Source of the DNA: Paracidobacterium acidisoli
GTDB lineage: Bacteria; Acidobacteriota; Terriglobia; Terriglobales; Acidobacteriaceae
Direction of reading: 5' to 3'
Length of the DNA: 64,000 bases
Assembly (NCBI RefSeq): GCF_003428625.2
Contig: NZ_QVQT02000006.1
Span: 310,001 to 374,000, forward strand
The notes beneath the pieces are model-generated. The model was given only the letters and a program-made list of their open reading frames with translations, was not told the DNA's origin and did not search any database. Made by a program: the position numbers and the translations under genes. The number at the start of each line of letters is the position of its first letter. The stretch's first letter is position 1. Shown here piece by piece: positions 1-64,000 of this stretch.

Positions 1-428
1 CGGTGCCGGTCCACACCCCAGACGCGGTTGAGCGCGACCTCCAAAGGAAGAAAGACGCCCGACGACGAGATGAGCAGCATGACCACCGAGGTGACTTCGA
101 CCCCGCCCCTGGGATGGACCAGCAGGCTCATGTTGCGGACGACGAAATCCTGATTCGAGGGCAGAAAATAGCGCAGCATGTCGCCGATCACGTCGGTCAT
201 GGCGGTGGAGTGAAAGATGCGCTGCGCCACCGTGAACATCATCACGATGAAGGGAAAGAGGGAGAGGATGGCGTTTGCCGCCACGCTGAAGGCGTAGGTG
301 TGCACCTCGCTCTGGCTGAGATACCGGGCAAGCGAGACCACCAGCGGCCACTCGCCGGCCGGGAGCGCCGGGGGCCGGGGATGAAGCAGGACGGGCCCCT
401 TTTTCGGGGCGGGCTCTGCGATGGACAT
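1..428 (-). CDS. YihY/BrkB-family inner membrane protein, N-terminal part (truncated by window edge)
   Basis: The minus strand is open from an ATG at 428 to the left edge, giving 142 residues with no stop. The protein has a short Pro-rich cytoplasmic head, then a segment with AFSVAANAILSLFPFIVMMF (about residues 47-66), a second hydrophobic stretch VTSVVMLLISSSGVFLPL, and the motif ALNRVWGV. The hydrophobic first helix with conserved Leu-Phe-Pro and the Ala-Leu-Asn-Arg-x-Trp-Gly motif are typical of the YihY/BrkB family (formerly annotated RNase BN), integral membrane proteins of about 300 residues and unclear function. The remaining helices lie outside the window. Family call from motif recognition only. 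Confidence 0.75.
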   Translation of the reverse strand, partial: MSIAEPAPKKGPVLLHPRPPALPAGEWPLVVSLARYLSQSEVHTYAFSVAANAILSLFPFIVMMFTVAQRIFHSTAMTDVIGDMLRYFLPSNQDFVVRNMSLLVHPRGGVEVTSVVMLLISSSGVFLPLEVALNRVWGVDRH

Positions 429-879
429 GAAAACGGGGACTCCAGCTCTTATGCTACGGCATCCGGCCAGGGCGCCGGATGTTGCCCTCTGCGGCTTGCC
501 CGGGGGGAGGCGCTAAATGAAACGGGAATTTCAGATATGCCCGTTGCGGCGAATTCATGAATTCCATGGAATTCCATGCAAACTCTGAACTCTCAGGGAC
601 ACTGTACTTCGGTAACTAACAGGAAAATTTGCCTTTGTCCGCTATTTTTTACTTGCTTTGACTAAATTTTCCGGGCATAACTTGAGCACTGCTGTGTACC
701 AAAAGGACACAGCAAAGATGTGGAAGGCCGTTTTTGATGTTTTGGTTTTTTGTCTTCAGAGGTGACCTGGGTTCACATGAGCTGCCAAAGCGGCCGCGGC
801 GCGGCTGGCGAGGCGGCTTTTGGTGTCTTCAGGGTGCTTTTGAAGGCCAACCGGGGTTGTCTGAACAAAGGAGTCTGCC
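429..879. other. 451-bp intergenic region between divergent YihY-like gene and csp
   Basis: No convincing gene. It holds a cluster of three GAATTC hexamers at 551-574 that form two overlapping perfect palindromes (see repeat entry), an AT-richer stretch at 620-720 likely to hold the csp promoter (TTGACT at 658-663 and TTGCTT at 654-659 are possible -35 boxes, neither with a good -10), and a long csp leader. Within the leader the phrase TTTTGG...GTCTTCAGRGGTG occurs twice (about 739-763 and 817-836). A long structured leader is typical of cold-shock genes, but no cold-box sequence was recognised. Confidence 0.5.
551..574. repeat. Overlapping perfect palindromes built on three GAATTC hexamers
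   Basis: GAATTCATGAATTC (551-564) and GAATTCCATGGAATTC (559-574) are each perfect palindromes sharing one GAATTC. They sit about 120 bp upstream of the YihY-like start on the minus strand. The spacing of 8 and 10 bp between hexamers could suit a dimeric DNA-binding protein. No known operator was recognised. Confidence 0.6.
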
Positions 880-1086
880 GTGAAGGAACGTGGCGTTGTG
901 AAGTGGTTCAATGGAGCCAAGGGTTATGGGTTTATCCAGCGTTCGACCGGGGAGGATGTTTTCGTACACTTCTCCGCGATCCAGGACGCCGGATACAAGA
1001 CACTGAACGAGGGTGAATCAGTCGAATTTGAGTGCCAGCAGGGCCCCAAGGGCCTGAACGCGGCCAATGTAGAGCGCAGCGCCTGA
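880..1086 (+). CDS. Cold-shock domain protein (CspA family)
   Basis: A 68-residue single cold-shock domain: an OB-fold nucleic-acid chaperone that binds single-stranded RNA or DNA. The two RNA-binding motifs are plain: [12 protein letters not shown] (RNP1 region, residues 7-18) and VFVHFSAI (RNP2 region, about 27-34). Length matches the usual 65-70 residues. The start is GTG at 880 with AAAGGAG at 867-873 as ribosome site. It stands alone with a long leader and its own terminator hairpin at 1112-1143, so it is monocistronic. Whether it is cold-induced or constitutive cannot be told from sequence. Confidence 0.95.
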
Positions 1087-1111
1087 TCCCTGCAGGAACA
1101 TCGCTTCTGAG

Positions 1112-1143
1112 CGGCCTCCCCTGAGCGGGAGGCCGTCTCTCTC
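1112..1143 (+). terminator. Intrinsic terminator after csp
   Basis: Perfect 9-bp stem CGGCCTCCC / GGGAGGCCG (1112-1120 and 1127-1135) with a 6-nt loop, followed by TCTCTCTC. It lies between csp and the convergent queG stop at 1157. Confidence 0.75.
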
Positions 1144-1156
1144 TGCGCCGCATTCG

Positions 1157-2320
1157 TCAGGAACCGGCTTCGGTCGTATCGAGTGTGTGGATGGCCCAGC
1201 GGGCCGCATCGGCCAGAACCGGGTCGCCGTCCTCAAGCCAGCCGCGCAGCACCGGAAGATACTGCCTGCTTCCGCTGTTCCCCATCGCGATCGCGATATT
1301 GCGCCGGAAGCCGGCGAATTTTGCGCGCTTGACCGGTGAGCCGTAAAACCAGCGGCCGAAGCCGGCCTCATCCATCTCTGCCAGCCAGTCGAGGGCGGGA
1401 TTCACCAGCGCCTCGCGCGGGGTGAACTCCGGATCGGCGCTCACCGGAGCCCGGCGGTTCCAGGGACAGACATCCTGACAGATATCGCAGCCGAAGACCT
1501 GCCGCCCGATGCCGGAGCGCAGCTCTTCGGGAATCTCTCCGCGCTTTTCGATGGTCAGATAGGCGATGCAGCGGCTGGCGTCCATCTGGCGCGGCGCAGT
1601 CAGGGCCTGGGTGGGACAGGCGTCGATGCAGCGCGTGCAGCTTCCGCAGCGATCCGCGGCCGGGATCGACAGATGCTGCTGCGGCACGTCGAGCGAGGTG
1701 AGGATGACGCCGAGGAAGAGCCACGAGCCCAGCTTTTCGTGCAGCGTGCAGGTATTCTTTCCGGTCCAGCCGATGCCGGCGTAGCGGGCGTAGACGCGCT
1801 CGACGAGCGGCCCGGTGTCGATATAACAGCGCGACTCGAAGGGTCCGGCCTCGCGCTCGAGCAGAGTGCGCAGCGCTTCCAGACGCTTCAGCAGAACCTT
1901 GTGATAGTCAGCGGGCCTGCCGTCCGACCCGGTCTGCGCGTAGCGGGCGATCCAGCCCGCTCCCGGCGGCGGATTGTCGATCGAATGCGGCTGCCCGGAG
2001 TTGTAATTCGCCGCGCAGACGATCACCGACCGGACCCAGGGAAAGACCACACGCACGGAGGAGCGCACCAGACGGCCGGTTTCGTCGCGCCGCTTCAGGT
2101 ACTCCATTTCTCCGGCGCTGCCCGCGTCGATCCACTCCTCGTAACGGCGGCGCTCTTGGAGGTCTTCCGAAGAGCCGGGCTCGGGAGCAGCGGCGATGCC
2201 GGCGAGCACGAAGCCGGCCTCGCGGGCGAGATCACCGAGAAAAGAGTGCCAGGAGCGAGGGATGGAAGCGGACACACCGGCGGGCTGCGATAAAGCTGCG
2301 GCTGCCCGGTCGGCGGTCAT
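1157..2320 (-). CDS. queG: Epoxyqueuosine reductase QueG
   Basis: 387 residues, normal for QueG, the cobalamin-dependent enzyme that reduces epoxyqueuosine to queuosine at the wobble base of GUN-decoding tRNAs in the cytoplasm. It shows the N-terminal corrinoid-binding region with YIDTGPLVER (residues 167-176; the Asp is the likely proton donor), then two [4Fe-4S] motifs: CGSCTRCIDACP (Cys 225, 228, 231, 235) and Cys251 with CDICQDVCP (Cys 278, 281, 285). The C-terminal HEAT-like tail (WLEDGDPVLADAARWAIHTL) is present. Its ATG at 2320 overlaps the stop of the upstream glycosyltransferase in an ATGA, so the two are translationally coupled although unrelated in function. Confidence 0.95.
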   Translation of the reverse strand: MTADRAAAALSQPAGVSASIPRSWHSFLGDLAREAGFVLAGIAAAPEPGSSEDLQERRRYEEWIDAGSAGEMEYLKRRDETGRLVRSSVRVVFPWVRSVIVCAANYNSGQPHSIDNPPPGAGWIARYAQTGSDGRPADYHKVLLKRLEALRTLLEREAGPFESRCYIDTGPLVERVYARYAGIGWTGKNTCTLHEKLGSWLFLGVILTSLDVPQQHLSIPAADRCGSCTRCIDACPTQALTAPRQMDASRCIAYLTIEKRGEIPEELRSGIGRQVFGCDICQDVCPWNRRAPVSADPEFTPREALVNPALDWLAEMDEAGFGRWFYGSPVKRAKFAGFRRNIAIAMGNSGSRQYLPVLRGWLEDGDPVLADAARWAIHTLDTTEAGS

Positions 2321-3243
2321 GACGGCAGCGCTGCCTCCCGCTGCTTCGCCTCGTACAGCTTGGCGTCGATGAGGAAGCGGAACCAGAAGGACTGCAGCAC
2401 CCAGAAGATGAATCCTTCCATGCCGTCGAGGATGCCGAGACGGAAGAAGTACTGATAGAAGAAGAGCGCGAAGGGGCGCACGAAGAGCGGCAGGTCGCCG
2501 TATTTTTCGCGCCAGTAGCGCTTCTTCTCCACCGGATTGCCGGAGAGATTGCCTTCGACGCGCACTTCGTTCACGGTCTTGCTGCTGAGGGTCTCGGCCA
2601 CCTCGCCGTCGGACCAGCGGTTGTGCCGCGCGGTCCAGTCGGAGAGCGACATCTGAATGTCGTCGACCATAGAGCCGCCGAGCTGCGCCGTCGTCCCCTG
2701 CTTCACGTAGAAGTGCTGATCGTATTTGCGGTCTTCGCAGCGCCCCACGCCGGTGCGGAAGAGCCGCATGTGCCAGGTGGGCGACAGCGATCCGTGGCGC
2801 AGCACGCGGCCGAGGAAGCGCAGATAGCGCGCCAGGAAGAAGCCGCTCTGCGGCGGATCGTCGGGCAGGGCGAGAATCGCCTCCACCAGCTCATCGTTCA
2901 TCCATTCATCGGCATCGAGATGAAGCTGCCAAGCGCCGGCAATGGGCAGCGAATCAATGGCCCAGTTTCGCTGCGCGCCGTAATTCTCAAAGGCATGCTG
3001 ATGGATCTTCGCTCCGGCCGCTTCGGCGATCTTCAGCGTGCCGTCGGTGCTGAAGGAATCCACGCAGTGGATTTCGCCGGACACTCTGCGCGCCTGCGCC
3101 AGCGTTGCCGGCAGCGTATCGGCACAGTTAAACGTGAGAATGATGACGGTGGGTTTCACTGCTCCGATGGTAATACAGCCCTTTGCGCATTCTGATGAAC
3201 AACGGCACATGCGCGCGGCCTCTGCGCCGTTGCCTTCCTTCAC
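2317..3243 (-). CDS. Glycosyltransferase family 2, WaaE/KdtX-like
   Basis: Likely GT-A fold glycosyltransferase acting on lipopolysaccharide core or another surface glycan. The GT2 start VIILTFNCADTLPATL, the nucleotide-sugar region DSFSTDGTLKIAEAAGA, and the metal site LHLDADEW are clear, followed by a hydrophobic C-terminal segment (FFYQYFFRLGILDGMEGFIF) like that of the WaaE group. The ATG at 3243 has AGAGGA five bases upstream and gives 308 residues. A GTG at 3159 would give a 280-residue protein starting at the conserved domain, but its ribosome site is poorly spaced; the first 28 residues look unlike the family. It leads queG by a 4-bp overlap. Acceptor and donor sugars cannot be predicted. 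Confidence 0.8.
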   Translation of the reverse strand: MKEGNGAEAARMCRCSSECAKGCITIGAVKPTVIILTFNCADTLPATLAQARRVSGEIHCVDSFSTDGTLKIAEAAGAKIHQHAFENYGAQRNWAIDSLPIAGAWQLHLDADEWMNDELVEAILALPDDPPQSGFFLARYLRFLGRVLRHGSLSPTWHMRLFRTGVGRCEDRKYDQHFYVKQGTTAQLGGSMVDDIQMSLSDWTARHNRWSDGEVAETLSSKTVNEVRVEGNLSGNPVEKKRYWREKYGDLPLFVRPFALFFYQYFFRLGILDGMEGFIFWVLQSFWFRFLIDAKLYEAKQREAALPS

Positions 3244-3365
3244 TCAATCCTCTAGTATCAAGGTAATCACCGCACTCCCTCCGCGGCAGAGCCTTCTTTC
3301 GCGGGATGCGGCATTCACTGCCGCGATCTGTAAAGCCTCTTTCGGAGCGATTGAGACATATCCAG

Positions 3366-4325
3366 ATGATGCGCATTCTCGTTACCGGAGCAGCCGGTTT
3401 CCTCGGATCTCATCTTACCGACGCCCTGCTCGCGGAGGGACACTCCGTCCTCGGCGTCGACAATCTCTGCACCGGCTCGCTGGCCAATCTGAGCCATCTG
3501 AAGCACGAATCGCGCTTCGAGTTTGCCGAGCACGATATCTGCACGCCCTTTGATTTCGGCCGTGTCGGCTACGTCTTCAACTTTGCCTCGCCGGCCAGCC
3601 CCGTCGATTACTCGCGGCTCGGGCCGGAGACTCTCGCAGTCGGCTCCGACGGCACGAAGAACGCGCTTGAAGTGGCGAAGAAGTACGGCGCGAAGTTTCT
3701 GCACGCCTCCACCTCGGAGTGCTATGGCGATCCCGATGTGCATCCGCAGACGGAAGACTACTGGGGCCACGTCAACCCGATCGGGCCGCGCTCGGTATAC
3801 GACGAGGCCAAGCGCTTCTCCGAGGCGCTGATCATGGCCTACTACCGCTACTACGGCGTGGACACGCACCTGGTGCGCATCTTCAATACGTACGGGCCAC
3901 GGTTACAGAAGAACGACGGCCGCGTGATCTCGAACTTCGTCATGCAGGCGCTGCGCGGCGAAGATCTGACCGTCTACGGCGACGGCGGACAGACGCGCAG
4001 CTTTTGCTATGTCTCCGATGAGGTTGCGGGCATCCTCGGCCTCTCGGGCACGGATGAGCATCTGCCGGTGAATGTGGGCAACCCGCATGAGTGGACGATC
4101 CTGGAATGCGCGAAGGCGGTGCTGAAGGTGACCGGCTCGGCGAGCCGCATCGTCTACCATCCGCTGCCGGAGGACGATCCGATGCAGCGCCAGCCGGACA
4201 TCACGAAGGCGAAGACTCTCTTTGGATGGGAGCCGAAGGTCGATCTCGAAACCGGTCTGCGGCTCAGCCTCGAATACTTCCGGAGCTGCCTCACCGAAGA
4301 GACCGCCGACCTGAAGATGGCGTAG
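3366..4325 (+). CDS. NAD-dependent sugar-nucleotide epimerase/decarboxylase, UDP-xylose synthase-like
   Basis: Extended short-chain dehydrogenase. The NAD site [10 protein letters not shown] is at the N-terminus, the Thr/Ser and Tyr-x-x-x-Lys catalytic set is seen in [10 protein letters not shown] and YDEAKR, and the family motifs [20 protein letters not shown] and [20 protein letters not shown] match UDP-glucuronate decarboxylases, which make UDP-xylose for surface polysaccharides. About 320 residues, as expected. Two ATGs, 3366 and 3369, fit the domain start; the frame stays open upstream to 3306 but that part is not conserved-looking. No strong ribosome site precedes it. UDP-glucose 4-epimerase or dTDP-glucose dehydratase activity is less likely on motif grounds. 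Confidence 0.85.
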
Positions 4326-4359
4326 TCCTTCCTCTGAAAACCGTTTAGCTCTTCACTTT

Positions 4360-4388
4360 CAGGCCTCGTCGATACCTCACGAGGCCTG
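4360..4388. terminator. Perfect 10-bp hairpin between convergent genes
   Basis: CAGGCCTCGT (4360-4369) pairs perfectly with ACGAGGCCTG (4379-4388) around a 9-nt loop, 35 bp after the epimerase stop and before the convergent piuC stop. There is no clear U-tract, so it may be a factor-assisted or bidirectional terminator. Confidence 0.55.
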
Positions 4389-4534
4389 ATCTGCATACAC
4401 GCTCTTTCAGGCGCGGATGCGGCGGCTGTTGAGAAACCTTCTGCCCGCCAGCAGAAACCCGGTGAAGCATGCCCACGGCGCAGCCGGTGATCAGATGCAT
4501 CCAGGAGAGCAGCCGTCTTGCCCGCATGCCGCCT

Positions 4535-5215
4535 TTACACTTCCGCCCAGTGACGCAGCAGGTTGTGATAAATGCCCGTCAGCTTCACGGCGTTCGGCGA
4601 GCCCGGGGTCTCGGCGCTGATCCGCTGAATGACGGAGTCGAGATCGAAGAGCAGCGTGCGCGAGCTGTCGGCGCGCACCATGCTCTGTATCCAGAAGAAG
4701 GAGCAGGTGCGGGCTCCGCGCGTGACGGGACGGACATGGTGCAGGCTCGACGAGGGGTAGAGCACCATGTGGCCGGCGGGCAGCTTTGCGGAGTGGATGC
4801 CGTAAGTGTCCTCGATGACCAGCTCGCCGCCTTCGTATTCGTCCGGCTCGCAGAAGAAGAGCGTTGCCGAGAGATCGCTGCGCACGCGATGCGAAGTGCC
4901 CTTGAGATGGCGGATGGCGTTGTCCACATGGGTGCCGAAGGACTGGCCGCCGCTGTAGCGGTTGAAGAGCGGCGGGAAGACCTTCATCGGCAGCGCGGCG
5001 GAGACGAAGAGAGGGTTCTGGCCGAGCACCTGCAGAATCTGCTCGCCCAGCTCCACCGCGACGGGATGGCCCTCGGGGATCTGAGCGTTGTTCTTGGCCA
5101 TCGCGGACTGATGTCCGGCGGTGACGCGGCCATCCACCCATTCGGCAGATTCGAGCTTCTGGCGCGCGGCGGTGATCTGCTCGCGCGTCAATACATCAGG
5201 GATCGTTAAGAGCAT
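4535..5215 (-). CDS. PiuC/YbiX-type Fe(II)/2-oxoglutarate-dependent hydroxylase
   Basis: 226 residues, the usual size of PKHD-type hydroxylases (PiuC, YbiX). The iron ligands are visible: HVDNA (His and Asp, about residues 97-99) and the distal HH in [15 protein letters not shown], whose Arg would bind 2-oxoglutarate. In proteobacteria these genes are co-located with catecholate siderophore receptors (fiu-ybiX); here too a siderophore receptor lies 200 bp upstream on the same strand, supporting a role in iron acquisition, substrate unknown. The start ATG at 5215 gives the conserved [10 protein letters not shown] beginning. REP-like hairpins separate it from the receptor gene. Confidence 0.9.
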
Positions 5216-5286
5216 CGTTGTTCCTTAAACACGGCTATGCGAAGCGTTGTCCGTGGAGTGTTTTATATGCTGACTGGAGAAAGGCC

Positions 5287-5340
5287 CGGGGCTAAAAGCC
5301 CCGATTCTTCTCCCGTGGTATTCACCGGGCTAAAGCCCGG
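5287..5340. repeat. Two REP-like GC-rich hairpins between receptor and piuC
   Basis: CGGGGCTAAAAGCCCCG (5287-5303) and CCGGGCTAAAGCCCGG (5325-5340) are two related palindromes, each followed within a few bases by TTCT. They resemble short dispersed hairpin repeats. A further stem, ACTGCGCG with CGCGCAGT (about 5381-5412), lies next to the receptor stop and may be its terminator. They may stabilise or end the receptor transcript. Confidence 0.6.
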
Positions 5341-5415
5341 GGCTTCTACCGATTCAAGCGACCTGAAACACATTTGTCTGACTGCGCGAAGCGCGTATCG
5401 CCGGACGCGCAGTTC

Positions 5416-7938
5416 CTAGAATTTGAATTTCAGGCCGAAGTCGGCCGAGGCTCCCGCGCCGGGAACCACGTGGGCCGGGTGCAGCTGATCAAGATAGAAG
5501 CGGTCGGTCAGGTTGTTGACGTTGGCCTGCAGCGCGATGCGGTCGTTGATGTCGTACTTCGCCATCGCATTGAAGGTCCAGTACTGCGGCGCCGTTTCAA
5601 GCGAAGAGAGCGAAGTCAGCGTGGTGCTGTTGGCGTCGCGTTTGCCCACGAAGTTGCCGCCCGCGCCGACCTCGAATCCGCGCGGCAGACGGTACTCGGT
5701 CCACAGATTGAACATATTTTCCGGCACGTTCTGCAATGGCAGACCGATGGCCGCGGGATAGTTCTTGAGCGTGACCGGCGAGTTCAGCGTCTCGCTGTGC
5801 AGGAAGGTGTAGCTGGTCAGCAGCTCCCAGCGGTCGGTGACGTGGCCCTGGATCACGCCCTCGGCTCCATCCACGCGCTGGCTGCCGGCAAGCACGTCGA
5901 TGGACGAGTCGGTCGGACTGGGCTCGAGTACGTTCTGGCGGTTGGTGCGGAAGAGCGCGCCGCGCACGGTGACCTTGCCGTTGTTCACGTCCCACTTGCT
6001 GCCCAGCTCGTAGGTTTCGTTCTGTTCCGGAGGCACGGCAAAGGTCGCGGCGGTGAGCGAGAGCGACTCGGCGGAGGGATCGAAGGAGGTGCCGTAATCG
6101 AAGTAGACGCTGCCGTTCGGCTTCGGCTTGTAGACCAGCGCCGCGCGCCAGGTGCCCTTGTTCAGATCCTGCTCAAAATTGTTATACGAGGGAGCGCCGA
6201 CCGGCGCGCCGGTCTTCGGATAGACCCAGGTGATGGTATCCACGTTGGCGTCGAAGTGGTCGAGGCGGATGCCGCCGCTGAGCTGCCACTGCGGGCCGAA
6301 GTCGAAGGTGTCGAGCAGATAGGTTGCGGCGCTGAAGGCCGCGGTGTGGTTCTGCGTGTTGGGGTAGAGCGTTCCGGAAAAGGACTGATCCTCGTCGGGA
6401 TGAAGCAGGCTGGCCGCCGGCACGGTGTTCAGCATGGTGACCGGATTGACGTAGCGCCCGCGCGTGGGATCGGAGCTTTCGCGTCCGCCCTCGGCGCCGA
6501 TGACCGCGGTCTGGCGAATACCGAGCAGCTTGCCGGTATACGTGAAGTCGGCCTGGTCCCAGAGCTCGGCTTCATCGCTGATGCCCTGAAGCTGATTGCG
6601 GTTGACCATCACCTGATCGAGCGGCGTCTGCGGCGTGATGGTTCCGGAGCTCGCGTTGTTTACCTGCGGCTCGGTGATCTGCCATTTGCGCTCGTAGTGG
6701 GCATAGCGGGCGACGTTGCGCAGCAGGCCGTGGCCATCCACGTCGTGCTCAAGGCGAATGGTGCCGATGTCGACGTTGGTGCGCAGATAGTTGTCGTGCT
6801 TAAAGCCGTAATAGTTTTGGCGCGCAACGGGAGCGACATGTCCGAAGTACCAGGGAATGCCGTAGTCGGGGATATCGTCTTCCTGCTGATGCAGGGCGCT
6901 GGCGATCAGCCGCGTCGGCGTGTTGAGACCGACAGCAAAGGTGGGCGCGACGCCGTAGCGACGGTTGGTGGTCACGTCGCGCTGCGCCACATTCGAGTCG
7001 TTGCCCATGAAATTCAGACGGAAGGCTGCGCCGTCGGCGATGTGCGGCAGCGGCTCGTTGATATCTCCGGTAAAGCGGCGGGTGAGATCGGTGCCCAGCC
7101 CCGCGTCGAAGACCATGAAGGGCCGAAGCTGCGCGACCTTGCTCTCCTGATTGATGACGCCGCCGGTCGAACCGCGTCCGAACTCGACGCCGGCCGGCCC
7201 TTCGAGCACGTCGATCTGCTCGTAGTTGAAGGGATCGCGATAGTAGCTGCCGAAGTCGCGCACGCCGTCGAGGAAGATGTCGTCCTGCGCGGAGAAGCCG
7301 CGGATGGTGAGGTTGTCGCCCTGCAGCGCGCCCTCGCCGGCGGCGAGGCTGATGCCGGGCGAGTTGCGCAGCGCGTCGCGGAAGGTGCTGACGCCCTGGT
7401 CGGCCAGAATGTCTTTGGAGATGGTATTGACCGCCTGCGGCGTATCGAGCAGCGGGCCGGTGAACTTGCTGAGGGCGATGCTGTCTCCGGCAACCGCGTT
7501 CACCTGCACGGACTGCGTGCTGCGCAGGCCGATGGTGACGGAGCCGGAGTTGTCGATGGAGAAGTCGAGACCGGTGCCGGAGAGAAGCTGCTTCAGCGCC
7601 TGCTGCTCGGTGTAAAGGCCGGTGACGCCCTGCGAGCGGAAGCCGGGGACCGTCTCCTGGGGGAGGGTATAGGAGACGGTCACGCCGCACTCGTTGCCGA
7701 ACTGCTTCAGCGCCTGATCGAGCGGTCCTGCCGCAATGTCGAAGCGCCGCACCGGAAGCTGCGCCTGGCTGCCTCCGCTTTTGCCGCTCTGCGGAGCGGT
7801 CTGGGCCAGCACCGCTTTGCCGCCACCGACGGCCGTCCAGGCCGCGATGGTGCCCATCGCCAGCCAGGCTCTGTGCCCGCTCAATCTGTTTCTGCGTGTC
7901 TTCTTCTGTACTGCGCGCTTCTCAGACTTTCTGCTCAC
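5416..7938 (-). CDS. TonB-dependent siderophore receptor with N-terminal STN domain
   Basis: 840 residues. A Lys/Arg-rich start and hydrophobic core ending AVLAQT (about residue 46) form a signal peptide. Residues 67-117 are an STN domain (RFDIAAGPLDQALKQF ... YTEQQALKQLL), the signalling module of receptors that talk to FecR-type anti-sigma factors. The plug follows (LLDTPQAVNTISKDIL, LTIRGF, EVLEGPAGVEFGRG-like segment), then the 22-strand barrel ending in Phe. It imports ferric siderophores across the outer membrane with TonB-ExbBD. Start is GTG at 7938 with GGGGAGAGGG just upstream. No fecI/fecR pair is nearby, so the STN partner must be elsewhere, if any. I found no convincing Fur box in its 5' region. 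Confidence 0.93.
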   Translation of the reverse strand: MSRKSEKRAVQKKTRRNRLSGHRAWLAMGTIAAWTAVGGGKAVLAQTAPQSGKSGGSQAQLPVRRFDIAAGPLDQALKQFGNECGVTVSYTLPQETVPGFRSQGVTGLYTEQQALKQLLSGTGLDFSIDNSGSVTIGLRSTQSVQVNAVAGDSIALSKFTGPLLDTPQAVNTISKDILADQGVSTFRDALRNSPGISLAAGEGALQGDNLTIRGFSAQDDIFLDGVRDFGSYYRDPFNYEQIDVLEGPAGVEFGRGSTGGVINQESKVAQLRPFMVFDAGLGTDLTRRFTGDINEPLPHIADGAAFRLNFMGNDSNVAQRDVTTNRRYGVAPTFAVGLNTPTRLIASALHQQEDDIPDYGIPWYFGHVAPVARQNYYGFKHDNYLRTNVDIGTIRLEHDVDGHGLLRNVARYAHYERKWQITEPQVNNASSGTITPQTPLDQVMVNRNQLQGISDEAELWDQADFTYTGKLLGIRQTAVIGAEGGRESSDPTRGRYVNPVTMLNTVPAASLLHPDEDQSFSGTLYPNTQNHTAAFSAATYLLDTFDFGPQWQLSGGIRLDHFDANVDTITWVYPKTGAPVGAPSYNNFEQDLNKGTWRAALVYKPKPNGSVYFDYGTSFDPSAESLSLTAATFAVPPEQNETYELGSKWDVNNGKVTVRGALFRTNRQNVLEPSPTDSSIDVLAGSQRVDGAEGVIQGHVTDRWELLTSYTFLHSETLNSPVTLKNYPAAIGLPLQNVPENMFNLWTEYRLPRGFEVGAGGNFVGKRDANSTTLTSLSSLETAPQYWTFNAMAKYDINDRIALQANVNNLTDRFYLDQLHPAHVVPGAGASADFGLKFKF

Positions 7939-8333
7939 GTCCCTCTCCCCGTACTGCGCTTACGGAGCCGGACGGAGGCGCACAGCCAGCCGCCCCGGCT
8001 CAAACCATGGGTTGAAAGCACTGAGGCGCGGCCCTATAGTGAAGGAAGCCCGCTGCCGTCAGGCCGTGGTCATCGGGTCCTCGCGCTTATCTCTGCCAGG
8101 AGTCTTCGCGGGGACCTGCCTGCAATTTCGCTGTAACCGAATCACGGTGATGCCGAATATGAACCGGCTGTCATCTTTCAAACTGAATATACGACAAGTT
8201 TAGTCCTCATTCAACTGCCTGCGCAGCTTTTCTCGCTCATTACAAAAAAATTGCGCTTTTTCTGCGCCTGGAGTGCCTGGCTGTCTTTCTTCTCTGCCGG
8301 GAGAGCGCCGATCAGGAAAACTTTGATTTTGTC

Positions 8334-8362
8334 TTGACAAGGAGTGAGATATGGAGTTTTAT
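8334..8362 (+). promoter_or_regulatory. Sigma-70-type promoter of arsR
   Basis: TTGACA (8334-8339), 17-bp spacer, TTTTAT (8357-8362). The start of transcription would fall near 8369, inside the operator palindromes. Confidence 0.65.
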
Positions 8363-8371
8363 TTAACTCAT

Positions 8372-8397
8372 TGGTTATTTAACCAGATGGTTTTTAA
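8372..8397. promoter_or_regulatory. ArsR-type operator: two overlapping inverted repeats
   Basis: TGGTTA-TT-TAACCA (8372-8385) is a perfect inverted repeat; its right half is reused in TTTAACCA-GA-TGGTTTTTAA (8378-8397). The motif lies between the -10 box and the arsR ATG, where a repressor would block transcription. TTAACCA/TGGTTAA half-sites are the kind bound by SdpR-like ArsR repressors paired with SRPBCC genes. Autoregulation is inferred. Confidence 0.65.
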
Positions 8398-8399
8398 CG

Positions 8400-8876
8400 A
8401 TGGAAACCGATCCCCTCAGCACCACCTTTGCCGCACTGGCCGATCCCACCCGCCGCGCCATTCTGGCGCGTCTGGCGCTGGGCGAGGCCTCCGTCACCGA
8501 GCTGGCCGAGCCCTTCCGGATGAGCATGCCTGCGGTATCGAAGCATCTGCGCGTTCTGGAGCGGGCCGGGCTCATCTCCCGCAGCCGCGAGGCGCAGTGG
8601 AGGCCGCGGCGGCTTGAGGCTGCCCCGCTCCGCGAGGTGGCCGACTGGGTCGAGAGCTATCGCCGCCACTGGAGCGAGCGCCTCGACCGCCTTGACGATT
8701 ACCTGTTCGAGCTGCAGAAGGAAATGGGCCTCGGGCAGAAACACAGTGAATCCCCTGCCTCCGGGCCGCAGAGTGCGGGCCCGGAGCGGGAACAGCCCCC
8801 GGCCGGAGACGTCCGGCCCCAAAAGGAGAAGAAGCATGCCCGCAGTCAGCGCAGCCAACCCCGCCGCCAGTCTTAG
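8400..8876 (+). CDS. ArsR-family winged-helix repressor
   Basis: 158 residues. The ArsR helix-turn-helix is plain: FAALADPTRRAILARL, then ASVTELAEPF and MSMPAVSKHLRVLERAGLI (recognition helix around residues 42-55), and the wing SRSREAQWRPRRLE. The C-terminal dimerisation helix (VADWVESYRRHWSERLDRLDDYLFEL) is followed by an unstructured tail of about 45 residues that overlaps the next gene. No metal-binding Cys motif (CVC) is present, so this is an SdpR/YdhJ-like non-metal sensor. It starts 3 bp after a strong operator and overlaps the SRPBCC gene by 41 bp; an ArsR/SRPBCC pair is a common two-gene operon. Confidence 0.9.
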   Translation: METDPLSTTFAALADPTRRAILARLALGEASVTELAEPFRMSMPAVSKHLRVLERAGLISRSREAQWRPRRLEAAPLREVADWVESYRRHWSERLDRLDDYLFELQKEMGLGQKHSESPASGPQSAGPEREQPPAGDVRPQKEKKHARSQRSQPRRQS

Positions 8877-9783
8877 CATGGATCGCGAGATCGTTCTTAC
8901 GCGCGTCTTTGACGCTCCGCGCAAACTTGTCTTCAGCGCCTGGACCAAACCGGAGCATCTGCTTCGCTGGTGGGGGCCGAGAGGCTTTACGAATACCGTT
9001 CACGAGATCGATATCCGCCCCGGCGGCGTGTGGCGCTTCATCATGCATGGCCCGGATGGCCGCGACTATGTGAACAAGATCGTCTTCGACGAGATTGTCG
9101 ACCCGGAGCGCATTGTCTTCACCCACCCCGGCGATGAAGGCGAACCGGTGTCGCACGTGACGACGGTGACCTTCGAGGACGCAGAGCAGGGCGCGACGCG
9201 GCTGACCATGCGCATGGTCTTTCCGGATGCGGCCGTCCGCGCGCACGTGGTGCGGGAGTACAACGCGATCGAGGGCGGCAACCAGACACTCTCCCGCCTG
9301 GCGCAGGAGCTGGAGACGATGGCGCCGCACGAGTACGATCTGGTGCTGACCCGCACCTTCGACGCGCCGCGCGAGCTGGTCTTCGAGGCGTGGACCGAGC
9401 CGAAGCACATGGCGCAGTGGTGGGGGCCGGATGGCTTCAGCAATCCGCGCTGCGAGGTCGATGCCAGGCCCAACGGCGCTATGCAGATTACGATGCGGGG
9501 GCCGGACGGCATGGTCTATCCGATGACCGGGCTGTACCGCGAGCTGGTGCCGCACGAGCGCATCGTCTTCACCACGGCTCCGCTCGACGCCGAGGGCAGA
9601 CCGATCTTCGAGGTGCTCCACACCGTGACGCTGGCCGATGCGGGCGGCAAAACGGAGCTGACCCTCAGGGCGCGCGTGCTCAGCAGAACGGCGGAGGCTC
9701 CGCAGTATCTGAAGGGCATGGCGGCCGGCTGGAGCCAGAGCCTGGGACGCCTGGACGCGCATCTTTCTGCGCAGCGCGCCTGA
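8836..9783 (+). CDS. Tandem SRPBCC (AHSA1-like) protein
   Basis: 315 residues holding two AHSA1/SRPBCC domains in one chain. Domain 1 (about 15-155) starts REIVLTRVFDAPRKLVFSAW and has LLRWWGPRGF; domain 2 (about 165-310) repeats the pattern: YDLVLTRTFDAPRELVFEAW and MAQWWGPDGF. These helix-grip folds bind hydrophobic ligands or help resistance to small toxic compounds; specific function unknown. ATG at 8836 has AAGGAG seven bases upstream. It is co-transcribed with the ArsR repressor. Most relatives have one domain, so this appears to be an internal duplication or fusion. Confidence 0.88.
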   Translation: MPAVSAANPAASLSMDREIVLTRVFDAPRKLVFSAWTKPEHLLRWWGPRGFTNTVHEIDIRPGGVWRFIMHGPDGRDYVNKIVFDEIVDPERIVFTHPGDEGEPVSHVTTVTFEDAEQGATRLTMRMVFPDAAVRAHVVREYNAIEGGNQTLSRLAQELETMAPHEYDLVLTRTFDAPRELVFEAWTEPKHMAQWWGPDGFSNPRCEVDARPNGAMQITMRGPDGMVYPMTGLYRELVPHERIVFTTAPLDAEGRPIFEVLHTVTLADAGGKTELTLRARVLSRTAEAPQYLKGMAAGWSQSLGRLDAHLSAQRA

Positions 9784-9802
9784 TCCTGCGGTAAGCTGGC
9801 GG

Positions 9803-9837
9803 GCGAGGCGGACGGAGAACCCTCCGGTCTGCCTCGC
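9803..9837 (+). terminator. Hairpin after the SRPBCC gene
   Basis: GCGAGGC (9803-9809) pairs with GCCTCGC (9831-9837), extended inside by GAC/GTC and GGAG/CTCC. A short TCTTC follows. Probable terminator of the arsR operon. Confidence 0.55.
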
Positions 9838-9872
9838 TCTTCGGGCATTCTCATCTGCTGAAAGGGACCTGC

Positions 9873-10256
9873 ATGAAAATTGCCGCGCTCATTGCACGCA
9901 TTCTGGTTGGCCTGATCTTTCTGATCTTCGGCCTGAACGGCTTTCTGAATTTCATTCCGTCTCCGCCGATGCCCGGCGGCATGGTCAGCGACTTTCTGCA
10001 TGCCTTCATGCAGTCGCATTACGCGATGGTGGTTTCGGCCTTCCAGATTGCCGGCGGCGCGCTTCTGCTGGTGAACCGCTATGTGCCGCTCGGCATAGCG
10101 CTGCTGGCCCCTATTGTGGTGAATATTCTGAGCTTTCATCTGCTGCTGTATCGCCCGGGCATCTCCGTCGCTCTGGTGACGTCCGCGCTCTGGCTGATTC
10201 TGGCCATTCATTACCGGCAGTATTTTGCCTGCCTCTTCGTGCAGAAAACCCCGTAG
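9873..10256 (+). CDS. DoxX-family membrane protein
   Basis: 127 residues with four predicted hydrophobic helices: ALIARILVGLIFLIFGLNGFL, a second around MVVSAFQIAGGALLLV, a third PLGIALLAPIVVNILSFHLLLY and a fourth ALVTSALWLILAIHY. The pattern Ar-x-lLGLiFlifGlnGF is typical of DoxX-like proteins, linked in some bacteria to thiosulfate oxidation or redox stress but mostly of unknown role. ATG at 9873 with AAAGGGA upstream. It follows the ArsR operon terminator on the same strand and may be transcribed separately. Confidence 0.8.
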   Translation: MKIAALIARILVGLIFLIFGLNGFLNFIPSPPMPGGMVSDFLHAFMQSHYAMVVSAFQIAGGALLLVNRYVPLGIALLAPIVVNILSFHLLLYRPGISVALVTSALWLILAIHYRQYFACLFVQKTP

Positions 10257-10386
10257 TCCGAAAATAAACGCAGGCATCCGGTCCTTTCTCCGCCGCGGCG
10301 CGTCTGTGCCGGCATTACAGCATCGGCACTATACGTCCGGCGGAAATGAAGACAGAAACAGGCGACGGAGAGACGGCGCATTCTCT

Positions 10387-10434
10387 ATACTTCCCTTCGC
10401 AGATACTTTCCTTCACGGATACTTTCCTTCGCGA
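10387..10434 (+). repeat. Three tandem 16-bp repeats ahead of the VWFA gene
   Basis: Units 10387-10402, 10403-10418 and 10419-10434 share ATACTTYCCTTCRC followed by two variable bases. The array ends 4 bp before the GGGAG ribosome site of the VWFA-related gene, so unit number would change leader length or promoter spacing. Confidence 0.8.
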
Positions 10435-10447
10435 CACTGGGAGAACT

Positions 10448-12226
10448 ATGCAGCGGCGCTCCGGATTACTGCTTTGTCTCGCTCTGCCTTCTGTCCTGTT
10501 CGCGGCGTCCGCAGCGGCCTTCGCGCAGAGCCCGGCGATTCCGACGATCCGCACCGGCACACAGATTGTGGTGGTGGATGTCTCCGTCTCCGATGGGCAC
10601 GGTGTGCCCGTCCACGGCCTGAAGCAGGCGGATTTTTCCGTTCTTGAAAACGGCAGGCAGCAGACGATCCGTAACTTCGACGAGCATGCCGCGCCGGCCG
10701 AGGCCGCGCCCGGCCAGCCGGCGGCGATACCGCCGCTTCCGCCCCATGTGTACACGAACTTCACGCCCGTGCCGGAGGATGCGCCGCTCAACGTTCTGCT
10801 GGTCGACACCCTGAATACGCCCGCGGACAGGCAGGCCCATGTACGGCAGCAGCTCCTGAGCTTTTTCGCGGGCATGCGGCCGGGCTCTCGCCTGGCCATC
10901 TTTCGTCTCACCACCCGCCTCAGCCTGGTGCAGGGATTTACCACCGATCCGCTGCTGCTGCGGGCTGCGATGAGCGGCATGAACGCGGCTACGCCGTCGC
11001 CCATCCTGGCCGACCCGATCGGCTCGATGAGCGGCCTGGCCGACGATCTGGCCCAGATGCCTGTGTCGCCCTCCGCCAGCTCGCAGGCCATTGCCGGAGC
11101 GCGCGAGATAGACGCCCGGCAGACAAATCGCCAGGATCAGCTTCGCGTTATGTACACGCTGGGCGCGCTGAACCAGATGGCGCATTATCTTTCCGGGATG
11201 CCAGGACGCAAAAATCTGATCTGGCTCTCGGGCTCGCTTCCGCTGAACGATCTTACCCACACCGGTCCGCTGCAGAGCAGCTTTCGCGAGACGATGAATC
11301 TGCTGGCCCGCGCCCAGGTGGCCGTCTATCCGGTGGATGCGGCGGGGCTCGCCAATACTCCGATCTCCGATCCCTCGGCGGGAAAATATGCCATCAACGG
11401 AGGCGTCGCGGTCGACAACGATCTCGATCAGTTCGCCACGCAGACCATCGACGCTCACACGACGATGCGGCAGATGGCCGCGGCGACCGGAGGGAAGGCA
11501 TACCTCGACGGCAACGGCATTCCTCAGGCGATCGGCAGCATTCTGCAGAACGGATCGAGCTACTACACGCTGGTCTACAGCCCGGCCGATAAAAAGGAAG
11601 ACGGCAGCTATCGCAAAATCGCGGTGCGCGTCGCCTCCGGCCACTACACGCTCACTTACCGCAACGGCTATTACGCCGATACCGCCGATGCGCAGCGGGA
11701 TGCGGAGCGCTCGCTGCAGCATTCGCCCGCACCCGGCAATGCCGGGCACTTCGATGCCATGCGCGCCGCCATGCAGTGGGGCGCGCCGGCTCCGGGTGAG
11801 ATTCTGTTCAAGGCGATCCTGGCGGCCAGTCCGGCGCTGAGCGATCAACCGGCAGCGGGAAATACCGTGCTGCCTGGGGCGAAGCCGCCGTGGCGTCTGG
11901 TGACCATCGCCTATGCCGCCAACCCCGGCGATATCACGATGCCGGAGGGACCGGACGGCGCGCGGCGGGTGGCGCTCGATTTTGTCGCTCTGGTGTACGA
12001 CCGCGACGGACGGCTCATGACCGGGCAGTCGAATGCGGTGAATGTCTTCGCCAAACCGGAGGCGGTGCAGCAGTTTCTGAAGGAGGGTATGCGCTACCAG
12101 CAGCAGATCGCGGTTCCGGCCAAAGGCGAGTATTCGCTGCGCGTCGGCATTCACGACCGGATCGGCGACCGGGTGGGCGTGCTCGAGGTGCCTGCGTCCT
12201 CGATTACAGCCGAGGCGGCGCGATGA
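10448..12226 (+). CDS. Secreted VWFA-related domain protein (acidobacterial type)
   Basis: 592 residues. The start ATG at 10448 follows GGGAG and gives a good signal peptide ending FAQS (about residue 27). The body begins TIRTGTQIVVVDVSVSDGHGVPVHGLKQADFSVLENG in outline, an acidobacterial VWFA-related (TIGR03436-like) N-terminus, then a VWA-like fold with LNVLLVDTLNTP and RKNLIWLSGSLPL. The metal site DxSxS of classical VWA domains is altered (VDTLNT). The segment YYTLVYSPADKKEDGSYRKI is also typical of the family. Such proteins are numerous in Acidobacteria, are exported, and have unknown function. An ATG at 10346 in frame would put repeats inside the protein and is rejected. Confidence 0.85.
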   Translation: MQRRSGLLLCLALPSVLFAASAAAFAQSPAIPTIRTGTQIVVVDVSVSDGHGVPVHGLKQADFSVLENGRQQTIRNFDEHAAPAEAAPGQPAAIPPLPPHVYTNFTPVPEDAPLNVLLVDTLNTPADRQAHVRQQLLSFFAGMRPGSRLAIFRLTTRLSLVQGFTTDPLLLRAAMSGMNAATPSPILADPIGSMSGLADDLAQMPVSPSASSQAIAGAREIDARQTNRQDQLRVMYTLGALNQMAHYLSGMPGRKNLIWLSGSLPLNDLTHTGPLQSSFRETMNLLARAQVAVYPVDAAGLANTPISDPSAGKYAINGGVAVDNDLDQFATQTIDAHTTMRQMAAATGGKAYLDGNGIPQAIGSILQNGSSYYTLVYSPADKKEDGSYRKIAVRVASGHYTLTYRNGYYADTADAQRDAERSLQHSPAPGNAGHFDAMRAAMQWGAPAPGEILFKAILAASPALSDQPAAGNTVLPGAKPPWRLVTIAYAANPGDITMPEGPDGARRVALDFVALVYDRDGRLMTGQSNAVNVFAKPEAVQQFLKEGMRYQQQIAVPAKGEYSLRVGIHDRIGDRVGVLEVPASSITAEAAR

Positions 12227-12352
12227 ACGATAACCATTCGACGGCGCAGGCGTCTCACGAATTTGTGGCGATGAGCGATTCCCTTTCGCTCTGCGTCAGT
12301 ATCCTTTAGGATTTTGTTTGGCGGAGTTTCGCCGGGAAAGTCTGTGCAGACC

Positions 12353-12919
12353 ATGAAGCCGAATTCTGTTTTTGCCCTGTTGCTGCGCCGCCGGCGCCAT
12401 GCTGATCTCCTTTGCGGAGAGGCCGGTTACGCACGCCGTGAAGGCGGTTTTACGCTGATGGAGCTGCTGATCGTGATCTCGATCATGCTGATCCTGATGC
12501 TGATCGCCATTCCCAATATGCTCAACCTGCGCAGCCAGGCGGACGAGACTTCAGCGATTCAGTCGCTGCGCGCCGTCTACCAGGCCGAGCTGCAGTACCA
12601 GACCAATTATCCCGCCAACGGCTTCGCCTGCTCGCTGCAGACCCTCGGCGGCGATTCGTCTTCGGGCGCTCCGAGCCCGCAGAAGGCCGAGCTGCTGCAG
12701 ACCGACCTCACCGGCGGCCAGAAGTCGGGATACACCTTCAACCTGGTGAACTGCACCAAGACGACGGTCAACAACCAGGATATGTTCACCGGCTTCGAGG
12801 TCACCGCCGTGCCTCAGGCCGTCGGCAAGACGGGCCATCGCGGCTTCTGCATGGATATGGCCGGAGAGATCAAGTCGGACCCCTCGGGCGGAACCAACTG
12901 CACGGTTCCCATTCAGTAG
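12353..12919 (+). CDS. Type IV prepilin / type II pseudopilin
   Basis: About 188 residues. The class III signal sequence is EGG|FTLMELLIVISIMLILMLIAI with cleavage after Gly and Glu at mature position 5, the hallmark of pilins assembled by PilB/PilC-like machinery. The leader is unusually long and Arg-rich (about 30 residues). The globular part has two Cys pairs (FACSLQ, LVNCTK, FCMDM, NCTV). The start is uncertain: ATG 12353 has no good ribosome site, and a TTG at 12314 lies after TTTAGGA. The next gene starts at the base after its stop, so they are co-transcribed. It is probably the major pilin-like partner of the pilC-pilP cluster 4 kb downstream. Confidence 0.85.
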   Translation: MKPNSVFALLLRRRRHADLLCGEAGYARREGGFTLMELLIVISIMLILMLIAIPNMLNLRSQADETSAIQSLRAVYQAELQYQTNYPANGFACSLQTLGGDSSSGAPSPQKAELLQTDLTGGQKSGYTFNLVNCTKTTVNNQDMFTGFEVTAVPQAVGKTGHRGFCMDMAGEIKSDPSGGTNCTVPIQ

Positions 12920-13672
12920 ATGCCGGAGCTTCCACAGAGACCGGAGCCGGCCGGACATTCCTTCTTCTCCTCTGCCGTCCGCACCGCTTTCACAGCGATG
13001 CGGGCGCAGCGGAAGGCGCTGTTCGCCGCGATATTGCTGCTGACTTCGGCCTTCCCTGCGTGGAGCCAGCAGCCGGCCGCCGCAGCTCTGGCCTCGCGCG
13101 TCGATCATCATTACAACTCGCTGCACTCACTCGAAGCACACTTTACGCAGACCTATGAAGGCATGGGCATGCACCGGCGGGAGTCGGGCGTGCTGCTGCT
13201 CAAAAAGGCAGGCGCGCTGCGGCTCTCAGGCAAGATGCGGTGGACATATTCGGAGCCTGCGGGAAAGCTCTTCGTGCTGGACGGCCACGACGGCTATTTC
13301 TATGCGCCGGGCAGCGCGGAGGCGCAGCGCATCCCGGCCAAAGACCTGGACGACCTGCACTCGCCGCTGCGCTTTCTGCTGGGCCATACGGAGCTCGAAA
13401 AAGAGCTGGGCCATCTGCTGATGACGTCCGGCGAGGACGGCACGTACGTGCTCTCGGGCGTTCCCAAAGGCATGGAGCAGCGCGTCTCCTCGCTCAGCCT
13501 TACGGTGACCGCCGACGGCACGATTCAGGCGATGAAGATCGAAGAGACCGACGGCGTGCTCAACACCTTCACCTTCGCCGATGAGCATCCGAATGTTCCG
13601 GTGACAGATTCCCAGTTCCTCTTCACGCCGCCGCCCGGAGTGCACGTGGTAACCGGCATGCAGCCGATGTAG
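12920..13672 (+). CDS. LolA-like outer-membrane lipoprotein carrier protein
   Basis: 250 residues, ATG directly after the prepilin stop. A long N-terminal leader ends with a hydrophobic signal (ALFAAILLLTSAFPAWSQQ). The mature part matches the LolA half-barrel: ALASRVDHHYNSLHSLEAHFTQ, SGKMRWTYSEPAGKLFVLDG and DGYFYAPGSAEAQRI in order, then TFADEHPNVPVTDSQFLFTPP near the end. LolA carries lipoproteins across the periplasm. It may be the housekeeping LolA or a paralogue dedicated to the pilus system; a LolCDE complex is not in the window. Confidence 0.82.
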   Translation: MPELPQRPEPAGHSFFSSAVRTAFTAMRAQRKALFAAILLLTSAFPAWSQQPAAAALASRVDHHYNSLHSLEAHFTQTYEGMGMHRRESGVLLLKKAGALRLSGKMRWTYSEPAGKLFVLDGHDGYFYAPGSAEAQRIPAKDLDDLHSPLRFLLGHTELEKELGHLLMTSGEDGTYVLSGVPKGMEQRVSSLSLTVTADGTIQAMKIEETDGVLNTFTFADEHPNVPVTDSQFLFTPPPGVHVVTGMQPM

Positions 13673-13677
13673 AGAAA

Positions 13678-13705
13678 CAGGGCGCAGAGCACAGGGCGCA
13701 GGGCG
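13678..13705 (+). repeat. Heptamer repeat array (CAGNNNN), forward arm
   Basis: Four consecutive 7-bp units starting CAG: CAGGGCG, CAGAGCA, CAGGGCG, CAGGGCG. With 13791-13821 it forms a 13-bp perfect inverted repeat (13685-13697 with 13795-13807). It lies between the LolA-like and first Ycf48-like genes. Confidence 0.8.
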
Positions 13706-13790
13706 TGAATGCCTGCGCGATATTTGTGAGTTTTTGCGAATCAAAACCAAAGCAGAAGCTCCATCTCATCCAGATGACGCTTTTGATTTT

Positions 13791-13821
13791 CTGAGCCCTG
13801 TGCTCTGTGCCCTGAGTCCTG
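13791..13821 (-). repeat. Heptamer repeat array (CAGNNNN), inverted arm
   Basis: On the minus strand this reads CAGGACT, CAGGGCA, CAGAGCA, CAGGGCT, CAG: 7-bp units in the opposite orientation to 13678-13705. The arms enclose about 90 bp and could fold into a long hairpin directly before the Ycf48-like start at 13826. Confidence 0.8.
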
Positions 13822-13825
13822 TTCT

Positions 13826-14908
13826 ATGATGTTTTCCGTGAATCGACCGCTGTTTCTTCTGTCCGCAGTTCTCGCGCTCGCCTCTTTTTCCTCCGCACAA
13901 CGCTCCGCACCCGAAGCCAGACCCGCTCTCTGGACGTTCGAATCGAGCGGCACCAGCGTGAACCTGCACGCCATTCGCGCCCTCAGCGGCGGACTGGCCT
14001 GGGTCAGCGGCGCCAACGGCACCATTCTGCACACCGAGGATGACGGCAAGACGTGGCAGGCCTGCCCGGCGCCCTCCGACGGGCAGGGTCTCGACTTCCG
14101 CGCCATTCAGGCCTTCGACGGCACGACCATCCTGGCCATGTCGAGCGGCAAGGGAAATCTCTCGCGCCTTTATAAATCCGTGGACGGCTGCGCACACTGG
14201 CGTCTGCTGTACGTCAACCCGGCCAGCGGCGGCTACTGGGACGTGATGCGCTTCATCGACAACGAGTACGGATATCTGGTGGGCGATCCGGTCGGAGGCC
14301 AGTTTGTGCTGCTCGACACGAAAGACGGCGGCGAGTCATGGACGCTCGAAGCCGAGACGGAGCTGATCTCGCGCCAGGGCGTGATTCCGGCCAGCAATTC
14401 GGCTCTGGCCGCCGATCCGGACTGGGGCATTCGCTTCGGCACCAGCGGACCGGGCGAGGCCGATGTGCTGTCGACCACGCTGGCCGCTCAAACCAGAGTG
14501 CTCGGCACCTGGCGCCGCGTGCGTGTGCCCATCGCCGGAACGACTGCCTCCCAGGGCATCGCGTCGCTCGACTTTCGCGACGCCAGCCGCGGCGTTGCCG
14601 TCGGCGGCGACTTTGCGCATCCCGAAGTGCCGGCGCAGACGGCGGCCTGGACCGACGACGGCGGCCAGCACTGGACGGCGTCGAAGAATCCTCCGCACGG
14701 CTACCGCTCGGCGGTGCAGTGGAACGATGAGATCCAGGCATATATCGCGGTCGGACCGAACGGCGCCGATATCAGCTACGACGACGGGCGCAGCTGGACA
14801 TCGATCGGCAGCGATAACTGGACGGCGCTCGGGCTGCCCTGGGTGGTGGGTCCCGGCGGGCGCATTGCGAAGATCGATCTGGATCAGCTGAGGAAAAAGA
14901 AGAGGTGA
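13826..14908 (+). CDS. Secreted Ycf48-like beta-propeller protein, copy 1
   Basis: 360 residues with signal peptide (FLLSAVLALASFSSAQ). Repeated blades carry the sialidase/Ycf48-type signature: GGLAWVSGANGTILHTEDDGKTW, GGQFVLLDTKDGGESW, TAAWTDDGGQHWTA and GADISYDDGRSW, each in order. This is the BNR/Asp-box-like pattern of Ycf48/HCF136, photosystem II assembly factors in phototrophs; in non-phototrophs it marks secreted propellers of unknown role. The next gene is a paralogue. The start has no strong ribosome site, and ATG 13826 is directly followed by TTTTCCGTG, giving an alternative GTG at 13838. Confidence 0.8.
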   Translation: MMFSVNRPLFLLSAVLALASFSSAQRSAPEARPALWTFESSGTSVNLHAIRALSGGLAWVSGANGTILHTEDDGKTWQACPAPSDGQGLDFRAIQAFDGTTILAMSSGKGNLSRLYKSVDGCAHWRLLYVNPASGGYWDVMRFIDNEYGYLVGDPVGGQFVLLDTKDGGESWTLEAETELISRQGVIPASNSALAADPDWGIRFGTSGPGEADVLSTTLAAQTRVLGTWRRVRVPIAGTTASQGIASLDFRDASRGVAVGGDFAHPEVPAQTAAWTDDGGQHWTASKNPPHGYRSAVQWNDEIQAYIAVGPNGADISYDDGRSWTSIGSDNWTALGLPWVVGPGGRIAKIDLDQLRKKKR

Positions 14909-14911
14909 GGG

Positions 14912-14974
14912 CAGGGCGCAGAGTACAGGGCGCAGGGCACAGAGAACAGTGCTCAGTCTTCAGTCCACAGTGCC
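14912..14974 (+). repeat. Nine-unit heptamer repeat array (CAGNNNN), forward arm
   Basis: Nine uninterrupted 7-bp units each beginning CAG (14912, 14919, 14926, 14933, 14940, 14947, 14954, 14961, 14968). Early units are CAGGGCG-like and later ones CAGTCNN-like, so both subtypes seen elsewhere in the window meet here. CTCAGTCTTCAGT (14952-14964) is a perfect 13-bp inverted match to 15035-15047. Confidence 0.88.
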
Positions 14975-15010
14975 TGGAACCGGAGACGGGAGAGAGTACT
15001 CGAGACTGGA

Positions 15011-15055
15011 GAGCTGGGAGCTGGGGGACTGATCACTGAAGACTGAGAACTGGCA
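15011..15055 (-). repeat. Heptamer repeat array, inverted arm
   Basis: Units GAGCTGG, GAGCTGG, GGGACTG, ATCACTG, AAGACTG, AGAACTG keep a 7-bp phase and are CAGNNNN on the minus strand. The arm pairs with 14912-14974 and ends 28 bp before the second Ycf48-like start. Confidence 0.85.
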
Positions 15056-15082
15056 ACTTCTCCTTCGCGATATGCTTTTCGC

Positions 15083-16273
15083 ATGAAGTCCTGCCTTTTG
15101 CCGATCGTCTCCGCACTCGCGCTGCTCTCCGGACCATGCCTTCTCACTGCGCAGCAGGCGGCTGCTCCTGCGTCGGCGTCTCCCTGGGATGCGCAGCAAA
15201 GCTGGACCACGGCCGATCTGCGCGGGGTGGACGCGGTGGGCGGCGGAGTGGCATGGGCGAGCGGGACGAACGGCACCGTGCTGCGGACGGAGGATGCCGG
15301 GTACATGTGGCAGGCCTGCGCCGTGCCTCCCGGCGCAGAGAAGCTGGACTTCCGCGGGATCAAAGCGTGGGACGGGAACACGGCGGTCGTGATGTCGAGC
15401 GGCCCCGGCGGCCAGTCGCGGCTCTATAAGACGACCGATGGCTGCTCGCACTGGACGCTGCTCTTTACGAATCCGGAAAAAGACGGGTTTTACGACGCGC
15501 TGCTGTTCGTCGATCGGGAGCATGGGATCGTGCTTGGCGACCCGGCGCATGGGAGCCCGGGGATCAATCCGGTCGAAGGCGGCTATTTCACCTTCCGGAT
15601 TCGGGTGACGGCGGACGGAGGCAAAATCTGGGCTCCGGTGGTCGATCCCGAGTCCGGAGAGCCGGGAAAGAACCTGCAGCCGCTGGATAAGGAAGCCTTT
15701 TTCGCCGCCAGCAACAGCTCGATGGCTGCGCAGGATGGATGGCTGTGGCTCGGCACCAGCCATGACCGGGTGCTGCGCCGGAAGTACGAGCCATGGATTG
15801 TGCCCGCCGGGCTCTGCGGCGGCGCGATCGATCCGTTTTCTCACTCCTGCGGCATTCCCTGGACGGACTGGCAGAGCGCGGAGGTGCCGCTGGCGAGCGG
15901 GAATGCGACCTCCGGCCTCTTTTCTATTGCCTTTCGCGACGCGCAGCACGGCATAGCGGCAGGCGGCGACTACCAGAAGCCGGATGAAACGGCCGGAACC
16001 GCCGCCTGGACCGCCGACGGCGGCGCGCACTGGACGGCCGCAGTCAAACCTCCGCACGGTTACCGCTCGTCGGTCGCCTGGGATGCGGAGGCCAGAGCCT
16101 GGATCGCGGCGGGACCGAACGGCTCAGATATCAGCCATGACGACGGCAGGACCTGGCAGCCGCTCGACTCGACTCCGGAGGGGGGCGGCTGGAATGCGAT
16201 CAGCCTGCCGTGGATCGTCGGACCGCATGGCCGCATCGCCCGCCTCGACCCGGAGACGCTGAAGCACCCGTAA
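15083..16273 (+). CDS. Secreted Ycf48-like beta-propeller protein, copy 2
   Basis: 396 residues, paralogue of the gene just upstream: same blade order with WASGTNGTVLRTEDAGYMWQAC, GGQSRLYKTTDGCSHWTLLFTN, AAWTADGGAHWTA and GSDISHDDGRTW in turn. A signal peptide (LALLSGPCLLTAQQ) precedes. It is about 36 residues longer, with an insert near residues 150-175 (HGSPGINPVEGGYFTF). Two extra Cys (GLCGGAIDPFSHSCG) could form a disulfide loop absent from copy 1. Tandem duplication followed by divergence is the simplest reading. Role unknown; a link with the adjacent pilus genes is only positional. Confidence 0.8.
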   Translation: MKSCLLPIVSALALLSGPCLLTAQQAAAPASASPWDAQQSWTTADLRGVDAVGGGVAWASGTNGTVLRTEDAGYMWQACAVPPGAEKLDFRGIKAWDGNTAVVMSSGPGGQSRLYKTTDGCSHWTLLFTNPEKDGFYDALLFVDREHGIVLGDPAHGSPGINPVEGGYFTFRIRVTADGGKIWAPVVDPESGEPGKNLQPLDKEAFFAASNSSMAAQDGWLWLGTSHDRVLRRKYEPWIVPAGLCGGAIDPFSHSCGIPWTDWQSAEVPLASGNATSGLFSIAFRDAQHGIAAGGDYQKPDETAGTAAWTADGGAHWTAAVKPPHGYRSSVAWDAEARAWIAAGPNGSDISHDDGRTWQPLDSTPEGGGWNAISLPWIVGPHGRIARLDPETLKHP

Positions 16274-16586
16274 GCTCTCCGGCCGCGAAAGCCTTTCGCC
16301 CGGCAGAGGCTGAAAGGCTTCGTCCGGAGTAGACCGGGATCGTTCAGGCAGCGGGAGCTGGCTCGGCATGGCGGGCGCATCTCCTGCAGATGCATCACTT
16401 CGGGACAGCCTTCCCCAATCGGTACTTCCCTCTTTCCGGCCCGAGCGAATTCCCCTCCCCCTGCGTCCTGTACATGGCGCGAACTGGTACCCTTGAAAAA
16501 GGGACGCATTTCTTTGCCGGAGCCGGATTTCCGGCCGGCGGGTTTGTTCGGGCTCCCGGCGAGCATGTCCGGCGGGGTGAAGGATC
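16274..16586. other. 313-bp intergenic region before pilC/gspF
   Basis: The left 55 bp hold a terminator-like hairpin (16277-16329). The rest (16330-16586) has no recognised gene; short open frames here have no ribosome sites and no familiar motifs. The promoter of the pilC-to-pilin run is probably within it but I could not assign boxes. Confidence 0.4.
16277..16329 (+). terminator. Two-part hairpin after Ycf48-like copy 2
   Basis: Inner stem AAGCCTTTC / GAAAGGCTT (16289-16297 and 16312-16320) within an outer stem CTCCGG / CCGGAG (16277-16282 and 16324-16329). Starts 4 bp after the stop codon. No U-tract, so strength is unsure. Confidence 0.5.
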
Positions 16587-17783
16587 ATGGCGGAATTTGT
16601 CATCAGGCTGGCGGATGAGCGGGGCCACGTGCGGGAGCAGGTACAGTCCGCCTCCTCGGCCGAGGAGGTGCGCCAGCGCTTCTCCCAGGCCGGTTACCAT
16701 GTCTACTCCGTCAAGCCGCGCGGCCTGACCGGCGGCAGCCGCAAGACGAAGCTCGAGACCTTCCTCATCTTCAACCAGCAGTTTCTGACCCTCGTCCGCG
16801 CCGGCCTGCCCATTCTGGGCTCGCTCGAAATGCTGGCGAAGAGCCAGAAGAACCCCGGCTTTGCCGGCCAGCTGCAGAATGTCGCCGCCCGCGTCCGCAC
16901 CGGCGAGTCGATCTCTTCGGCCTTCGACGCCCAGGGCGGATTTCCGCTGATGTACACCACCACGCTGCTGGCCGGGGAGCGCAGCGGCAACCTCGAAGAG
17001 GTGCTGGGCCGCTATCTGGCCTTTCAGCGCATGACGCTGACCTTCCGCAAGAAGCTGACCGCGTCGCTGATCTATCCGGCGCTGCTGATCACCCTGGTCT
17101 TCGGGCTCTTCATCTTTCTGATCACCTTCGTGGTGCCGCAGTTCGCCAAGCTCTACGACCAGGTCGACGCCAAGCTGCCTTCGATCACGCTGGCGCTGCT
17201 GGCGCTCGGCAAAGGCACGCAGCATTACATCGTTTACATCATTCCGGCGCTGGCCCTTGTGATCTACGGCATCTGGCGCTGGAGCCATACGGAGTCCGGG
17301 GCCGACCGCATCGACGGCGTGCGCATCAGCCTGCCGGTGCTGGGCAAAATCTGGCTGAAGTATCAGGTGGCGCTCTTTGCGCGCACGCTCTCGACGCTGC
17401 TGACCGGCGGTATTCCGCTGGTGCCGTCGCTCGAGACGGCGGCGCGCTCGATCGCCAGCAAGCGCATCAGCAAGGCCGTCTTCGGAGCGGTGACCAGCGT
17501 GCGCGAAGGCAAGGGGCTGGCGAAGAGCCTCGAATCGACGAAGGTCTTCCCCGAGCTTTCCGTCGAGATGATCGAGGTGGGCGAGTCGACCGGAGCGCTG
17601 CCGCAGATGCTTAACTCCGTCGCCGAGTTCTTCGAGGAGGATGTACAGACGGCCCTGAGCGCGGCGATGGCCCTGATCGAGCCGGCCATTCTGATCGTGA
17701 TGGGCGTGGTCGTCGTCATTATTCTTATCGCTCTCTATCTGCCCATCGTTTCGCTGGCCAACGCCAGCAGCCTGGGGAGATAG
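16587..17783 (+). CDS. Type IV pilus / type II secretion inner-membrane platform protein (PilC/GspF)
   Basis: 398 residues, standard for PilC/GspF. Two GspF domains are visible: FLIFNQQFLTLVRAGLPILGSLEML with GYLA-like GRYLAFQR, and after the central helices VALFARTLSTLLTGGIPLVPSLE with MIEVGESTGALPQML. Hydrophobic segments lie at about 160-190, 215-235 and 370-395. The protein forms the inner-membrane platform coupling the ATPase to pilin extrusion. ATG at 16587 with GGTGAAGG upstream. It heads a seven-gene same-strand run. Confidence 0.93.
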   Translation: MAEFVIRLADERGHVREQVQSASSAEEVRQRFSQAGYHVYSVKPRGLTGGSRKTKLETFLIFNQQFLTLVRAGLPILGSLEMLAKSQKNPGFAGQLQNVAARVRTGESISSAFDAQGGFPLMYTTTLLAGERSGNLEEVLGRYLAFQRMTLTFRKKLTASLIYPALLITLVFGLFIFLITFVVPQFAKLYDQVDAKLPSITLALLALGKGTQHYIVYIIPALALVIYGIWRWSHTESGADRIDGVRISLPVLGKIWLKYQVALFARTLSTLLTGGIPLVPSLETAARSIASKRISKAVFGAVTSVREGKGLAKSLESTKVFPELSVEMIEVGESTGALPQMLNSVAEFFEEDVQTALSAAMALIEPAILIVMGVVVVIILIALYLPIVSLANASSLGR

Positions 17784-17841
17784 CGCGCCTCGGGCAGGGA
17801 TTTTCCGGCAGCGGCCGGTCACCGGGTTGGTTTTTCGCTTT

Positions 17842-17887
17842 CGTTTTTTGCTTTACCGTTTTTTTGCTTTACGGTTTTTTGCTTTAC
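17842..17887 (+). repeat. Three tandem 15/16-bp repeats directly before pilB/gspE
   Basis: CGTTTTTTGCTTTAC (17842-17856), CGTTTTTTTGCTTTAC (17857-17872) and GGTTTTTTGCTTTAC (17873-17887) abut one another, with a decayed fourth copy at about 17829-17841. The last copy touches the AAGGATT ribosome site. Poly-T rich units could pause polymerase or affect translation start. Confidence 0.88.
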
Positions 17888-17899
17888 AAGGATTCACAG

Positions 17900-19528
17900 A
17901 TGGCACAGGCGCCCATACTTACGCTTCCCACCGAACAGGACGAGACGGCTCTCGCGCAGACGCTGGCGAAGCGGTACCGCTGCGAGTTCGTCGATCTGAA
18001 GAACTTCCGCATTCAGCACGATGTGCTGCGCAGCGTGCCGGTGGACATGATGTTCCGCTACAACTTCGTGCCGCTGGAGCAGCAGGGCGACCGGCTGCTG
18101 ATCGCGGTCAGCGACCCGAGCCGGCTGATGGTGCTCGACGAGATTTCGAGCCTGCTCGGCCAGCGCATTGCGACGCGCGTGGCCACGCTCTCGCAGATCA
18201 CCGATCTGCTGAAGAAGACCGAGCAGTCGCAGCGCGTGCTCGATGAGGCCTCCGAGGGCATGACCTTCGATGTGCTCTCCTCCGAGGACAGCTCCGACGA
18301 GACGATCTCGATCGAGAAGCTGACCTCGGAAGAGGACATCAGCCCGATCATCCGCCTGGTCGACACGACGATCTTCACCGCGCTCGAGCGCCGCGCCTCC
18401 GACGTGCACGTCGAGACCTTCGACGACTCGGTGCTGGTCAAGTACCGCATCGACGGCGTGCTGCAGGCGGCGATGGCGCCGATCGCCCGCGAGCACCACT
18501 CGACCATCCTGTCGCGCATCAAGATCATGAGCGAGCTCGACATCGCCGAGCGCCGCGTGCCCCAGGACGGCCGCTTCCGGGTGCGCTACAAGGGCCGCCT
18601 GATCGACTTCCGCGTCTCGATCATGCCGACGGTGCATGGCGAAAACGCCGTGCTCCGCGTGCTCGACAAGGAGTCGATGAGCGAGAAGTTCCGCAAGCTC
18701 ACCCTCGACGTGGTGGGCTTCGCCGAGGAGGATCTGAAGCGCTTCCGCCGCTACATTCGCGAGCCGTACGGCATGGTGCTGGTCACCGGTCCGACCGGCT
18801 CCGGCAAGACGACGACGCTCTACGCCGCGCTCAACGAGATCAAGAGCGAGGAAGACAAGATCATCACCATCGAAGACCCGGTCGAGTATCAGATCCGCGG
18901 CATCACGCAGATTCCGGTGAACGAAAAGAAGGGGCTGACCTTCGCCCGCGGTCTGCGCTCGATTCTGCGCCATGACCCGGACAAGATCCTGGTCGGCGAG
19001 ATCCGCGACCAGGAGACGGCGCAGATCGCGATCAATTCCGCGCTCACCGGCCACCTCGTCTTCACCACCGTGCACGCCAACAACGTGGTCGACGTGCTGG
19101 GCCGCTTCCTGAACATGGGCGTCGAGGCCTACAACTTCGTCTCCGCGCTCAACTGCATTCTCGCCCAGCGGCTGGTGCGCACCATCTGCGATTACTGCGC
19201 GCATGAGGTGGAGTACGACGAGGAGACGCTGGCGTCGAGCGGGCTCGATCCGGCGGAGTGGCGCGGCTTCCGCTTTCGCGAGGGCGCCGGCTGCATCGAG
19301 TGCGGCGGCACCGGCTACCGCGGCCGTACCGCCATTCACGAATTGCTGGACCTGACCGATCCGATTCGTGAAATCATTCTGGAAAAGAAGCCCAGCTCCG
19401 AGGTCCGCCGTCTGGCGCAGCAGGAAGGCATGCAGTTCCTGCGCGAATCGGCGCTGGACCGCGTGCGCCGCGGGCTGACGACTCTTAAAGAGATCAACAA
19501 GGTGACCTTCATCGAGGCATTCCGATAG
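17900..19528 (+). CDS. Type IV pilus / type II secretion assembly ATPase (PilB/GspE)
   Basis: 542 residues. The N-terminal MshEN-like region (residues 1-150) is followed by the ATPase core: RASDVHVE, Walker A GPTGSGKTT (about 297-305), Asp box and Walker B region VGEIRDQETAQIAI, and the His box TGHLVFTTVHAN. A zinc tetra-Cys motif is complete: CDYC and CIECGGTGYRGRTAIHE, which marks assembly ATPases (PilB, GspE) and not retraction ATPases (PilT). ATG at 17900 with AAGGATT upstream; an in-frame start at 17864 would put the tandem repeats in the coding region. It drives pilin polymerisation on the PilC platform. Confidence 0.95.
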   Translation: MAQAPILTLPTEQDETALAQTLAKRYRCEFVDLKNFRIQHDVLRSVPVDMMFRYNFVPLEQQGDRLLIAVSDPSRLMVLDEISSLLGQRIATRVATLSQITDLLKKTEQSQRVLDEASEGMTFDVLSSEDSSDETISIEKLTSEEDISPIIRLVDTTIFTALERRASDVHVETFDDSVLVKYRIDGVLQAAMAPIAREHHSTILSRIKIMSELDIAERRVPQDGRFRVRYKGRLIDFRVSIMPTVHGENAVLRVLDKESMSEKFRKLTLDVVGFAEEDLKRFRRYIREPYGMVLVTGPTGSGKTTTLYAALNEIKSEEDKIITIEDPVEYQIRGITQIPVNEKKGLTFARGLRSILRHDPDKILVGEIRDQETAQIAINSALTGHLVFTTVHANNVVDVLGRFLNMGVEAYNFVSALNCILAQRLVRTICDYCAHEVEYDEETLASSGLDPAEWRGFRFREGAGCIECGGTGYRGRTAIHELLDLTDPIREIILEKKPSSEVRRLAQQEGMQFLRESALDRVRRGLTTLKEINKVTFIEAFR

Positions 19529-20442
19529 TGGCGATCGACTTCAACCCGTTTCGACCCAACCCGCAGCTGCGGCCGCATCTGGCCTGCGAGATCGCGCCCG
19601 AAGGCGTGGTGGTCGCGCGCGGCGCGCCGAGTATTCCGGAGGCGTTCTCGTTTGCGCCGCTCGAGCGCGGCACGGTGCAGCCTGGCTGGAAGTCTGCCAA
19701 CCTGACCGACCCGGCCGCGGTCTCCTCGGCGCTGGAGCGGGCGCTTGCCGATGCCGGAGCGCGGGAGCGGAACCTGACCATCGTCGTGCCCGACGCGGCG
19801 GTGCGCGTGCTGCTGCTCGACTTCGACACGCTGCCGGCCAAAGCGCAGGAGGCGCTTCCGATCCTCCGCTTCCGCCTGCGCAAGCTGCTGCCCTTTGAGG
19901 CCGAGCAGGCAGCGATCAGTTATCAGATCATGGCCCGCACCGAGGAGCAGCTTCGCGTGATGGTCGTCGCCATGCCCGCGCCGATCCTCGCCGAGTACGA
20001 GTCCGTGGTGCGCGCCGCGCGCTTCGAGCCCGGCGTCGTGCTCTCAAGCACGCTGGCCTCGCTGGCCGCGCTGCCCGCCGACGAGGAAGCGTGCCTGGTG
20101 CTGCACTGCAACGGCCTCTTCGTCACCACTGCCATCACCCGCGGCAACGAGCTGCTGCTGCACCGCATGCAGGAGCTGCCCGCCGACGAGAGCGCCTTCC
20201 GCGAAATGGCGGAGATCGTCTCGGTGGCCATCGCCTACTTCGAGGACACGCTGCATACGCCGCCCACGACCGTTTATTACTCCGGCCCCGGAGGAGCGGC
20301 GGAGTTTGCCCGCGCCTTCGGCAGCATCTTCGAGGAGCGCATGCCGCGCATCCGCGACCTCGCTCCCGCGCCGTCGACCGGCGTAACCGGAGCCCTGCCC
20401 AAAGGAATCGTTGCCGGCGTGACAGGAGCGCTTGCCAGCTGA
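19528..20442 (+). CDS. PilM-like cytoplasmic assembly protein
   Basis: 304 residues; GTG start at 19528 overlaps the ATPase stop by one base (TAGTG). The protein looks like a divergent PilM/actin-like fold: LACEIAPEGVVVAR as the opening strand pair, LTIVVPDAAVRVLLLDFDTLP, KAQEALPILRFRLRKLLPFE (the PilM phrase where inner-membrane partner binding occurs) and CLVLHCNGLFVTTAI. PilM recruits PilN to the ATPase and platform. Classical ATP motifs are weak. Assignment rests on these segments plus perfect position before pilN-like and pilO-like genes. Confidence 0.82.
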   Translation: MAIDFNPFRPNPQLRPHLACEIAPEGVVVARGAPSIPEAFSFAPLERGTVQPGWKSANLTDPAAVSSALERALADAGARERNLTIVVPDAAVRVLLLDFDTLPAKAQEALPILRFRLRKLLPFEAEQAAISYQIMARTEEQLRVMVVAMPAPILAEYESVVRAARFEPGVVLSSTLASLAALPADEEACLVLHCNGLFVTTAITRGNELLLHRMQELPADESAFREMAEIVSVAIAYFEDTLHTPPTTVYYSGPGGAAEFARAFGSIFEERMPRIRDLAPAPSTGVTGALPKGIVAGVTGALAS

Positions 20443-21206
20443 TGCGTATCGCCGTCAATCTCGCCACCCGTCCCTACATCGAGCTGCGGCCCGTCTACAG
20501 CCGTCTGCGCCTCTGGATGCTCATCCTGGCGCTCTTCGGCGGGGCGCTGTGGTTTCTGCTGCACAGCGAGCAGAGCCAGGCGCGCGAGGCCACGGCCCGC
20601 GTGGAGGCCGTTCACAGCCACGTGCAGCATCTGGAGCAGCAGGAGCAGAGCTACCAGGCGCTGATGCGCCAGCCGCAGAATGCCTCCATCCTGACCCAGG
20701 CCAACTTCCTCAACGATCTCTTCCGCCACAAGGCCTTTTCGTGGACGGCGACGATGACCGATCTGGAGACCGTGCTCCCGGCCGGCGTGCAGGTGCAGAG
20801 CATCGAGCCGATCGTCGCGCCCAACGGCCACGTCACTATCCGCATGCGCGTCAGCGGCGGACGCGACCGCGCCGTCGATCTGGTGCGCAACCTCGAAAAG
20901 TCGAAGCACTTCGCCTCGCCTCGTCTGGCGGCGGAATCGATGACCGCCGCACAGGGAATCCAGAACGCCGTACAGAACATCAGCGCGAACAGCGATGTCA
21001 GCTTTGACATCCTCGCCGACTACCGCCCGCTGCCGATCACCGGCGATGAAGACGCGGATCAGAAAGACCAGACGGCGCCGCAGGATGCGCCGGCACAAAC
21101 GGAGAAGAAGTCCGGGCTGTCGCTCACGCCGGCGCCCGCTCCTGCCGGGCCTTCCGGAAGCCGCCCGGCAAACCGGCCGGGCACGGCAGCCAGGAGGCAT
21201 CCATGA
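20442..21206 (+). CDS. PilN-like alignment subcomplex protein
   Basis: 254 residues; ATG at 20442 overlaps the previous stop (TGATG). The first residues MRIAVNLATRPY match the PilN start INLLP-type PilM-binding peptide. One transmembrane helix (LWMLILALFGGALWFLL) is followed by a coiled coil (EATARVEAVHSHVQHLEQQEQ) and a ferredoxin-like domain with FSWTATMTDLETVLPAGVQV. A Pro/Ala tail of about 40 residues is added. PilN with PilO links the cytoplasmic PilM ring to the outer-membrane complex. Confidence 0.85.
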   Translation: MRIAVNLATRPYIELRPVYSRLRLWMLILALFGGALWFLLHSEQSQAREATARVEAVHSHVQHLEQQEQSYQALMRQPQNASILTQANFLNDLFRHKAFSWTATMTDLETVLPAGVQVQSIEPIVAPNGHVTIRMRVSGGRDRAVDLVRNLEKSKHFASPRLAAESMTAAQGIQNAVQNISANSDVSFDILADYRPLPITGDEDADQKDQTAPQDAPAQTEKKSGLSLTPAPAPAGPSGSRPANRPGTAARRHP

Positions 21207-21871
21207 ACCGCCTGCGCTCGCTGCTGACGCTGCTCAATCTGCATATTGCCGGCCTCGCCGTGATTCTGCTGCTCGATATCATCGTCGGCGTGAAGTTCGT
21301 CTTCGCGTGGAACGCCATCCGCTCCGACCAGTCCGAGGCCTTCGTGCAGGAGCAGCTTCACTACGGTCAGCTGCAGGCGCAGATGTCGCATATTCAGGGC
21401 CTGCCGCAGAAGGTGGACCTGTCCCGCCGCGACGCGGACCGCTTCTATGAGCGCCGCATCGCCCCCAACTACTCGACGGTGGTCGAGGAGCTGGGCACGC
21501 TGGCGGTGAAGGATCAGGTGCGCCTCTCGCACGCGGAGTACACGCCCACCCCGGCCATCGACGCTCTCACCGAGGTGCGCATCGACGCCGCCCTCAGCGG
21601 CCAGTACACGCAGCTGATGCACTTTATCAACGATCTGGAGCGCGACAAGAACCATGTCTTCTTTACCGTGAGCGGTCTCGCCTTCAGCGGACAGCAGGCC
21701 GGGCTGGTGAATCTGCGCCTGCGCGTCAATACCTGGCTGCGCTCGAACGCCACCGATCTGCCGCCTGCTCCGCTGAGCGACACCGCGACTGCGAAGACCA
21801 CGACTTCGAAGACCGGGGCCGCGCAGACCGGAGCCGCCGTACAGCCGGTTGCAGACAAGGAGAGCCGCTGA
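21203..21871 (+). CDS. PilO-like alignment subcomplex protein
   Basis: 222 residues, ATGA overlap with the pilN-like gene. One N-terminal membrane helix (LHIAGLAVILLLDIIVGVKF), a short coiled coil, then a periplasmic domain with YSTVVEELGTLA, RIDAALSGQYTQLMHFINDLE and FFTVSGLAFSG. This is the PilO layout. Thr/Ala-rich tail after residue 190. It would pair with the PilN-like protein in the periplasm. Confidence 0.83.
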   Translation: MNRLRSLLTLLNLHIAGLAVILLLDIIVGVKFVFAWNAIRSDQSEAFVQEQLHYGQLQAQMSHIQGLPQKVDLSRRDADRFYERRIAPNYSTVVEELGTLAVKDQVRLSHAEYTPTPAIDALTEVRIDAALSGQYTQLMHFINDLERDKNHVFFTVSGLAFSGQQAGLVNLRLRVNTWLRSNATDLPPAPLSDTATAKTTTSKTGAAQTGAAVQPVADKESR

Positions 21872-22512
21872 TGGCGCTGAAATCCGGCTTCGAGAACAAG
21901 AAAAAGGTCGCGATCCTGGGCGTGCTTCTGGCTGTGCTGGTGATTGTGGCCATCTACGAGGCAACTCAGTTCTTCGGCGGCAGCAGCCCTGCTCCTGCGG
22001 CCTCGGCACCGGCGGCGGCGCCTGCCGCTGCTCCCGCATCCGCTTCATCCGCTCCGGCGGCGGCTACGACGGCTGCAGAGCCTGGAGGCAATGCCCTGAA
22101 GGTGCCGGTGAGCCTTACCAGCCTCGATCCCACGCTGCATCCCGAGGTGATGGCGGGAGCGGAAGCGCTGGAGTATTCCGGCAACGGCCGCAACATCTTC
22201 TCGATGAACTCCGTCCCGGCAGTCATCGAGGCCGTGCGCGGCCCGGTGCGTCCGAATGGCAATGCAGCCCCGGCGGCCGTTGCGCAGATGGGACCGCCTC
22301 CGCCGCCGCCTATCGCGCTGCGCTTCTTCGGTTACGAGGCCGAAGGCGGACACCGCAAAGCATTTCTGATTCACGGAGACGATATCTTCATCGCCGCTGA
22401 GGGCGATGTGGTCGATCATCATTACCGCGTGCTGAAGATCAATCCGATGTCCATCGAGGTCACCGACCTGCTCTACAACAACACACAGACGCTTCCGCTT
22501 GTGCAGAGCTGA
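21871..22512 (+). CDS. PilP-like protein with Pro/Ala linker
   Basis: 213 residues; start overlaps the pilO-like stop (TGATG). A single N-terminal helix (VAILGVLLAVLVIVAIYEA) anchors it, in contrast to lipoprotein PilP. A long Ala/Pro/Ser linker (about residues 35-70) leads to a C-terminal HR-like domain with LRFFGYEAEGGHRKAFLIHGDDIFIAAEGDVVDHHYRVL in outline, the PilP/GspC fold that binds the secretin N-domains. Because a membrane helix replaces the lipobox it also resembles GspC. Its secretin partner is not encoded next to it. Confidence 0.75.
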   Translation: MALKSGFENKKKVAILGVLLAVLVIVAIYEATQFFGGSSPAPAASAPAAAPAAAPASASSAPAAATTAAEPGGNALKVPVSLTSLDPTLHPEVMAGAEALEYSGNGRNIFSMNSVPAVIEAVRGPVRPNGNAAPAAVAQMGPPPPPPIALRFFGYEAEGGHRKAFLIHGDDIFIAAEGDVVDHHYRVLKINPMSIEVTDLLYNNTQTLPLVQS

Positions 22513-22533
22513 GGCGGTCCCCGAGCCGTTTTT

Positions 22534-23712
22534 ATGCCGTTTGCCTCACAGTCCGATCATCGCGAAACGCACCCGGAGTCGGGCTTCGTCCTTCTGGCCG
22601 TGCTCTTTCTCGTCGCGCTGCTGATGATCGGTCTCACCATCGCGATTCCGCAGATCGCAAAGTCCATTCAGCGCGACCGGGAAGAAGAGCTGATCCACCG
22701 GGGCGAGCAGTACAAGCGCGCCATCCAGCTCTATTACAAGAAATTCGGCGCTTACCCCACGTCCGTCGATCAACTGGTGAACACCAACCAGATTCGTTTT
22801 CTGCGCAGGCGCTATACCGACCCCATCACCGGCAAGGACGACTGGAAGCTCGTGATGATGGGACAGGCGCATCTGCACCCTCTCGGCTTCTTCGGAAAGC
22901 CGCTGTCGATCGGCGGGGTGGGCGCAGCGGGCATCGGCGTGTCGAGCAGCAATATTTACGCCGTCGTTCCAGTCTCGACCGACGGCAGCACCTCTGGAAA
23001 CGGCACGGGGGATGGCACGGGAAACGGTACGGATGGCAGCACCTCCGGTACGGGCAGCTCGGGCACGCAGTCCGGAACGAATGGAAGCGCCTTCGGGTCG
23101 GGAAGCTCGTTTGGATCGGGCTCTTCCTTCGGGTCCGGCTCTTCCTTCGGGTCCGGGAGTTCCTTCGGATCGGGTTCTTCGTTTGGGTCCGGCTCTTCGG
23201 GAAGCTCGTTCGGCTCCGGCTCGTCGAACAGTCCGTTCTCTTCCTCGACGGGCTCGTCGCCCGGCGGCTCCACGGGAACATCGGGGAGCGGCTTCGGCAG
23301 CAGCTCCGATTCGGGATCGGGATTTGGCGTGGGACCGTTTGTCGGCGTCGTCAGCCCCAGCACCAAAGCCTCGCTGATCGAGTACAAAAAGCAGAAGCAC
23401 TATAACCAGTGGGAGTTTATCTACGATCCGGTCGAGGATCAGATGCGCGCCGCCGCCAGCCTGCTGGGCGGAGCCGGGAACATCAACAACTCAGCCGGCA
23501 CCGGAACCGGCTTCGGCACAGGCTCGGGAACCACGCCCTTCGGCTCGTCGGGCAGCTCCAATGGCTTTGGCAACTCGAATGGATTCGGCAACGGCCCGAG
23601 CAATGTCGGAGGCTTATCAGGAAGCTCTTCTTCCGGCAGCGGCTCGTCCTCGGGAAATTCGGGAAGCTCGGGAAATTCCGGCACGTCGAATCCGCCCTCC
23701 AGCCAGAACTGA
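22534..23712 (+). CDS. Pilin-like protein with Gly/Ser-rich FGSGSS repeat domain
   Basis: 392 residues. A prepilin-type helix SG|FVLLAVLFLVALLMIGL starts after Gly17; mature position 5 is Ala, not Glu, as in tip-type minor pseudopilins. The conserved part follows: REEELIHRGEQYKRAIQLYYKKFGAYP and LRRRYTDPITGKDDWKLV, the T2SS/T4P pseudopilin pattern. Residues 187-222 are six FGSGSS hexapeptides, within a low-complexity Gly/Ser stretch of about 120 residues; a second such stretch ends the protein. Between them is YNQWEFIYDPVEDQ. Each hexapeptide is coded by an 18-bp unit with synonymous differences. It ends the same-strand cluster. Function of the repeat is unknown; a flexible surface-exposed region is likely. 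Confidence 0.8.
   Translation: MPFASQSDHRETHPESGFVLLAVLFLVALLMIGLTIAIPQIAKSIQRDREEELIHRGEQYKRAIQLYYKKFGAYPTSVDQLVNTNQIRFLRRRYTDPITGKDDWKLVMMGQAHLHPLGFFGKPLSIGGVGAAGIGVSSSNIYAVVPVSTDGSTSGNGTGDGTGNGTDGSTSGTGSSGTQSGTNGSAFGSGSSFGSGSSFGSGSSFGSGSSFGSGSSFGSGSSGSSFGSGSSNSPFSSSTGSSPGGSTGTSGSGFGSSSDSGSGFGVGPFVGVVSPSTKASLIEYKKQKHYNQWEFIYDPVEDQMRAAASLLGGAGNINNSAGTGTGFGTGSGTTPFGSSGSSNGFGNSNGFGNGPSNVGGLSGSSSSGSGSSSGNSGSSGNSGTSNPPSSQN
23092..23199 (+). repeat. Six in-frame 18-bp repeats coding FGSGSS
   Basis: Six consecutive 18-bp units (23092, 23110, 23128, 23146, 23164, 23182) coding Phe-Gly-Ser-Gly-Ser-Ser, then a partial unit. Differences are mostly at third positions. Copy number could vary between strains by slippage without loss of frame. 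Confidence 0.9.
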
Positions 23713-23829
23713 CACCCAAAACTGACATCCGGAGCTGATGCATCGTTCCGCCGAAATGGACTCGCGCATCTCTGAGTCTGAAAACGGGAATTGAAAACGG
23801 GGCTGAAAATCTAAGCCTGCAAACACGAT

Positions 23830-23858
23830 GGCCTCCGAAGCCGCGGGCACCGGAGGCC
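23830..23858. terminator. Hairpin between convergent pilin-like and erpA genes
   Basis: GGCCTCCG (23830-23837) pairs with CGGAGGCC (23851-23858) around a 13-nt loop; GAAAAAAC follows on the plus strand. It could serve both convergent transcripts. Confidence 0.5.
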
Positions 23859-23879
23859 GATTCGCTGAAAAAACGCGCG

Positions 23880-24254
23880 TTACACGCTGAAGGAGGAGCC
23901 GCAGCCGCAGGTGCTCTTGGTGTTCGGGTTCTCGAACTTGAAGCCCGCCGCTTCGAGGGTCTCGACGTAATCGACGACGCAGCCGTTCAGATACATCAGC
24001 GAGGTCGCATCGACGAAGACCTTCAGGCTGTCGAAGCTGAAGACTTTGTCCATCATGCCCGACTGATTCTCGAAGGACATCGAATACTGAAAGCCGGAGC
24101 AGCCGCCACCCACCACGCCGATGCGAAGCCCTGCCGGCAGCGGGTCCTGGGTCGCCATAATCTCGCGTACTTTGCTGACCGCGGTATCGGTGAGATGGAT
24201 TGGATTCACCTTAGGCTGAACGATTTCCGGTGTGGCTGCAGCAATGGTGGCCAT
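23880..24254 (-). CDS. A-type iron-sulfur carrier (ErpA/IscA/HesB family)
   Basis: 124 residues. The three ligand Cys are present: VVGGGCSGFQY (about residue 78) and STCGCGSSF at the C-terminus. These proteins accept nascent Fe-S clusters and deliver them to apoproteins in the cytoplasm. A 15-residue Ala/Pro-rich head precedes the domain start IHLTDTAVSKVREIM. ATG at 24254 has GAGGAGAA upstream on the minus strand. No isc or suf genes adjoin, so it is a stand-alone carrier; ErpA is the nearest functional guess. Confidence 0.92.
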   Translation of the reverse strand: MATIAAATPEIVQPKVNPIHLTDTAVSKVREIMATQDPLPAGLRIGVVGGGCSGFQYSMSFENQSGMMDKVFSFDSLKVFVDATSLMYLNGCVVDYVETLEAAGFKFENPNTKSTCGCGSSFSV

Positions 24255-24396
24255 GAATCAATTCTCCTCGAAGAGATGCTTCTTCCAGTGTACCCCGGAA
24301 TGCCTGATGCAGGAAGGATACACGCTTGCCTCTTTTAGATGAGACAAAATGCATTCCGATGCAGGGAAGACGGATCAAAAACGCGCGAAGTACGCC

Positions 24397-24849
24397 TCAG
24401 TCGGCCACAATCCTCCCTGAAATCCGGTCGTATTCGGCCTCGGTTACGATGCCCTTGCCGACCAGATCGTGCGTCGCGTCATAGGGCCGGTGGGCGATCA
24501 CGCGGTGCGCCCGCGCCTCCGTCATGCCGGGCAGCGTTTCGAGCTCATCCAGACTGGCGGAGTTGATGTCGATATGCCCCTGGGCATCTTTGCCGTTGTG
24601 CAGCCCCTGCTTTAAGCCCGAGGCAATATCGTCCAGCCTGCGCTCCGCCTCGGCCGCGGCGACCCGGGCATTGGCTGCCGCATTCTGTGCGTCCTTTTTC
24701 GCCTGCTCGGTTGCGTGAGCCGCCTGCTGCTGCAACTGCTGGTCAGAGGGGTGATGATCGTTGCACGCCGAGATCCATACGACGGCAAAGCACAGCACCG
24801 CCGCCACCAGACACTGGGTTATCAGCTTCGTTCGCTTTCCGGGAATCAT
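24397..24849 (-). CDS. ComEA-like helix-hairpin-helix lipoprotein
   Basis: 150 residues from ATG 24849, which has CAGGAGA nine bases upstream. The signal region ends ISAC, a probable lipobox. A helical, Ala/Glu/Lys-rich stretch (QQQAAHATEQAKKDAQNAAA) follows, and the C-terminal half is a helix-hairpin-helix: IDINSASLDELETLPGMTEA, then RAHRVIAHRPYDATHDLV. ComEA-type domains bind DNA during uptake, but many small HhH lipoproteins have no shown role in competence. No comEC lies nearby. Confidence 0.75.
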   Translation of the reverse strand: MIPGKRTKLITQCLVAAVLCFAVVWISACNDHHPSDQQLQQQAAHATEQAKKDAQNAAANARVAAAEAERRLDDIASGLKQGLHNGKDAQGHIDINSASLDELETLPGMTEARAHRVIAHRPYDATHDLVGKGIVTEAEYDRISGRIVAD

Positions 24850-25072
24850 CGCGTACTCTCCTGTTTCCGATCCTGATACATGCAGATGGAATCCATTCTG
24901 CCCGCAGGAGTTGCCAGAGAAGATGCGCGGCATCAAAAATCCCGCTGTTCAGCCGCTTTGAATGGGACTAATATGCTTCTCGAACGGCACCTCCTACCCC
25001 CCGAGCCTGGGGCAATCACTCCGGACCCGCTCGGTATCAGAGCCGGCTCAATTCCGAATCCTGAGGCGCTAT

Positions 25073-25348
25073 ATGGTTAGCTATATGCCCGTTTTATGGA
25101 TCGTGTGGGCCGTTGTTTTAAGCATCCTGCTGATCCTTCTCGCATATCGTGGAACGCTCACCCGCTACGAAGAAGATCAGCTCTTCCTCGATCCGGCCGA
25201 GGATCACCAGAAATCAGCACAGGCCGCTATCCTGAAACGGATCGATAAAATTCAGCCCTTTGTGCGTGTCTCCATTGGAGCCACCTGCGTGATGACCGCC
25301 GGGATTCTGGGCATATATGTCTGGGATGCCATTCAGCATCTGAACTAG
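25073..25348 (+). CDS. Small two-helix membrane protein, unknown function
   Basis: 91 residues from ATG 25073, which has GAGG seven to eight bases upstream. Two hydrophobic segments: MPVLWIVWAVVLSILLILLAY (residues 5-25) and VRVSIGATCVMTAGILGIYV near the C-terminus, separated by an acidic linker YEEDQLFLDPAEDHQKSAQAAI. The linker and helix order suggest an N-out or hairpin topology. I do not recognise a named family. Stands alone between an HhH lipoprotein and yceI. Confidence 0.65.
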   Translation: MVSYMPVLWIVWAVVLSILLILLAYRGTLTRYEEDQLFLDPAEDHQKSAQAAILKRIDKIQPFVRVSIGATCVMTAGILGIYVWDAIQHLN

Positions 25349-25381
25349 CTTCCGGCAGCTCTGCTCTCTCCGCTCCGACCT

Positions 25382-25420
25382 CCGGAAGGGCGATTCGCGA
25401 TGGTCTGAATCGCCTTCCGG
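25382..25420. terminator. Long hairpin between convergent membrane gene and yceI
   Basis: CCGGAAGG plus CGATTC (25382-25396, one bulged G) pairs with GAATCG plus CCTTCCGG (25407-25420). Fourteen base pairs with a 10-nt loop; probably ends transcripts from both sides. Confidence 0.6.
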
Positions 25421-25467
25421 CAGCAGGGGCGGCACCACCGCCAGGAGGCTCTCTCCCAGGCGGCAGC

Positions 25468-26079
25468 TTACGGCTTCAGACCTTCCACAGTTCCCTTCGC
25501 TTCCACATCGATCGCCACTTCCTTATCCACGCGGAACAGAAAATTACTCGGATTTTTCATGCCCCAGGCAACGTAAGGGATGACGAAGTGCGTCGATGCC
25601 GTCACGTGTCCGCCGGCATCGGCCTCGACCTTCAGCGCAAGCGTGAGCGGGTGATCCTTTCCGTGGAGCGTAAATGTGCCGTCCACGGTTACGTTTTGCG
25701 CATCGCCCGGCTTCACCGTTCCTGAAACCTTCTGCGGATGGAAGATGATCTGCGGATAACGCGGGCTTTCGAGCACGTCGCTCTGCATACGGCGGTCGCG
25801 CGCGCCCTCGCCGCTCTGGCCGCTGGCTGCATCGACAAGGACCTCTCCCTCGGCGACGCCTGAGGCCGGATCGAAGGTGATCAACCCGCCCTTGAGCTGA
25901 AAGGTTCCGTGGACGGTGTGCATATTGCCCTGCAGCGTCCAGTGAATCTGCGTCTGCGACGGATCGAGATGCACGGTGACCTGCGATGTGGACTGAGCGA
26001 CGGCGGCCGGCACGAAGCAGGCCAGCAGAGCAAGGGCACACATCGAGGCAAATCTGAAGCGAAGGCAAATGGGGCGCAT
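25468..26079 (-). CDS. YceI-family periplasmic lipid-binding protein
   Basis: 203 residues. A signal peptide (CALALLACFVPAAVAQS) leads to a lipocalin-like YceI domain: VTVHLDPSQTQIHWTLQGNMHTVHGTFQ, LVDAASGQSGEGARDRRMQSDVLESPRYPQIIFH and FTLHGKDHPLTLALKVEA in order. YceI proteins bind isoprenoid or polyprenoid lipids in the periplasm. It lies 47 bp after the flavin hydroxylase in the same minus-strand run as the type III polyketide synthase, so it may bind that pathway's lipid product (inference). Confidence 0.9.
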   Translation of the reverse strand: MRPICLRFRFASMCALALLACFVPAAVAQSTSQVTVHLDPSQTQIHWTLQGNMHTVHGTFQLKGGLITFDPASGVAEGEVLVDAASGQSGEGARDRRMQSDVLESPRYPQIIFHPQKVSGTVKPGDAQNVTVDGTFTLHGKDHPLTLALKVEADAGGHVTASTHFVIPYVAWGMKNPSNFLFRVDKEVAIDVEAKGTVEGLKP

Positions 26080-26126
26080 CTGTGTCTCCGTTTTGGGTCT
26101 CCGTTTCGACGGTTTCCGTTTCCGGG

Positions 26127-27251
26127 TCAGAACTGACCGGCCAGCAACAGCCGCGCGCCGAGCTCCGGTCCATAGCGGAGGAGGAGCTTCGGCAGCGGTT
26201 CTTCTCTGAGATGCACGGTCAGCAGCTTTTGAAAGAGCGCAGGACGCTCGGCGAATACCCGCAGCACCCGCCTGCGCAGAGAGGGCCGCTGATCCATCAG
26301 CAGCATCGCCGCGGCGATGGTCTGCGGCACGCGCAGAGTGCCGGCATGCTGTGAGGCGTAACGCGCGAGATCGCCCGCGGCAATGGATTCCGTGAGCAGC
26401 GCCGCCTGCCGGAAGGCTACCGCCAGCCCCTCGCCGGTAATGGCGTCCACCGATCCCGACGCATCGCCGACCAGCGCGACATTGCCGCTCACCACGCGGC
26501 GCAGGCGGCTGCTGGTGGTGATCGCGCCGCGCTCGCGTGTGGTGGCTTCGGCTCCGTAGAGTCTTGCGCGCAGAAGCGGATTGCTGTTCACGAACTCGCG
26601 GACACGGGCACGCTCGGGAAAGCGCGAGACGACAGCGACGCAGACCTCCTGCTCGCTCAGCGGCGTCACATACGCCTGGCCGAGATCACTCCAGTGAATC
26701 TCGACATACGGGCTCCACGGCCGGACACGGTAGTGCATGCGAAAGCCGAAGCGGCGATGCTTTAACGTGCGATCCTCAAGACCGGCCCAGGAGCGCACCC
26801 GCGAGGCGTGGCCATCGGCTCCCACCAGCCACTGATAGCGGCAGCGCTCGCCGCCGACGCGAATGGGAAGGCCGTTCTGCACCACCACGGGGCTGCCCCA
26901 TGCGGTGCGGACACCCGCCTCCTCAGCGCGCCGCACCAGCAGCGAGTGCAGAGTGAGGCGGCGAATGCCGAGTCCTGCCCTGCCGCCGCCGAACTCAGCG
27001 GAGACGAACGAGCGTTCATCGACGAATCGTATGCCCCGAAAGGGCGCTCCGGCATCGGGAGGCAGATCGACACCGAGCCGGCTCAGAGCATCGAGCGAGT
27101 CCGGCATCAGTCCTTCGCCGCAAGCCTTGTCGATGGGAGGCTGCAGTGCATCGGCGACCAGCACATCCGCGCCGCGCAGCCGCAGGGCGATCGCCGCTGC
27201 CAGACCGGCAGGGCCACCGCCCACAATCAGCACATCGCAGCTCTGCTTCAA
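26127..27251 (-). CDS. FAD-dependent hydroxylase / geranylgeranyl-reductase-like flavoprotein
   Basis: 374 residues from TTG 27251, chosen because AGGAG lies five bases upstream and the dinucleotide motif follows at once: CDVLIVGGGPAGLAAAIAL. The second FAD motif GDASGSVDAITGEGLAVAF is present, as is the DG-type motif VGADGHASRVRSWAGL. Length and motifs match group A flavin monooxygenases. It starts one base after the type III PKS stop, so they are coupled. In known phenolic-lipid operons (srsA-srsB-srsC) a flavoprotein hydroxylase oxidises the resorcinol ring to a quinone; the same role is inferred. A methyltransferase (SrsB-like) is missing. Confidence 0.82.
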   Translation of the reverse strand: MKQSCDVLIVGGGPAGLAAAIALRLRGADVLVADALQPPIDKACGEGLMPDSLDALSRLGVDLPPDAGAPFRGIRFVDERSFVSAEFGGGRAGLGIRRLTLHSLLVRRAEEAGVRTAWGSPVVVQNGLPIRVGGERCRYQWLVGADGHASRVRSWAGLEDRTLKHRRFGFRMHYRVRPWSPYVEIHWSDLGQAYVTPLSEQEVCVAVVSRFPERARVREFVNSNPLLRARLYGAEATTRERGAITTSSRLRRVVSGNVALVGDASGSVDAITGEGLAVAFRQAALLTESIAAGDLARYASQHAGTLRVPQTIAAAMLLMDQRPSLRRRVLRVFAERPALFQKLLTVHLREEPLPKLLLRYGPELGARLLLAGQF

Positions 27252-27252
27252 C

Positions 27253-28314
27253 TTACTCCTGCCACTCCAGCAACAGCATCTCAGCGCAGAAGCCAGGCCC
27301 CATCGCAGCCAGAATGCTGCGCGTTCCCGGCTTCGGACGCTGCCGCCTGATGACTTCATCCAGCACCACCAGCACAGATGCCGACGAGAGATTGCCCACA
27401 CGCCGCAGCGCCTCCCAGGAGACCTCCAGCGCGCTTCTTTCAATGCCCAGTGCTTCGGCCGATGCCTCCAGCACCCTCGGCCCTCCGGTGTGCATGATCC
27501 ATGAGCCGATATCGCTGCGCGTCAGCCCCTGCGTGGCGAGAAACGCGTCGACATCGCGGCCCAGATTTTCGCGCACCACCTTCGGCACATCGGGCGAGAG
27601 AACGATGCGGAATCCTTTTTCGGAGATATCCCAGCCCATCACGTCCTCCGTGTCCGGATAAAAGACCTGATGGCTGGCAACGATGCGCGGGCCCTTTGCG
27701 GGAAGATCGACTTTGTCGCCCGCGACGAGAACGGCGCCGGCGCCGTCTCCAAAGAGCCCCGATGAGATGAGGTTCGCAACCGAGAGATCGTCGCGCCGCC
27801 AGGTGAGCGAGCAGAGCTCGACCGAGAGCAGCACGGCGACATGATCCGGCCAGGCGCGAAGATAATCGGCAACCCGCGCCAGTCCCGCCGCGCCGGCAAC
27901 GCAGCCCAGTCCGAAGATCGGGTTGCGCTTAATATGCGGCGAGAGCTTCATGCGGTTCACCAGCCGCGCGTCGATCGACGGACTGGCTACGCCGGTGACA
28001 GAGACAAAGAACAGCGCATCGATCTGGTGCGGAGCGAGACCGCACTGGCGAAGCACGCAGTGCAGGGCGCGCTCGCCCAGCTCCTCCGCCACTTCAATCC
28101 AGACATTGTTGGTTTTTCCCCAGGTATCAAGCGCCTCGTACTCTTCAAGAGGCCGTGAGAAGTAGCGTCCATCGACGCCGGTGCGAAGATGCAGCCGCTC
28201 GAGCACAGCAGCATTGTCGAGCTCCGCGCCCCAGTGCTTCAGCAGCGCGTTCAGCACTTCTCTCTGTGTGAAGTAGTGCGGCGGATATTCGGTGGAAGTG
28301 CTGACAATATGCAT
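27253..28314 (-). CDS. Type III polyketide synthase (chalcone/stilbene synthase family)
   Basis: 353 residues from ATG 28314, with AGGAGG 13 bases upstream. The thiolase-fold catalytic triad is complete: Cys138 in GLGCVAGAAG, His275 in IMHTGGPR and Asn308 in VGNLSSASVLV. Other family phrases are SVTGVASPSIDARLVN and LFGDGAGAVLV. Bacterial enzymes of this kind condense fatty acyl starters with malonyl-CoA to alkylresorcinols or alkylpyrones that enter membranes. Directly coupled to the flavin hydroxylase and lying downstream of a two-component system; a pair of direct repeats sits in its promoter region. Product class is inferred. Confidence 0.92.
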   Translation of the reverse strand: MHIVSTSTEYPPHYFTQREVLNALLKHWGAELDNAAVLERLHLRTGVDGRYFSRPLEEYEALDTWGKTNNVWIEVAEELGERALHCVLRQCGLAPHQIDALFFVSVTGVASPSIDARLVNRMKLSPHIKRNPIFGLGCVAGAAGLARVADYLRAWPDHVAVLLSVELCSLTWRRDDLSVANLISSGLFGDGAGAVLVAGDKVDLPAKGPRIVASHQVFYPDTEDVMGWDISEKGFRIVLSPDVPKVVRENLGRDVDAFLATQGLTRSDIGSWIMHTGGPRVLEASAEALGIERSALEVSWEALRRVGNLSSASVLVVLDEVIRRQRPKPGTRSILAAMGPGFCAEMLLLEWQE

Positions 28315-28352
28315 AAGCAGTCTGGTTCCTCCTCTGCCCTTTATGCTCAGAG

Positions 28353-28387
28353 AAGATACCTGAGTGCAAGCATAAGATGCCTGAGTG
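28353..28387. promoter_or_regulatory. Paired 14-bp direct repeats, 21 bp apart, upstream of the PKS
   Basis: AAGATACCTGAGTG (28353-28366) and AAGATGCCTGAGTG (28374-28387) match at 13 of 14 positions and repeat at exactly 21 bp, two helical turns. They lie 39-73 bp upstream of the PKS start. OmpR-class regulators bind direct repeats, and such a regulator is encoded just upstream (29932-30606). Binding is inferred. Confidence 0.55.
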
Positions 28388-28418
28388 AATGTGGATCGTC
28401 GGCGCAATGACTATTACT

Positions 28419-29948
28419 TCATACTGACAACTCTCTGACATTGCCCCCGGACGATGCCGGATTTTCTGACTCTTCGCTGCTGAATACAATGCCGTCCGCA
28501 GCCGCTGCGCCTGGTGTGAGCGGCATTTCAATCGTGATGCAGGCTCCGTGCTCGGCGGCATCGGCCGAGCGATTCTGCGCGAGAGCTCTTCCTCCGTGCG
28601 CGCCGGCGACGGCATTGACAAAGGCCAGCCCAAGGCCGTGTCCTTCCGATCTGCTTCCCTTCGCGAAACGCTGAAAGATGCGCGGCAGCAGATCGGCGGC
28701 AAATCCCGGCCCGTCATCGGTCACACGCACTCGTGCCATGCCATCCGTCGACGTCACGGAAAAGGTGACATGCGCGCCTTCGCCCGCGTAGCGAAGCTCA
28801 TTCTCCATGAGATTGGTCAGCAGGCGGGTAAAGAGCTGTACATCGACGGCTGCGGGAAGAGGACGATCGACCTCTATCCTGAGCTTCTGGCGCTTCTCGG
28901 CAAAGGCCGGAGCATATAACTCCGCCACGCGACCCGCCAGTTCCGCGAGGTCCACCTTCTCGACGTGCAGATGCAGCGCGCCGCCCTCCGCTTCCGCCAG
29001 ATCGAGCGAGGTGGTGATCACTCCCGACAGATGATCGAGACTCTCGATGGCTTTCGCCACCAGATCGCGCGAGAACTCTTCGTCTTCGAGCGACAGCGCA
29101 ATCTCGAGGCTTCCGCGCACCGAGGTGATCGGACTCTTCAGATCGTGCGCCACCGAATCGGTAAGCGTGCGCAGCTGATTCACCGACGCCGAGATGCGTT
29201 CGAGCATGTTGTTGAAGGTGCGCGCCAGCCTCGCGATCTCATCCTGCTGCATGCCGACCGGAACGCGCGTGCTCAGATCGTGGGTGCGAATGCTCGCCGC
29301 CGTTCCCGTGATCGCGTCCACCCGCTTCAGCATCCTGCGCAGCCCCAGCAGCGTGATCAGAAAGCCGAGGCCCACCATGAAGACCCAGCCCAGGATAAAG
29401 CGGATCAGCAGACGGTTGAGCATCTCCGCGGCGTTCGCGTCCTGAAGACCGAGCCAGACGTGCCCGTCGCCGCCGCTCATCGGCACCATGACCACGCGAA
29501 AGGGCGAGCGCCAGCCGTGAATCTCGAGCGAGGCCGGTGCGGCGTTGCGCGGGTTCATCTTCTGTATCGCCGCGAGGAACTGCTGATTGTCCTTCGGCCC
29601 GACCCAGACCAGCAGATTGTCAGAGGCGTCATACTCGGCAAAGAAGACGGTGCTGCCCGAGGTGCGATTTCCCCGGCTGTCGTAGGCCATCTCCTGCGTC
29701 GCCAGCTCGGCGACCTCTTCGACGATGCGGTCATACAACGCATCGCGGGGCGTGGTCAGCGCCACCTGCTTCAGCGTCTCGCTCTCCCCCACCAGCCAGG
29801 AGTCGCTGCGCTCGCGCACCGTTCCGGCGACCAGCACGTACATGGCCCAGAAAATCAGCGCGCAGCCGGCGGCAAAGACCAGCGTGCTGCCCAGCGCCAG
29901 CCTCCATGCCGCGGTGCGGTAGAAGGATCGGCTAATCCTTGAGAACAT
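28419..29948 (-). CDS. Sensor histidine kinase (HAMP-HisKA-HATPase)
   Basis: 509 residues. Two membrane helices (LALGSTLVFAAGCALIFWAM near 16-35, FILGWVFMVGLGFLITLLGL near 188-207) bracket a periplasmic sensor of about 150 residues that I do not recognise. A HAMP linker (IRTHDLSTRVPVG), the H-box SVAHDLKSPI, the N-box NLMENELRYAGEG and G-boxes DDGPGFAADLLPRIFQRF and GHGLGLAFV follow. It overlaps the response regulator by 17 bp and would phosphorylate it. C-terminal tail of about 30 residues is acidic and unstructured-looking. Signal unknown. Confidence 0.93.
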   Translation of the reverse strand: MFSRISRSFYRTAAWRLALGSTLVFAAGCALIFWAMYVLVAGTVRERSDSWLVGESETLKQVALTTPRDALYDRIVEEVAELATQEMAYDSRGNRTSGSTVFFAEYDASDNLLVWVGPKDNQQFLAAIQKMNPRNAAPASLEIHGWRSPFRVVMVPMSGGDGHVWLGLQDANAAEMLNRLLIRFILGWVFMVGLGFLITLLGLRRMLKRVDAITGTAASIRTHDLSTRVPVGMQQDEIARLARTFNNMLERISASVNQLRTLTDSVAHDLKSPITSVRGSLEIALSLEDEEFSRDLVAKAIESLDHLSGVITTSLDLAEAEGGALHLHVEKVDLAELAGRVAELYAPAFAEKRQKLRIEVDRPLPAAVDVQLFTRLLTNLMENELRYAGEGAHVTFSVTSTDGMARVRVTDDGPGFAADLLPRIFQRFAKGSRSEGHGLGLAFVNAVAGAHGGRALAQNRSADAAEHGACITIEMPLTPGAAAADGIVFSSEESENPASSGGNVRELSV

Positions 29949-30606
29949 AACCCACTCCGCGCATGGTGCGGATCAGAGGCCGCTCGGCATTCCGGTCCAC
30001 CTTGTTGCGCAGACGATGAATGTGCACATCCACGATATTCGTGGATGTATCGATCCGCATCTTCCATACATGATCGAGCACCATGGCGCGCGTCACCACG
30101 CGTCCCGCATTCCGGCACAGGTACTCGAGCAGGCCGAACTCCTGCTGCGTAAGCTGCAGCTCCACGCCGCCGCGTTTCGCCTCGCGACGGATCAGATCGA
30201 GCTCAAGGTCGGCGACACGCAGCCGGACCGCCTCCGGCTGGCCGGCGGTGCTTCTCCGCAGCAGAGCGCGCAGCCGCGCCAGCAGCTCGGCCACGGCAAA
30301 GGGCTTGGTCAGATAATCGTCGCCGCCGCGCTCGAGGCCCAGCACACGCTCGTCCACCGAGCGGCGGGCGGAGAGAATCAGCACCGGCGCGGCTACGCCC
30401 TGCGCCCGCATGCGCTGAATCAGCTCCAGACCATCCATGTCGGGCAGAGTGAGATCGACGACGATGGCGTCGTGCACACCCTCCAGCGACAGCTTCTCCG
30501 CATCGGCTGCTTCCCCTGACGCATCCACGCGAAATCCCGCTTCGCCGAGTGCCCTTACCAGAAATTCACGAATCGTTTTGTCGTCTTCGACCACCAGCAA
30601 CCGCAT
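29932..30606 (-). CDS. OmpR-family response regulator
   Basis: 224 residues from ATG 30606, giving the conserved start MRLLVVEDDKTI. Receiver domain: acidic pair Glu7-Asp8-Asp9, phospho-acceptor Asp51 in VVDLTLPDMDG, Lys in YLTKPFAVAEL. The winged-helix output domain (about 125-222) ends NIVDVHIHRLRNKVD and TMRGVGYVLKD. Partner of the histidine kinase with which it overlaps. Its stop-to-start distance from the upstream aminotransferase is 20 bp, so all three may share a transcript. The paired direct repeats near 28360 are a candidate target. Confidence 0.95.
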   Translation of the reverse strand: MRLLVVEDDKTIREFLVRALGEAGFRVDASGEAADAEKLSLEGVHDAIVVDLTLPDMDGLELIQRMRAQGVAAPVLILSARRSVDERVLGLERGGDDYLTKPFAVAELLARLRALLRRSTAGQPEAVRLRVADLELDLIRREAKRGGVELQLTQQEFGLLEYLCRNAGRVVTRAMVLDHVWKMRIDTSTNIVDVHIHRLRNKVDRNAERPLIRTMRGVGYVLKD

Positions 30607-30626
30607 GAGGCCCTGCCTTTCTTCCC

Positions 30627-32003
30627 TTAAATCTTTATCGCGCGCGTTGCCAGGTGCAGCGCATCCCGCCAGAAGCGTCTGGATGAATGGACGAGATCGA
30701 GCACATTGTCGATAGCTCGAACAAAATGGTCCAGGCTTTCCTCTTCGGCGTTCAGCGGCGGCGCGGCCTTGAGCACTGAAAAATCGTTGCCGCAAATCTG
30801 TGTCAGGACGCCATGATCGCAATACATGCGCATCACCAGCATCTGGCCGAACATGGCGGGGTGGATGCGATGAAAAGCCTCATACGAAAGGCGCAGCCCG
30901 AGTGACTTCGGCGCTTTGAATGCGATGCCGGTAAAGAAGCCCATGCCGCGGACCTCGGCCACCATTTCGTATTTAGAGCATACCTCGCGCAGGCGCTGCC
31001 GGAAGACTTCGCCGAAAGCCAGCGCACGCTCTCCCATCCGCTCCTGCTCCAGTACTTCCAGCGTGGCCAGCCCGGCGCGCATCGCCAGCCCGCTTTCGCT
31101 GTACGTCGAAGTATGCACGATGGCGCGGCGCAGCGAGCCGTAAACGCTGTCGTATATATCGTCGGTCATGAGCACCGCGCCCACCGGCACCAGCCCGCCG
31201 CTGAGCGCTTTGGCGAGGATGACCATATCCGGGTCAAGCCCGTAATGATGGCCGGCGAGAAAGCGTCCGGTACGCCAGAGACCGGTCTGCACTTCGTCTA
31301 TGACCAGCAGTGTGCCGCAGCGGCGGCAGAGCTGCTGCGCTCCTTCGAGATATTCCCGGCCCGGCACGAGGATACCGCCCTCCCCCTGGATCGGCTCAAG
31401 AATGAGCGCTGCATGCTTCTTTGCAGCCAGCCGGCGCTCCAGCGCAGCGAGATCGCCGAAGGGGACGAACTCCACGCCAGGAATGAGCGGGCCGAAGCCC
31501 TCCGACCAGAAACCATTGTCCATCAGCGCCAGCGCGCCGCAGCTTAGCCCGTGGAAGGCCCCACGGGCTGCCAGCAGACCGCTGCGCCCCGTAAAGGCGC
31601 GCGAGAACTTGATGGCCGTCTCCACACCCTCGCTGCCCGAGCTGCAGAAATACGCCTTGTTCAGGCGGCCTCCCGCGCGTCGGCAAAGCTGCTCCGCCAG
31701 CTCGCCCGCCGAAGCCGCCACATGACTCTGCAGCATGGAAGGACCGCAGCGTCCAAGCTCGGCATACAACGCCTCAACGATGTGCGGATGATTGTGCCCG
31801 GCATTGTAGACACAGTATCCGGAGAGGAAATCGAGGATGGTACGGCCATCAGCCGTCTCCAGCTTTTCGCCCCGGCAGCGCACGTATTCCGCATTCATCT
31901 CAAGCAGGTTCAGCAGACGCACCCATTGAGGGTTCACGTGCTGCGTATAGGCGCTCTGCGCCTCTGTCTCAGTCATCTCCGCCGGTGCGCCGGTGCTCGT
32001 CAC
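30627..32003 (-). CDS. Class III PLP-dependent aminotransferase
   Basis: 458 residues from GTG 32003, preferred because AGAGGA lies seven bases upstream; ATG 31976 is an alternative and the open frame to 32204 is not conserved-looking. Fold type I motifs: FCSSGSEGVETAIKFSR, LLVIDEVQTGLWRTGRF (Asp binding pyridine N), and the Schiff-base Lys in ILAKALSGGLVPVGA. Similar to ornithine/acetylornithine or putrescine aminotransferases, and to HpnO of hopanoid side-chain synthesis; substrate cannot be set from sequence. The C-terminal part (about 380-458) has a Phe/Tyr-rich segment, RMYCDHGVLTQICGNDF. Confidence 0.85.
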   Translation of the reverse strand: MTSTGAPAEMTETEAQSAYTQHVNPQWVRLLNLLEMNAEYVRCRGEKLETADGRTILDFLSGYCVYNAGHNHPHIVEALYAELGRCGPSMLQSHVAASAGELAEQLCRRAGGRLNKAYFCSSGSEGVETAIKFSRAFTGRSGLLAARGAFHGLSCGALALMDNGFWSEGFGPLIPGVEFVPFGDLAALERRLAAKKHAALILEPIQGEGGILVPGREYLEGAQQLCRRCGTLLVIDEVQTGLWRTGRFLAGHHYGLDPDMVILAKALSGGLVPVGAVLMTDDIYDSVYGSLRRAIVHTSTYSESGLAMRAGLATLEVLEQERMGERALAFGEVFRQRLREVCSKYEMVAEVRGMGFFTGIAFKAPKSLGLRLSYEAFHRIHPAMFGQMLVMRMYCDHGVLTQICGNDFSVLKAAPPLNAEEESLDHFVRAIDNVLDLVHSSRRFWRDALHLATRAIKI

Positions 32004-32504
32004 GACAAGGTCCTCTACTTTGAGCCTATCGAGGTGTTCTGTCCAATCCCTGCGGTGGGATGACAAACCTGTAATCTTCGGCCCCGGATCAGGTTTCGTC
32101 TTTGGACTCAAAGGGATGCGCAAGGTAAGCGCCGAACCGCAATTCCTGTCGAAAATATGCAACGGCGACGGTTGCACATATCCGTTCTCGTCACGATTCT
32201 GCACACTCCGATGGATCGGACAGACCGGTGCGCGCCGACGCGGATTTCACTCCTGGACCCTCCAGGCTTTGCCGCCCTTGACGGGCTCCCGCCGCTGCGC
32301 TCATTCTGAAAAGACAGGTGGAGGAGTTCGCCTGGCCAGCTATGGCTGGTTAACCGCTGTCCCTTGCCGGCAGCCAATGACTCCTGACGAGTATTTCGTC
32401 GCGGAGTCGTGTTTTGCGCCGGAAGCTCACCCAAAATTCTGAAGCGATTGCGGCCGCGATGCGGTCACGGCCGGCGTGCGCTGCGCGCCGAAGGGAGCAG
32501 GCGG
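32004..32504. other. 501-bp divergent region, aminotransferase / crcB
   Basis: The left part must carry the minus-strand aminotransferase promoter (not assigned). A TTGACG at 32278-32283 is a possible -35 for crcB. The fluoride riboswitch occupies 32315-32385, leaving about 120 bp to crcB without recognised genes. Confidence 0.5.
32315..32400 (+). ncRNA. Fluoride riboswitch (crcB motif) with downstream hairpin
   Basis: The aptamer elements occur in order. GGTG (32317-32320) pairs with CGCC (32329-32332); GGAGT in the loop (32322-32326) can pair with ACTCC (32380-32384). CCAGC/GCTGG form an extra hairpin (32336-32349). AACCGCTG then CAGCCAATGACTCCT matches the conserved AACCGC...GCTGATGACTCCT part of the motif. 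A small hairpin GACGA/TCGTC (32386-32400) follows. The next gene on the strand is crcB, the fluoride exporter these riboswitches usually control. Recognition by eye, not by covariance model. Confidence 0.85.
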
Positions 32505-32882
32505 ATGATGAAGCTTTTCTGGGTTGGACTGGGCGGAGCCATGGGCTCGATCGCCCGCTATCTGGTCGGGTTGTGGATCTTCGAGTGGCTGGGCACGCGC
32601 TTTCCGTACGGCACGTTCTTCATCAACATGAGCGGCTGCTTCATCATCGGCCTCGCGCTGACGGTGCTCGACACGCACCTGCGCCTGCCGCAGGAATGGC
32701 GGCTGGCCATCCCCATCGGCTTTGTCGGCGCGTACACGACATTCTCGACCTTCGAGTATGAGACGCTGCGCGCCTTTCAGCACGGGCAGCCGTCGACCGC
32801 TCTGCTTTATCTGGGGATGAGCATCATTATCGGCTTCGCCGCGGTATGGCTCGGCACCCTGGCCGGCGGCCTCTTCGCCTGA
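32505..32882 (+). CDS. crcB: Fluoride ion channel/exporter CrcB (Fluc)
   Basis: 125 residues from ATG 32505 (GGGAG upstream; ATG 32508 is an alternative). Four membrane helices with Fluc signatures: GGAMGSIARYLVGLW, GTFFINMSGCFIIGLAL (pore Asn) and GFVGAYTTFSTFEYE (Phe box and polar track). The protein dimerises in the inner membrane and passes fluoride out of the cell. A fluoride riboswitch lies 120 bp upstream. Convergent with folD, 6 bp apart. Confidence 0.95.
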   Translation: MMKLFWVGLGGAMGSIARYLVGLWIFEWLGTRFPYGTFFINMSGCFIIGLALTVLDTHLRLPQEWRLAIPIGFVGAYTTFSTFEYETLRAFQHGQPSTALLYLGMSIIIGFAAVWLGTLAGGLFA

Positions 32883-32888
32883 GCGGAC

Positions 32889-33740
32889 TCAGGCGATGCC
32901 TGCGGCCTTCTCGGCGGCCTCGACGGTCTGCGCGATCAGCGTGGCGATGGTCATCGGTCCCACACCGCCGGGCACCGGCGTCCAGGCCGAGCAGCGATCG
33001 ATGACCGCGCTCAGCTCGATATCGCCCACGCCTCCGGGATGGTAGCCCGCGTCGACGACGACGGCGCCATCGCGAATCCAGCTGCCTTTGATGAACTCCG
33101 GCCTGCCGACCGCGCCGACGACGATCTCCGCGCGCTGCACGATCTCAGCCAGATTTTTCGTGCGCGAGTGGCAGATGGTGACCGTCGCGTTTGCGCCCAG
33201 CAGCATCATGGCCATGGGCTTGCCGAGGATCGGGCTGCGGCCCACGACGACGGCTTCCTTCCCTGACGGATCAATGCCGTAGCGCTTCAGCAGACGCATG
33301 ATGCCGGCCGGCGTGGCCGATCCATAAGCCGCCTCGCCCATGGCCATGCGGCCGAAGCCGTGGCTGGTCACGCCGTCCACATCCTTCTCGATGGCGATGC
33401 GGTCGAAGCATTCACGCTCCTCGATCTGCTTCGGCACCGGATGCTGCAGCAGAATGCCGCGCACGCGCGGGCTGGCGTTCAGCTCGTCGATCGTTGCCAG
33501 CAGCTCTTCGGTGGTGGTCTCTTCCGGCAGCGCGACGCTCTGCGACTCCATGCCGACGCGGCGGCAGGCATTGCCCTTCATGCGAACATAGGTCGCCGAG
33601 GCCGGATCGCTGCCCACGAGGATCGTGGCCAGAATCGGCGGCTCCCCGCCTGTCTTTTTCTGAAGCTGTTCGACCCGCGCCTGAAGTTCGCCTTCAAGCT
33701 CCTTCGCGTATGCCTTGCCGTCGAGAACCATTCCTGCCAT
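32889..33740 (-). CDS. folD: Bifunctional methylenetetrahydrofolate dehydrogenase/cyclohydrolase FolD
   Basis: 283 residues, standard for FolD, which interconverts 5,10-methylene-, methenyl- and 10-formyl-tetrahydrofolate. Signatures: [14 protein letters not shown] (the Lys is catalytic), [12 protein letters not shown], the NADP loop [17 protein letters not shown] and [15 protein letters not shown]. The ATG at 33740 yields [16 protein letters not shown] triple CAGGGCT heptamer lies just upstream (33762-33782). Stand-alone; no operon partner. Confidence 0.96.
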
Positions 33741-33761
33741 ATCTTCCAGTGTACGGAAGAA

Positions 33762-33782
33762 CAGGGCTCAGGGCTCAGGGCT
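33762..33782 (+). repeat. Three identical heptamers upstream of folD
   Basis: CAGGGCT repeated exactly three times (33762, 33769, 33776). Same 7-bp period and CAGNNNN pattern as arrays at 13.7, 14.9, 47.2 and 60.1 kb. No inverted arm was seen here. Confidence 0.75.
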
Positions 33783-33893
33783 GAGAAAAGCGTCATCGCG
33801 TTTCGACGGCACGTTGTACCGGCCCATCGAAAACACTGAAATTGCCACAACCGTCCGCGGGACGCGCACAACTCCGAGACCTGCGGGACGGCT

Positions 33894-34565
33894 TCAGTCG
33901 ATGGCCAGGCTGAGCTGGTGGCGTACATCGGCGCCGCGTATCCAGAAGATCACGTCGGTGGCGATATTGGTTGCGTGGTCGGCGATTCTTTCGAGGCCGC
34001 GCGCCACCAGAATGGCCTGCAGAGCCTCTTCGGCGCAGGTAGGACGCTCCTGAATGACCACAGTCAGGTCATTCTTCGCGACGCGGTTCATGCGATCGAT
34101 TTCGTCATCCATCTCCAGCACGGACTCGGCCACATGGGCATCGCCTTCCAGCAGCGCCTGCAGCGCGGCACGGATCATCCGGCCGGCAAAATCCTTCATG
34201 CCGGCGATGTCCACGGGCAGCTCCGCGCGGCTCGACTTCATCAGCTCCAGCGTGCGCACGGCGATGCTCATCGCCTGATCGCCGATGCGCTCCAGATCGC
34301 CGTTGATCTTGATGACGGCGAGGATAAAGCGCAGATCGATGGCCATGGGCTGCTCTTTGGCCAGCAGATCGTAGGCCATTTCGTCCACTTCCCGGTGCGC
34401 GGAATTGATGGCCGTCTCGTTCTCGCGGACATACTGGCAGATTCCCGCATCGCGCAGCAGATAAGCATCGACAGCCGATTCAACGGCCTGCTGCGACAGC
34501 GCCGCCATAGCAAGCAGCTTGTCCTTCAGCTCCGCAAGTTGCAGATGGAAATGGATACGCGGCAA
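33894..34565 (-). CDS. phoU: Phosphate-signalling regulator PhoU
   Basis: About 223 residues if the TTG at 34565 is the start (TTTGGGGA eight bases upstream); the frame is open to 34661 but that part lacks similarity to PhoU. Two PhoU three-helix repeats with metal-binding E/D-rich motifs are seen: VDEMAYDLLAKEQPMAIDLRFILAVIKINGDLERIGDQA and its partner MDDEIDRMNR...VARGLERIADHATNIATDVIF. PhoU represses PhoR-PhoB signalling through the Pst transporter. No pst or phoBR genes adjoin. A direct repeat AAAACTGCA (34578, 34608) lies upstream; not a recognised Pho box. Confidence 0.9.
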   Translation of the reverse strand: MPRIHFHLQLAELKDKLLAMAALSQQAVESAVDAYLLRDAGICQYVRENETAINSAHREVDEMAYDLLAKEQPMAIDLRFILAVIKINGDLERIGDQAMSIAVRTLELMKSSRAELPVDIAGMKDFAGRMIRAALQALLEGDAHVAESVLEMDDEIDRMNRVAKNDLTVVIQERPTCAEEALQAILVARGLERIADHATNIATDVIFWIRGADVRHQLSLAID

Positions 34566-34687
34566 AATATTTTCCCCAAAACTGCATTGTGCAACACGGC
34601 GTGTAAGAAAACTGCAAATTTTCTCTAAGAGACAGAGAAGAAGAGGTTTTTTTTTGCACAAACGGGAACTTTTCAGGGCCGGAGCGA

Positions 34688-35470
34688 TCAGTCGGCCAGC
34701 CGCCGCTCGGCCTCCTGCGCCGCCTCGTAAATCTGATCGAAGGACTCCACGGCGTAGAGCACCTTCTGCATCTCCGAGACCAGAAACTGCTGATGCATCA
34801 CCTGATCGAGGTTAAAGTCGCGAATCTCCGGGCCGGCGCCGCTCTTCGCTCCCCCGTTTTTAAAGCTGTTGATCAGATGGCTCGATTCGCCATGCGAGGA
34901 GATCAGCCCGCTGCCGTAGAGCCTGATCTTTCCCTTCTGGCGGATGACGCCGAACTCGACCGTAAACCAGAAGAGCCGGCCCATCTTCTCGAGCTTTTCC
35001 TTATCGTGCATCAGGCCGAAGCAGACGCGGCCGTAGTGCTGCAAAAAATCGGCGAAGACGGGATGGGCGTGCATGGGCACGTGGCCGAAGACGTCGTGAA
35101 AGATATCCGGCTCCGGCGTGTATTCGAGCGAATCGCGGCTGCGCAGCCAGGTGGTGGTGGGAAACTTTCTCGCGCCCAGCATTTCGAAGAAAGCGTCGGG
35201 CGGCAGAAAGCCGCTGACCGGGGTCGCGTTCCAGCCGGTGCGCGGGCCAAGGCGGCGGTTAACCTCGGCGAGGTCAGGAATCGAGTCCTCGCGCAGCCCG
35301 ATCTGCTGAAAGCCGTCGAGATATTCCTCGCAGGCGTGCTCATGGAGCTGCGGCATGCGGCGGCTCACCAGCTCGGCCCAGACAGCATGCTGCTCCGGCG
35401 TATAGGCCTGCCAGTCCTGCTGAATCAGGTACGGCTCGGCCACGGTTAATGGAGAAGGCATCGGAGTCAT
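34688..35470 (-). CDS. phhA: Phenylalanine-4-hydroxylase (monomeric bacterial type)
   Basis: 260 residues from ATG 35470 (GGGGGT upstream; an ATG at 35503 is possible). The non-haem iron ligands are plain: PDIFHDVFGHVPMHAHPVF (two His) and FWFTVEFGVI (Glu). Other family phrases: GWNATPVSGFLPPDAFFEML and KIRLYGSGLISS. It uses tetrahydropterin and oxygen to convert phenylalanine to tyrosine. No regulatory ACT domain. Lone gene; a pterin carbinolamine dehydratase is not seen in the window. Confidence 0.95.
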   Translation of the reverse strand: MTPMPSPLTVAEPYLIQQDWQAYTPEQHAVWAELVSRRMPQLHEHACEEYLDGFQQIGLREDSIPDLAEVNRRLGPRTGWNATPVSGFLPPDAFFEMLGARKFPTTTWLRSRDSLEYTPEPDIFHDVFGHVPMHAHPVFADFLQHYGRVCFGLMHDKEKLEKMGRLFWFTVEFGVIRQKGKIRLYGSGLISSHGESSHLINSFKNGGAKSGAGPEIRDFNLDQVMHQQFLVSEMQKVLYAVESFDQIYEAAQEAERRLAD

Positions 35471-35715
35471 CCCGAGTACACCCCCGGCAAAACTCCCGAG
35501 CATGACACCGGCCCGGCAGAGGTGTCAAACAGGCACCGCGCTTCGATAGTGGGTGAACCGGATTCGCGGCCCCGCATCACCGGCGATCGAGACCACGGGG
35601 CTGTGAAGCCGGGCTCGACAGCTTTTTTACCGGGTTTTCGCACTTCGACCGACACCTGCGGAGAAAGGCCAGGGTTTGCACCTGTGTGATCCAGCCTGTT
35701 CCCGGGAGAGAGCTC

Positions 35716-36876
35716 ATGCCTGGTGTGATGCGATATGGCGCTGCCCTGATCTTCGCAATTCTGACGGTTCCTGTGTTGGCGCTGTCCTCCCCGGCTCGTG
35801 CGCAGAGCGTCGTCGTCGGCGTGAACGTGGTCAATCCCATGCGAGCCGGCGTTGCCGACCAGAATGCCGTCCTGGCGCAACTTCATGCCGCCGGTGTCCA
35901 CGTCATCCGCTGCGGCATCACAGCCGACGCGAAGGGCATCGACTATGCCAGGCGAGCCGCCGCGCTCGGCATTCATATCCAGCTCGGCCTCAGTGCCGCG
36001 TACCCGCCCAACGCTCCGTCGGTACCCTACCGCCCGGCTCTTTTTCCACTGATGTGGGGCGGTCCTCCTTTGTCTTCCGCAGATCCCGCCCTCTCCAAAG
36101 CCGCATTCCAGTCCATGTTCGATCTGCTGGACGCCAACGGCATCACGCTGGCCGGGGCTGAGCTGGGCAACGAGATCAACTGGGCCGCATTCAACTCCGA
36201 GTTTCCATTGCCCGGCGAGGGCAAAATCCTCAGCCTCTCCGATCTCTCTCATGACCCGGAAGGAAAGCAGATCGCCAAAGGCTTTCTTCAGTATCTGAAG
36301 ATCCTCGCCGTTCTGAAGGAAGTGCGCGATCACTCCCGTCTGAACCGCAACACGCCCATCATTCTGGCCGGGCTGGTCGCGGCCCCGGACGGGGGCAAAC
36401 TCTATAACAACAAAAAGGAAGATATGGTCAGCCTGCCTGCGACCATCGCTTTTCTTCGCGCCAACGGGCTCGATTCACTCGTCGATGCCTATGGAATCCA
36501 CTCGTATCCCTCCGGCGATCACCCCGGAGACCCCGCAGCCGCGGCCAGACGCACGGCTCGCCTGAATACGGTCGATTTCGCCGAATGCCGCGCCCCCGGC
36601 ACTCCGGGCGGCAAACCCTGCTGGGTCTCCGAATGGGGCTTTCCGAATCCGAATCTCTCGTGCCCGCTGAATGACGCGGCACGGACGCTTCTGGTGAAGG
36701 AGATGTATGGCGACTTCACGGCGCTCGCCGCGCAGCGCCGCCTGACGGGCATCGATCTCTTCTCGTGGAACTCCGATCCCTGGTCGAAGCAGCCGGATTC
36801 GGACAGCGTCTATCGCTGCGGCAGTCTCACCTCTGCCGGCCGTGAGGCCATCAGGCCTGTTCCGCCCGGAAGATGA
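35716..36876 (+). CDS. Secreted glycosidase-like TIM-barrel protein
   Basis: 386 residues from ATG 35716, with GGGAGAG upstream. A signal peptide ends RAQS (about residue 30). The fold reads as a GH clan A-like barrel: VVVGVNVVNPM, then AAGVHVIRCGI, the acid/base-type motif AGAELGNEINWAAF (Asn-Glu pair), and a nucleophile-type strand CWVSEWGFPNP. These two Glu positions match retaining glycosidases, but I cannot name the GH family. Tail residues GIDLFSWNSDPW complete the barrel. Cys pair (VIRCGI, VYRCG) may form a disulfide. No partner genes. Confidence 0.65.
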   Translation: MPGVMRYGAALIFAILTVPVLALSSPARAQSVVVGVNVVNPMRAGVADQNAVLAQLHAAGVHVIRCGITADAKGIDYARRAAALGIHIQLGLSAAYPPNAPSVPYRPALFPLMWGGPPLSSADPALSKAAFQSMFDLLDANGITLAGAELGNEINWAAFNSEFPLPGEGKILSLSDLSHDPEGKQIAKGFLQYLKILAVLKEVRDHSRLNRNTPIILAGLVAAPDGGKLYNNKKEDMVSLPATIAFLRANGLDSLVDAYGIHSYPSGDHPGDPAAAARRTARLNTVDFAECRAPGTPGGKPCWVSEWGFPNPNLSCPLNDAARTLLVKEMYGDFTALAAQRRLTGIDLFSWNSDPWSKQPDSDSVYRCGSLTSAGREAIRPVPPGR

Positions 36877-36905
36877 ACGTCCGGGAGCGACGGGAAAGGA
36901 TTCGT

Positions 36906-37268
36906 TTACCGGTGTGCCCAGACGCGCCACGTGGTCAGATGACCGTGCGCGTCCTTTACCGGCTCCCAGCGGTCGATGGCGACCGGTCCCGAGACCGGCA
37001 TGATCTGCTGCTGGAGGGCACTCTGAAGAGGCGTGGACGAATCCGCATGCACCCGCGCAGCCGGAATCTCATAGATGAAGCCCTTCGCGGTGACCTGCAC
37101 GCCGATCTCGCTCGATGACCGTGGCGGGACGGGGCGGTCGCCGTAATCCCACAGATGCGGCGTCACAAAGAGGAAGGCGAGGATCAGCGTCACCATCACG
37201 TCGTAGTGAAAGCTGCCCCGCTCGTATGTCCAGAAGAGATAGCTCTTCAGCGTTCGTCCGACACTCAC
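36906..37268 (-). CDS. Small single-helix membrane protein after serS, unknown function
   Basis: 120 residues, GTG start at 37268 one base after the serS stop, so cotranscribed and coupled with serS. One membrane helix near the N-terminus (HYDVMVTLILAFLFVTPHLW), then a soluble part with VQVTAKGFIYEIPAARV. It looks periplasmic or cytoplasmic depending on helix orientation. No named family recognised. Confidence 0.7.
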   Translation of the reverse strand: MSVGRTLKSYLFWTYERGSFHYDVMVTLILAFLFVTPHLWDYGDRPVPPRSSSEIGVQVTAKGFIYEIPAARVHADSSTPLQSALQQQIMPVSGPVAIDRWEPVKDAHGHLTTWRVWAHR

Positions 37269-37269
37269 G

Positions 37270-38631
37270 TTACTTCGCCCCTGCTCCGGTGGCCGGCTGT
37301 TTCATGCGCGGCTCCATGCGTGGTTCAATGACCGTCTGGCCACCCATATAGGGTACCAGCGCATCGGGAATGCGCACTGTTCCGTCGGTCTGCTGATAGT
37401 TCTCGACGATGGCGACCCAGGTGCGCCCCACGGCCAGGCCGCTGCCGTTGAGCGTGTGCAGCAGAGCACTCTTCGACTGGCTGCGCGGACGGTAGCGGAT
37501 ATTCGCGCGGCGCGCCTGAAAGGCCTCGAAGTTGGAGCAGGAAGAGATCTCGCGATACAGGCTCTGGCCGGGCAGCCAGACCTCCAGATCGTAGGTCTTC
37601 GCCGAGCTGAAGCCCATATCGCCGGTGCAGAGCAGCATGCGCCGGTAGGGGAGCTTCAGCCGCTCCAGAATCGCCTCGGCATGCGCGGTCAGCTTCTCGT
37701 GCTCGGCCTCGCTGTCTTCGGGCCGGGTGAACTTCACCAGCTCCACCTTCTGAAACTGGTGCTGGCGAATGATGCCGCGCACATCCTTGCCGTAAGAGCC
37801 GGCCTCGGAGCGGAAGCAGGGCGTATAGGCCACGAGCGACGTGGTGAGCTGCGCCTCGTCCAGCGTCTCGTCGCGGTAAAGGTTCGTCACCGGCACTTCG
37901 GCGGTGGGAATGAGCCAGTGGTCGCTGTCGCGGTAGACGCCCGGCTCGTATCCCTGCTCGTCGACGCAGCGGAAGAGATCTTCGGCAAACTTGGGAAGCT
38001 GGCCGGTGCCGAAGAGCGATTTGCTGTTCACCATGAACGGCGGCAGCACCTCGGTATAGCCGTGCTCGCGGGTGTGGATGTCGAGCATGAAGCCGATCAG
38101 CGCCCGCTCCAGCCTGGCACCGTCGCCCCAGTACACGGAGAAGCGCGCGCCGGAGATCTTTGCCGCGCGCTCGAAGTCGAGAATGCCGAGCTGCTCGCCG
38201 AGATCCCAGTGCGACTTTGGCGTGAAGGAGAACTGCGGCACCTCGCCCCAGCGCTTTACCTCGGCGTTGTCATGCTCCGAAGCGCCGACGGGGACGCTCT
38301 CCTGCGGCAGATTGGGGATGCGCATGAGGATGGCGCGGAGCTGCTCTTCGGCCTCGGACGCCGCGGCCTCGAGCGCTTCCATACGCGCCTTCAGCGTCCG
38401 CGTCTCTTCCATCACGGCGGTGGCGTCCTGGCCGGACTTCTTCAGCCGCGCAACCTCTTCGCTGAGCTTGTTGCGCTGCGCTTTGAGCTGTTCGGCTTCG
38501 GTGATGCGCTCGCGGCGGTTCTGATCGAGGCTCCGAAAATCACCCAGCAGCGCGGCGGGGTCCTGTCCCCGGTCGCGGAGCTTCTGTTCCACCTGTTCCA
38601 GGCCGGCGCGGACGAATGCGAGATCGAGCAT
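37270..38631 (-). CDS. serS: Seryl-tRNA synthetase
   Basis: 453 residues from ATG 38631 ([16 protein letters not shown]), the conserved start; the open frame runs further upstream but into the tannase gene region. The N-terminal coiled-coil arm (about 30-110) binds the long variable arm of tRNA-Ser. Class II motifs: motif 2 [26 protein letters not shown] and motif 3 [19 protein letters not shown], in outline. Cytoplasmic, charges serine. The short membrane-protein gene follows within one base. Confidence 0.97.
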
Positions 38632-38690
38632 ATTTACCAGATTACAGGCTCTTCCCGTCTCCCGGACATCCGGCACGGAGAGAGCCCGCA

Positions 38691-40190
38691 TTACGGCAAA
38701 GCGCAGGAGAAGTTTGCCGCCTCGTCCGTGCTTCCGGTGCCGCGGTAACGGGCGACCTGGGGATACGGGCAGAGAGGCCGCGTGCGGTCGACCCTGCCGT
38801 CCGTCGTGTGCGAGGCGGGAACCGACTCGGGCGCTCTTCCCTGCTCTCTCCACTGCTCAAGCGCGGTCAGCATATCGAAGTGGCTGGTGCCGTCTCCGCC
38901 GCCGCAGTGGTTCATGCCCGGCACCATGAAGAGACGGTAGTCCTCCGCGGCCTCTGCCTGGCCGACCCTTGCGGCGACGCTTTCGTAGTAGTGGATGCTG
39001 TTGCGCGGCATCACCTGCTGGTCGGTCCAGCCGTGATACTGGATCAGCCTGCCTCCATGTGCGAAGAAGGGACGCAGGTCGGGATTGTTCGCGGTGAGCA
39101 CGCCGCCGTCGCGATCGAGGGCCTTCGTCACGTCGCCGTCGAAGTTGAGGGTTCTGAAGTCCCACTGCGGCTGGTTGAAGACCACATAGCGGAAGTAGTC
39201 GTCGGCGAGACGGATCGGCTCCGGCCCTCCGGCGAGCGTGCTCCATACCAGCTCGCTGCCGCGCTCCATCTGCGGAAAGACCTCTTCGCCGGTGCGGGGA
39301 TTCTTTGCGGGAGAGTAAATGCGGTCCACGGCCTCGACCTGGGCCTTCGTCAGGCACGATGCGTTTGCTGCTCCTTTGCACGCGAGCACAGACGGATCGA
39401 AGCGGCACCGGCGAGGATCTTCGAGCACGCCGTCTTTCACGCCGTCGAGCTTGTCGCAGGCGGCGAGCACGGCCTGGTGGATCATCGGGTACTGCGAGGG
39501 CGGGATGTAGCTCGCCGGATCGGACAACGTGGACTGCGCGACCCAGATGCGTCCGAACATCAGCCTGGTCCAGTTATTGGTCGGCGCGCCGGCGATGATG
39601 CCGTCGTAGTCGTCCGGAAAGCGCTGCGCTTCCATCAGCGCCTGCCGACCGCCGGAGGAGCATCCGGCAAAGTAAGACAGCTTCGGCGCGCTGCCGTAAA
39701 ACGCGGCGATGACCGCCTTCGCCGTCATCGTCATGAGATGAATGGAGCGGTAGCCGAAGTCGATCAGCTTTTCCGGATGGCCGACGGCGAAGCTGGCCCG
39801 GCCTCCGGTATGCCCCGTGTCGGTCGAGCTCGCCGCATAGCCGCGAGCGAGCGATGCCGCCATATCGTCATAGTTGATCGAGCCCGCCCAGCCGCCGTTG
39901 CCGGCTCCTTCCAGTTTGCCGTTCCATCCCTTTGCTTCCGGCAGCCAGATCTCGATGCGAATATCGGAGTCGGCGGTGGGACGCAGTGTCGCCGTCACGC
40001 GGCAAAAGGCGGGGAGCGCTGCAAACGGAGCCCGCGGCCCCGGCGCTTCGGTAAATCCGCCCGCAGGCACATCGGCGGCCAGCGTGATGGCCGTATCGGG
40101 AAGCTGCAGAGAGGCGAGGCTTGCGCAGGTGCGCGCCGCGGCGGCGGGAACGGCCAGCGCCAGCCATACCAGGGCGACCCTAAGCAGCAT
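38691..40190 (-). CDS. Secreted tannase/feruloyl-esterase family protein
   Basis: 499 residues from ATG 40190, which starts a signal peptide ([20 protein letters not shown]). The tannase-family CS-D-HC motif is complete: [12 protein letters not shown] with nucleophile Ser, an Asp near the end, and MNHCGGGDG with catalytic His next to Cys. A lid domain with Ca-binding-type Asp residues lies between. Such exported esterases split gallate or feruloyl esters of plant polyphenols, which fits a soil Acidobacterium. Divergent from the alkaline-phosphatase-family gene (219 bp between starts). Substrate not predictable. Confidence 0.85.
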
Positions 40191-40408
40191 CGGGCTGGAA
40201 ATCAGTCTGGAAACGGGTGCGGGAACTGATCTGTAACCATAGCCAGAACTATTCTGAAAATTCCGGTGCGGAAGCATACCGCAGTATACGGATTCGGGAA
40301 TCGTTTCCGCCCCGAATCTGCATCCATCCACGGAGGAGAAGAAGAAGGGCGTCCGGCTCGCCTCTCCTTCGACTCCTCACCGATATCCCTGCGATACTGA
40401 AAGCGTCT

Positions 40409-42232
40409 ATGCGAATGCCGAAGCGCCTCCTTCTCCCGCTGCTGGCCTGTTGTATCCTCTCGCTCCAGCCTGCAGTCGCTCAGCCCGCGCCGCAGGTCCG
40501 GCATGCCGCGACCGCGCGATCGAAGGCCGCCGCGGCCATCCCCGTTCCGCCGCCGAGCGCCTATAACGGACATCCGAAGCTGGCGATCATTCTGGTGCTC
40601 GATCAGTTCCGCGGCGATTATCTCGACCGCTGGCGCGCCGACTTCAAGGCCCACGGCTTCAATCTCTTTCTCGCGCACGGAGCGTACTTCCCCGACTGCT
40701 ACTACGAATACGCCAACACGGAGACGGCTCCCGGCCACAGCACCATCGGCACCGGAGCCTACTCCGACGGGCACGGCATCAACAGCAATCAGTGGTGGGA
40801 CCTGAACCGCAGCAAGGACCACCCCGTCACCTCGGTCGAGGACGAACGCTATGCGCTGGTCGGCCTGCCGCAGGGCGAAAAGACCACCCCCGGCGTTTCG
40901 CCGCGCAATGAGATGGCCTCGACGGTGGGCGACGAGCTGCGCCTCGCCACACAGGGGCAGTCGCTGGTCTACGGCGTCTCGCTGAAGGATCGCGCGGCGA
41001 TTCTTCCTGCCGGCGCCACGGCCAACGGAGCCTTCTGGATCGATCAGGCCTCGGGGCGCTTTATTACCTCGACCTTCTACATGCAGCAGCTTCCGCAGTG
41101 GGTGCAGGATTTCGACAACGGCCACGATATCGCCGAGGCCGAGCAGGCAGCCAATGCCTCGGGCACGAAGAACTTCTACCACGATGTCGGAGCGACGCCC
41201 GCCGCCGTCAGCTATGAGCTGAGCTTTGCCAAAGCGCTGATCGAGTCGACACAGCTCGGCCATCACGACACGACGGACATGCTGACGCTGAGCATCTCGT
41301 CCACCGATATCCTTGGCCACCAGGTCGGCCCCGACGCGCCCGAGCAGCGGGCGATGATCGATGCGGTCGATGCCGATCTGGACGATTTCTTTACCTGGCT
41401 GGACAAGAACGTCGACGGCGGCCTGGGCAATGTGTGGATCGCGCTCACCGCCGATCACGGCGTGGCTCCGGTGCCCGCGGTTGCCGCGCAGATGGGGCTG
41501 AACGCCGCGACCATCGACATGAAGAAGCTGCTGGCGGGGCTGAACGACGCCGTCAACACCAAGTTCTCTCCGGGAGAAAAAGTGGAGTATCTGCTGCCGG
41601 ACCAGAGCCTGCCCTACCTTTCGCTCAACCAGCCCTCCTTCGAGCGCGCCGGCATCAACGAGCAGGAGGCCGAGCAGGCGGTCGAGGATGCCCTGCCGGG
41701 GGCCTTCAACGCGCTGGTTCCCGAGGAGCCGACCGCCGGCGCCGCGCAGACGAAGCTGCCGCCTCGCCCTGCGCTCTTCCGCAGCTATACCCGCGAGCAG
41801 CTCGCGCAGGGGCAGCTTCCGCCGACACCCTTCGGCGAGATCCTGGCGCACAGCTACTCGCCCAACGGCGGCTGGTACGTCATGGTGACGCCGGAGGCCT
41901 TCCAGATGGCGGGCACGCCGGGAAGCAAAGGCACGAACCACTACACGCCGTATGCCTACGACCGGCACGTGCCGCTGGCGTTCTATGGCGCGCCCTTCGC
42001 TCCGGCAACGTACCACGGCCGCGTGCAGCCGGTGGACCTCGCGGCAACCTTCGCTTCGCTGCTTGGCATCAATCAGCCTTCGGCTTCCGTGGGACAGATT
42101 CTGACGCAGGCGCTCAAACCCGAATCGGAGGTCACGTACCCCAAACCACCGGCGGTGCGTCCGCACGCGCGCGCCGAGCGCTCCCATAAAGCCGCCGGCA
42201 CCGCGGCAAAGACCGGCGGGACGCAACAGTGA
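40409..42232 (+). CDS. Alkaline-phosphatase-superfamily enzyme, PafA-like
   Basis: 607 residues from ATG 40409 (second ATG 40415). Signal peptide ends AVAQP. Metal- and nucleophile-bearing motifs: LVLDQFRGDY (Asp), YANTETAPGHSTIGTGAY (Thr nucleophile), SISSTDILGHQVGPDAPE (Asp, His) and LTADHGVAPVP (Asp, His). This arrangement is that of the PafA-type monoesterase or nucleotide pyrophosphatase/phosphodiesterase group. Exported; would release phosphate from esters. The last 60 residues are Pro/Ala/Lys-rich and extend past the fold. Its stop overlaps the pyrD start by 4 bp. Confidence 0.85.
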   Translation: MRMPKRLLLPLLACCILSLQPAVAQPAPQVRHAATARSKAAAAIPVPPPSAYNGHPKLAIILVLDQFRGDYLDRWRADFKAHGFNLFLAHGAYFPDCYYEYANTETAPGHSTIGTGAYSDGHGINSNQWWDLNRSKDHPVTSVEDERYALVGLPQGEKTTPGVSPRNEMASTVGDELRLATQGQSLVYGVSLKDRAAILPAGATANGAFWIDQASGRFITSTFYMQQLPQWVQDFDNGHDIAEAEQAANASGTKNFYHDVGATPAAVSYELSFAKALIESTQLGHHDTTDMLTLSISSTDILGHQVGPDAPEQRAMIDAVDADLDDFFTWLDKNVDGGLGNVWIALTADHGVAPVPAVAAQMGLNAATIDMKKLLAGLNDAVNTKFSPGEKVEYLLPDQSLPYLSLNQPSFERAGINEQEAEQAVEDALPGAFNALVPEEPTAGAAQTKLPPRPALFRSYTREQLAQGQLPPTPFGEILAHSYSPNGGWYVMVTPEAFQMAGTPGSKGTNHYTPYAYDRHVPLAFYGAPFAPATYHGRVQPVDLAATFASLLGINQPSASVGQILTQALKPESEVTYPKPPAVRPHARAERSHKAAGTAAKTGGTQQ

Positions 42233-43191
42233 AACCGGATATGCGGGTGCAGGTCGCCGGAATCGATCTAGTCAATCCGGTGCTTGCGGCAAGCGGCACC
42301 TTTGGATACGGAATCGAGTTCGAGGAGATCGTCTCGCTCGACCGCATCGGCGGCTTCGTCACCAAGGGGCTTTCGCGCGAGCCGATGGCCGGTAACCGCG
42401 CTCCCCGGCTGATTGAGACCTCGGCAGGCATGATCAACGCCATCGGGCTGCAGAATATCGGCGTCGATGCCTTCATCGAGAAGAAGCTGCCCGCTCTGCG
42501 GCGCTACAACCACTGCGCGGTCATTGCCAACGTCTTCGGCTACACGGAGAAGGACTACCTGGCGGTGATCGAGCGGCTGAATGCGGCGGAGGGCATCGCC
42601 GCCTATGAGCTGAACGCCTCCTGCCCGAACACGCAGCACGGCGGCATGGTCTTCGGCTCGGACCCCGATCTGCTCAACGATCTGGTATGGCGGTGTAAAC
42701 AGGTGGCCACGCGGCCTCTGATCGTAAAGCTGTCGCCGAATGTGACCTCGATCGCGGTGATGGCGCGCTGCGCGGAAAATGCCGGAGCCGACGCCGTCTC
42801 GCTGGTGAATACCTTCGTCTCGCTCTCGATCGATATCGAGACGCGCCGTCCGCGCATCCGCAACATCACCGGAGGACTCTCCGGCCCGGCGATCCGGCCG
42901 GTCGCCGTGCGCATGGTCTGGGAGGCCGCGCGCGCGGTCACCATCCCCGTCCTCGGCATGGGCGGCATCACAACGCCCGAGGATGCGGTTGAGTTTCTGC
43001 TGGCGGGAGCGACGGCGGTGCAGGTAGGCACGGCCAGCTACGCCGATCCGCGGGCGGTGGAGCGGATTGCGCACGGGCTCGAACACTGGTGCTCACGGCA
43101 TCATGTGGCGAAGGTCACGGACCTGACCGGAAAGCTCGACACGGCGGCGCCAAAGGAAGAGACGCCACCGGAGCCAGCGCAGGGAAGCTGA
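42229..43191 (+). CDS. pyrD: Dihydroorotate dehydrogenase, class 1B-like
   Basis: 320 residues; GTG at 42229 overlaps the previous stop, ATG 42241 is an alternative. FMN-binding barrel with SGTFGYG, ETSAGMINAIGLQN, the active-site NASCPNTQHGG (Cys, as in class 1) and ILGMGGITTPEDAVEFLLAGATAVQVG in outline. Catalyses dihydroorotate to orotate. Class 1B enzymes use a PyrK Fe-S/FAD partner for NAD; pyrK is not adjacent, so the partner is elsewhere or electrons go by another route. Translational coupling to a phosphatase gene has no clear metabolic reason. Confidence 0.92.
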   Translation: MKPDMRVQVAGIDLVNPVLAASGTFGYGIEFEEIVSLDRIGGFVTKGLSREPMAGNRAPRLIETSAGMINAIGLQNIGVDAFIEKKLPALRRYNHCAVIANVFGYTEKDYLAVIERLNAAEGIAAYELNASCPNTQHGGMVFGSDPDLLNDLVWRCKQVATRPLIVKLSPNVTSIAVMARCAENAGADAVSLVNTFVSLSIDIETRRPRIRNITGGLSGPAIRPVAVRMVWEAARAVTIPVLGMGGITTPEDAVEFLLAGATAVQVGTASYADPRAVERIAHGLEHWCSRHHVAKVTDLTGKLDTAAPKEETPPEPAQGS

Positions 43192-43314
43192 TCGGCCTGC
43201 AGGAAAAGGATTTATCCGAAAGATTTATCTGAAAGAGAGTACGGAAGAGAAGAGAGTATGGACGGTCTGCGCGACAGAACCCGCTTCGGCCTGCTTGCCC
43301 GTCCTGCTATGTGC

Positions 43315-43334
43315 CCGGTACGGCTACGTACCGG
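43315..43334. terminator. Perfect 8-bp hairpin over the stop of the zinc-finger gene
   Basis: CCGGTACG (43315-43322) pairs with CGTACCGG (43327-43334) around GCTA. It includes the stop codon of the minus-strand gene and could end both convergent transcripts. No U-tract. Confidence 0.4.
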
Positions 43335-43779
43335 TGCGGCGCATCTTCAGCTCATCGGGAATGCGGTTCTGCAGCACCCGGGCCTGTTCAAGCGCCATGC
43401 CGGTGATATAGATCGGCGCGGGAGTCGCCACGGCGACCAGCAGCCAGGCCAGCAGAGAGAGCAGAAGTCCGGCAATCGCAATCGCCTGCATGGTCAGCAC
43501 CACTGAGGCATGCGACAGGTGCATGGTGATTTCCCAGCTGTGCAGAGGCTGGAAGCGGTGAATGACCGCCAGAGCCAGAATGAAGGCCAGTACCGACAGG
43601 GTGGTAAAACCGATCAGAGCGACATCGATGGCGCGATGAAGACGCTGCCGCGCGCGGCAGTGGGTGCAGGTTTCGAGATGCTCCTCGTAATCTGTACGCA
43701 TTTCGGGGGAAATCCCGGAAATGTCATAACGCCAGCCTGAAAGTATGTCTCCAACAACCTGATCGGTGCACAAACTCAT
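43324..43779 (-). CDS. Zinc-finger (zf-HC2-like) membrane protein
   Basis: 151 residues. The N-terminal part has HLETCTHCRARQRLHRAID, the His-x3-Cys-x2-Cys site of zf-HC2/anti-sigma proteins. Two or three helices follow (VALIGFTTLSVLAFILALAVI, SVVLTMQAIAIAGLLLSLLAWLLVAVA). Anti-sigma factors of this design hold an ECF sigma factor at the membrane, but no sigma gene is next to it, so function is open. A hairpin at 43315-43334 overlaps its stop codon. Confidence 0.75.
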   Translation of the reverse strand: MSLCTDQVVGDILSGWRYDISGISPEMRTDYEEHLETCTHCRARQRLHRAIDVALIGFTTLSVLAFILALAVIHRFQPLHSWEITMHLSHASVVLTMQAIAIAGLLLSLLAWLLVAVATPAPIYITGMALEQARVLQNRIPDELKMRRTGT

Positions 43780-43910
43780 GATGCGATCCCCTAACGTCCC
43801 ATGCCACCCGTAGTTCTTCGCCTCAGCCCTGGACCGGACCTGGAGGTGAAACCTGAAAACTCAGGGAATTCCAGCTTCAGTATAAACCAGAGCGTAACAA
43901 AAGCCACGGG

Positions 43911-44948
43911 TTAAAGCCGGATGGACTCCATGGGCGCATCCTGCGAGGCCAGCAGAAGCTGGTTCGCCAGCAGGCTCATCCGGCAACGCAGTGCCCGCTC
44001 CGCGGCCACTCTTGCCAGTTCCGGCAGATTGTTGCTTTCAGACAGATGAGCCAGTACCACATATGCGGCTCCGCCGTCGTAACTCTTTTCCAGAAACTCC
44101 GCAGCCGCATCGTTGGAAAGATGCCCGACGCGTGACAGCACCCGCTGCTTTACCGGCCACGGATACGGGCCGTCGCGCAACATCTCCAGGTCATGATTCG
44201 ATTCCAGCATCAGGACATCGCATCTGCGGAGGTGCATCACTACGTTGGATGCCATGTATCCGAGATCGGTGGCAAAACCTATGCGCACCCCATTCGCCTC
44301 AAATACAAACCCAACGGGATCAACAGCATCATGAGGAATCGTAAAAGGAGTAATCGAAATGTCGCCGATCGAGAAGCCGCGCCCGGACTGGAAGTATTCG
44401 ACCGCCGGAAGCGCGCAGGGATCGCGCTTTTCCTCCACGTCCGCAGTCTCCGCCGCGGCCAGAGCAGGATTCTCCACCGCATCATCCACGCCTTCTTCTT
44501 CCGCGGCTGCGATGGCCGTGATGGCGGCCGCAGCCTCCGGCTCAAGATCTTCTCCCGAGTCGGGATTTCCGGGGCCAGAAATTCCCGAATCGGGAATTCT
44601 CAGATCAGAATTCTGCTGTGCGGCGGCCTGGCGCTGTGCCAGCCACTCCGCATAGGTGATGCGGCGGCGCGGCGTCATCCAGCGCATCCAGGCGCGGTGT
44701 GTGGGCTCGGTAAAGTAGACCGGGATACCCAGTTTGCGGGCGGTTACTGCCAGCCCCTGCACGTGGTCCTGGTGCTCGTGCGTAATCACGATGGCGTCGA
44801 GCGTCTCCGGATCTTCTCCGGCGGCCCACATGCGCTTCATCAGCTCGCGGCACGAGAGCCCGGCATCGACCAGGACACGTGTCTTCGAGCTGGAGACAAC
44901 TGTGCTGTTCCCCCTGGATCCACTGGCCAGCACTGTCATCCGCACCAT
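43911..44948 (-). CDS. Metallo-beta-lactamase-fold hydrolase (YycJ/WalJ-like) with an inserted segment
   Basis: 345 residues, against about 260 for the family. The fold starts TVLASGSRGNSTVVSS and has the zinc motif THEHQDH (residues 57-63), a second site TIPHDAVDPVGFVFE, and the last motif VLMLESNHD. YycJ/WalJ proteins are cytoplasmic 5'-nuclease-like enzymes tied to cell division and DNA repair. Residues about 103-178 form an extra, acidic and Ala-rich block between strand and core. Its DNA carries nested palindromes (separate entry), suggesting in-frame insertion of repeat DNA. Core domain call is secure; exact role is not. Confidence 0.85.
   Translation of the reverse strand: MVRMTVLASGSRGNSTVVSSSKTRVLVDAGLSCRELMKRMWAAGEDPETLDAIVITHEHQDHVQGLAVTARKLGIPVYFTEPTHRAWMRWMTPRRRITYAEWLAQRQAAAQQNSDLRIPDSGISGPGNPDSGEDLEPEAAAAITAIAAAEEEGVDDAVENPALAAAETADVEEKRDPCALPAVEYFQSGRGFSIGDISITPFTIPHDAVDPVGFVFEANGVRIGFATDLGYMASNVVMHLRRCDVLMLESNHDLEMLRDGPYPWPVKQRVLSRVGHLSNDAAAEFLEKSYDGGAAYVVLAHLSESNNLPELARVAAERALRCRMSLLANQLLLASQDAPMESIRL
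44554..44616. repeat. Nested palindromes inside the hydrolase coding region
   Basis: CCCGAGTCGGG (44554-44564), AATTCCCGAATCGGGAATT (44580-44598) and GAATTCT-N6-AGAATTC (44594-44613) are three adjoining palindromes coding residues about 112-132 of the hydrolase. They lie exactly within the block absent from relatives. They look like a REP-type element that landed in frame. Confidence 0.7.
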
Positions 44949-45028
44949 ATCCTGTGAGCATACGCCGGAACGGTGTGGAAGACAGGGGCGGGAACCCGCC
45001 AGGGTACGGGAGCGGGAAAGCAGAGCCG

Positions 45029-45883
45029 CTATTCGTACCGGTAGAAGCCGCGTCCGCTCTTTTTGCCGAGCCAGCCGGCATCGACCATGCGGACCAGCAG
45101 CGGACAGGGACGGTACTTCGGATCGCCGAGTCCCTCGTGCAGCACGCGCATGATGTCGAGGCAGACATCGAGCCCGATGAAATCGGCCAGCGTCAGCGGA
45201 CCCATCGGATGCGCCATGCCCAGCTTAAAGATCTCGTCGATGGCCTCGGGGGTCGCGACGCCCTCCATCACGGCAAACATGGCCTCGTTCAGCAGCGGCA
45301 TCAGCACGCGGTTGGAGACGAAGCCGGGAGCGTCCTGCACCTCAACCGGCGTCTTGCCCAGCCGCTCGGAGAGCGATTTGACCGTCTCGAAGGTCTCCTG
45401 CGAGGTCTGGAGGCCGCGGATCACCTCCACCAGCTTCATCACCGGCACCGGGTTGAAGAAGTGCATGCCGATCACGCGGGCGGGGCGGCCGGTCTGCGCC
45501 GCCAGCTTTGTGATGGAGATGGACGAGGTATTCGAGGCGAGGATGACCTCGGGGCGAAGCAGGTCGTCGAGCTCCTGAAAGATCTGCTTTTTGATCTCGA
45601 AGCGCTCGGTCGCCGCTTCGACCACCAGATCGCAGCCGGCGAGCGAGGAGCGGTCGAGCGTGCCCTCGATGCATGCCAGAGCCGCCGCGGCCCCGGCCTC
45701 GGTAAGTTTGCCTTTGGCGGCTTCGCGGCCGAGGTTTTTGCGGATCGTCTCCATGCCGCGGTCGAGAAAGCGCTGCTCGACCTCGCAAAGCCGCACGGGA
45801 AAGCCGCTGCGCGCAAAGACCTGGGCGATGCCGTTGCCCATGGTGCCGGCGCCGACGACGCCGACCGTTGTGATATCGCTCAT
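45029..45883 (-). CDS. 3-hydroxybutyryl-CoA dehydrogenase
   Basis: 284 residues from ATG 45883 with GGAGAAG upstream. NAD motif [18 protein letters not shown], catalytic His in [20 protein letters not shown], and C-terminal helices with [16 protein letters not shown] and [19 protein letters not shown]. Standard Hbd/PaaH length. Converts (S)-3-hydroxybutyryl-CoA and acetoacetyl-CoA in fatty-acid or butyrate-type metabolism. No other beta-oxidation genes adjoin; PP2C phosphatase lies 67 bp upstream on the same strand. Confidence 0.94.
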
Positions 45884-45950
45884 GCGATTCTTCTCCGGAA
45901 CAAAACAGGTGAGTGTATCAGGAGGCTCGCGGCGGAGCGAAACGGAGGGC

Positions 45951-46691
45951 CTATTCGGGGACGCGCACCAGCAGGCAGGTGATGTTGTCGTGGCCACCGG
46001 CCTCGTTGGCGGCGTCGATCAGACGGCGGCAGGCTGCGTCCAGATCGGGGGTCTCACGCAGCACGCTCTCGATCGCCGGGTCGGATACCTCGCGGATCAG
46101 CCCGTCGGAGCAGAGCAGGAAGACATCGCCGGCTTCGGTCACGGCTTCGCTGATGTCGGGCGCGACCGAGGGCTGGGTGCCGATGGCGCGGGTGATGATA
46201 TTGCGGTAAGGAGACTGCTCGGCCTCCTGCGGCGTCAGATGCCCCATGCGCACCTGCTCGTCCACCAGAGAGTGGTCCTGCGTGCAGCGCACCAGCGTCC
46301 GGCTGCGGAAGAGGTAGATGCGGCTGTCGCCCACGTGGGCCACATAGGCGTGGCCGGGAACAAGCTGCAGCACCACCAGCGTGGTGCCCATGCCGGAGAG
46401 CGACCGGTCGGCTGCTCCCCGCTGATGGACGAGCGCATTCGCCTCTTCGACGGCCTCGGCCAGCCGCTCCGGCACGGAGCCCGCCTCTTCACCGCGGCAG
46501 AGCGTGCCGATCACGGAATCGACCGTCATGCGGCTGGCGATCTCTCCGGCGGCGGCTCCGCCCATTCCGTCGCAGACGACAAATACGCCGGCCTCGGCGC
46601 ACTCGCCGAAGGAGTCTTCATTTCCGGTGCGGATGCGGCCGACGCTGGAGAGCGCGGCGCTTTGAATCTGTGTGCTGAATGGCTGGCTCAT
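45951..46691 (-). CDS. PP2C-type serine/threonine protein phosphatase (Stp/PrpC-like)
   Basis: 246 residues from ATG 46691 (GTG 46724 possible). Metal-binding motifs are in place: [62 protein letters not shown] and [11 protein letters not shown]. Complete PP2C domain, no extra domains. These phosphatases reverse Hanks-type kinase signalling at the cell envelope. No kinase gene adjoins, which is less common as stp is often beside a pknB. Confidence 0.93.
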
Positions 46692-46765
46692 ACGGGGGAT
46701 ACGAAGCACCTGTTCACGATACACGTTCGGCTCAGCGCGGAAGACCCGAACCGGAAGCCCGGTGG

Positions 46766-47200
46766 TTACGAATGGCTTCCGGCGGCGGAACGGCCGGAGC
46801 TGGCCAGCTTCGATTCGGCTTCGGCAATCACCTGATTCGCCTGATCGTACTTTTCGGCCTCTTCGCCCGCATCGTTCCAGAGCTCCTGCCCGTGCTGCAG
46901 CTCTTTCTGCGCCTCGCCCGAGTCGATCTCTTCCGGCTTTTCGGCAACCTCGGCCAGGATGGTTACGCGCTCCGGAAGAACCTCCACAAAGCCGCGGGCG
47001 ACGAAGTACCGCTGGCCGTCGCTTTCGCCGCCATGCAGGCGCACTTCGCCGGCGCCGATGGCGGCCAGCAGCGGAGCATGCCCGAAGAGCACTTCAATGT
47101 AGCCGGAGCTCGACGGCACCTCGACCGCCGTCGCCGTCTGATCGACGAGGATGCGGTCGGGGCTCACCAGCCGTACACGTAATTGATCTGTATCCGCCAT
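46766..47200 (-). CDS. atpC: ATP synthase F1 epsilon subunit
   Basis: 144 residues. The beta-sandwich motif VRLVSPDRILVDQTATAVEVPSSSGYIEVLFGHAPLLAAIGAGEV is clear in outline, and the C-terminal helical part is present. Last gene of the atpF'-F-H-A-G-D-C operon. A spacer of about 100 bp with heptamer repeat hairpins separates it from atpD, wider than the other junctions. Confidence 0.95.
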   Translation of the reverse strand: MADTDQLRVRLVSPDRILVDQTATAVEVPSSSGYIEVLFGHAPLLAAIGAGEVRLHGGESDGQRYFVARGFVEVLPERVTILAEVAEKPEEIDSGEAQKELQHGQELWNDAGEEAEKYDQANQVIAEAESKLASSGRSAAGSHS

Positions 47201-47210
47201 AGTCTGTTCT

Positions 47211-47293
47211 CAGTAATCAGTCCCCGGTTAACAGTCCCCAGTTGTCAGTTCCATTCAGCTTCTGCGGTTCACCGGGGACTGGCAACTGATTAC
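47211..47293. repeat. Heptamer repeat arms between atpD and atpC
   Basis: Six 7-bp units from 47211: CAGTAAT, CAGTCCC, CGGTTAA, CAGTCCC, CAGTTGT, CAGTTCC. The inverted arm is 47271-47293. Perfect pairs are AGTCCCCGGT (47219-47228) with ACCGGGGACT (47271-47280) and GTAATCAGT (47213-47221) with ACTGATTAC (47285-47293). A long stem here could affect the amount of epsilon made. Confidence 0.85.
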
Positions 47294-47301
47294 CCTCTCT
47301 C

Positions 47302-49928
<2,627 letters not shown>

Positions 49929-49937
49929 GACGTCGTC

Positions 49938-52170
<2,233 letters not shown>

Positions 52171-52171
<1 letters not shown>

Positions 52172-52902
52172 CAGTTCCGCCCTCCCATATTCCGGCCTGA
52201 AAAGTGCGTGGCCAGATCCTCGCCGATTCCGTCGAGCAGCGCCTGGTCGGCCTCCGGCGTAAGCCGGATGCGCTGCGTGGCGCGGTCAATGGCCAGATTC
52301 GCGGCAAAGCGCTTCAGCTCGCGCTGCGCCGCCTCCTGCGCCAGCTCAATCTCATGCCCGGCGGACTGCACGATGCGCTCCCGCTCGGTTTCAAGCAGCG
52401 CATGAATGCGCTTTTCGTCTTCCCCGGCCTCGATCTCCGTCTGCTGGCGGATCGCTTCAATCTCATCGTCCAGCTTTGCCAGGCGGGCCTCTACCGCGCT
52501 CAGGCGGCGGTTTGCCTCATCGCCTGCCGTGCGCGCGTCGGTCAGCTCTTTCTGCAGCGTTTCCGAGCGCTTCCGGAAGGCCTTCGGCAGCACCTTCAGC
52601 AGAAAGGCCAGAATGGCCAGGATCATCACGCCGGAGTTGAAGTCCTCGAAGATCTTCGCCGCGGTCTCGGTATCCACATGGCCGTAGCGGGCGATGGCCT
52701 GCACGGCGGCCGAGTGTCGGAACTCCTCCCACTCGCCGTGGCTCACCTGGTCTTCCATGTGCGGCCCCTGCGCGGCGTGCGCGGGCTTCTGCCCGGCCGG
52801 AGCTGAAGCCGGAGCCGGAGCCCCATTCTGCGCGTGCAGACCGGCCGAGGTAAAGGCCAGAGCGATCAGAGAAAAGAAAACTGTCCGGAAGATGCGTTTC
52901 AA
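52171..52902 (-). CDS. atpF: ATP synthase Fo b subunit with signal-like N-terminal extension
   Basis: 243 residues from TTG 52902, which overlaps the atpF' stop (TTGA) and has GGAAGG six bases upstream. The first 23 residues are signal-peptide-like (FRTVFFSLIALAFTSAGLHAQ), followed by an Ala/Pro-rich stretch and a soluble part to about residue 90; only then comes the membrane helix (GVMILAILAFLLKVLPKAF) and the long stator coiled coil. Typical b subunits start with the helix. Chloroplast and cyanobacterial b subunits also carry leader extensions. The second b-type gene (b') precedes it. Confidence 0.9.
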
Positions 52903-53366
52903 TGAGCACCTTCCGCAACCACGGCCTGGGAGGGCAGAACGGCAGCCAGCACCTGAGCCGCAAGCTGATCGGCCGTCGCCTCGATCTCCTCGCGCGCTCC
53001 GGCCGCCTGGGCCTCGATCGCGCCGTGCGCCTGCCGCACCCGCTCCTGCGCCGCGGAACGGGCCGAGGCCAGGGCGCTTTCCCGCTCGGCATTCCACTGC
53101 TGCACACGCTGCTCCCGGCGGCGGAAGATCTCGGCGCGCGCGGCGCGCAGCTTCGCTTCATACTCCTGGGTGCGGGCGTCGGCTGCGGCAATGGCGGCGT
53201 GCGCCTTCTCTACCGCGCCGACTGTGTGCTCCCGGCGTGCCGCGAGCGTGCGCAGCAGCGGCCGATAGACGATCCAGCGGTATGCCAGTACGAGAAAAAC
53301 GAAAATAATGATGGTCGGTACGGCACCGAGCAAAAGATCACCGAGTTGGCGCAGCAGGTCATCCAT
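52899..53366 (-). CDS. atpF': ATP synthase Fo b' subunit
   Basis: 155 residues. N-terminal helix (LLLGAVPTIIIFVFLVLAYRWI) and a continuous alpha-helical stalk (REHTVGAVEKAHAAIAAADA, REIFRRREQRVQQWNAERE). First gene of the operon, with a good promoter upstream on the minus strand. It forms the peripheral stalk with AtpF. Subunits a and c (atpB, atpE) are absent from this locus and must be coded elsewhere. Confidence 0.88.
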   Translation of the reverse strand: MDDLLRQLGDLLLGAVPTIIIFVFLVLAYRWIVYRPLLRTLAARREHTVGAVEKAHAAIAAADARTQEYEAKLRAARAEIFRRREQRVQQWNAERESALASARSAAQERVRQAHGAIEAQAAGAREEIEATADQLAAQVLAAVLPSQAVVAEGAH

Positions 53367-53428
53367 AGTTCTTAACCGGTATACAGACTGTCGGGATGCA
53401 ATTCAGAAAGGTCTGAAACTTTTGGATC

Positions 53429-53458
53429 GTTCTACCAAAGTGAAAATCAGAGTGTCAA
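53429..53458 (-). promoter_or_regulatory. Likely promoter of the ATP synthase operon
   Basis: On the minus strand TTGACA (53458-53453), 18-bp spacer, TAGAAC (53434-53429), about 63 bp ahead of the atpF' start at 53366. The -35 is a perfect consensus. Confidence 0.65.
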
Positions 53459-53518
53459 CCCGGGCACACTTCACGGGTGTTTACTGAGGGGGGCCCGGAA
53501 AGGGTACGCAAAGATTTC

Positions 53519-53546
53519 TTGACTCGCCCTTTCACCGGCGTACACT
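53519..53546 (+). promoter_or_regulatory. Strong sigma-70-type promoter of an intergenic RNA
   Basis: TTGACT (53519-53524), 16-bp spacer, TACACT (53541-53546). No ORF follows on the plus strand before the terminator at 53580-53634. Confidence 0.7.
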
Positions 53547-53552
53547 GAGAAT

Positions 53553-53634
53553 ATCACCTGTGACCCGTTTCAGGGTCCAACGGGCCGAATGACCGGAACC
53601 TACCACCGCTTCCCTTCATTCGGCCCGTTTTGTG
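53553..53634 (+). ncRNA. Candidate small RNA with own promoter and terminator
   Basis: Transcription from the promoter at 53519-53546 would start near 53553. The RNA has a hairpin GACCC/GGGTC (53562-53566, 53573-53577) and a strong terminator. Length would be about 80 nt. It carries no start codon with ribosome site. It does not match SRP, 6S or tmRNA that I can recognise. Lies between two minus-strand operons, so it is not a leader. hfq is encoded 1.5 kb away. Confidence 0.6.
53580..53634 (+). terminator. Intrinsic terminator with 12-bp perfect stem
   Basis: ACGGGCCGAATG (53580-53591) pairs perfectly with CATTCGGCCCGT (53617-53628) across a 25-nt loop, then TTTTGTGTTT. Ends the candidate small RNA. 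Confidence 0.75.
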
Positions 53635-53688
53635 TTTCTGCGAAAAATGACTGATTTGTGCGCAAACCCGCTCGCGGAGAGTAATTAT

Positions 53689-55056
53689 CTACGCCTTCCG
53701 GAACCTTCGATACCGGCCCAGCAGCGACTCCGGCCCGGCGACGGTGAGCGTCACCAGATTGCCCGCATACTGCCGGTCGCGGATCACCGCGCCCGCGCCG
53801 AGCGCGGCCAGCGCCTCGCCCTCCGACTGCGGAATCTGAAAGCGCTGCTCCACGATCGGGTCCTGGGTCAGGGCGGCGTCCACCCCGGCGAGCAGCGTAT
53901 CGACGCCCCAGTTAAGGCGGGCGGAGACGGCAATGCCGCGATGCGCGTTCTGCTGCAGCGTCGCACGCTCCTCTTCCGTGAGCCGGTCGATCTTGTTCAG
54001 CACCTCGATGCGGGGCTTGTCGAGCACGCCCAGCTCGCCCAGCACCTTTTCCACCTCGGCCTTCTGCTCGTCCTGCACCGGGCTCGAGCAGTCGCGGACG
54101 TGCAGCAACACCTCGGCCTTCTGCACCTCTTCGAGCGTGGCGCGGAAGGAGGTGACCAGCGTATGCGGCAGATCGCGGATAAATCCCACCGTATCCGACA
54201 GCAGCACCTTGCGCCGGCTGGGCAGCTGGATGGCCTTGAGCTTGGGGTCGAGCGTAGCGAACATGCGCGACGATTCGAGGACTCCGGCGCGGGTGATGGT
54301 ATTGAAAAGAGTGCTCTTGCCGGCGTTGGTGTAGCCCACCAGCGCCACTGCGGGAACCGGCACCGACTCGCGCCGCTGCCGCTGCTGGCTGCGCGTGCGG
54401 CGCACCGCCTCCAGGTCCTGTTTGAGCTGCAGCACGCGCCGCTGAATGCGCCGCCGGTCGGTTTCGAGCTGCGTTTCGCCCGGGCCTCGCGTGCCGATGC
54501 CGCCGCCGAGCTGCGACATCTCGCTGCCCCGGCCGGTCAGGCGGGGCATCATGTATTCGAGCTGCGCCAGCTCCACCTGCAGCTGGCCTTCGCGGGTGCG
54601 CGCATGCCGCGCAAAAATATCGAGAATTAATTGTGTGCGGTCGACAACCCGGCACGGCAGCGCGCGCTCGAGGTTGCGGAGCTGCGTGGGCGTGAGGTCG
54701 TGATCGAAGAGAATGACGCCGGCCTGCGCGGACGCGGCCATTCCGGCCAGCTCCGTGACCTTGCCGCTGCCCAGCAGCGTTGCCGGATCGGGCTTTGCGC
54801 GGTGCTGCTCCAGCTCGCCGACGACCCTTGCACCGGCGCTGACGACCAGCTCGCGAAACTCCTCGATCGACGATTCCTCCGAGAAGGCAGAGGGCTCCGG
54901 ACGCGACACCGCGCCCCGGTCCTGCTCCCCATCCTCGAAGACAGCCAGAGCTGCATCGCGGGCGAGAAGCGCCATGCGTGGCAAAGCCTTTCGCTGCGCT
55001 CCAAAATCTACGGAGACGAGCAGTGCCCGTTCCTCAGAAGCTCCCCTGACGTTCAA
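53689..55056 (-). CDS. hflX: GTPase HflX
   Basis: 455 residues. HflX N-terminal domain ([32 protein letters not shown], in outline), glycine-rich linker [24 protein letters not shown] in outline, and the G domain: G1 [13 protein letters not shown]3 [15 protein letters not shown]4 NKID. It binds 50S ribosomes and rescues stalled or stress-arrested ribosomes. In many bacteria hflX lies next to hfq, as here (70 bp upstream). ATG at 55056. Confidence 0.95.
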
Positions 55057-55126
55057 ATCGGAACCACCCGGAACAGTTCACCGCTCATCGATTGTGCACA
55101 CCTCTCCTGCATTGCCCTGCGGCATC

Positions 55127-55438
55127 TCAGGAGCCGGAAGATTCCTGCGCGGGCGAGGCCGGAGGAGCCGCTCCCGGATGAGAAGGTGCCCCGGTATGCG
55201 TGGCGGGACGATGTTCTCCATGAATGACTGCACGAGTGCTGACGACCGTGGAGATCGCATGTTTGAAGATCAGCTGCTCCTGACTGTTGTTCTCGAGCAA
55301 TACCGAGTACTTGTCGAAGGAGCGAATCTTTCCGGTAAGCTTGACACCGCTTACCAGGTAAATCGTAATGGGTGTCTTGTCTTTACGAACGGTATTCAGG
55401 AAAGTATCCTGAATATTCTGTGCCGGCTTGTTTTCCAT
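55127..55438 (-). CDS. hfq: RNA chaperone Hfq
   Basis: 103 residues from ATG 55438, with AGGAG eight bases upstream. The Sm fold is complete: [39 protein letters not shown] in outline, and Sm2 motif [10 protein letters not shown]. Residues 78-103 form a disordered Pro/Ser/His tail. Hexameric; binds AU-rich RNA and helps sRNA-mRNA pairing. Followed by hflX. The leader has two hairpins (see next entry). Confidence 0.96.
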
Positions 55439-55765
55439 GTGCCGATCTCCTGAGCTCAAAAAGTGAAATAGGTTAAGTAACTACATGCCAGGAAAACCTG
55501 TGTAAGGGCGAAAATTCATGCCCTTCACAGAAATGCGTGCTAACAAAATACTTGCTACGCACAGGTTGTGCAACGAGACGCTCAAACGTTACACCACCCG
55601 TGCGGGAATCCTCATCTCTCTCCGCCATGAAACTCTGTCAAAACAGCCAGCACGGGCGGAAAACACCTGATCCCGGTGGATACGCCCTTTGATGCTGAAT
55701 CCGGTTACAGCGTCGCACGCGAGTACTAAAAAACCACGCCTCTTTTATGCTGAAAATTTACAAAC
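55439..55765. other. 327-bp region upstream of hfq, with leader hairpins
   Basis: No gene recognised. On the minus strand the hfq leader contains TGTGTAAGGGC pairing with GCCCTTCACA (plus strand 55499-55509 and 55520-55529, one bulge) and CAGG-AAAA-CCTG (55489-55500). The region to 55765 is otherwise featureless apart from an A-run and the SH3-protein stop side. Confidence 0.45.
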
Positions 55766-56986
55766 TTATTTGGCGTGACGCCGCCGGTGGCGGGGACGGG
55801 TGGCCCTTCGCGCGCGGGCAGGCCGCCTGGACGGAGCCTTTGGACGCTCCCCGGCCTGCGCGGGAGCCTTCTTTGAAGGCGGCGCGACGCCAGGGCCTGT
55901 CCGGCGGACGACTACGCCTTCCATGCGGAAGGATTCGACCGTGGTCTGCGCCGGATGGGCAATGCCCGTCTGCGGATCGATCGCCGCCGCATTGTCCGCG
56001 GCCACCTTCCAGGAAAAGACCGGAACCTGAGCGTCGGACGGATCGGCCCCGACCGTAACCGGCAGAAAGCCTTCCATATTCCGCTCACGGTAGGCCGTTT
56101 CGTAGCGGTGCTTTTTCACATTCCAGGTAAAGACACGCGCCTGATCGAAGTCGTACGGCAGGCCGTCCTTGTAGGGCGCCAGCACGGCGATATACTCCGG
56201 CGCCATTTTGTCAGGAAAATCCGAGTTCGGATCGGCGACCTTCTTCAGAACATAGGCGCCGACAATCCTCTGCCCTTCGGCAAGCCCGGCAATGGCGTCG
56301 GGTACGTCGACATCGAGCGCGCGGCTGCGCACCCATCCGACAAAGCCCTGCTGATCGCGTATCAGCCAGTAATCCTCGAGCACCGGCCCAGGCGGCTTAG
56401 CCGGAGCATCAGCAGCGGCATGGGCTGCGCCCTTCGCACCCTTCAGCGCGGAAGCCGGCTTCTCTTTGGGCGAGGGTACAGGCGCCACCGGCACAGGAGC
56501 CTGCGGAGGAGCCGGCTTCGGAACCGAGGCCCGCACCAGCAGCTGCAGCTTGTCGTTTTCCGGAAGCAGGTAAAAATGCTCGGTCTTGCGGCCCGGCTCC
56601 TCGTGCAGGTACGAGTCGTCGCGCAGCACGCCTGTCGCAATCACCGGATCGTGCGCGTGCGCCGCCTGCAGCGCGGAGAAGACGTCATAGACCTTCTGAT
56701 CGATGATCGCGTGCTCCTCGATCCAGCCGGTCTCTCCCTTATCCGTCTTCACCTTCAGAAAGCGGCGGCCGTGCTCCAGCACCTGCAGACGCTGCCCGTT
56801 CGTCACCTCGGCGACCCGGTTGGTGACCGCGGCCACACGGTCGCGCAGAAAGGTCCCTTTCACGGAGACGTAGACGTACTCTGCCGCGGGCTTCGGGCGG
56901 AATCGCCCACAGCCGGCCACGGCAAGGACAAGAACAATGGCGGATATCCGGAAGAAAAAACGAAGGATTCTGGAAGGCGGCATCAT
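55766..56986 (-). CDS. Lipoprotein with bacterial SH3 domain
   Basis: About 406 residues from ATG 56986. Hydrophobic signal VLVLAVAGC with a lipobox Cys (about residue 27). An SH3_3-like domain follows: YVYVSVKGTFLRDRVAAVTNRVAEVTNGQRLQVLEHGRRFLKVKTDKGETGWIEEHAI in outline. The middle is Pro/Ala-rich; a second possible SH3 segment has DYWLIRDQQGFVGWVRSRAL. The C-terminus is strongly basic (Arg-rich, about 30 residues). Probably outer-membrane or periplasmic, binding peptidoglycan or glycans; function unknown. Confidence 0.75.
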   Translation of the reverse strand: MMPPSRILRFFFRISAIVLVLAVAGCGRFRPKPAAEYVYVSVKGTFLRDRVAAVTNRVAEVTNGQRLQVLEHGRRFLKVKTDKGETGWIEEHAIIDQKVYDVFSALQAAHAHDPVIATGVLRDDSYLHEEPGRKTEHFYLLPENDKLQLLVRASVPKPAPPQAPVPVAPVPSPKEKPASALKGAKGAAHAAADAPAKPPGPVLEDYWLIRDQQGFVGWVRSRALDVDVPDAIAGLAEGQRIVGAYVLKKVADPNSDFPDKMAPEYIAVLAPYKDGLPYDFDQARVFTWNVKKHRYETAYRERNMEGFLPVTVGADPSDAQVPVFSWKVAADNAAAIDPQTGIAHPAQTTVESFRMEGVVVRRTGPGVAPPSKKAPAQAGERPKAPSRRPARARRATRPRHRRRHAK

Positions 56987-57165
56987 CGGCACGGCGGTCA
57001 GGGGAAAAGCAGTATGCTCCACGTTCTTAGAGACCAGCATCGCATGCTTTGACGCAGAATTTTCGCCTCTCTTTGGTTACGCATCGATGACGCATCCAGG
57101 CGGTCACCTTCCGCACGCGGAGACGTGCAGCGGAAGGCGCATCCTGTGCGCGGATCGCGGATGTT

Positions 57166-58356
57166 TCAGTTGGTCGCCACCACCTGGAAGGCCCCGGTGG
57201 GATCGGTGCCGGTCGTCGAGTTCCCAAAGGCGTCGAGCGCACCCGGCGTTGTGGTGTCGATCGCGTAAACCTCAAAGTCGGAGCTGCCTCCCGCGCAGGC
57301 GACGGCAATGTAGGTGTGGGTGTTGTCCTCGGCCAGCGACGACGGCTCGCTCCCGGTCGAGAACGGCGATCCGGCGATCGGCGTCAGCGCGCCGGTCGTG
57401 CTGTTCAGGCTGAAGGCGCTGATGGTCGCGTCCGGCCGGTTAGCGACGTATACATAAGAGCCAGTCGAATCCACCAGCACATCGTTTGGTCCGGACGAAC
57501 CGGTTGAATAGGGCGAGCCGGCAATGGACGTCAGCGCACCATTCGATGCAATCGACAGCACCTTGACCCCCGTAGTGGTCTCCGTTACGAATAGAAAATT
57601 GCCGCCTGGGCTTACTGCCAGACTGGTGTCGGAAAGCGAGGTACCTCCGGCCTGTCCGGATGCCAGTTTCTGGTTGGCGCTGATGGCGCCGGTCGAGGAG
57701 TTGAAGTTGAGCACATTGACTCCTCCCGTACCCATCGCCACGAAGGCCAGATTGTCGGCGGGATTGAAGGCGATGCGTCCGGCCGAGCCGGGCGTCAGCG
57801 CGACCTGCGTGCCGGAGACGAAGGTGAGCGCCCCGCTGCTGCTGTTGACACTAAAGACGGCGGTGTCCGAACTGACATCGGCGATGACCAGCCAGTTTCC
57901 GGACGTGTCCACCCGCATGGCCAGCGGATAGACCTGCGTGGCCACCAGCCCGTTGTTTCCGTTGTTGATGACCGAAAGCGATCCGTCGCTGTTGATGGTG
58001 TAGCCGTAGATGGCGCCGGCAATGGCATCGGCCACGTAGAGATACTTGTTGTTCGGAGTGATGGCGATCGTGGTCGGCGTGACGGCGATGGCATACGGCG
58101 AGCTGTTTGTCCCGGCCAGCTTGCCGCTGGCGATGGAGAAGCCCGCCACTGTGTTCAGGCTGCTGTTGGAGTTGGCAACGTACAGATAGTCGCCGGTGGC
58201 GCCGCCGCTGCCGCTTCCACTACCGCTTCCCGAGGTGAGCGGAGGGAAAAACTGTCCGCAGCCACAGAGCATCAGCAGCCCCGCGAGGGGAAGGCTGAAC
58301 CAGAATCGTACGCTTCTTACTGCCTGTATACTGCGCACAACCATGCGCTTATCCAT
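57166..58356 (-). CDS. Lipoprotein beta-propeller (YVTN/lactonase-like)
   Basis: About 396 residues from ATG 58356 (GGAG ten bases upstream); 58344 and 58377 are alternatives. Signal with lipobox-like LLMLCGC, a Gly/Ser repeat (SGSGSGSGSGG), then repeated blades DYLYVANSNSSLNTVAGFSI, NNKYLYVADAIAGAIYGYTI, SYVYVANRPDATISAFSL. Same pattern as 6-phosphogluconolactonase/YVTN propellers of outer-membrane lipoproteins. Start codons of this gene and the M28 peptidase face each other in opposite directions. Function unknown. Confidence 0.8.
   Translation of the reverse strand: MDKRMVVRSIQAVRSVRFWFSLPLAGLLMLCGCGQFFPPLTSGSGSGSGSGGATGDYLYVANSNSSLNTVAGFSIASGKLAGTNSSPYAIAVTPTTIAITPNNKYLYVADAIAGAIYGYTINSDGSLSVINNGNNGLVATQVYPLAMRVDTSGNWLVIADVSSDTAVFSVNSSSGALTFVSGTQVALTPGSAGRIAFNPADNLAFVAMGTGGVNVLNFNSSTGAISANQKLASGQAGGTSLSDTSLAVSPGGNFLFVTETTTGVKVLSIASNGALTSIAGSPYSTGSSGPNDVLVDSTGSYVYVANRPDATISAFSLNSTTGALTPIAGSPFSTGSEPSSLAEDNTHTYIAVACAGGSSDFEVYAIDTTTPGALDAFGNSTTGTDPTGAFQVVATN
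58327..58332 (+). promoter_or_regulatory. -10 element giving a leaderless M28-peptidase mRNA
   Basis: TATACT at 58327-58332 ends 10 bp before the ATG at 58343. If used, transcription starts at or within a few bases of the start codon. No good -35 or ribosome site is seen. Confidence 0.4.
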
Positions 58357-59407
58357 TCGTTCCGTCACTCCGGCCATAACCCTGCTCGTTTATTTTTGTT
58401 GCCGCGGCATGGCGCAGCAGATTGTCTTTTGCAGGCCCTGCGTCCAGGCCGACATGCAGTTTCTTGCCTCTGACACATTGCGCGGCCGGGGCAGCGCCAC
58501 GCGCGATGAGCACCTTGCCGCATTGTATGCGGCTTCGCTCTTTGCCAGCTTCGGCCTCGAGCCGGGCGGCGACAACGGAAGCTTCGTGCAGAAGGCTCCC
58601 GTCGACATCAGCAGGCTCCCGCCGCGGATGCAGCAGCGCCTGCAGGCCTTTGAGGCCGTGCCACGCACGGAAACCTGGAACGTGGTCGGCATTCTTCCTG
58701 GCTCGCTTTCTGATTCGCTTCCTGGCTCACAAAAACAGACTAACGACAGGACGACGGACGAGGCCATTCTGCTCACGGCTCATCTGGACCACCTGGGAGT
58801 AGGGCCGGCCGTCAGCGGCGACTCGATCTATAACGGCGCCGACGACGATGCCTCGGGCACCACGGCGGTGATCGAGCTGGCGCGGGCGCTCAGCCGGGGT
58901 CCGCGGCCGAAGCGGACCATCCTCTTCGTGCTCTTCGGATCGGAAGAGATCGGCGGCATGGGAAACCGGTATTTTCTCGAACACCCGCCGGTGCCGCTCG
59001 ATCATATCGCCGCCAATCTGGAGTTCGAGATGATCGGCAGGCCCGATCCCGCCGTTCCCGCGGGCAGCTTCTGGCTGACCGGCTTCGAGCGCAGCAACCT
59101 CGGGCCGGAGCTGATCCGTCACGGGGCGCACCTGGCCGCCGATCCGCACCCGGCAGAGCACTTCTTTCAGCGCTCGGATAACTACGCGCTGGCGCTGCGC
59201 GGCATTGTGGCGCAGACCATTTCGAGCTTCAACCTGCACAAGGACTACCATCAGCCGAGCGACGAGCTGAGCCGGATCGATTTCCCGTATATGACGACAG
59301 TCATCGAGTCGATGGTGAAGCCGGTTGAGTGGCTGGCCGATACCAGTTGGAAGCCCGCCTGGAACCCCGGCGGCCAGCCAAAGCCGCAGCCGCCCGGTCA
59401 TCACTGA
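58343..59407 (+). CDS. Secreted M28-family zinc peptidase
   Basis: 354 residues from ATG 58343. Signal peptide (ITLLVYFCCRGMAQQ). Metal ligands: TAHLDHLG (His, Asp), NGADDDASGTT (bridging Asp), GSEEIGGMG (Glu pair), EFEMIGRPD (Asp), LHKDYHQPSDE (His). Complete M28 aminopeptidase set. Exported, likely digests peptides. Head-to-head with the propeller lipoprotein. C-terminal Pro-rich tail short. Confidence 0.88.
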   Translation: MRLSIRSVTPAITLLVYFCCRGMAQQIVFCRPCVQADMQFLASDTLRGRGSATRDEHLAALYAASLFASFGLEPGGDNGSFVQKAPVDISRLPPRMQQRLQAFEAVPRTETWNVVGILPGSLSDSLPGSQKQTNDRTTDEAILLTAHLDHLGVGPAVSGDSIYNGADDDASGTTAVIELARALSRGPRPKRTILFVLFGSEEIGGMGNRYFLEHPPVPLDHIAANLEFEMIGRPDPAVPAGSFWLTGFERSNLGPELIRHGAHLAADPHPAEHFFQRSDNYALALRGIVAQTISSFNLHKDYHQPSDELSRIDFPYMTTVIESMVKPVEWLADTSWKPAWNPGGQPKPQPPGHH

Positions 59408-59484
59408 TTCTTCCGAAAAAATATTTCTCGCAGAGACAAAAAGCCCGCGCATGGTGGGCTTTTTCACTGGCCGCATCGCCGGAG

Positions 59485-60036
59485 TTACACCGCGACCACA
59501 TCCTGCTGCGGAACGCGCTCCGCCTCGAGCACCGGACCGAGGGCATGCACGACGGAAGCCACCCGCACCACCGCCAGCACCAGCTCTTCGGCCGCGCCCT
59601 TTTCGCGCACCACCTTCTCGTGCGCGTCGACGCACCGGCCGCAGCCGTTGATGGCCGAGACCGCCAGCGACCACAGCTCGAAGTCCACCGGCTCGACGCC
59701 GTGCGTGCGAATGACGTTCATGCGCAGACGGGCGGGCAGCGTCGCATACTTCTCGTTCGAGGCGAGGTGCAGAAAACGGTAGTAGATATTGTTCATCCCC
59801 ATCACCGCCGCGGCCGACTTCGCCGCCTCAAGCGCCTGCGGCGAGAGATGCTTTGCTCCCTCTTCGAGAGCGGCTTCGGTCAGCCCGGCATTGCGCGTGG
59901 CCATGGCCGAGGCGACCACCGTGCCCCACAGCTGCTGCGGCGTCAGCTCGGTGTTGTTGCGCACCAGCGTGGAGTAGTTCAGCTTCAGGTCCTTCGCGTA
60001 ATTCGGCAGAGCGTCGATCAGGGTATCGATAGACAT
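59485..60036 (-). CDS. ahpD: Alkyl hydroperoxidase AhpD
   Basis: 183 residues. The catalytic proton relay of AhpD is exact: ELWSLAVSAINGCGRCVDAHE has Glu 12 before the first Cys, CxxC, and His four after the second Cys. AhpD reduces AhpC with lipoamide/E2 partners in other bacteria. It follows ahpC on the minus strand with a 156-bp hairpin-rich spacer. Length and CxxCxxxH fit the carboxymuconolactone-decarboxylase fold. Confidence 0.93.
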   Translation of the reverse strand: MSIDTLIDALPNYAKDLKLNYSTLVRNNTELTPQQLWGTVVASAMATRNAGLTEAALEEGAKHLSPQALEAAKSAAAVMGMNNIYYRFLHLASNEKYATLPARLRMNVIRTHGVEPVDFELWSLAVSAINGCGRCVDAHEKVVREKGAAEELVLAVVRVASVVHALGPVLEAERVPQQDVVAV

Positions 60037-60064
60037 AGAGATCCTTTCTTTAAGCCGTCAGCGG

Positions 60065-60141
60065 AAAGCGGTCAGCAGACAGGGATGAAACGACCAGGGA
60101 TAAGACGGCCAGCTTATCCGGTCACAACCGCTGACCGCTTT
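60065..60141. repeat. Nested inverted repeats in the ahpC-ahpD spacer
   Basis: AAAGCGGTCAGC (60065-60076) is a perfect 12-bp inverted match to GCTGACCGCTTT (60130-60141). Inside it GGATAAG (60098-60104) pairs with CTTATCC (60113-60119). Units of 7 bp (GTCAGCG, GAAAGCG, GTCAGCA, GACAGGG from 60056) are in the same phase class as the CAG heptamers. May stabilise or attenuate the message between the two genes. Confidence 0.75.
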
Positions 60142-60192
60142 GCCCCTGACCATCTTTGTGCCTGACCGCTTCTTTGCCGGCTGACCACTCCG

Positions 60193-60729
60193 TTATGCAG
60201 TCAGCGTGGCTTCGCCCTTCTGCCAGTTGCAGGGGCAGAGCTCGTCGGTCTGCAGAGCGTCGAGCACACGCAGAACCTCCTGCGGGTTGCGGCCCACCGA
60301 CAGATCGGTGACGTAGACGAAGCGGATGATGTTCTGCGGATCGACGATGAAGGTCGCGCGCTGCGCCACACCGGCGCTCACATCGAGAATGCCGAGCTGC
60401 TCGCACAGATCGCGGCGGATGTCGGAGAGCATGGGGAAGGGCAGATCCTTCAGATCCTCGTGGTTATTGCGCCACGCAAGATGCACAAACTCGGAATCCG
60501 TGCTGCCGCCGAGCACCTGCGTATCGCGGTCCTGGAACTCGCCGTTCAGCTTGCCGAAGGCCGCAATCTCCGTCGGACAGACGAAGGTGAAGTCCTTGGG
60601 CCAGAAGAAGTACACCTTCCACTTGTCCGGATAGCTTTCATCCGTGATGGTCTCGAAGGCGTTGTTCTTATCGGTGCTTACGGTTGCGGTAATGGAAAAT
60701 GCGGGAAACTTTTCGCCGACGGTCAGCAT
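60193..60729 (-). CDS. ahpC: Peroxiredoxin AhpC
   Basis: 178 residues. Peroxidatic Cys in DFTFVCPTEIAAF and resolving Cys in ELCPCNWQKGE. Two-Cys AhpC/Prx1 type; reduces hydrogen peroxide and organic peroxides. ATG at 60729 with AGGAG upstream. Together with ahpD and the Fur/PerR gene upstream it makes a peroxide-response locus. GATTTT/AAAATC inverted repeat (60751-60766) lies in its leader. Confidence 0.96.
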   Translation of the reverse strand: MLTVGEKFPAFSITATVSTDKNNAFETITDESYPDKWKVYFFWPKDFTFVCPTEIAAFGKLNGEFQDRDTQVLGGSTDSEFVHLAWRNNHEDLKDLPFPMLSDIRRDLCEQLGILDVSAGVAQRATFIVDPQNIIRFVYVTDLSVGRNPQEVLRVLDALQTDELCPCNWQKGEATLTA

Positions 60730-60893
60730 GAATGACTCCTGTAAGGATTGGATTTTCGGAAAAATCGTATGGGTTCGGGGAAAAAGGGGTTGGAAAGAGA
60801 AGGCACGTATTTTTGTGAAAACAACTCGCTGTCAGTCCTGAAACCGGCCAGGAAAAACAATCTGAAAGCAGGCAGGAACCGCAGCAAAAAGGG

Positions 60894-61325
60894 CTACATG
60901 CTTTTCTGGCACTTCGCGCACAGCCCCAGAATGTCGATGGCGTACCGCTCGGCGAGGAAGCCGTCCGGCAGCCGCCGTGGTTTTCCGGCGACTCCCAGTG
61001 TTTCTGCGTCGATGTCGCGAATGGACTTGCAGACGCGGCAGACCAGATGATGATGCGGCTCGGGGTTCGTCTCGACGCGCATGGAGCCGTGATGCAGGCT
61101 CACCTCGCGAAACATGCCGCTCTCAATAAACAGATGAATGTTCTTGTACACCGTCGCCAGCGAGATCGCCGGAATACGCGGCCTGACCCGCTCGTAGATC
61201 TCTTCCGGACTGGGATGGCCGTGCATACTGCGCAGCGCCTGCCACACCACCTGCCGCTGATGCGTCACCGCAATCCCGGCAGCGGAGCAGGCATCGCGAA
61301 ACTCTCTGATCTCGGCCGCGTTCAT
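60894..61325 (-). CDS. Fur-family regulator, PerR-like but with Glu85
   Basis: 143 residues from ATG 61325. Fur fold with winged helix (VTHQRQVVWQALRSM, SLATVYKNIHLFIESG) and zinc Cys pairs Cys96/Cys99 and Cys136/Cys139. With this start the numbering equals B. subtilis PerR: His37, His91, His93 and Asp104 are all present, but residue 85, Asp in PerR, is Glu here. The position next to ahpC-ahpD points to peroxide control; the Glu is Fur-like. Preceded by a promoter whose spacer is a 21-bp palindrome, so it is surely autoregulated. Confidence 0.9.
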   Translation of the reverse strand: MNAAEIREFRDACSAAGIAVTHQRQVVWQALRSMHGHPSPEEIYERVRPRIPAISLATVYKNIHLFIESGMFREVSLHHGSMRVETNPEPHHHLVCRVCKSIRDIDAETLGVAGKPRRLPDGFLAERYAIDILGLCAKCQKSM

Positions 61326-61333
61326 CAATTTCT

Positions 61334-61362
61334 ATTAAACGATAATAATTATCGTTTGTCAA
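61334..61362 (-). promoter_or_regulatory. perR promoter with palindromic Fur/PerR box in the spacer
   Basis: On the minus strand TTGACA (61362-61357), 17 bp, TTTAAT (61339-61334). The 21-bp perfect palindrome AAACGATAAT-A-ATTATCGTTT (61337-61357) covers the whole spacer and both inner box edges. The start of transcription would be at or near ATG 61325, so the mRNA is likely leaderless. Confidence 0.85.
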
Positions 61363-61420
61363 AACTGAAGAAGAGCCTTCGCTTTGCGCGCCGGAGGGCT
61401 TGTTTTTTGCGGGGAAATCT

Positions 61421-61855
61421 TCAGTTCGGCTTGTCCGGTCTGACGCGTCCGAAGCGGTCGCCGATCGGCTGACGGCCGCGGAAGCCTGCTTCGAGCGTAT
61501 GCCAGTGCGTGATGCGCTCCTCGCCCATCTTCCAGCACAGCAGCACGACTTCCCCGTCGAGCCGCGCGGGAAAATCGAGCAGTCCGGTTTCCAGATCCTT
61601 GACCTGCACGCCGATCGCGTCGATCTCCGATACTGCGTCTTTGGCGCGCTGCACCAGACCGTCGAGCGCGGCCTTCCGGCGCCGCACGTCGGCTACATTG
61701 ACGCGCATGCCGCCGGAGAGAAAGATGCGGCGGCTCAGCTCCTGCAGCTCTTCCTGCAGAGACTCGGCCGCCTGTTTAGCCTCGATGGCGCGCTTCAGAA
61801 GCGATTCGAGCACAGGTAAAAGCGCCTGCGCCTCATCGAGGGTGAAGGTCTTCAT
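61421..61855 (-). CDS. DUF2203-family protein
   Basis: 144 residues. MKTFTLDEAQALLPVLESLLKRAIEAK and the C-terminal LDGEVVLLCWKMGEERITHWHTLEAGFRGRQPI in outline match DUF2203, helical cytoplasmic proteins of unknown function, common in Acidobacteria, Chloroflexi and Cyanobacteria. ATG at 61855. Lies 93 bp ahead of the Fur-like start on the same strand. Confidence 0.85.
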   Translation of the reverse strand: MKTFTLDEAQALLPVLESLLKRAIEAKQAAESLQEELQELSRRIFLSGGMRVNVADVRRRKAALDGLVQRAKDAVSEIDAIGVQVKDLETGLLDFPARLDGEVVLLCWKMGEERITHWHTLEAGFRGRQPIGDRFGRVRPDKPN

Positions 61856-61866
61856 GGTCTTATTTT

Positions 61867-61938
61867 ACGCGGCTTTTCCCGCAGGCCTTAACGCGGTCTT
61901 TCCTGAAGACCTTTGCGCGGCTTTTTCCGCAGGCACGC
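61867..61938 (-). repeat. Three tandem repeats of about 24 bp
   Basis: Units near 61867-61890, 61891-61915 and 61916-61938 share CGCGGYTTTTYC-CGCAGGC. They lie between nadA and the DUF2203 gene. Confidence 0.65.
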
Positions 61939-61979
61939 TCTCGTGGCTTTTCAAGGGAGCGCGCCCGCTTTGCCGATCC

Positions 61980-62025
61980 TTATGCAGGAATCCTGAGCAT
62001 ATTTATGCAGGAATCTCGAGCATGC
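61980..62025 (-). repeat. 23-bp tandem duplication of the nadA 3' end
   Basis: 61980-62002 and 62003-62025 match at most positions and code (minus strand) MLEIPA-stop followed by NMLRIPA-stop. The second unit is the true end of nadA; the first is a recent copy after its stop. Confidence 0.7.
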
Positions 62026-63208
62026 GGTCCAGAGCCACGCGCGCCCAGTGCTTCACGTCGTCCCGCACCTGAATGCGGTTCACCACATGACCCTCCACCA
62101 GGTTTTCGAGCGCCCATGCCAGATGCTGCGGGCTGATGCGGTACATCGTCGTGCACAGGCAGCCGGTGTCGTCGAGGGTGATGATCTTTTTGCCCTTCGG
62201 CGCAAACTCCCTCGCCAGCCGGTTGACCAGGTGAATCTCGGTTCCGATGGCGAAGCTCGACCCCTCGGGCGCGTCGGCGACGAGCCGGATCAGCCGTTCC
62301 GTCGAGCCCATCGCGTCGGCCTTCCGGCAGACCTCCCAGCGGCACTCCGGATGCACGATCACCTGCATCTCCGGATACTTCGCGCGCACCTTGTCCACGT
62401 GCTCCGGCAGAAAGCGCTGATGCACCGAGCAGTGGCCCTTCCACAGAATGACCTTTGCCGCCCTCAGACGCTCCGGCGAAACGCCGCCGCCGATCTGCCA
62501 GGGATCGTAGACCACCATCTCCTGCATCGGGATGCCCATCGCCCAGCCGGTGTTGCGGCCGAGGTGCTGGTCGGGCAGAAAGAGGATCTTTTCCGCGCGC
62601 GCAAAGGCCCACTCGAAGGCCGTGCGCGCATTCGACGAGGTGCAGACCAGTCCGCCGCGCTCGCCGCAGAATGCCTTGATGGCCGCCGTGGAGTTCATGT
62701 AGGTCAGCGGCAGCAGCTCGCTTTCCTTGAGGCCGGCTCCGAGCAGCGTCTCCCAGCAGTCTTCCACCTGGCCGATCTCGGCCATATCGGCCATCGAGCA
62801 GCCCGCATTCAGGTCGGGCAGAATCACACGCTGCCCCGGCCTTTCCGCCGTGTCGGGACGCCCCAGCACATCGGCGCTCTCGGCCATGAAGTGCACGCCG
62901 CAAAAGAGAATGTAGTCGGCCTCGCTGGCCGCTGCCGCCTGGGAGAGCTTGTAAGAGTCGCCGGTGAAGTCCGCAAAGCGAATCACTTCATCGCGCTGGT
63001 AGTGATGGCCCAGCAATACGGTGCTCGCGCCCAGCTTTTCGCGGGCGGCCGCAATGCGGTCATCCATCGTGTGGTCGGGGAGGACCAGATAATTCTCCAG
63101 AGAACACGTCTCTGCCTGTGGGACAACTTCCTCAAGTACGTTCAATGTATGCTCCGCCTTCAGCCCAACGGGAAGACCGTTCTCGATGGACGGGGATGTT
63201 GAAAGCAA
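62003..63208 (-). CDS. nadA: Quinolinate synthase NadA
   Basis: 401 residues. Three Cys that hold the [4Fe-4S] cluster lie in LFCGVHFMAESA, HPECRWEVC and DTGCLCTTM. Also LGHHYQRDEV, NSTAAIKAFC and HLGRNTG. NadA makes quinolinate from iminoaspartate and dihydroxyacetone phosphate for NAD. The frame starts at TTG 63208; the first 40 residues vary in the family, so the start is unsure. nadB and nadC are not adjacent. Confidence 0.95.
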   Translation of the reverse strand: MLSTSPSIENGLPVGLKAEHTLNVLEEVVPQAETCSLENYLVLPDHTMDDRIAAAREKLGASTVLLGHHYQRDEVIRFADFTGDSYKLSQAAAASEADYILFCGVHFMAESADVLGRPDTAERPGQRVILPDLNAGCSMADMAEIGQVEDCWETLLGAGLKESELLPLTYMNSTAAIKAFCGERGGLVCTSSNARTAFEWAFARAEKILFLPDQHLGRNTGWAMGIPMQEMVVYDPWQIGGGVSPERLRAAKVILWKGHCSVHQRFLPEHVDKVRAKYPEMQVIVHPECRWEVCRKADAMGSTERLIRLVADAPEGSSFAIGTEIHLVNRLAREFAPKGKKIITLDDTGCLCTTMYRISPQHLAWALENLVEGHVVNRIQVRDDVKHWARVALDRMLEIPA

Positions 63209-63490
63209 TTCCGGCTGCAGTCGGCTCGCTGTGGCTTATGCCACCCAGTCGACGGGGATGTTGCAACCACACCTTTTAGACGCGCCTCGTGAAAATCCGT
63301 TGCAAATTCGGTGAATCTCACCGGGCGGGCCCATCTGTTTCTGTAACTCATATCGTACACAAAACGGCGGCCGCACAACAGAGTTCCCCCGTGGCTGCCG
63401 TGAGGTTCAACTCTATCGATTTCCGGGCTTTGCCGGCGCCGGGAGCCCCTCATTTGTGGCCCCCGATGCTGGCGGGTATCATGGTCTTTC

Positions 63491-64000
63491 ATGCATCTTG
63501 GCGATTCCATATTCATCTTTCTGCTGGCCCTGGTACTCTTCGGCCCCAAACGCATGCCGGAAATCGCAAAGCAGATCGGCAAACTGCTGGCGGAGTTCCG
63601 CCGCGCCAGCAACGAATTCAAAATGCAGATCGATGAGGAGCTGCGGAACCTCGACCGCCAGGAAGAGCAGAAGAAACGCGAAGCCCGCCTGCAGCTGGCC
63701 GAAAACAGCCAGACACAGAGCAGCCAGACCGAGACTGAGACCCCGGCCGGCGAGCTGGCCTCCGGCGCCTCTTCCGAGACTGCAGAAACGGCTGCGGAAA
63801 CCCCGTCATCGGACACGCTGACGATCATGCCTCCCAGTAGCGGAACCACAGTGAGCGCGTCGTCTCCCTACATGGCCGCGGCTGAGACCGAGCCTTTTCC
63901 CGAGCCGTCCACCGCGATGCCGGCCGAGCCTTCCGATGCCCCGGCTGCGGGCCACCTCGAATCCTCCGAAACACCGCAGGCCGATGCTGCTCCCGCACCG
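63491..64000 (+). CDS. TatA/TatB-type twin-arginine translocase protein (truncated by window edge)
   Basis: 170 residues open to the right edge, ATG at 63491. N-terminal membrane helix MHLGDSIFIFLLALVLF, then the Phe-Gly-Pro hinge FGPKRMPEIAKQIGK and an amphipathic helix, the TatA/B pattern. A long Glu/Ala/Ser/Pro tail (over 100 residues) suggests TatB-like length. tatC is not seen; it may lie beyond the window. TatA versus TatB cannot be told for sure. Confidence 0.82.
   Translation, partial: MHLGDSIFIFLLALVLFGPKRMPEIAKQIGKLLAEFRRASNEFKMQIDEELRNLDRQEEQKKREARLQLAENSQTQSSQTETETPAGELASGASSETAETAAETPSSDTLTIMPPSSGTTVSASSPYMAAAETEPFPEPSTAMPAEPSDAPAAGHLESSETPQADAAPAP

Follow-up and report, generated by a model that had tools for sequence, protein, structure and literature searches.

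Intergenic elements in Paracidobacterium acidisoli consist of two inverted arms of about four loose heptads each, and their first unit usually lies 2-6 nt past a stop codon. The preliminary description gave the unit as CAG followed by four free bases. This holds in the window, the 64,000-nt stretch analyzed here, and fails as a rule: CAG is one dialect among several, and what recurs is the period of seven, the inversion and the start just past the stop. Spacing and position seem to weigh more than letters. We put the chances at about even that the arrays are REP-like hairpin elements of gene ends.

Two heptad elements flank the first Ycf48-like gene

Two such elements, A and B, are found in the window on either side of the first of two Ycf48-like genes. 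The features are listed in order of position.

12920-13672, forward strand: LolA-like gene (Pfam LolA PF03548, E 2.9e-13), stop codon at 13670-13672
13678-13705, forward strand: left arm of element A, 4 heptads, CAGGGCG CAGAGCA CAGGGCG CAGGGCG
13706-13786, forward strand: loop of element A, with homology to that of locus L067 and, via L067, to that of L056
13756-13782, forward strand: inner hairpin of element A, AAGCTCCATCT-CATCC-AGATGACGCTT, from alignment and fold
13787-13821, reverse strand: right (inverted) arm of element A, 5 heptads
13826-14908, forward strand: first Ycf48-like gene (Pfam PSII_BNR PF14870, E 1.6e-9, above cut-off); the start at 13826 is ORF-based and putative, and the gene caller begins the gene at 13958
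14912-14974, forward strand: left arm of element B, 9 heptads
15025-15052, reverse strand: right (inverted) arm of element B, 4 CAGTNNN heptads
15083-16273, forward strand: second Ycf48-like gene, a weak match to PF14870 (E 5.2e-6, 26.4 bits against a cut-off of 27)

The second Ycf48-like gene also matched Sortilin-Vps10, more strongly than PF14870 and likewise below threshold.

CAG runs in strict 7-bp phase were present in both gaps, at 13678-13701 (+, 4 units), 13791-13821 (-, 5), 14912-14970 (+, 9, the last unit reaching 14974) and 15029-15052 (-, 4). All four are non-coding and lie between the LolA-like, first and second Ycf48-like genes. The window gave 18 three-unit CAG matches, against a mean of 0.85 and a maximum of 4 in 100 dinucleotide-preserving shuffles. 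Element A begins with a CAG 5 nt past the LolA-like stop, and its right arm stops 4 nt short of the next ATG (13826). In element B the first CAG lies 3 nt past the stop of the first Ycf48-like gene (14908). Its nine units do stand in a row, though as two fused dialects, GGCG-like in units 1-5 and CAGTNNN in units 6-9, and the right arm pairs with the CAGTNNN half only. The arms of element A (13678-13701/13791-13814) are 92% complementary over 24 nt, those of element B (14947-14974/15025-15052) 82% over 28 nt, and the 13-bp perfect pairings at 13685/13795 and 14952/15035 are present in the letters. Phase, inverted partners, the nine-unit run and the non-coding location had all been claimed in the preliminary description and were borne out. 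The folding that it proposed was carried out as well. As RNA, positions 13675-13824 folded at -71.9 kcal/mol, compared with -44.5 (SD 4.2) for shuffles (z -6.6), and positions 14910-15055 at -56.1 kcal/mol, compared with -46.2 (SD 3.3; z -3.0). The inner hairpin of element A is a degenerate counterpart of terminator-like hairpins in the sister copies L057, L067 and L221.

No Rfam match in 13600-15120 reached its gathering score. The sole matches, MIR529 (26 bits, gathering 75) and HOTTIP_3 (12.8 bits, gathering 50), were rejected as identities. Searched against plasmids for similarity, element A gave no match. Elsewhere in the window, further three-unit intergenic CAG runs at 33762-33778 and 47232-47248 do not lie in sense orientation behind a stop, and a tandem pair of nadA riboswitch (RF03013) matches above gathering score (63 and 42.7 bits) was found at 63156-63268 on the reverse strand.

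Heptad arrays in the genome and the phylum

Counts in this section are overlapping pattern matches, not loci. The four-unit pattern matched 73 + 86 times in the 5.0-Mb P. acidisoli genome (G000) and the reversed pattern 2 + 11 times, so that 159 matches stand against 13. Other copies therefore exist in the genome, and an equal frequency in shuffled DNA, which the preliminary description had named as telling against it, did not occur. The five-unit 7-bp pattern matched 45 + 50 times in G000; at an 8-bp period the same genome gave no match. Among 21 genomes, P. acidisoli and 20 relatives, the five-unit pattern occurred in 16 at 7 bp and in 4 at 8 bp, the latter mostly in G013 with units that alternate by eye. 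At G013 C1:513932-513998, for example, period-8 CAG arrays alternate CAGTATTT and CAGTAGAT, a higher-order unit of 16 bp.

In a sample of the phylum, 167 of 396 genomes had at least one five-unit match. Presence varied even within one genus, where 11 of the 21 sampled genomes had none and another had 50. One P. acidisoli region, C11:1-400000 (loci L090-L109), was almost array-free; its 10 four-unit period-7 matches are about the level of neighboring periods. Its G+C content is 0.588, compared with 0.631 in the window, and it may be another replicon or an acquired region.

Period 7 is shared by many dialects

A motif-free search for any fixed trinucleotide in four units was applied to 400 kb of contig 23 of the relative G006, which was unselected. 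It returned 81 arrays of period 7, of which 74 were intergenic. Periods 5, 6, 8, 9, 10, 11 and 13 gave 2, 18, 12, 15, 4, 8 and 4 arrays, respectively. In single-match counts, period 7 reached 337, period 12 reached 39 and period 14 reached 60. Sorted by eye, the G006 units fall into the families CAGTGGT, CAGCTNT, CAGTTCT, GTCGTTG, AGCTNNT and TAGGGNT. Many of the arrays are paired in inverted orientation across a short loop, and GTCGTTG and AGCTNNT show the same geometry as the CAG type. The reversed control pattern was itself abundant in some genomes, among them G030 (210 + 190 matches), which has no CAG match and carries the units GACCATR, CARGATR, GGCGARK and GGAATGR. CAG is therefore seen as one dialect.

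Some strong stop-side hairpins of G006 repeat at 8 bp or lack a clear period. Locus L120 (5723-5824, G006) holds an inverted repeat of 38 nt, of the CTGTCATCCCGAGCGAAGCGAGGGATCT type, that has no heptads and starts 5 nt past a stop, so stop anchoring is common to a non-heptad palindrome as well.

Arrays begin just past stop codons

Gene positions are those of our own gene caller, not of an annotation, and its starts are imprecise. Apart from the window and C11:1-400000, the P. acidisoli stretches were chosen for holding arrays, and densities are accordingly given for the unselected G006. Over all the P. acidisoli stretches analyzed, 73 of 83 runs with at least three CAG were intergenic, as were 57 of 61 with at least four; the remaining 4 of the 61 lie inside called genes and are either caller errors or real. 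Of the 64 intergenic runs of at least four units, 42 follow a stop in sense orientation, 21 are located at the start side of their nearest gene and 1 has no gene on that side. Thirty-five of the 42 began 0-12 nt past the stop, mostly at 2-5 nt. Uniform placement in those gaps would give 4.8, and the maximum in 5000 simulations was 12. G006 gave the same picture, with 45% of 60 stop-flanked arrays at most 10 nt from the stop, compared with 7.8% for random placement. Arrays are depleted from divergent gaps: in G006 these hold 6 arrays over 40.6 kb, compared with 45 over 70.4 kb for tandem gaps and 15 over 19.7 kb for convergent ones. The special link to Ycf48-like genes that the first description had suggested did not hold, as arrays occur behind unrelated genes too.

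Some arrays (L033, L064, L066) consist of a left arm alone, and the hairpin is therefore not obligatory. Nor did a wobble test give evidence that selection maintains pairing in the RNA: in the tandem gaps of two genomes, sense-strand G-U stood to A-C mismatches at 55 to 43, which is not significant and counts against an RNA hairpin function.

Arm anatomy and the microsatellite alternative

The commonest run has five YAG starts, namely four units and a loop-proximal unit. The latter ends in AAA in 27% of 75 runs in P. acidisoli and 29% of 62 runs in G006, while the other tabulated unit positions do so in 0-2%. Arms of the same locus resemble each other. Identity at the free positions was 0.565 between same-locus arms and 0.44 between arms of different loci in P. 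acidisoli (21 pairs), and 0.665 and 0.461 in G006 (22 pairs); some of these pairs have an arm in common (L044, L068, L075, L110). None of 1000 permutations in either genome reached the observed value. Between arms of one dialect, unit order was not conserved: 32, 487 and 44 of 500 unit-order shuffles reached the observed value in three dialects, and fixed-arm copying was rejected.

These data bear on the simplest alternative, that the arrays are plain heptanucleotide microsatellites, STRR-like, which slip into being anywhere and survive only where coding is unharmed. Period 7 is indeed over-represented in non-coding DNA, and pure long arrays do exist: CAGGTCG x11 and CAGGGCA x12 in P. acidisoli, and about 35 CAGTTGC units in a row in G258 (C1:1577573-1577813). 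The latter is one of several pure long arrays there and a candidate variable-number locus. Most arrays are of another kind. No three identical units stand in a row in 64 of 75 arrays in P. acidisoli and 55 of 62 in G006; 11 and 7 arrays have them. Over all arrays, units two apart were more alike than in shuffled order (0 of 2000 shuffles in P. acidisoli, p 0.004 in G006). Over all arrays of G006, identical units stood side by side less frequently than in shuffled order (p 0.001). In P. acidisoli the corresponding value was p 0.33 for all arrays and 0.026 or 0.064, depending on the cut, once arrays dominated by one unit were left out. Neighbors are thus no more often identical than in shuffled order, and the arrays are not the residue of simple unit-by-unit slippage, even though pure arrays exist. 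Nor do microsatellites predict an array start a few nucleotides past a stop, an inverted partner of the same dialect, or a module length with an AAA cap. Stop anchoring, the shared dialect of the arms and the unit statistics strain this reading, and we regard it as fairly unlikely.

Gain and spread of the elements

We compared 30 LolA loci, P. acidisoli included; many of the others have a different next gene, and L190 and L192 were left out. The gap between LolA and Ycf48 measures 153 nt in P. acidisoli; in G433, G437 and G414 it is array-free and 44, 48 and 35 nt long, respectively. At these array-free loci (L185, L187, L196) the next gene was judged Ycf48-like by eye from its first residues, and L186 and L189 are candidate further cases whose starts are unclear. 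Elsewhere the same position is occupied differently. G003 (L202) carries CAGGAAG CAGGAGG CAGGAGG five nt past the LolA stop, and G441 (L188) has AGCTCTG-type heptads at its LolA locus. Past the LolA-like gene of G055 (L191) a long inverted repeat of the GTCATCCTGAGCG...CGCTCAGGATGAC type was seen at the place where the window has heptads.

A second junction, NuoD-NuoI, was compared at 10 loci. P. acidisoli has CAGGGCT x4 two nt past the stop, G008 an AGCTTCT-type hairpin of another dialect, and G441 two CTGGCAA units ahead of the start. The gap is array-free in G410 (23 nt), G438 (25 nt) and G055 (about 0 nt), and by eye the remaining four loci have no run of three CAG. Because the same gaps carry differing dialects or none, it seems that one gap can gain heptad elements independently and in different dialects. 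In principle, the relatives without arrays could have lost them.

The loops carry a further signal. The window element is 72-75% identical to L067 through the loop, and L067 is 74% identical to L056. The loops of the window element and L056 align in MAFFT; BLAST joined only an arm. A covariance model built from five copies found seven places in P. acidisoli at E < 1e-9, which are the five used plus L049 and L221. L221 is a new copy outside the loci chosen for arrays. Fourteen weaker rows were obtained in the same genome, some of which are these places read on the opposite strand. Among 20 relatives, the model gave weak matches in two (2e-4 and 0.009) and none in 18. In G006, leaving duplicate stretches aside, only one small group of gaps (L078, L113, L117) is alike over 21-38 bp outside the heptads; L079/L080 overlap L112/L113, so that their mutual matches are not independent. 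Whole-element copying is demonstrated for the window element only.

Miniature mobile elements of the MITE or REPIN type, transposing as arm-loop-arm units, would account for these loop identities, for the two additional copies found by the model and for the short array-free gaps of the three relatives. The few loops alike in G006 (short loops limit the power of this comparison) and the unit order that is not conserved between arms argue against them. The distribution of transposase genes bears on the same question. The Y1 transposase family PF01797 was found in 17 of 21 genomes and gave no match in G000 (an assembly 97.4% complete), G013, G019 and G020. The four genomes richest in five-unit matches are G019 (109), G000 (95), G006 (70) and G013 (59). 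Three of these are array-rich without Y1, and a RAYT-driven REP model was therefore rejected as a necessary cause. G006 has 8 Y1 matches, which is in favor of mobility there; since it is array-rich as well, the transposase is dispensable rather than anticorrelated. The missing Y1 match in P. acidisoli is a further point against mobile elements, which we consider an unlikely explanation.

Terminator-like hairpins and start-side signals

The arms might instead be parts of bidirectional intrinsic terminators, lengthening a terminator hairpin outward. GC hairpins with a T-run stand beside or between the arms in L057, L063, L065, L067 and L221, in the loop itself in the sister copies L057, L067 and L221, and behind the left arm in L231. 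In convergent gaps, terminator-like hairpins were present in 6 of 15 with arrays, and the 5 of 20 without arrays are not clearly fewer. Tandem gaps speak against the idea, with 0 of 20 array gaps and 10 of 115 array-free gaps; for divergent gaps the counts were 0 of 3 and 4 of 33. Positions 12900-16600 of the window have 2 terminator-like sites, one of them at 13703-13718 in the first gap, compared with 2.2 in shuffles. Taken as an account of the arrays, a terminator role is quite unlikely.

Another reading places the signal in the letters or at the downstream start, as sites of a heptad-reading protein or as translational control of the kind suggested for the TAACTGA heptamers of marine Beggiatoaceae. 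Most sets of the TAACTGA heptamers, 147 of 170, point at a start (MacGregor 2015, PMC4679880). They share with the present arrays a CTG in the sense orientation of the right arms, a place ahead of starts, an intergenic location and a sporadic occurrence over phyla. They differ in having one nearly fixed unit, start anchoring and one inverted case, whereas the arrays here are stop-anchored and paired (PMC4679880). Right arms do come close to starts: of 19 strong stop-side hairpins of G006 whose next gene has the same direction, 6 have a right arm that ends 0-12 nt short of the called start, and in the window this distance is 4 nt. Over all arrays of G006 there was no enrichment at called starts (11.8% compared with 11.0% for random placement, with imprecise starts). 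The many dialects within one genome argue against a single sequence-reading protein. We judge both variants of this reading to be improbable.

Relation to known repeats

No description of such heptads in Acidobacteria was found in a literature search whose coverage excluded most subscription papers, in keeping with the preliminary description, which knew of none. The STRR heptamers of cyanobacteria are tandem units of seven bases, and a tandem 7-bp period is found here as well. They are not known for inverted pairing or for stop anchoring. Most of the present arrays do not consist of perfect or near-perfect copies of the STRR/SSR type. The initial comparison with STRR thus stands for the unit length; the GGGAATC heptamers of Xanthomonas are the closer match because they have inverted pairing and stop-proximal placement in common with our elements (PMC4692102).

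The GGGAATC heptamers of Xanthomonas and GGGGA(C/T)T of Nostoc are discussed as quadruplexes (Rehm et al. 2015, PMC4692102). Convergent inverted pairs number 70 and 75 in two Xanthomonas and are few in Nostoc. The heptamers lie mostly less than 50 bp from a stop on the coding strand, with few between divergent genes, prefer a size of four units and are described there as generally having no link to mobile elements (PMC4692102). The likeness to our elements extends to period 7, the intergenic location, about four units, inverted pairs and the stop-side position on the coding strand (PMC4692102). What differs is that many degenerate dialects occur here, several without G-runs, that the anchoring is resolved to a few nucleotides and that relatives are compared. 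That G-quadruplexes underlie the elements, as proposed for the Xanthomonas and Nostoc repeats, agrees with the published geometry (PMC4692102) and with the GGG in the GGCG-like main dialect of P. acidisoli, and it could still hold for G-rich dialects; by inspection, however, CAGCTNT, GTCGTTG, AGCTNNT and CAGTNNN lack the needed G-runs, the first three in the same geometry, so that we reject it as the common cause and give it hardly any credence.

The REP, BIME and REPIN repeats offer the other comparison. They too are numerous intergenic hairpin repeats, partly near stops (PMC12306157, PMC3733652). Hairpin repeats within about 15 nt of a stop are what we find, with 35 of 42 runs at 0-12 nt. 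E. coli REPs less than 16 nt from a stop reportedly lower translation by ribosome stalling (PMC12306157, citing others). The parallel is partial, because in the wider RepRanger set of E. coli REPs only 446 of 4,072 (about 11%) are that close, at 15 nt or less from a stop (PMC12306157). Two further differences are that the arms here are built of heptads whose order is exchangeable and that the genome has no RAYT-family match. The new part is the geometry rule, stop-anchored and inverted with interchangeable letters, on a known type of heptamer repeat.

Discussion

The readings weighed above are not mutually exclusive, and the probabilities we attach to them need not sum to one. If the arrays are REP-like hairpin elements of gene ends, which we hold about as probable as its opposite, the arms in a read-through transcript would fold into a long stem directly past the stop codon. 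Such a stem may act as a 3' boundary, as stop-proximal REPs of E. coli reportedly do through stalling of the terminating ribosome and effects on decay and expression. The elements would persist where the stem is tolerated or mildly useful. We would guess that they spread by the copying of heptads, through slippage or conversion between arrays, and occasionally as a whole element, and not by RAYT. Both hairpin formation in the RNA and effects on expression are predicted here from letters and position. The fast turnover within one genus (11 of 21 genomes without arrays, 50 matches in another) fits a tolerated as well as a useful element.

Heptamers of several phyla have so far been discussed singly, as quadruplexes in Xanthomonas and Nostoc and as translational control in Beggiatoaceae. 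That the same stop-anchored, inverted layout recurs while its letters are interchangeable suggests a common cause beyond those explanations. We raise as a tentative and somewhat doubtful proposal that in many bacteria one process writes paired heptad modules past stops, leaving the letters free and fixing period, inversion, module length and distance to the stop. Each genome would have dialects of its own, and the heptamers of Xanthomonas, Nostoc and Beggiatoa would then be further ones. If this is true, either the geometry is functional at translation termination or 3'-end formation and the sequence irrelevant, or a heptad-copying activity is at work.
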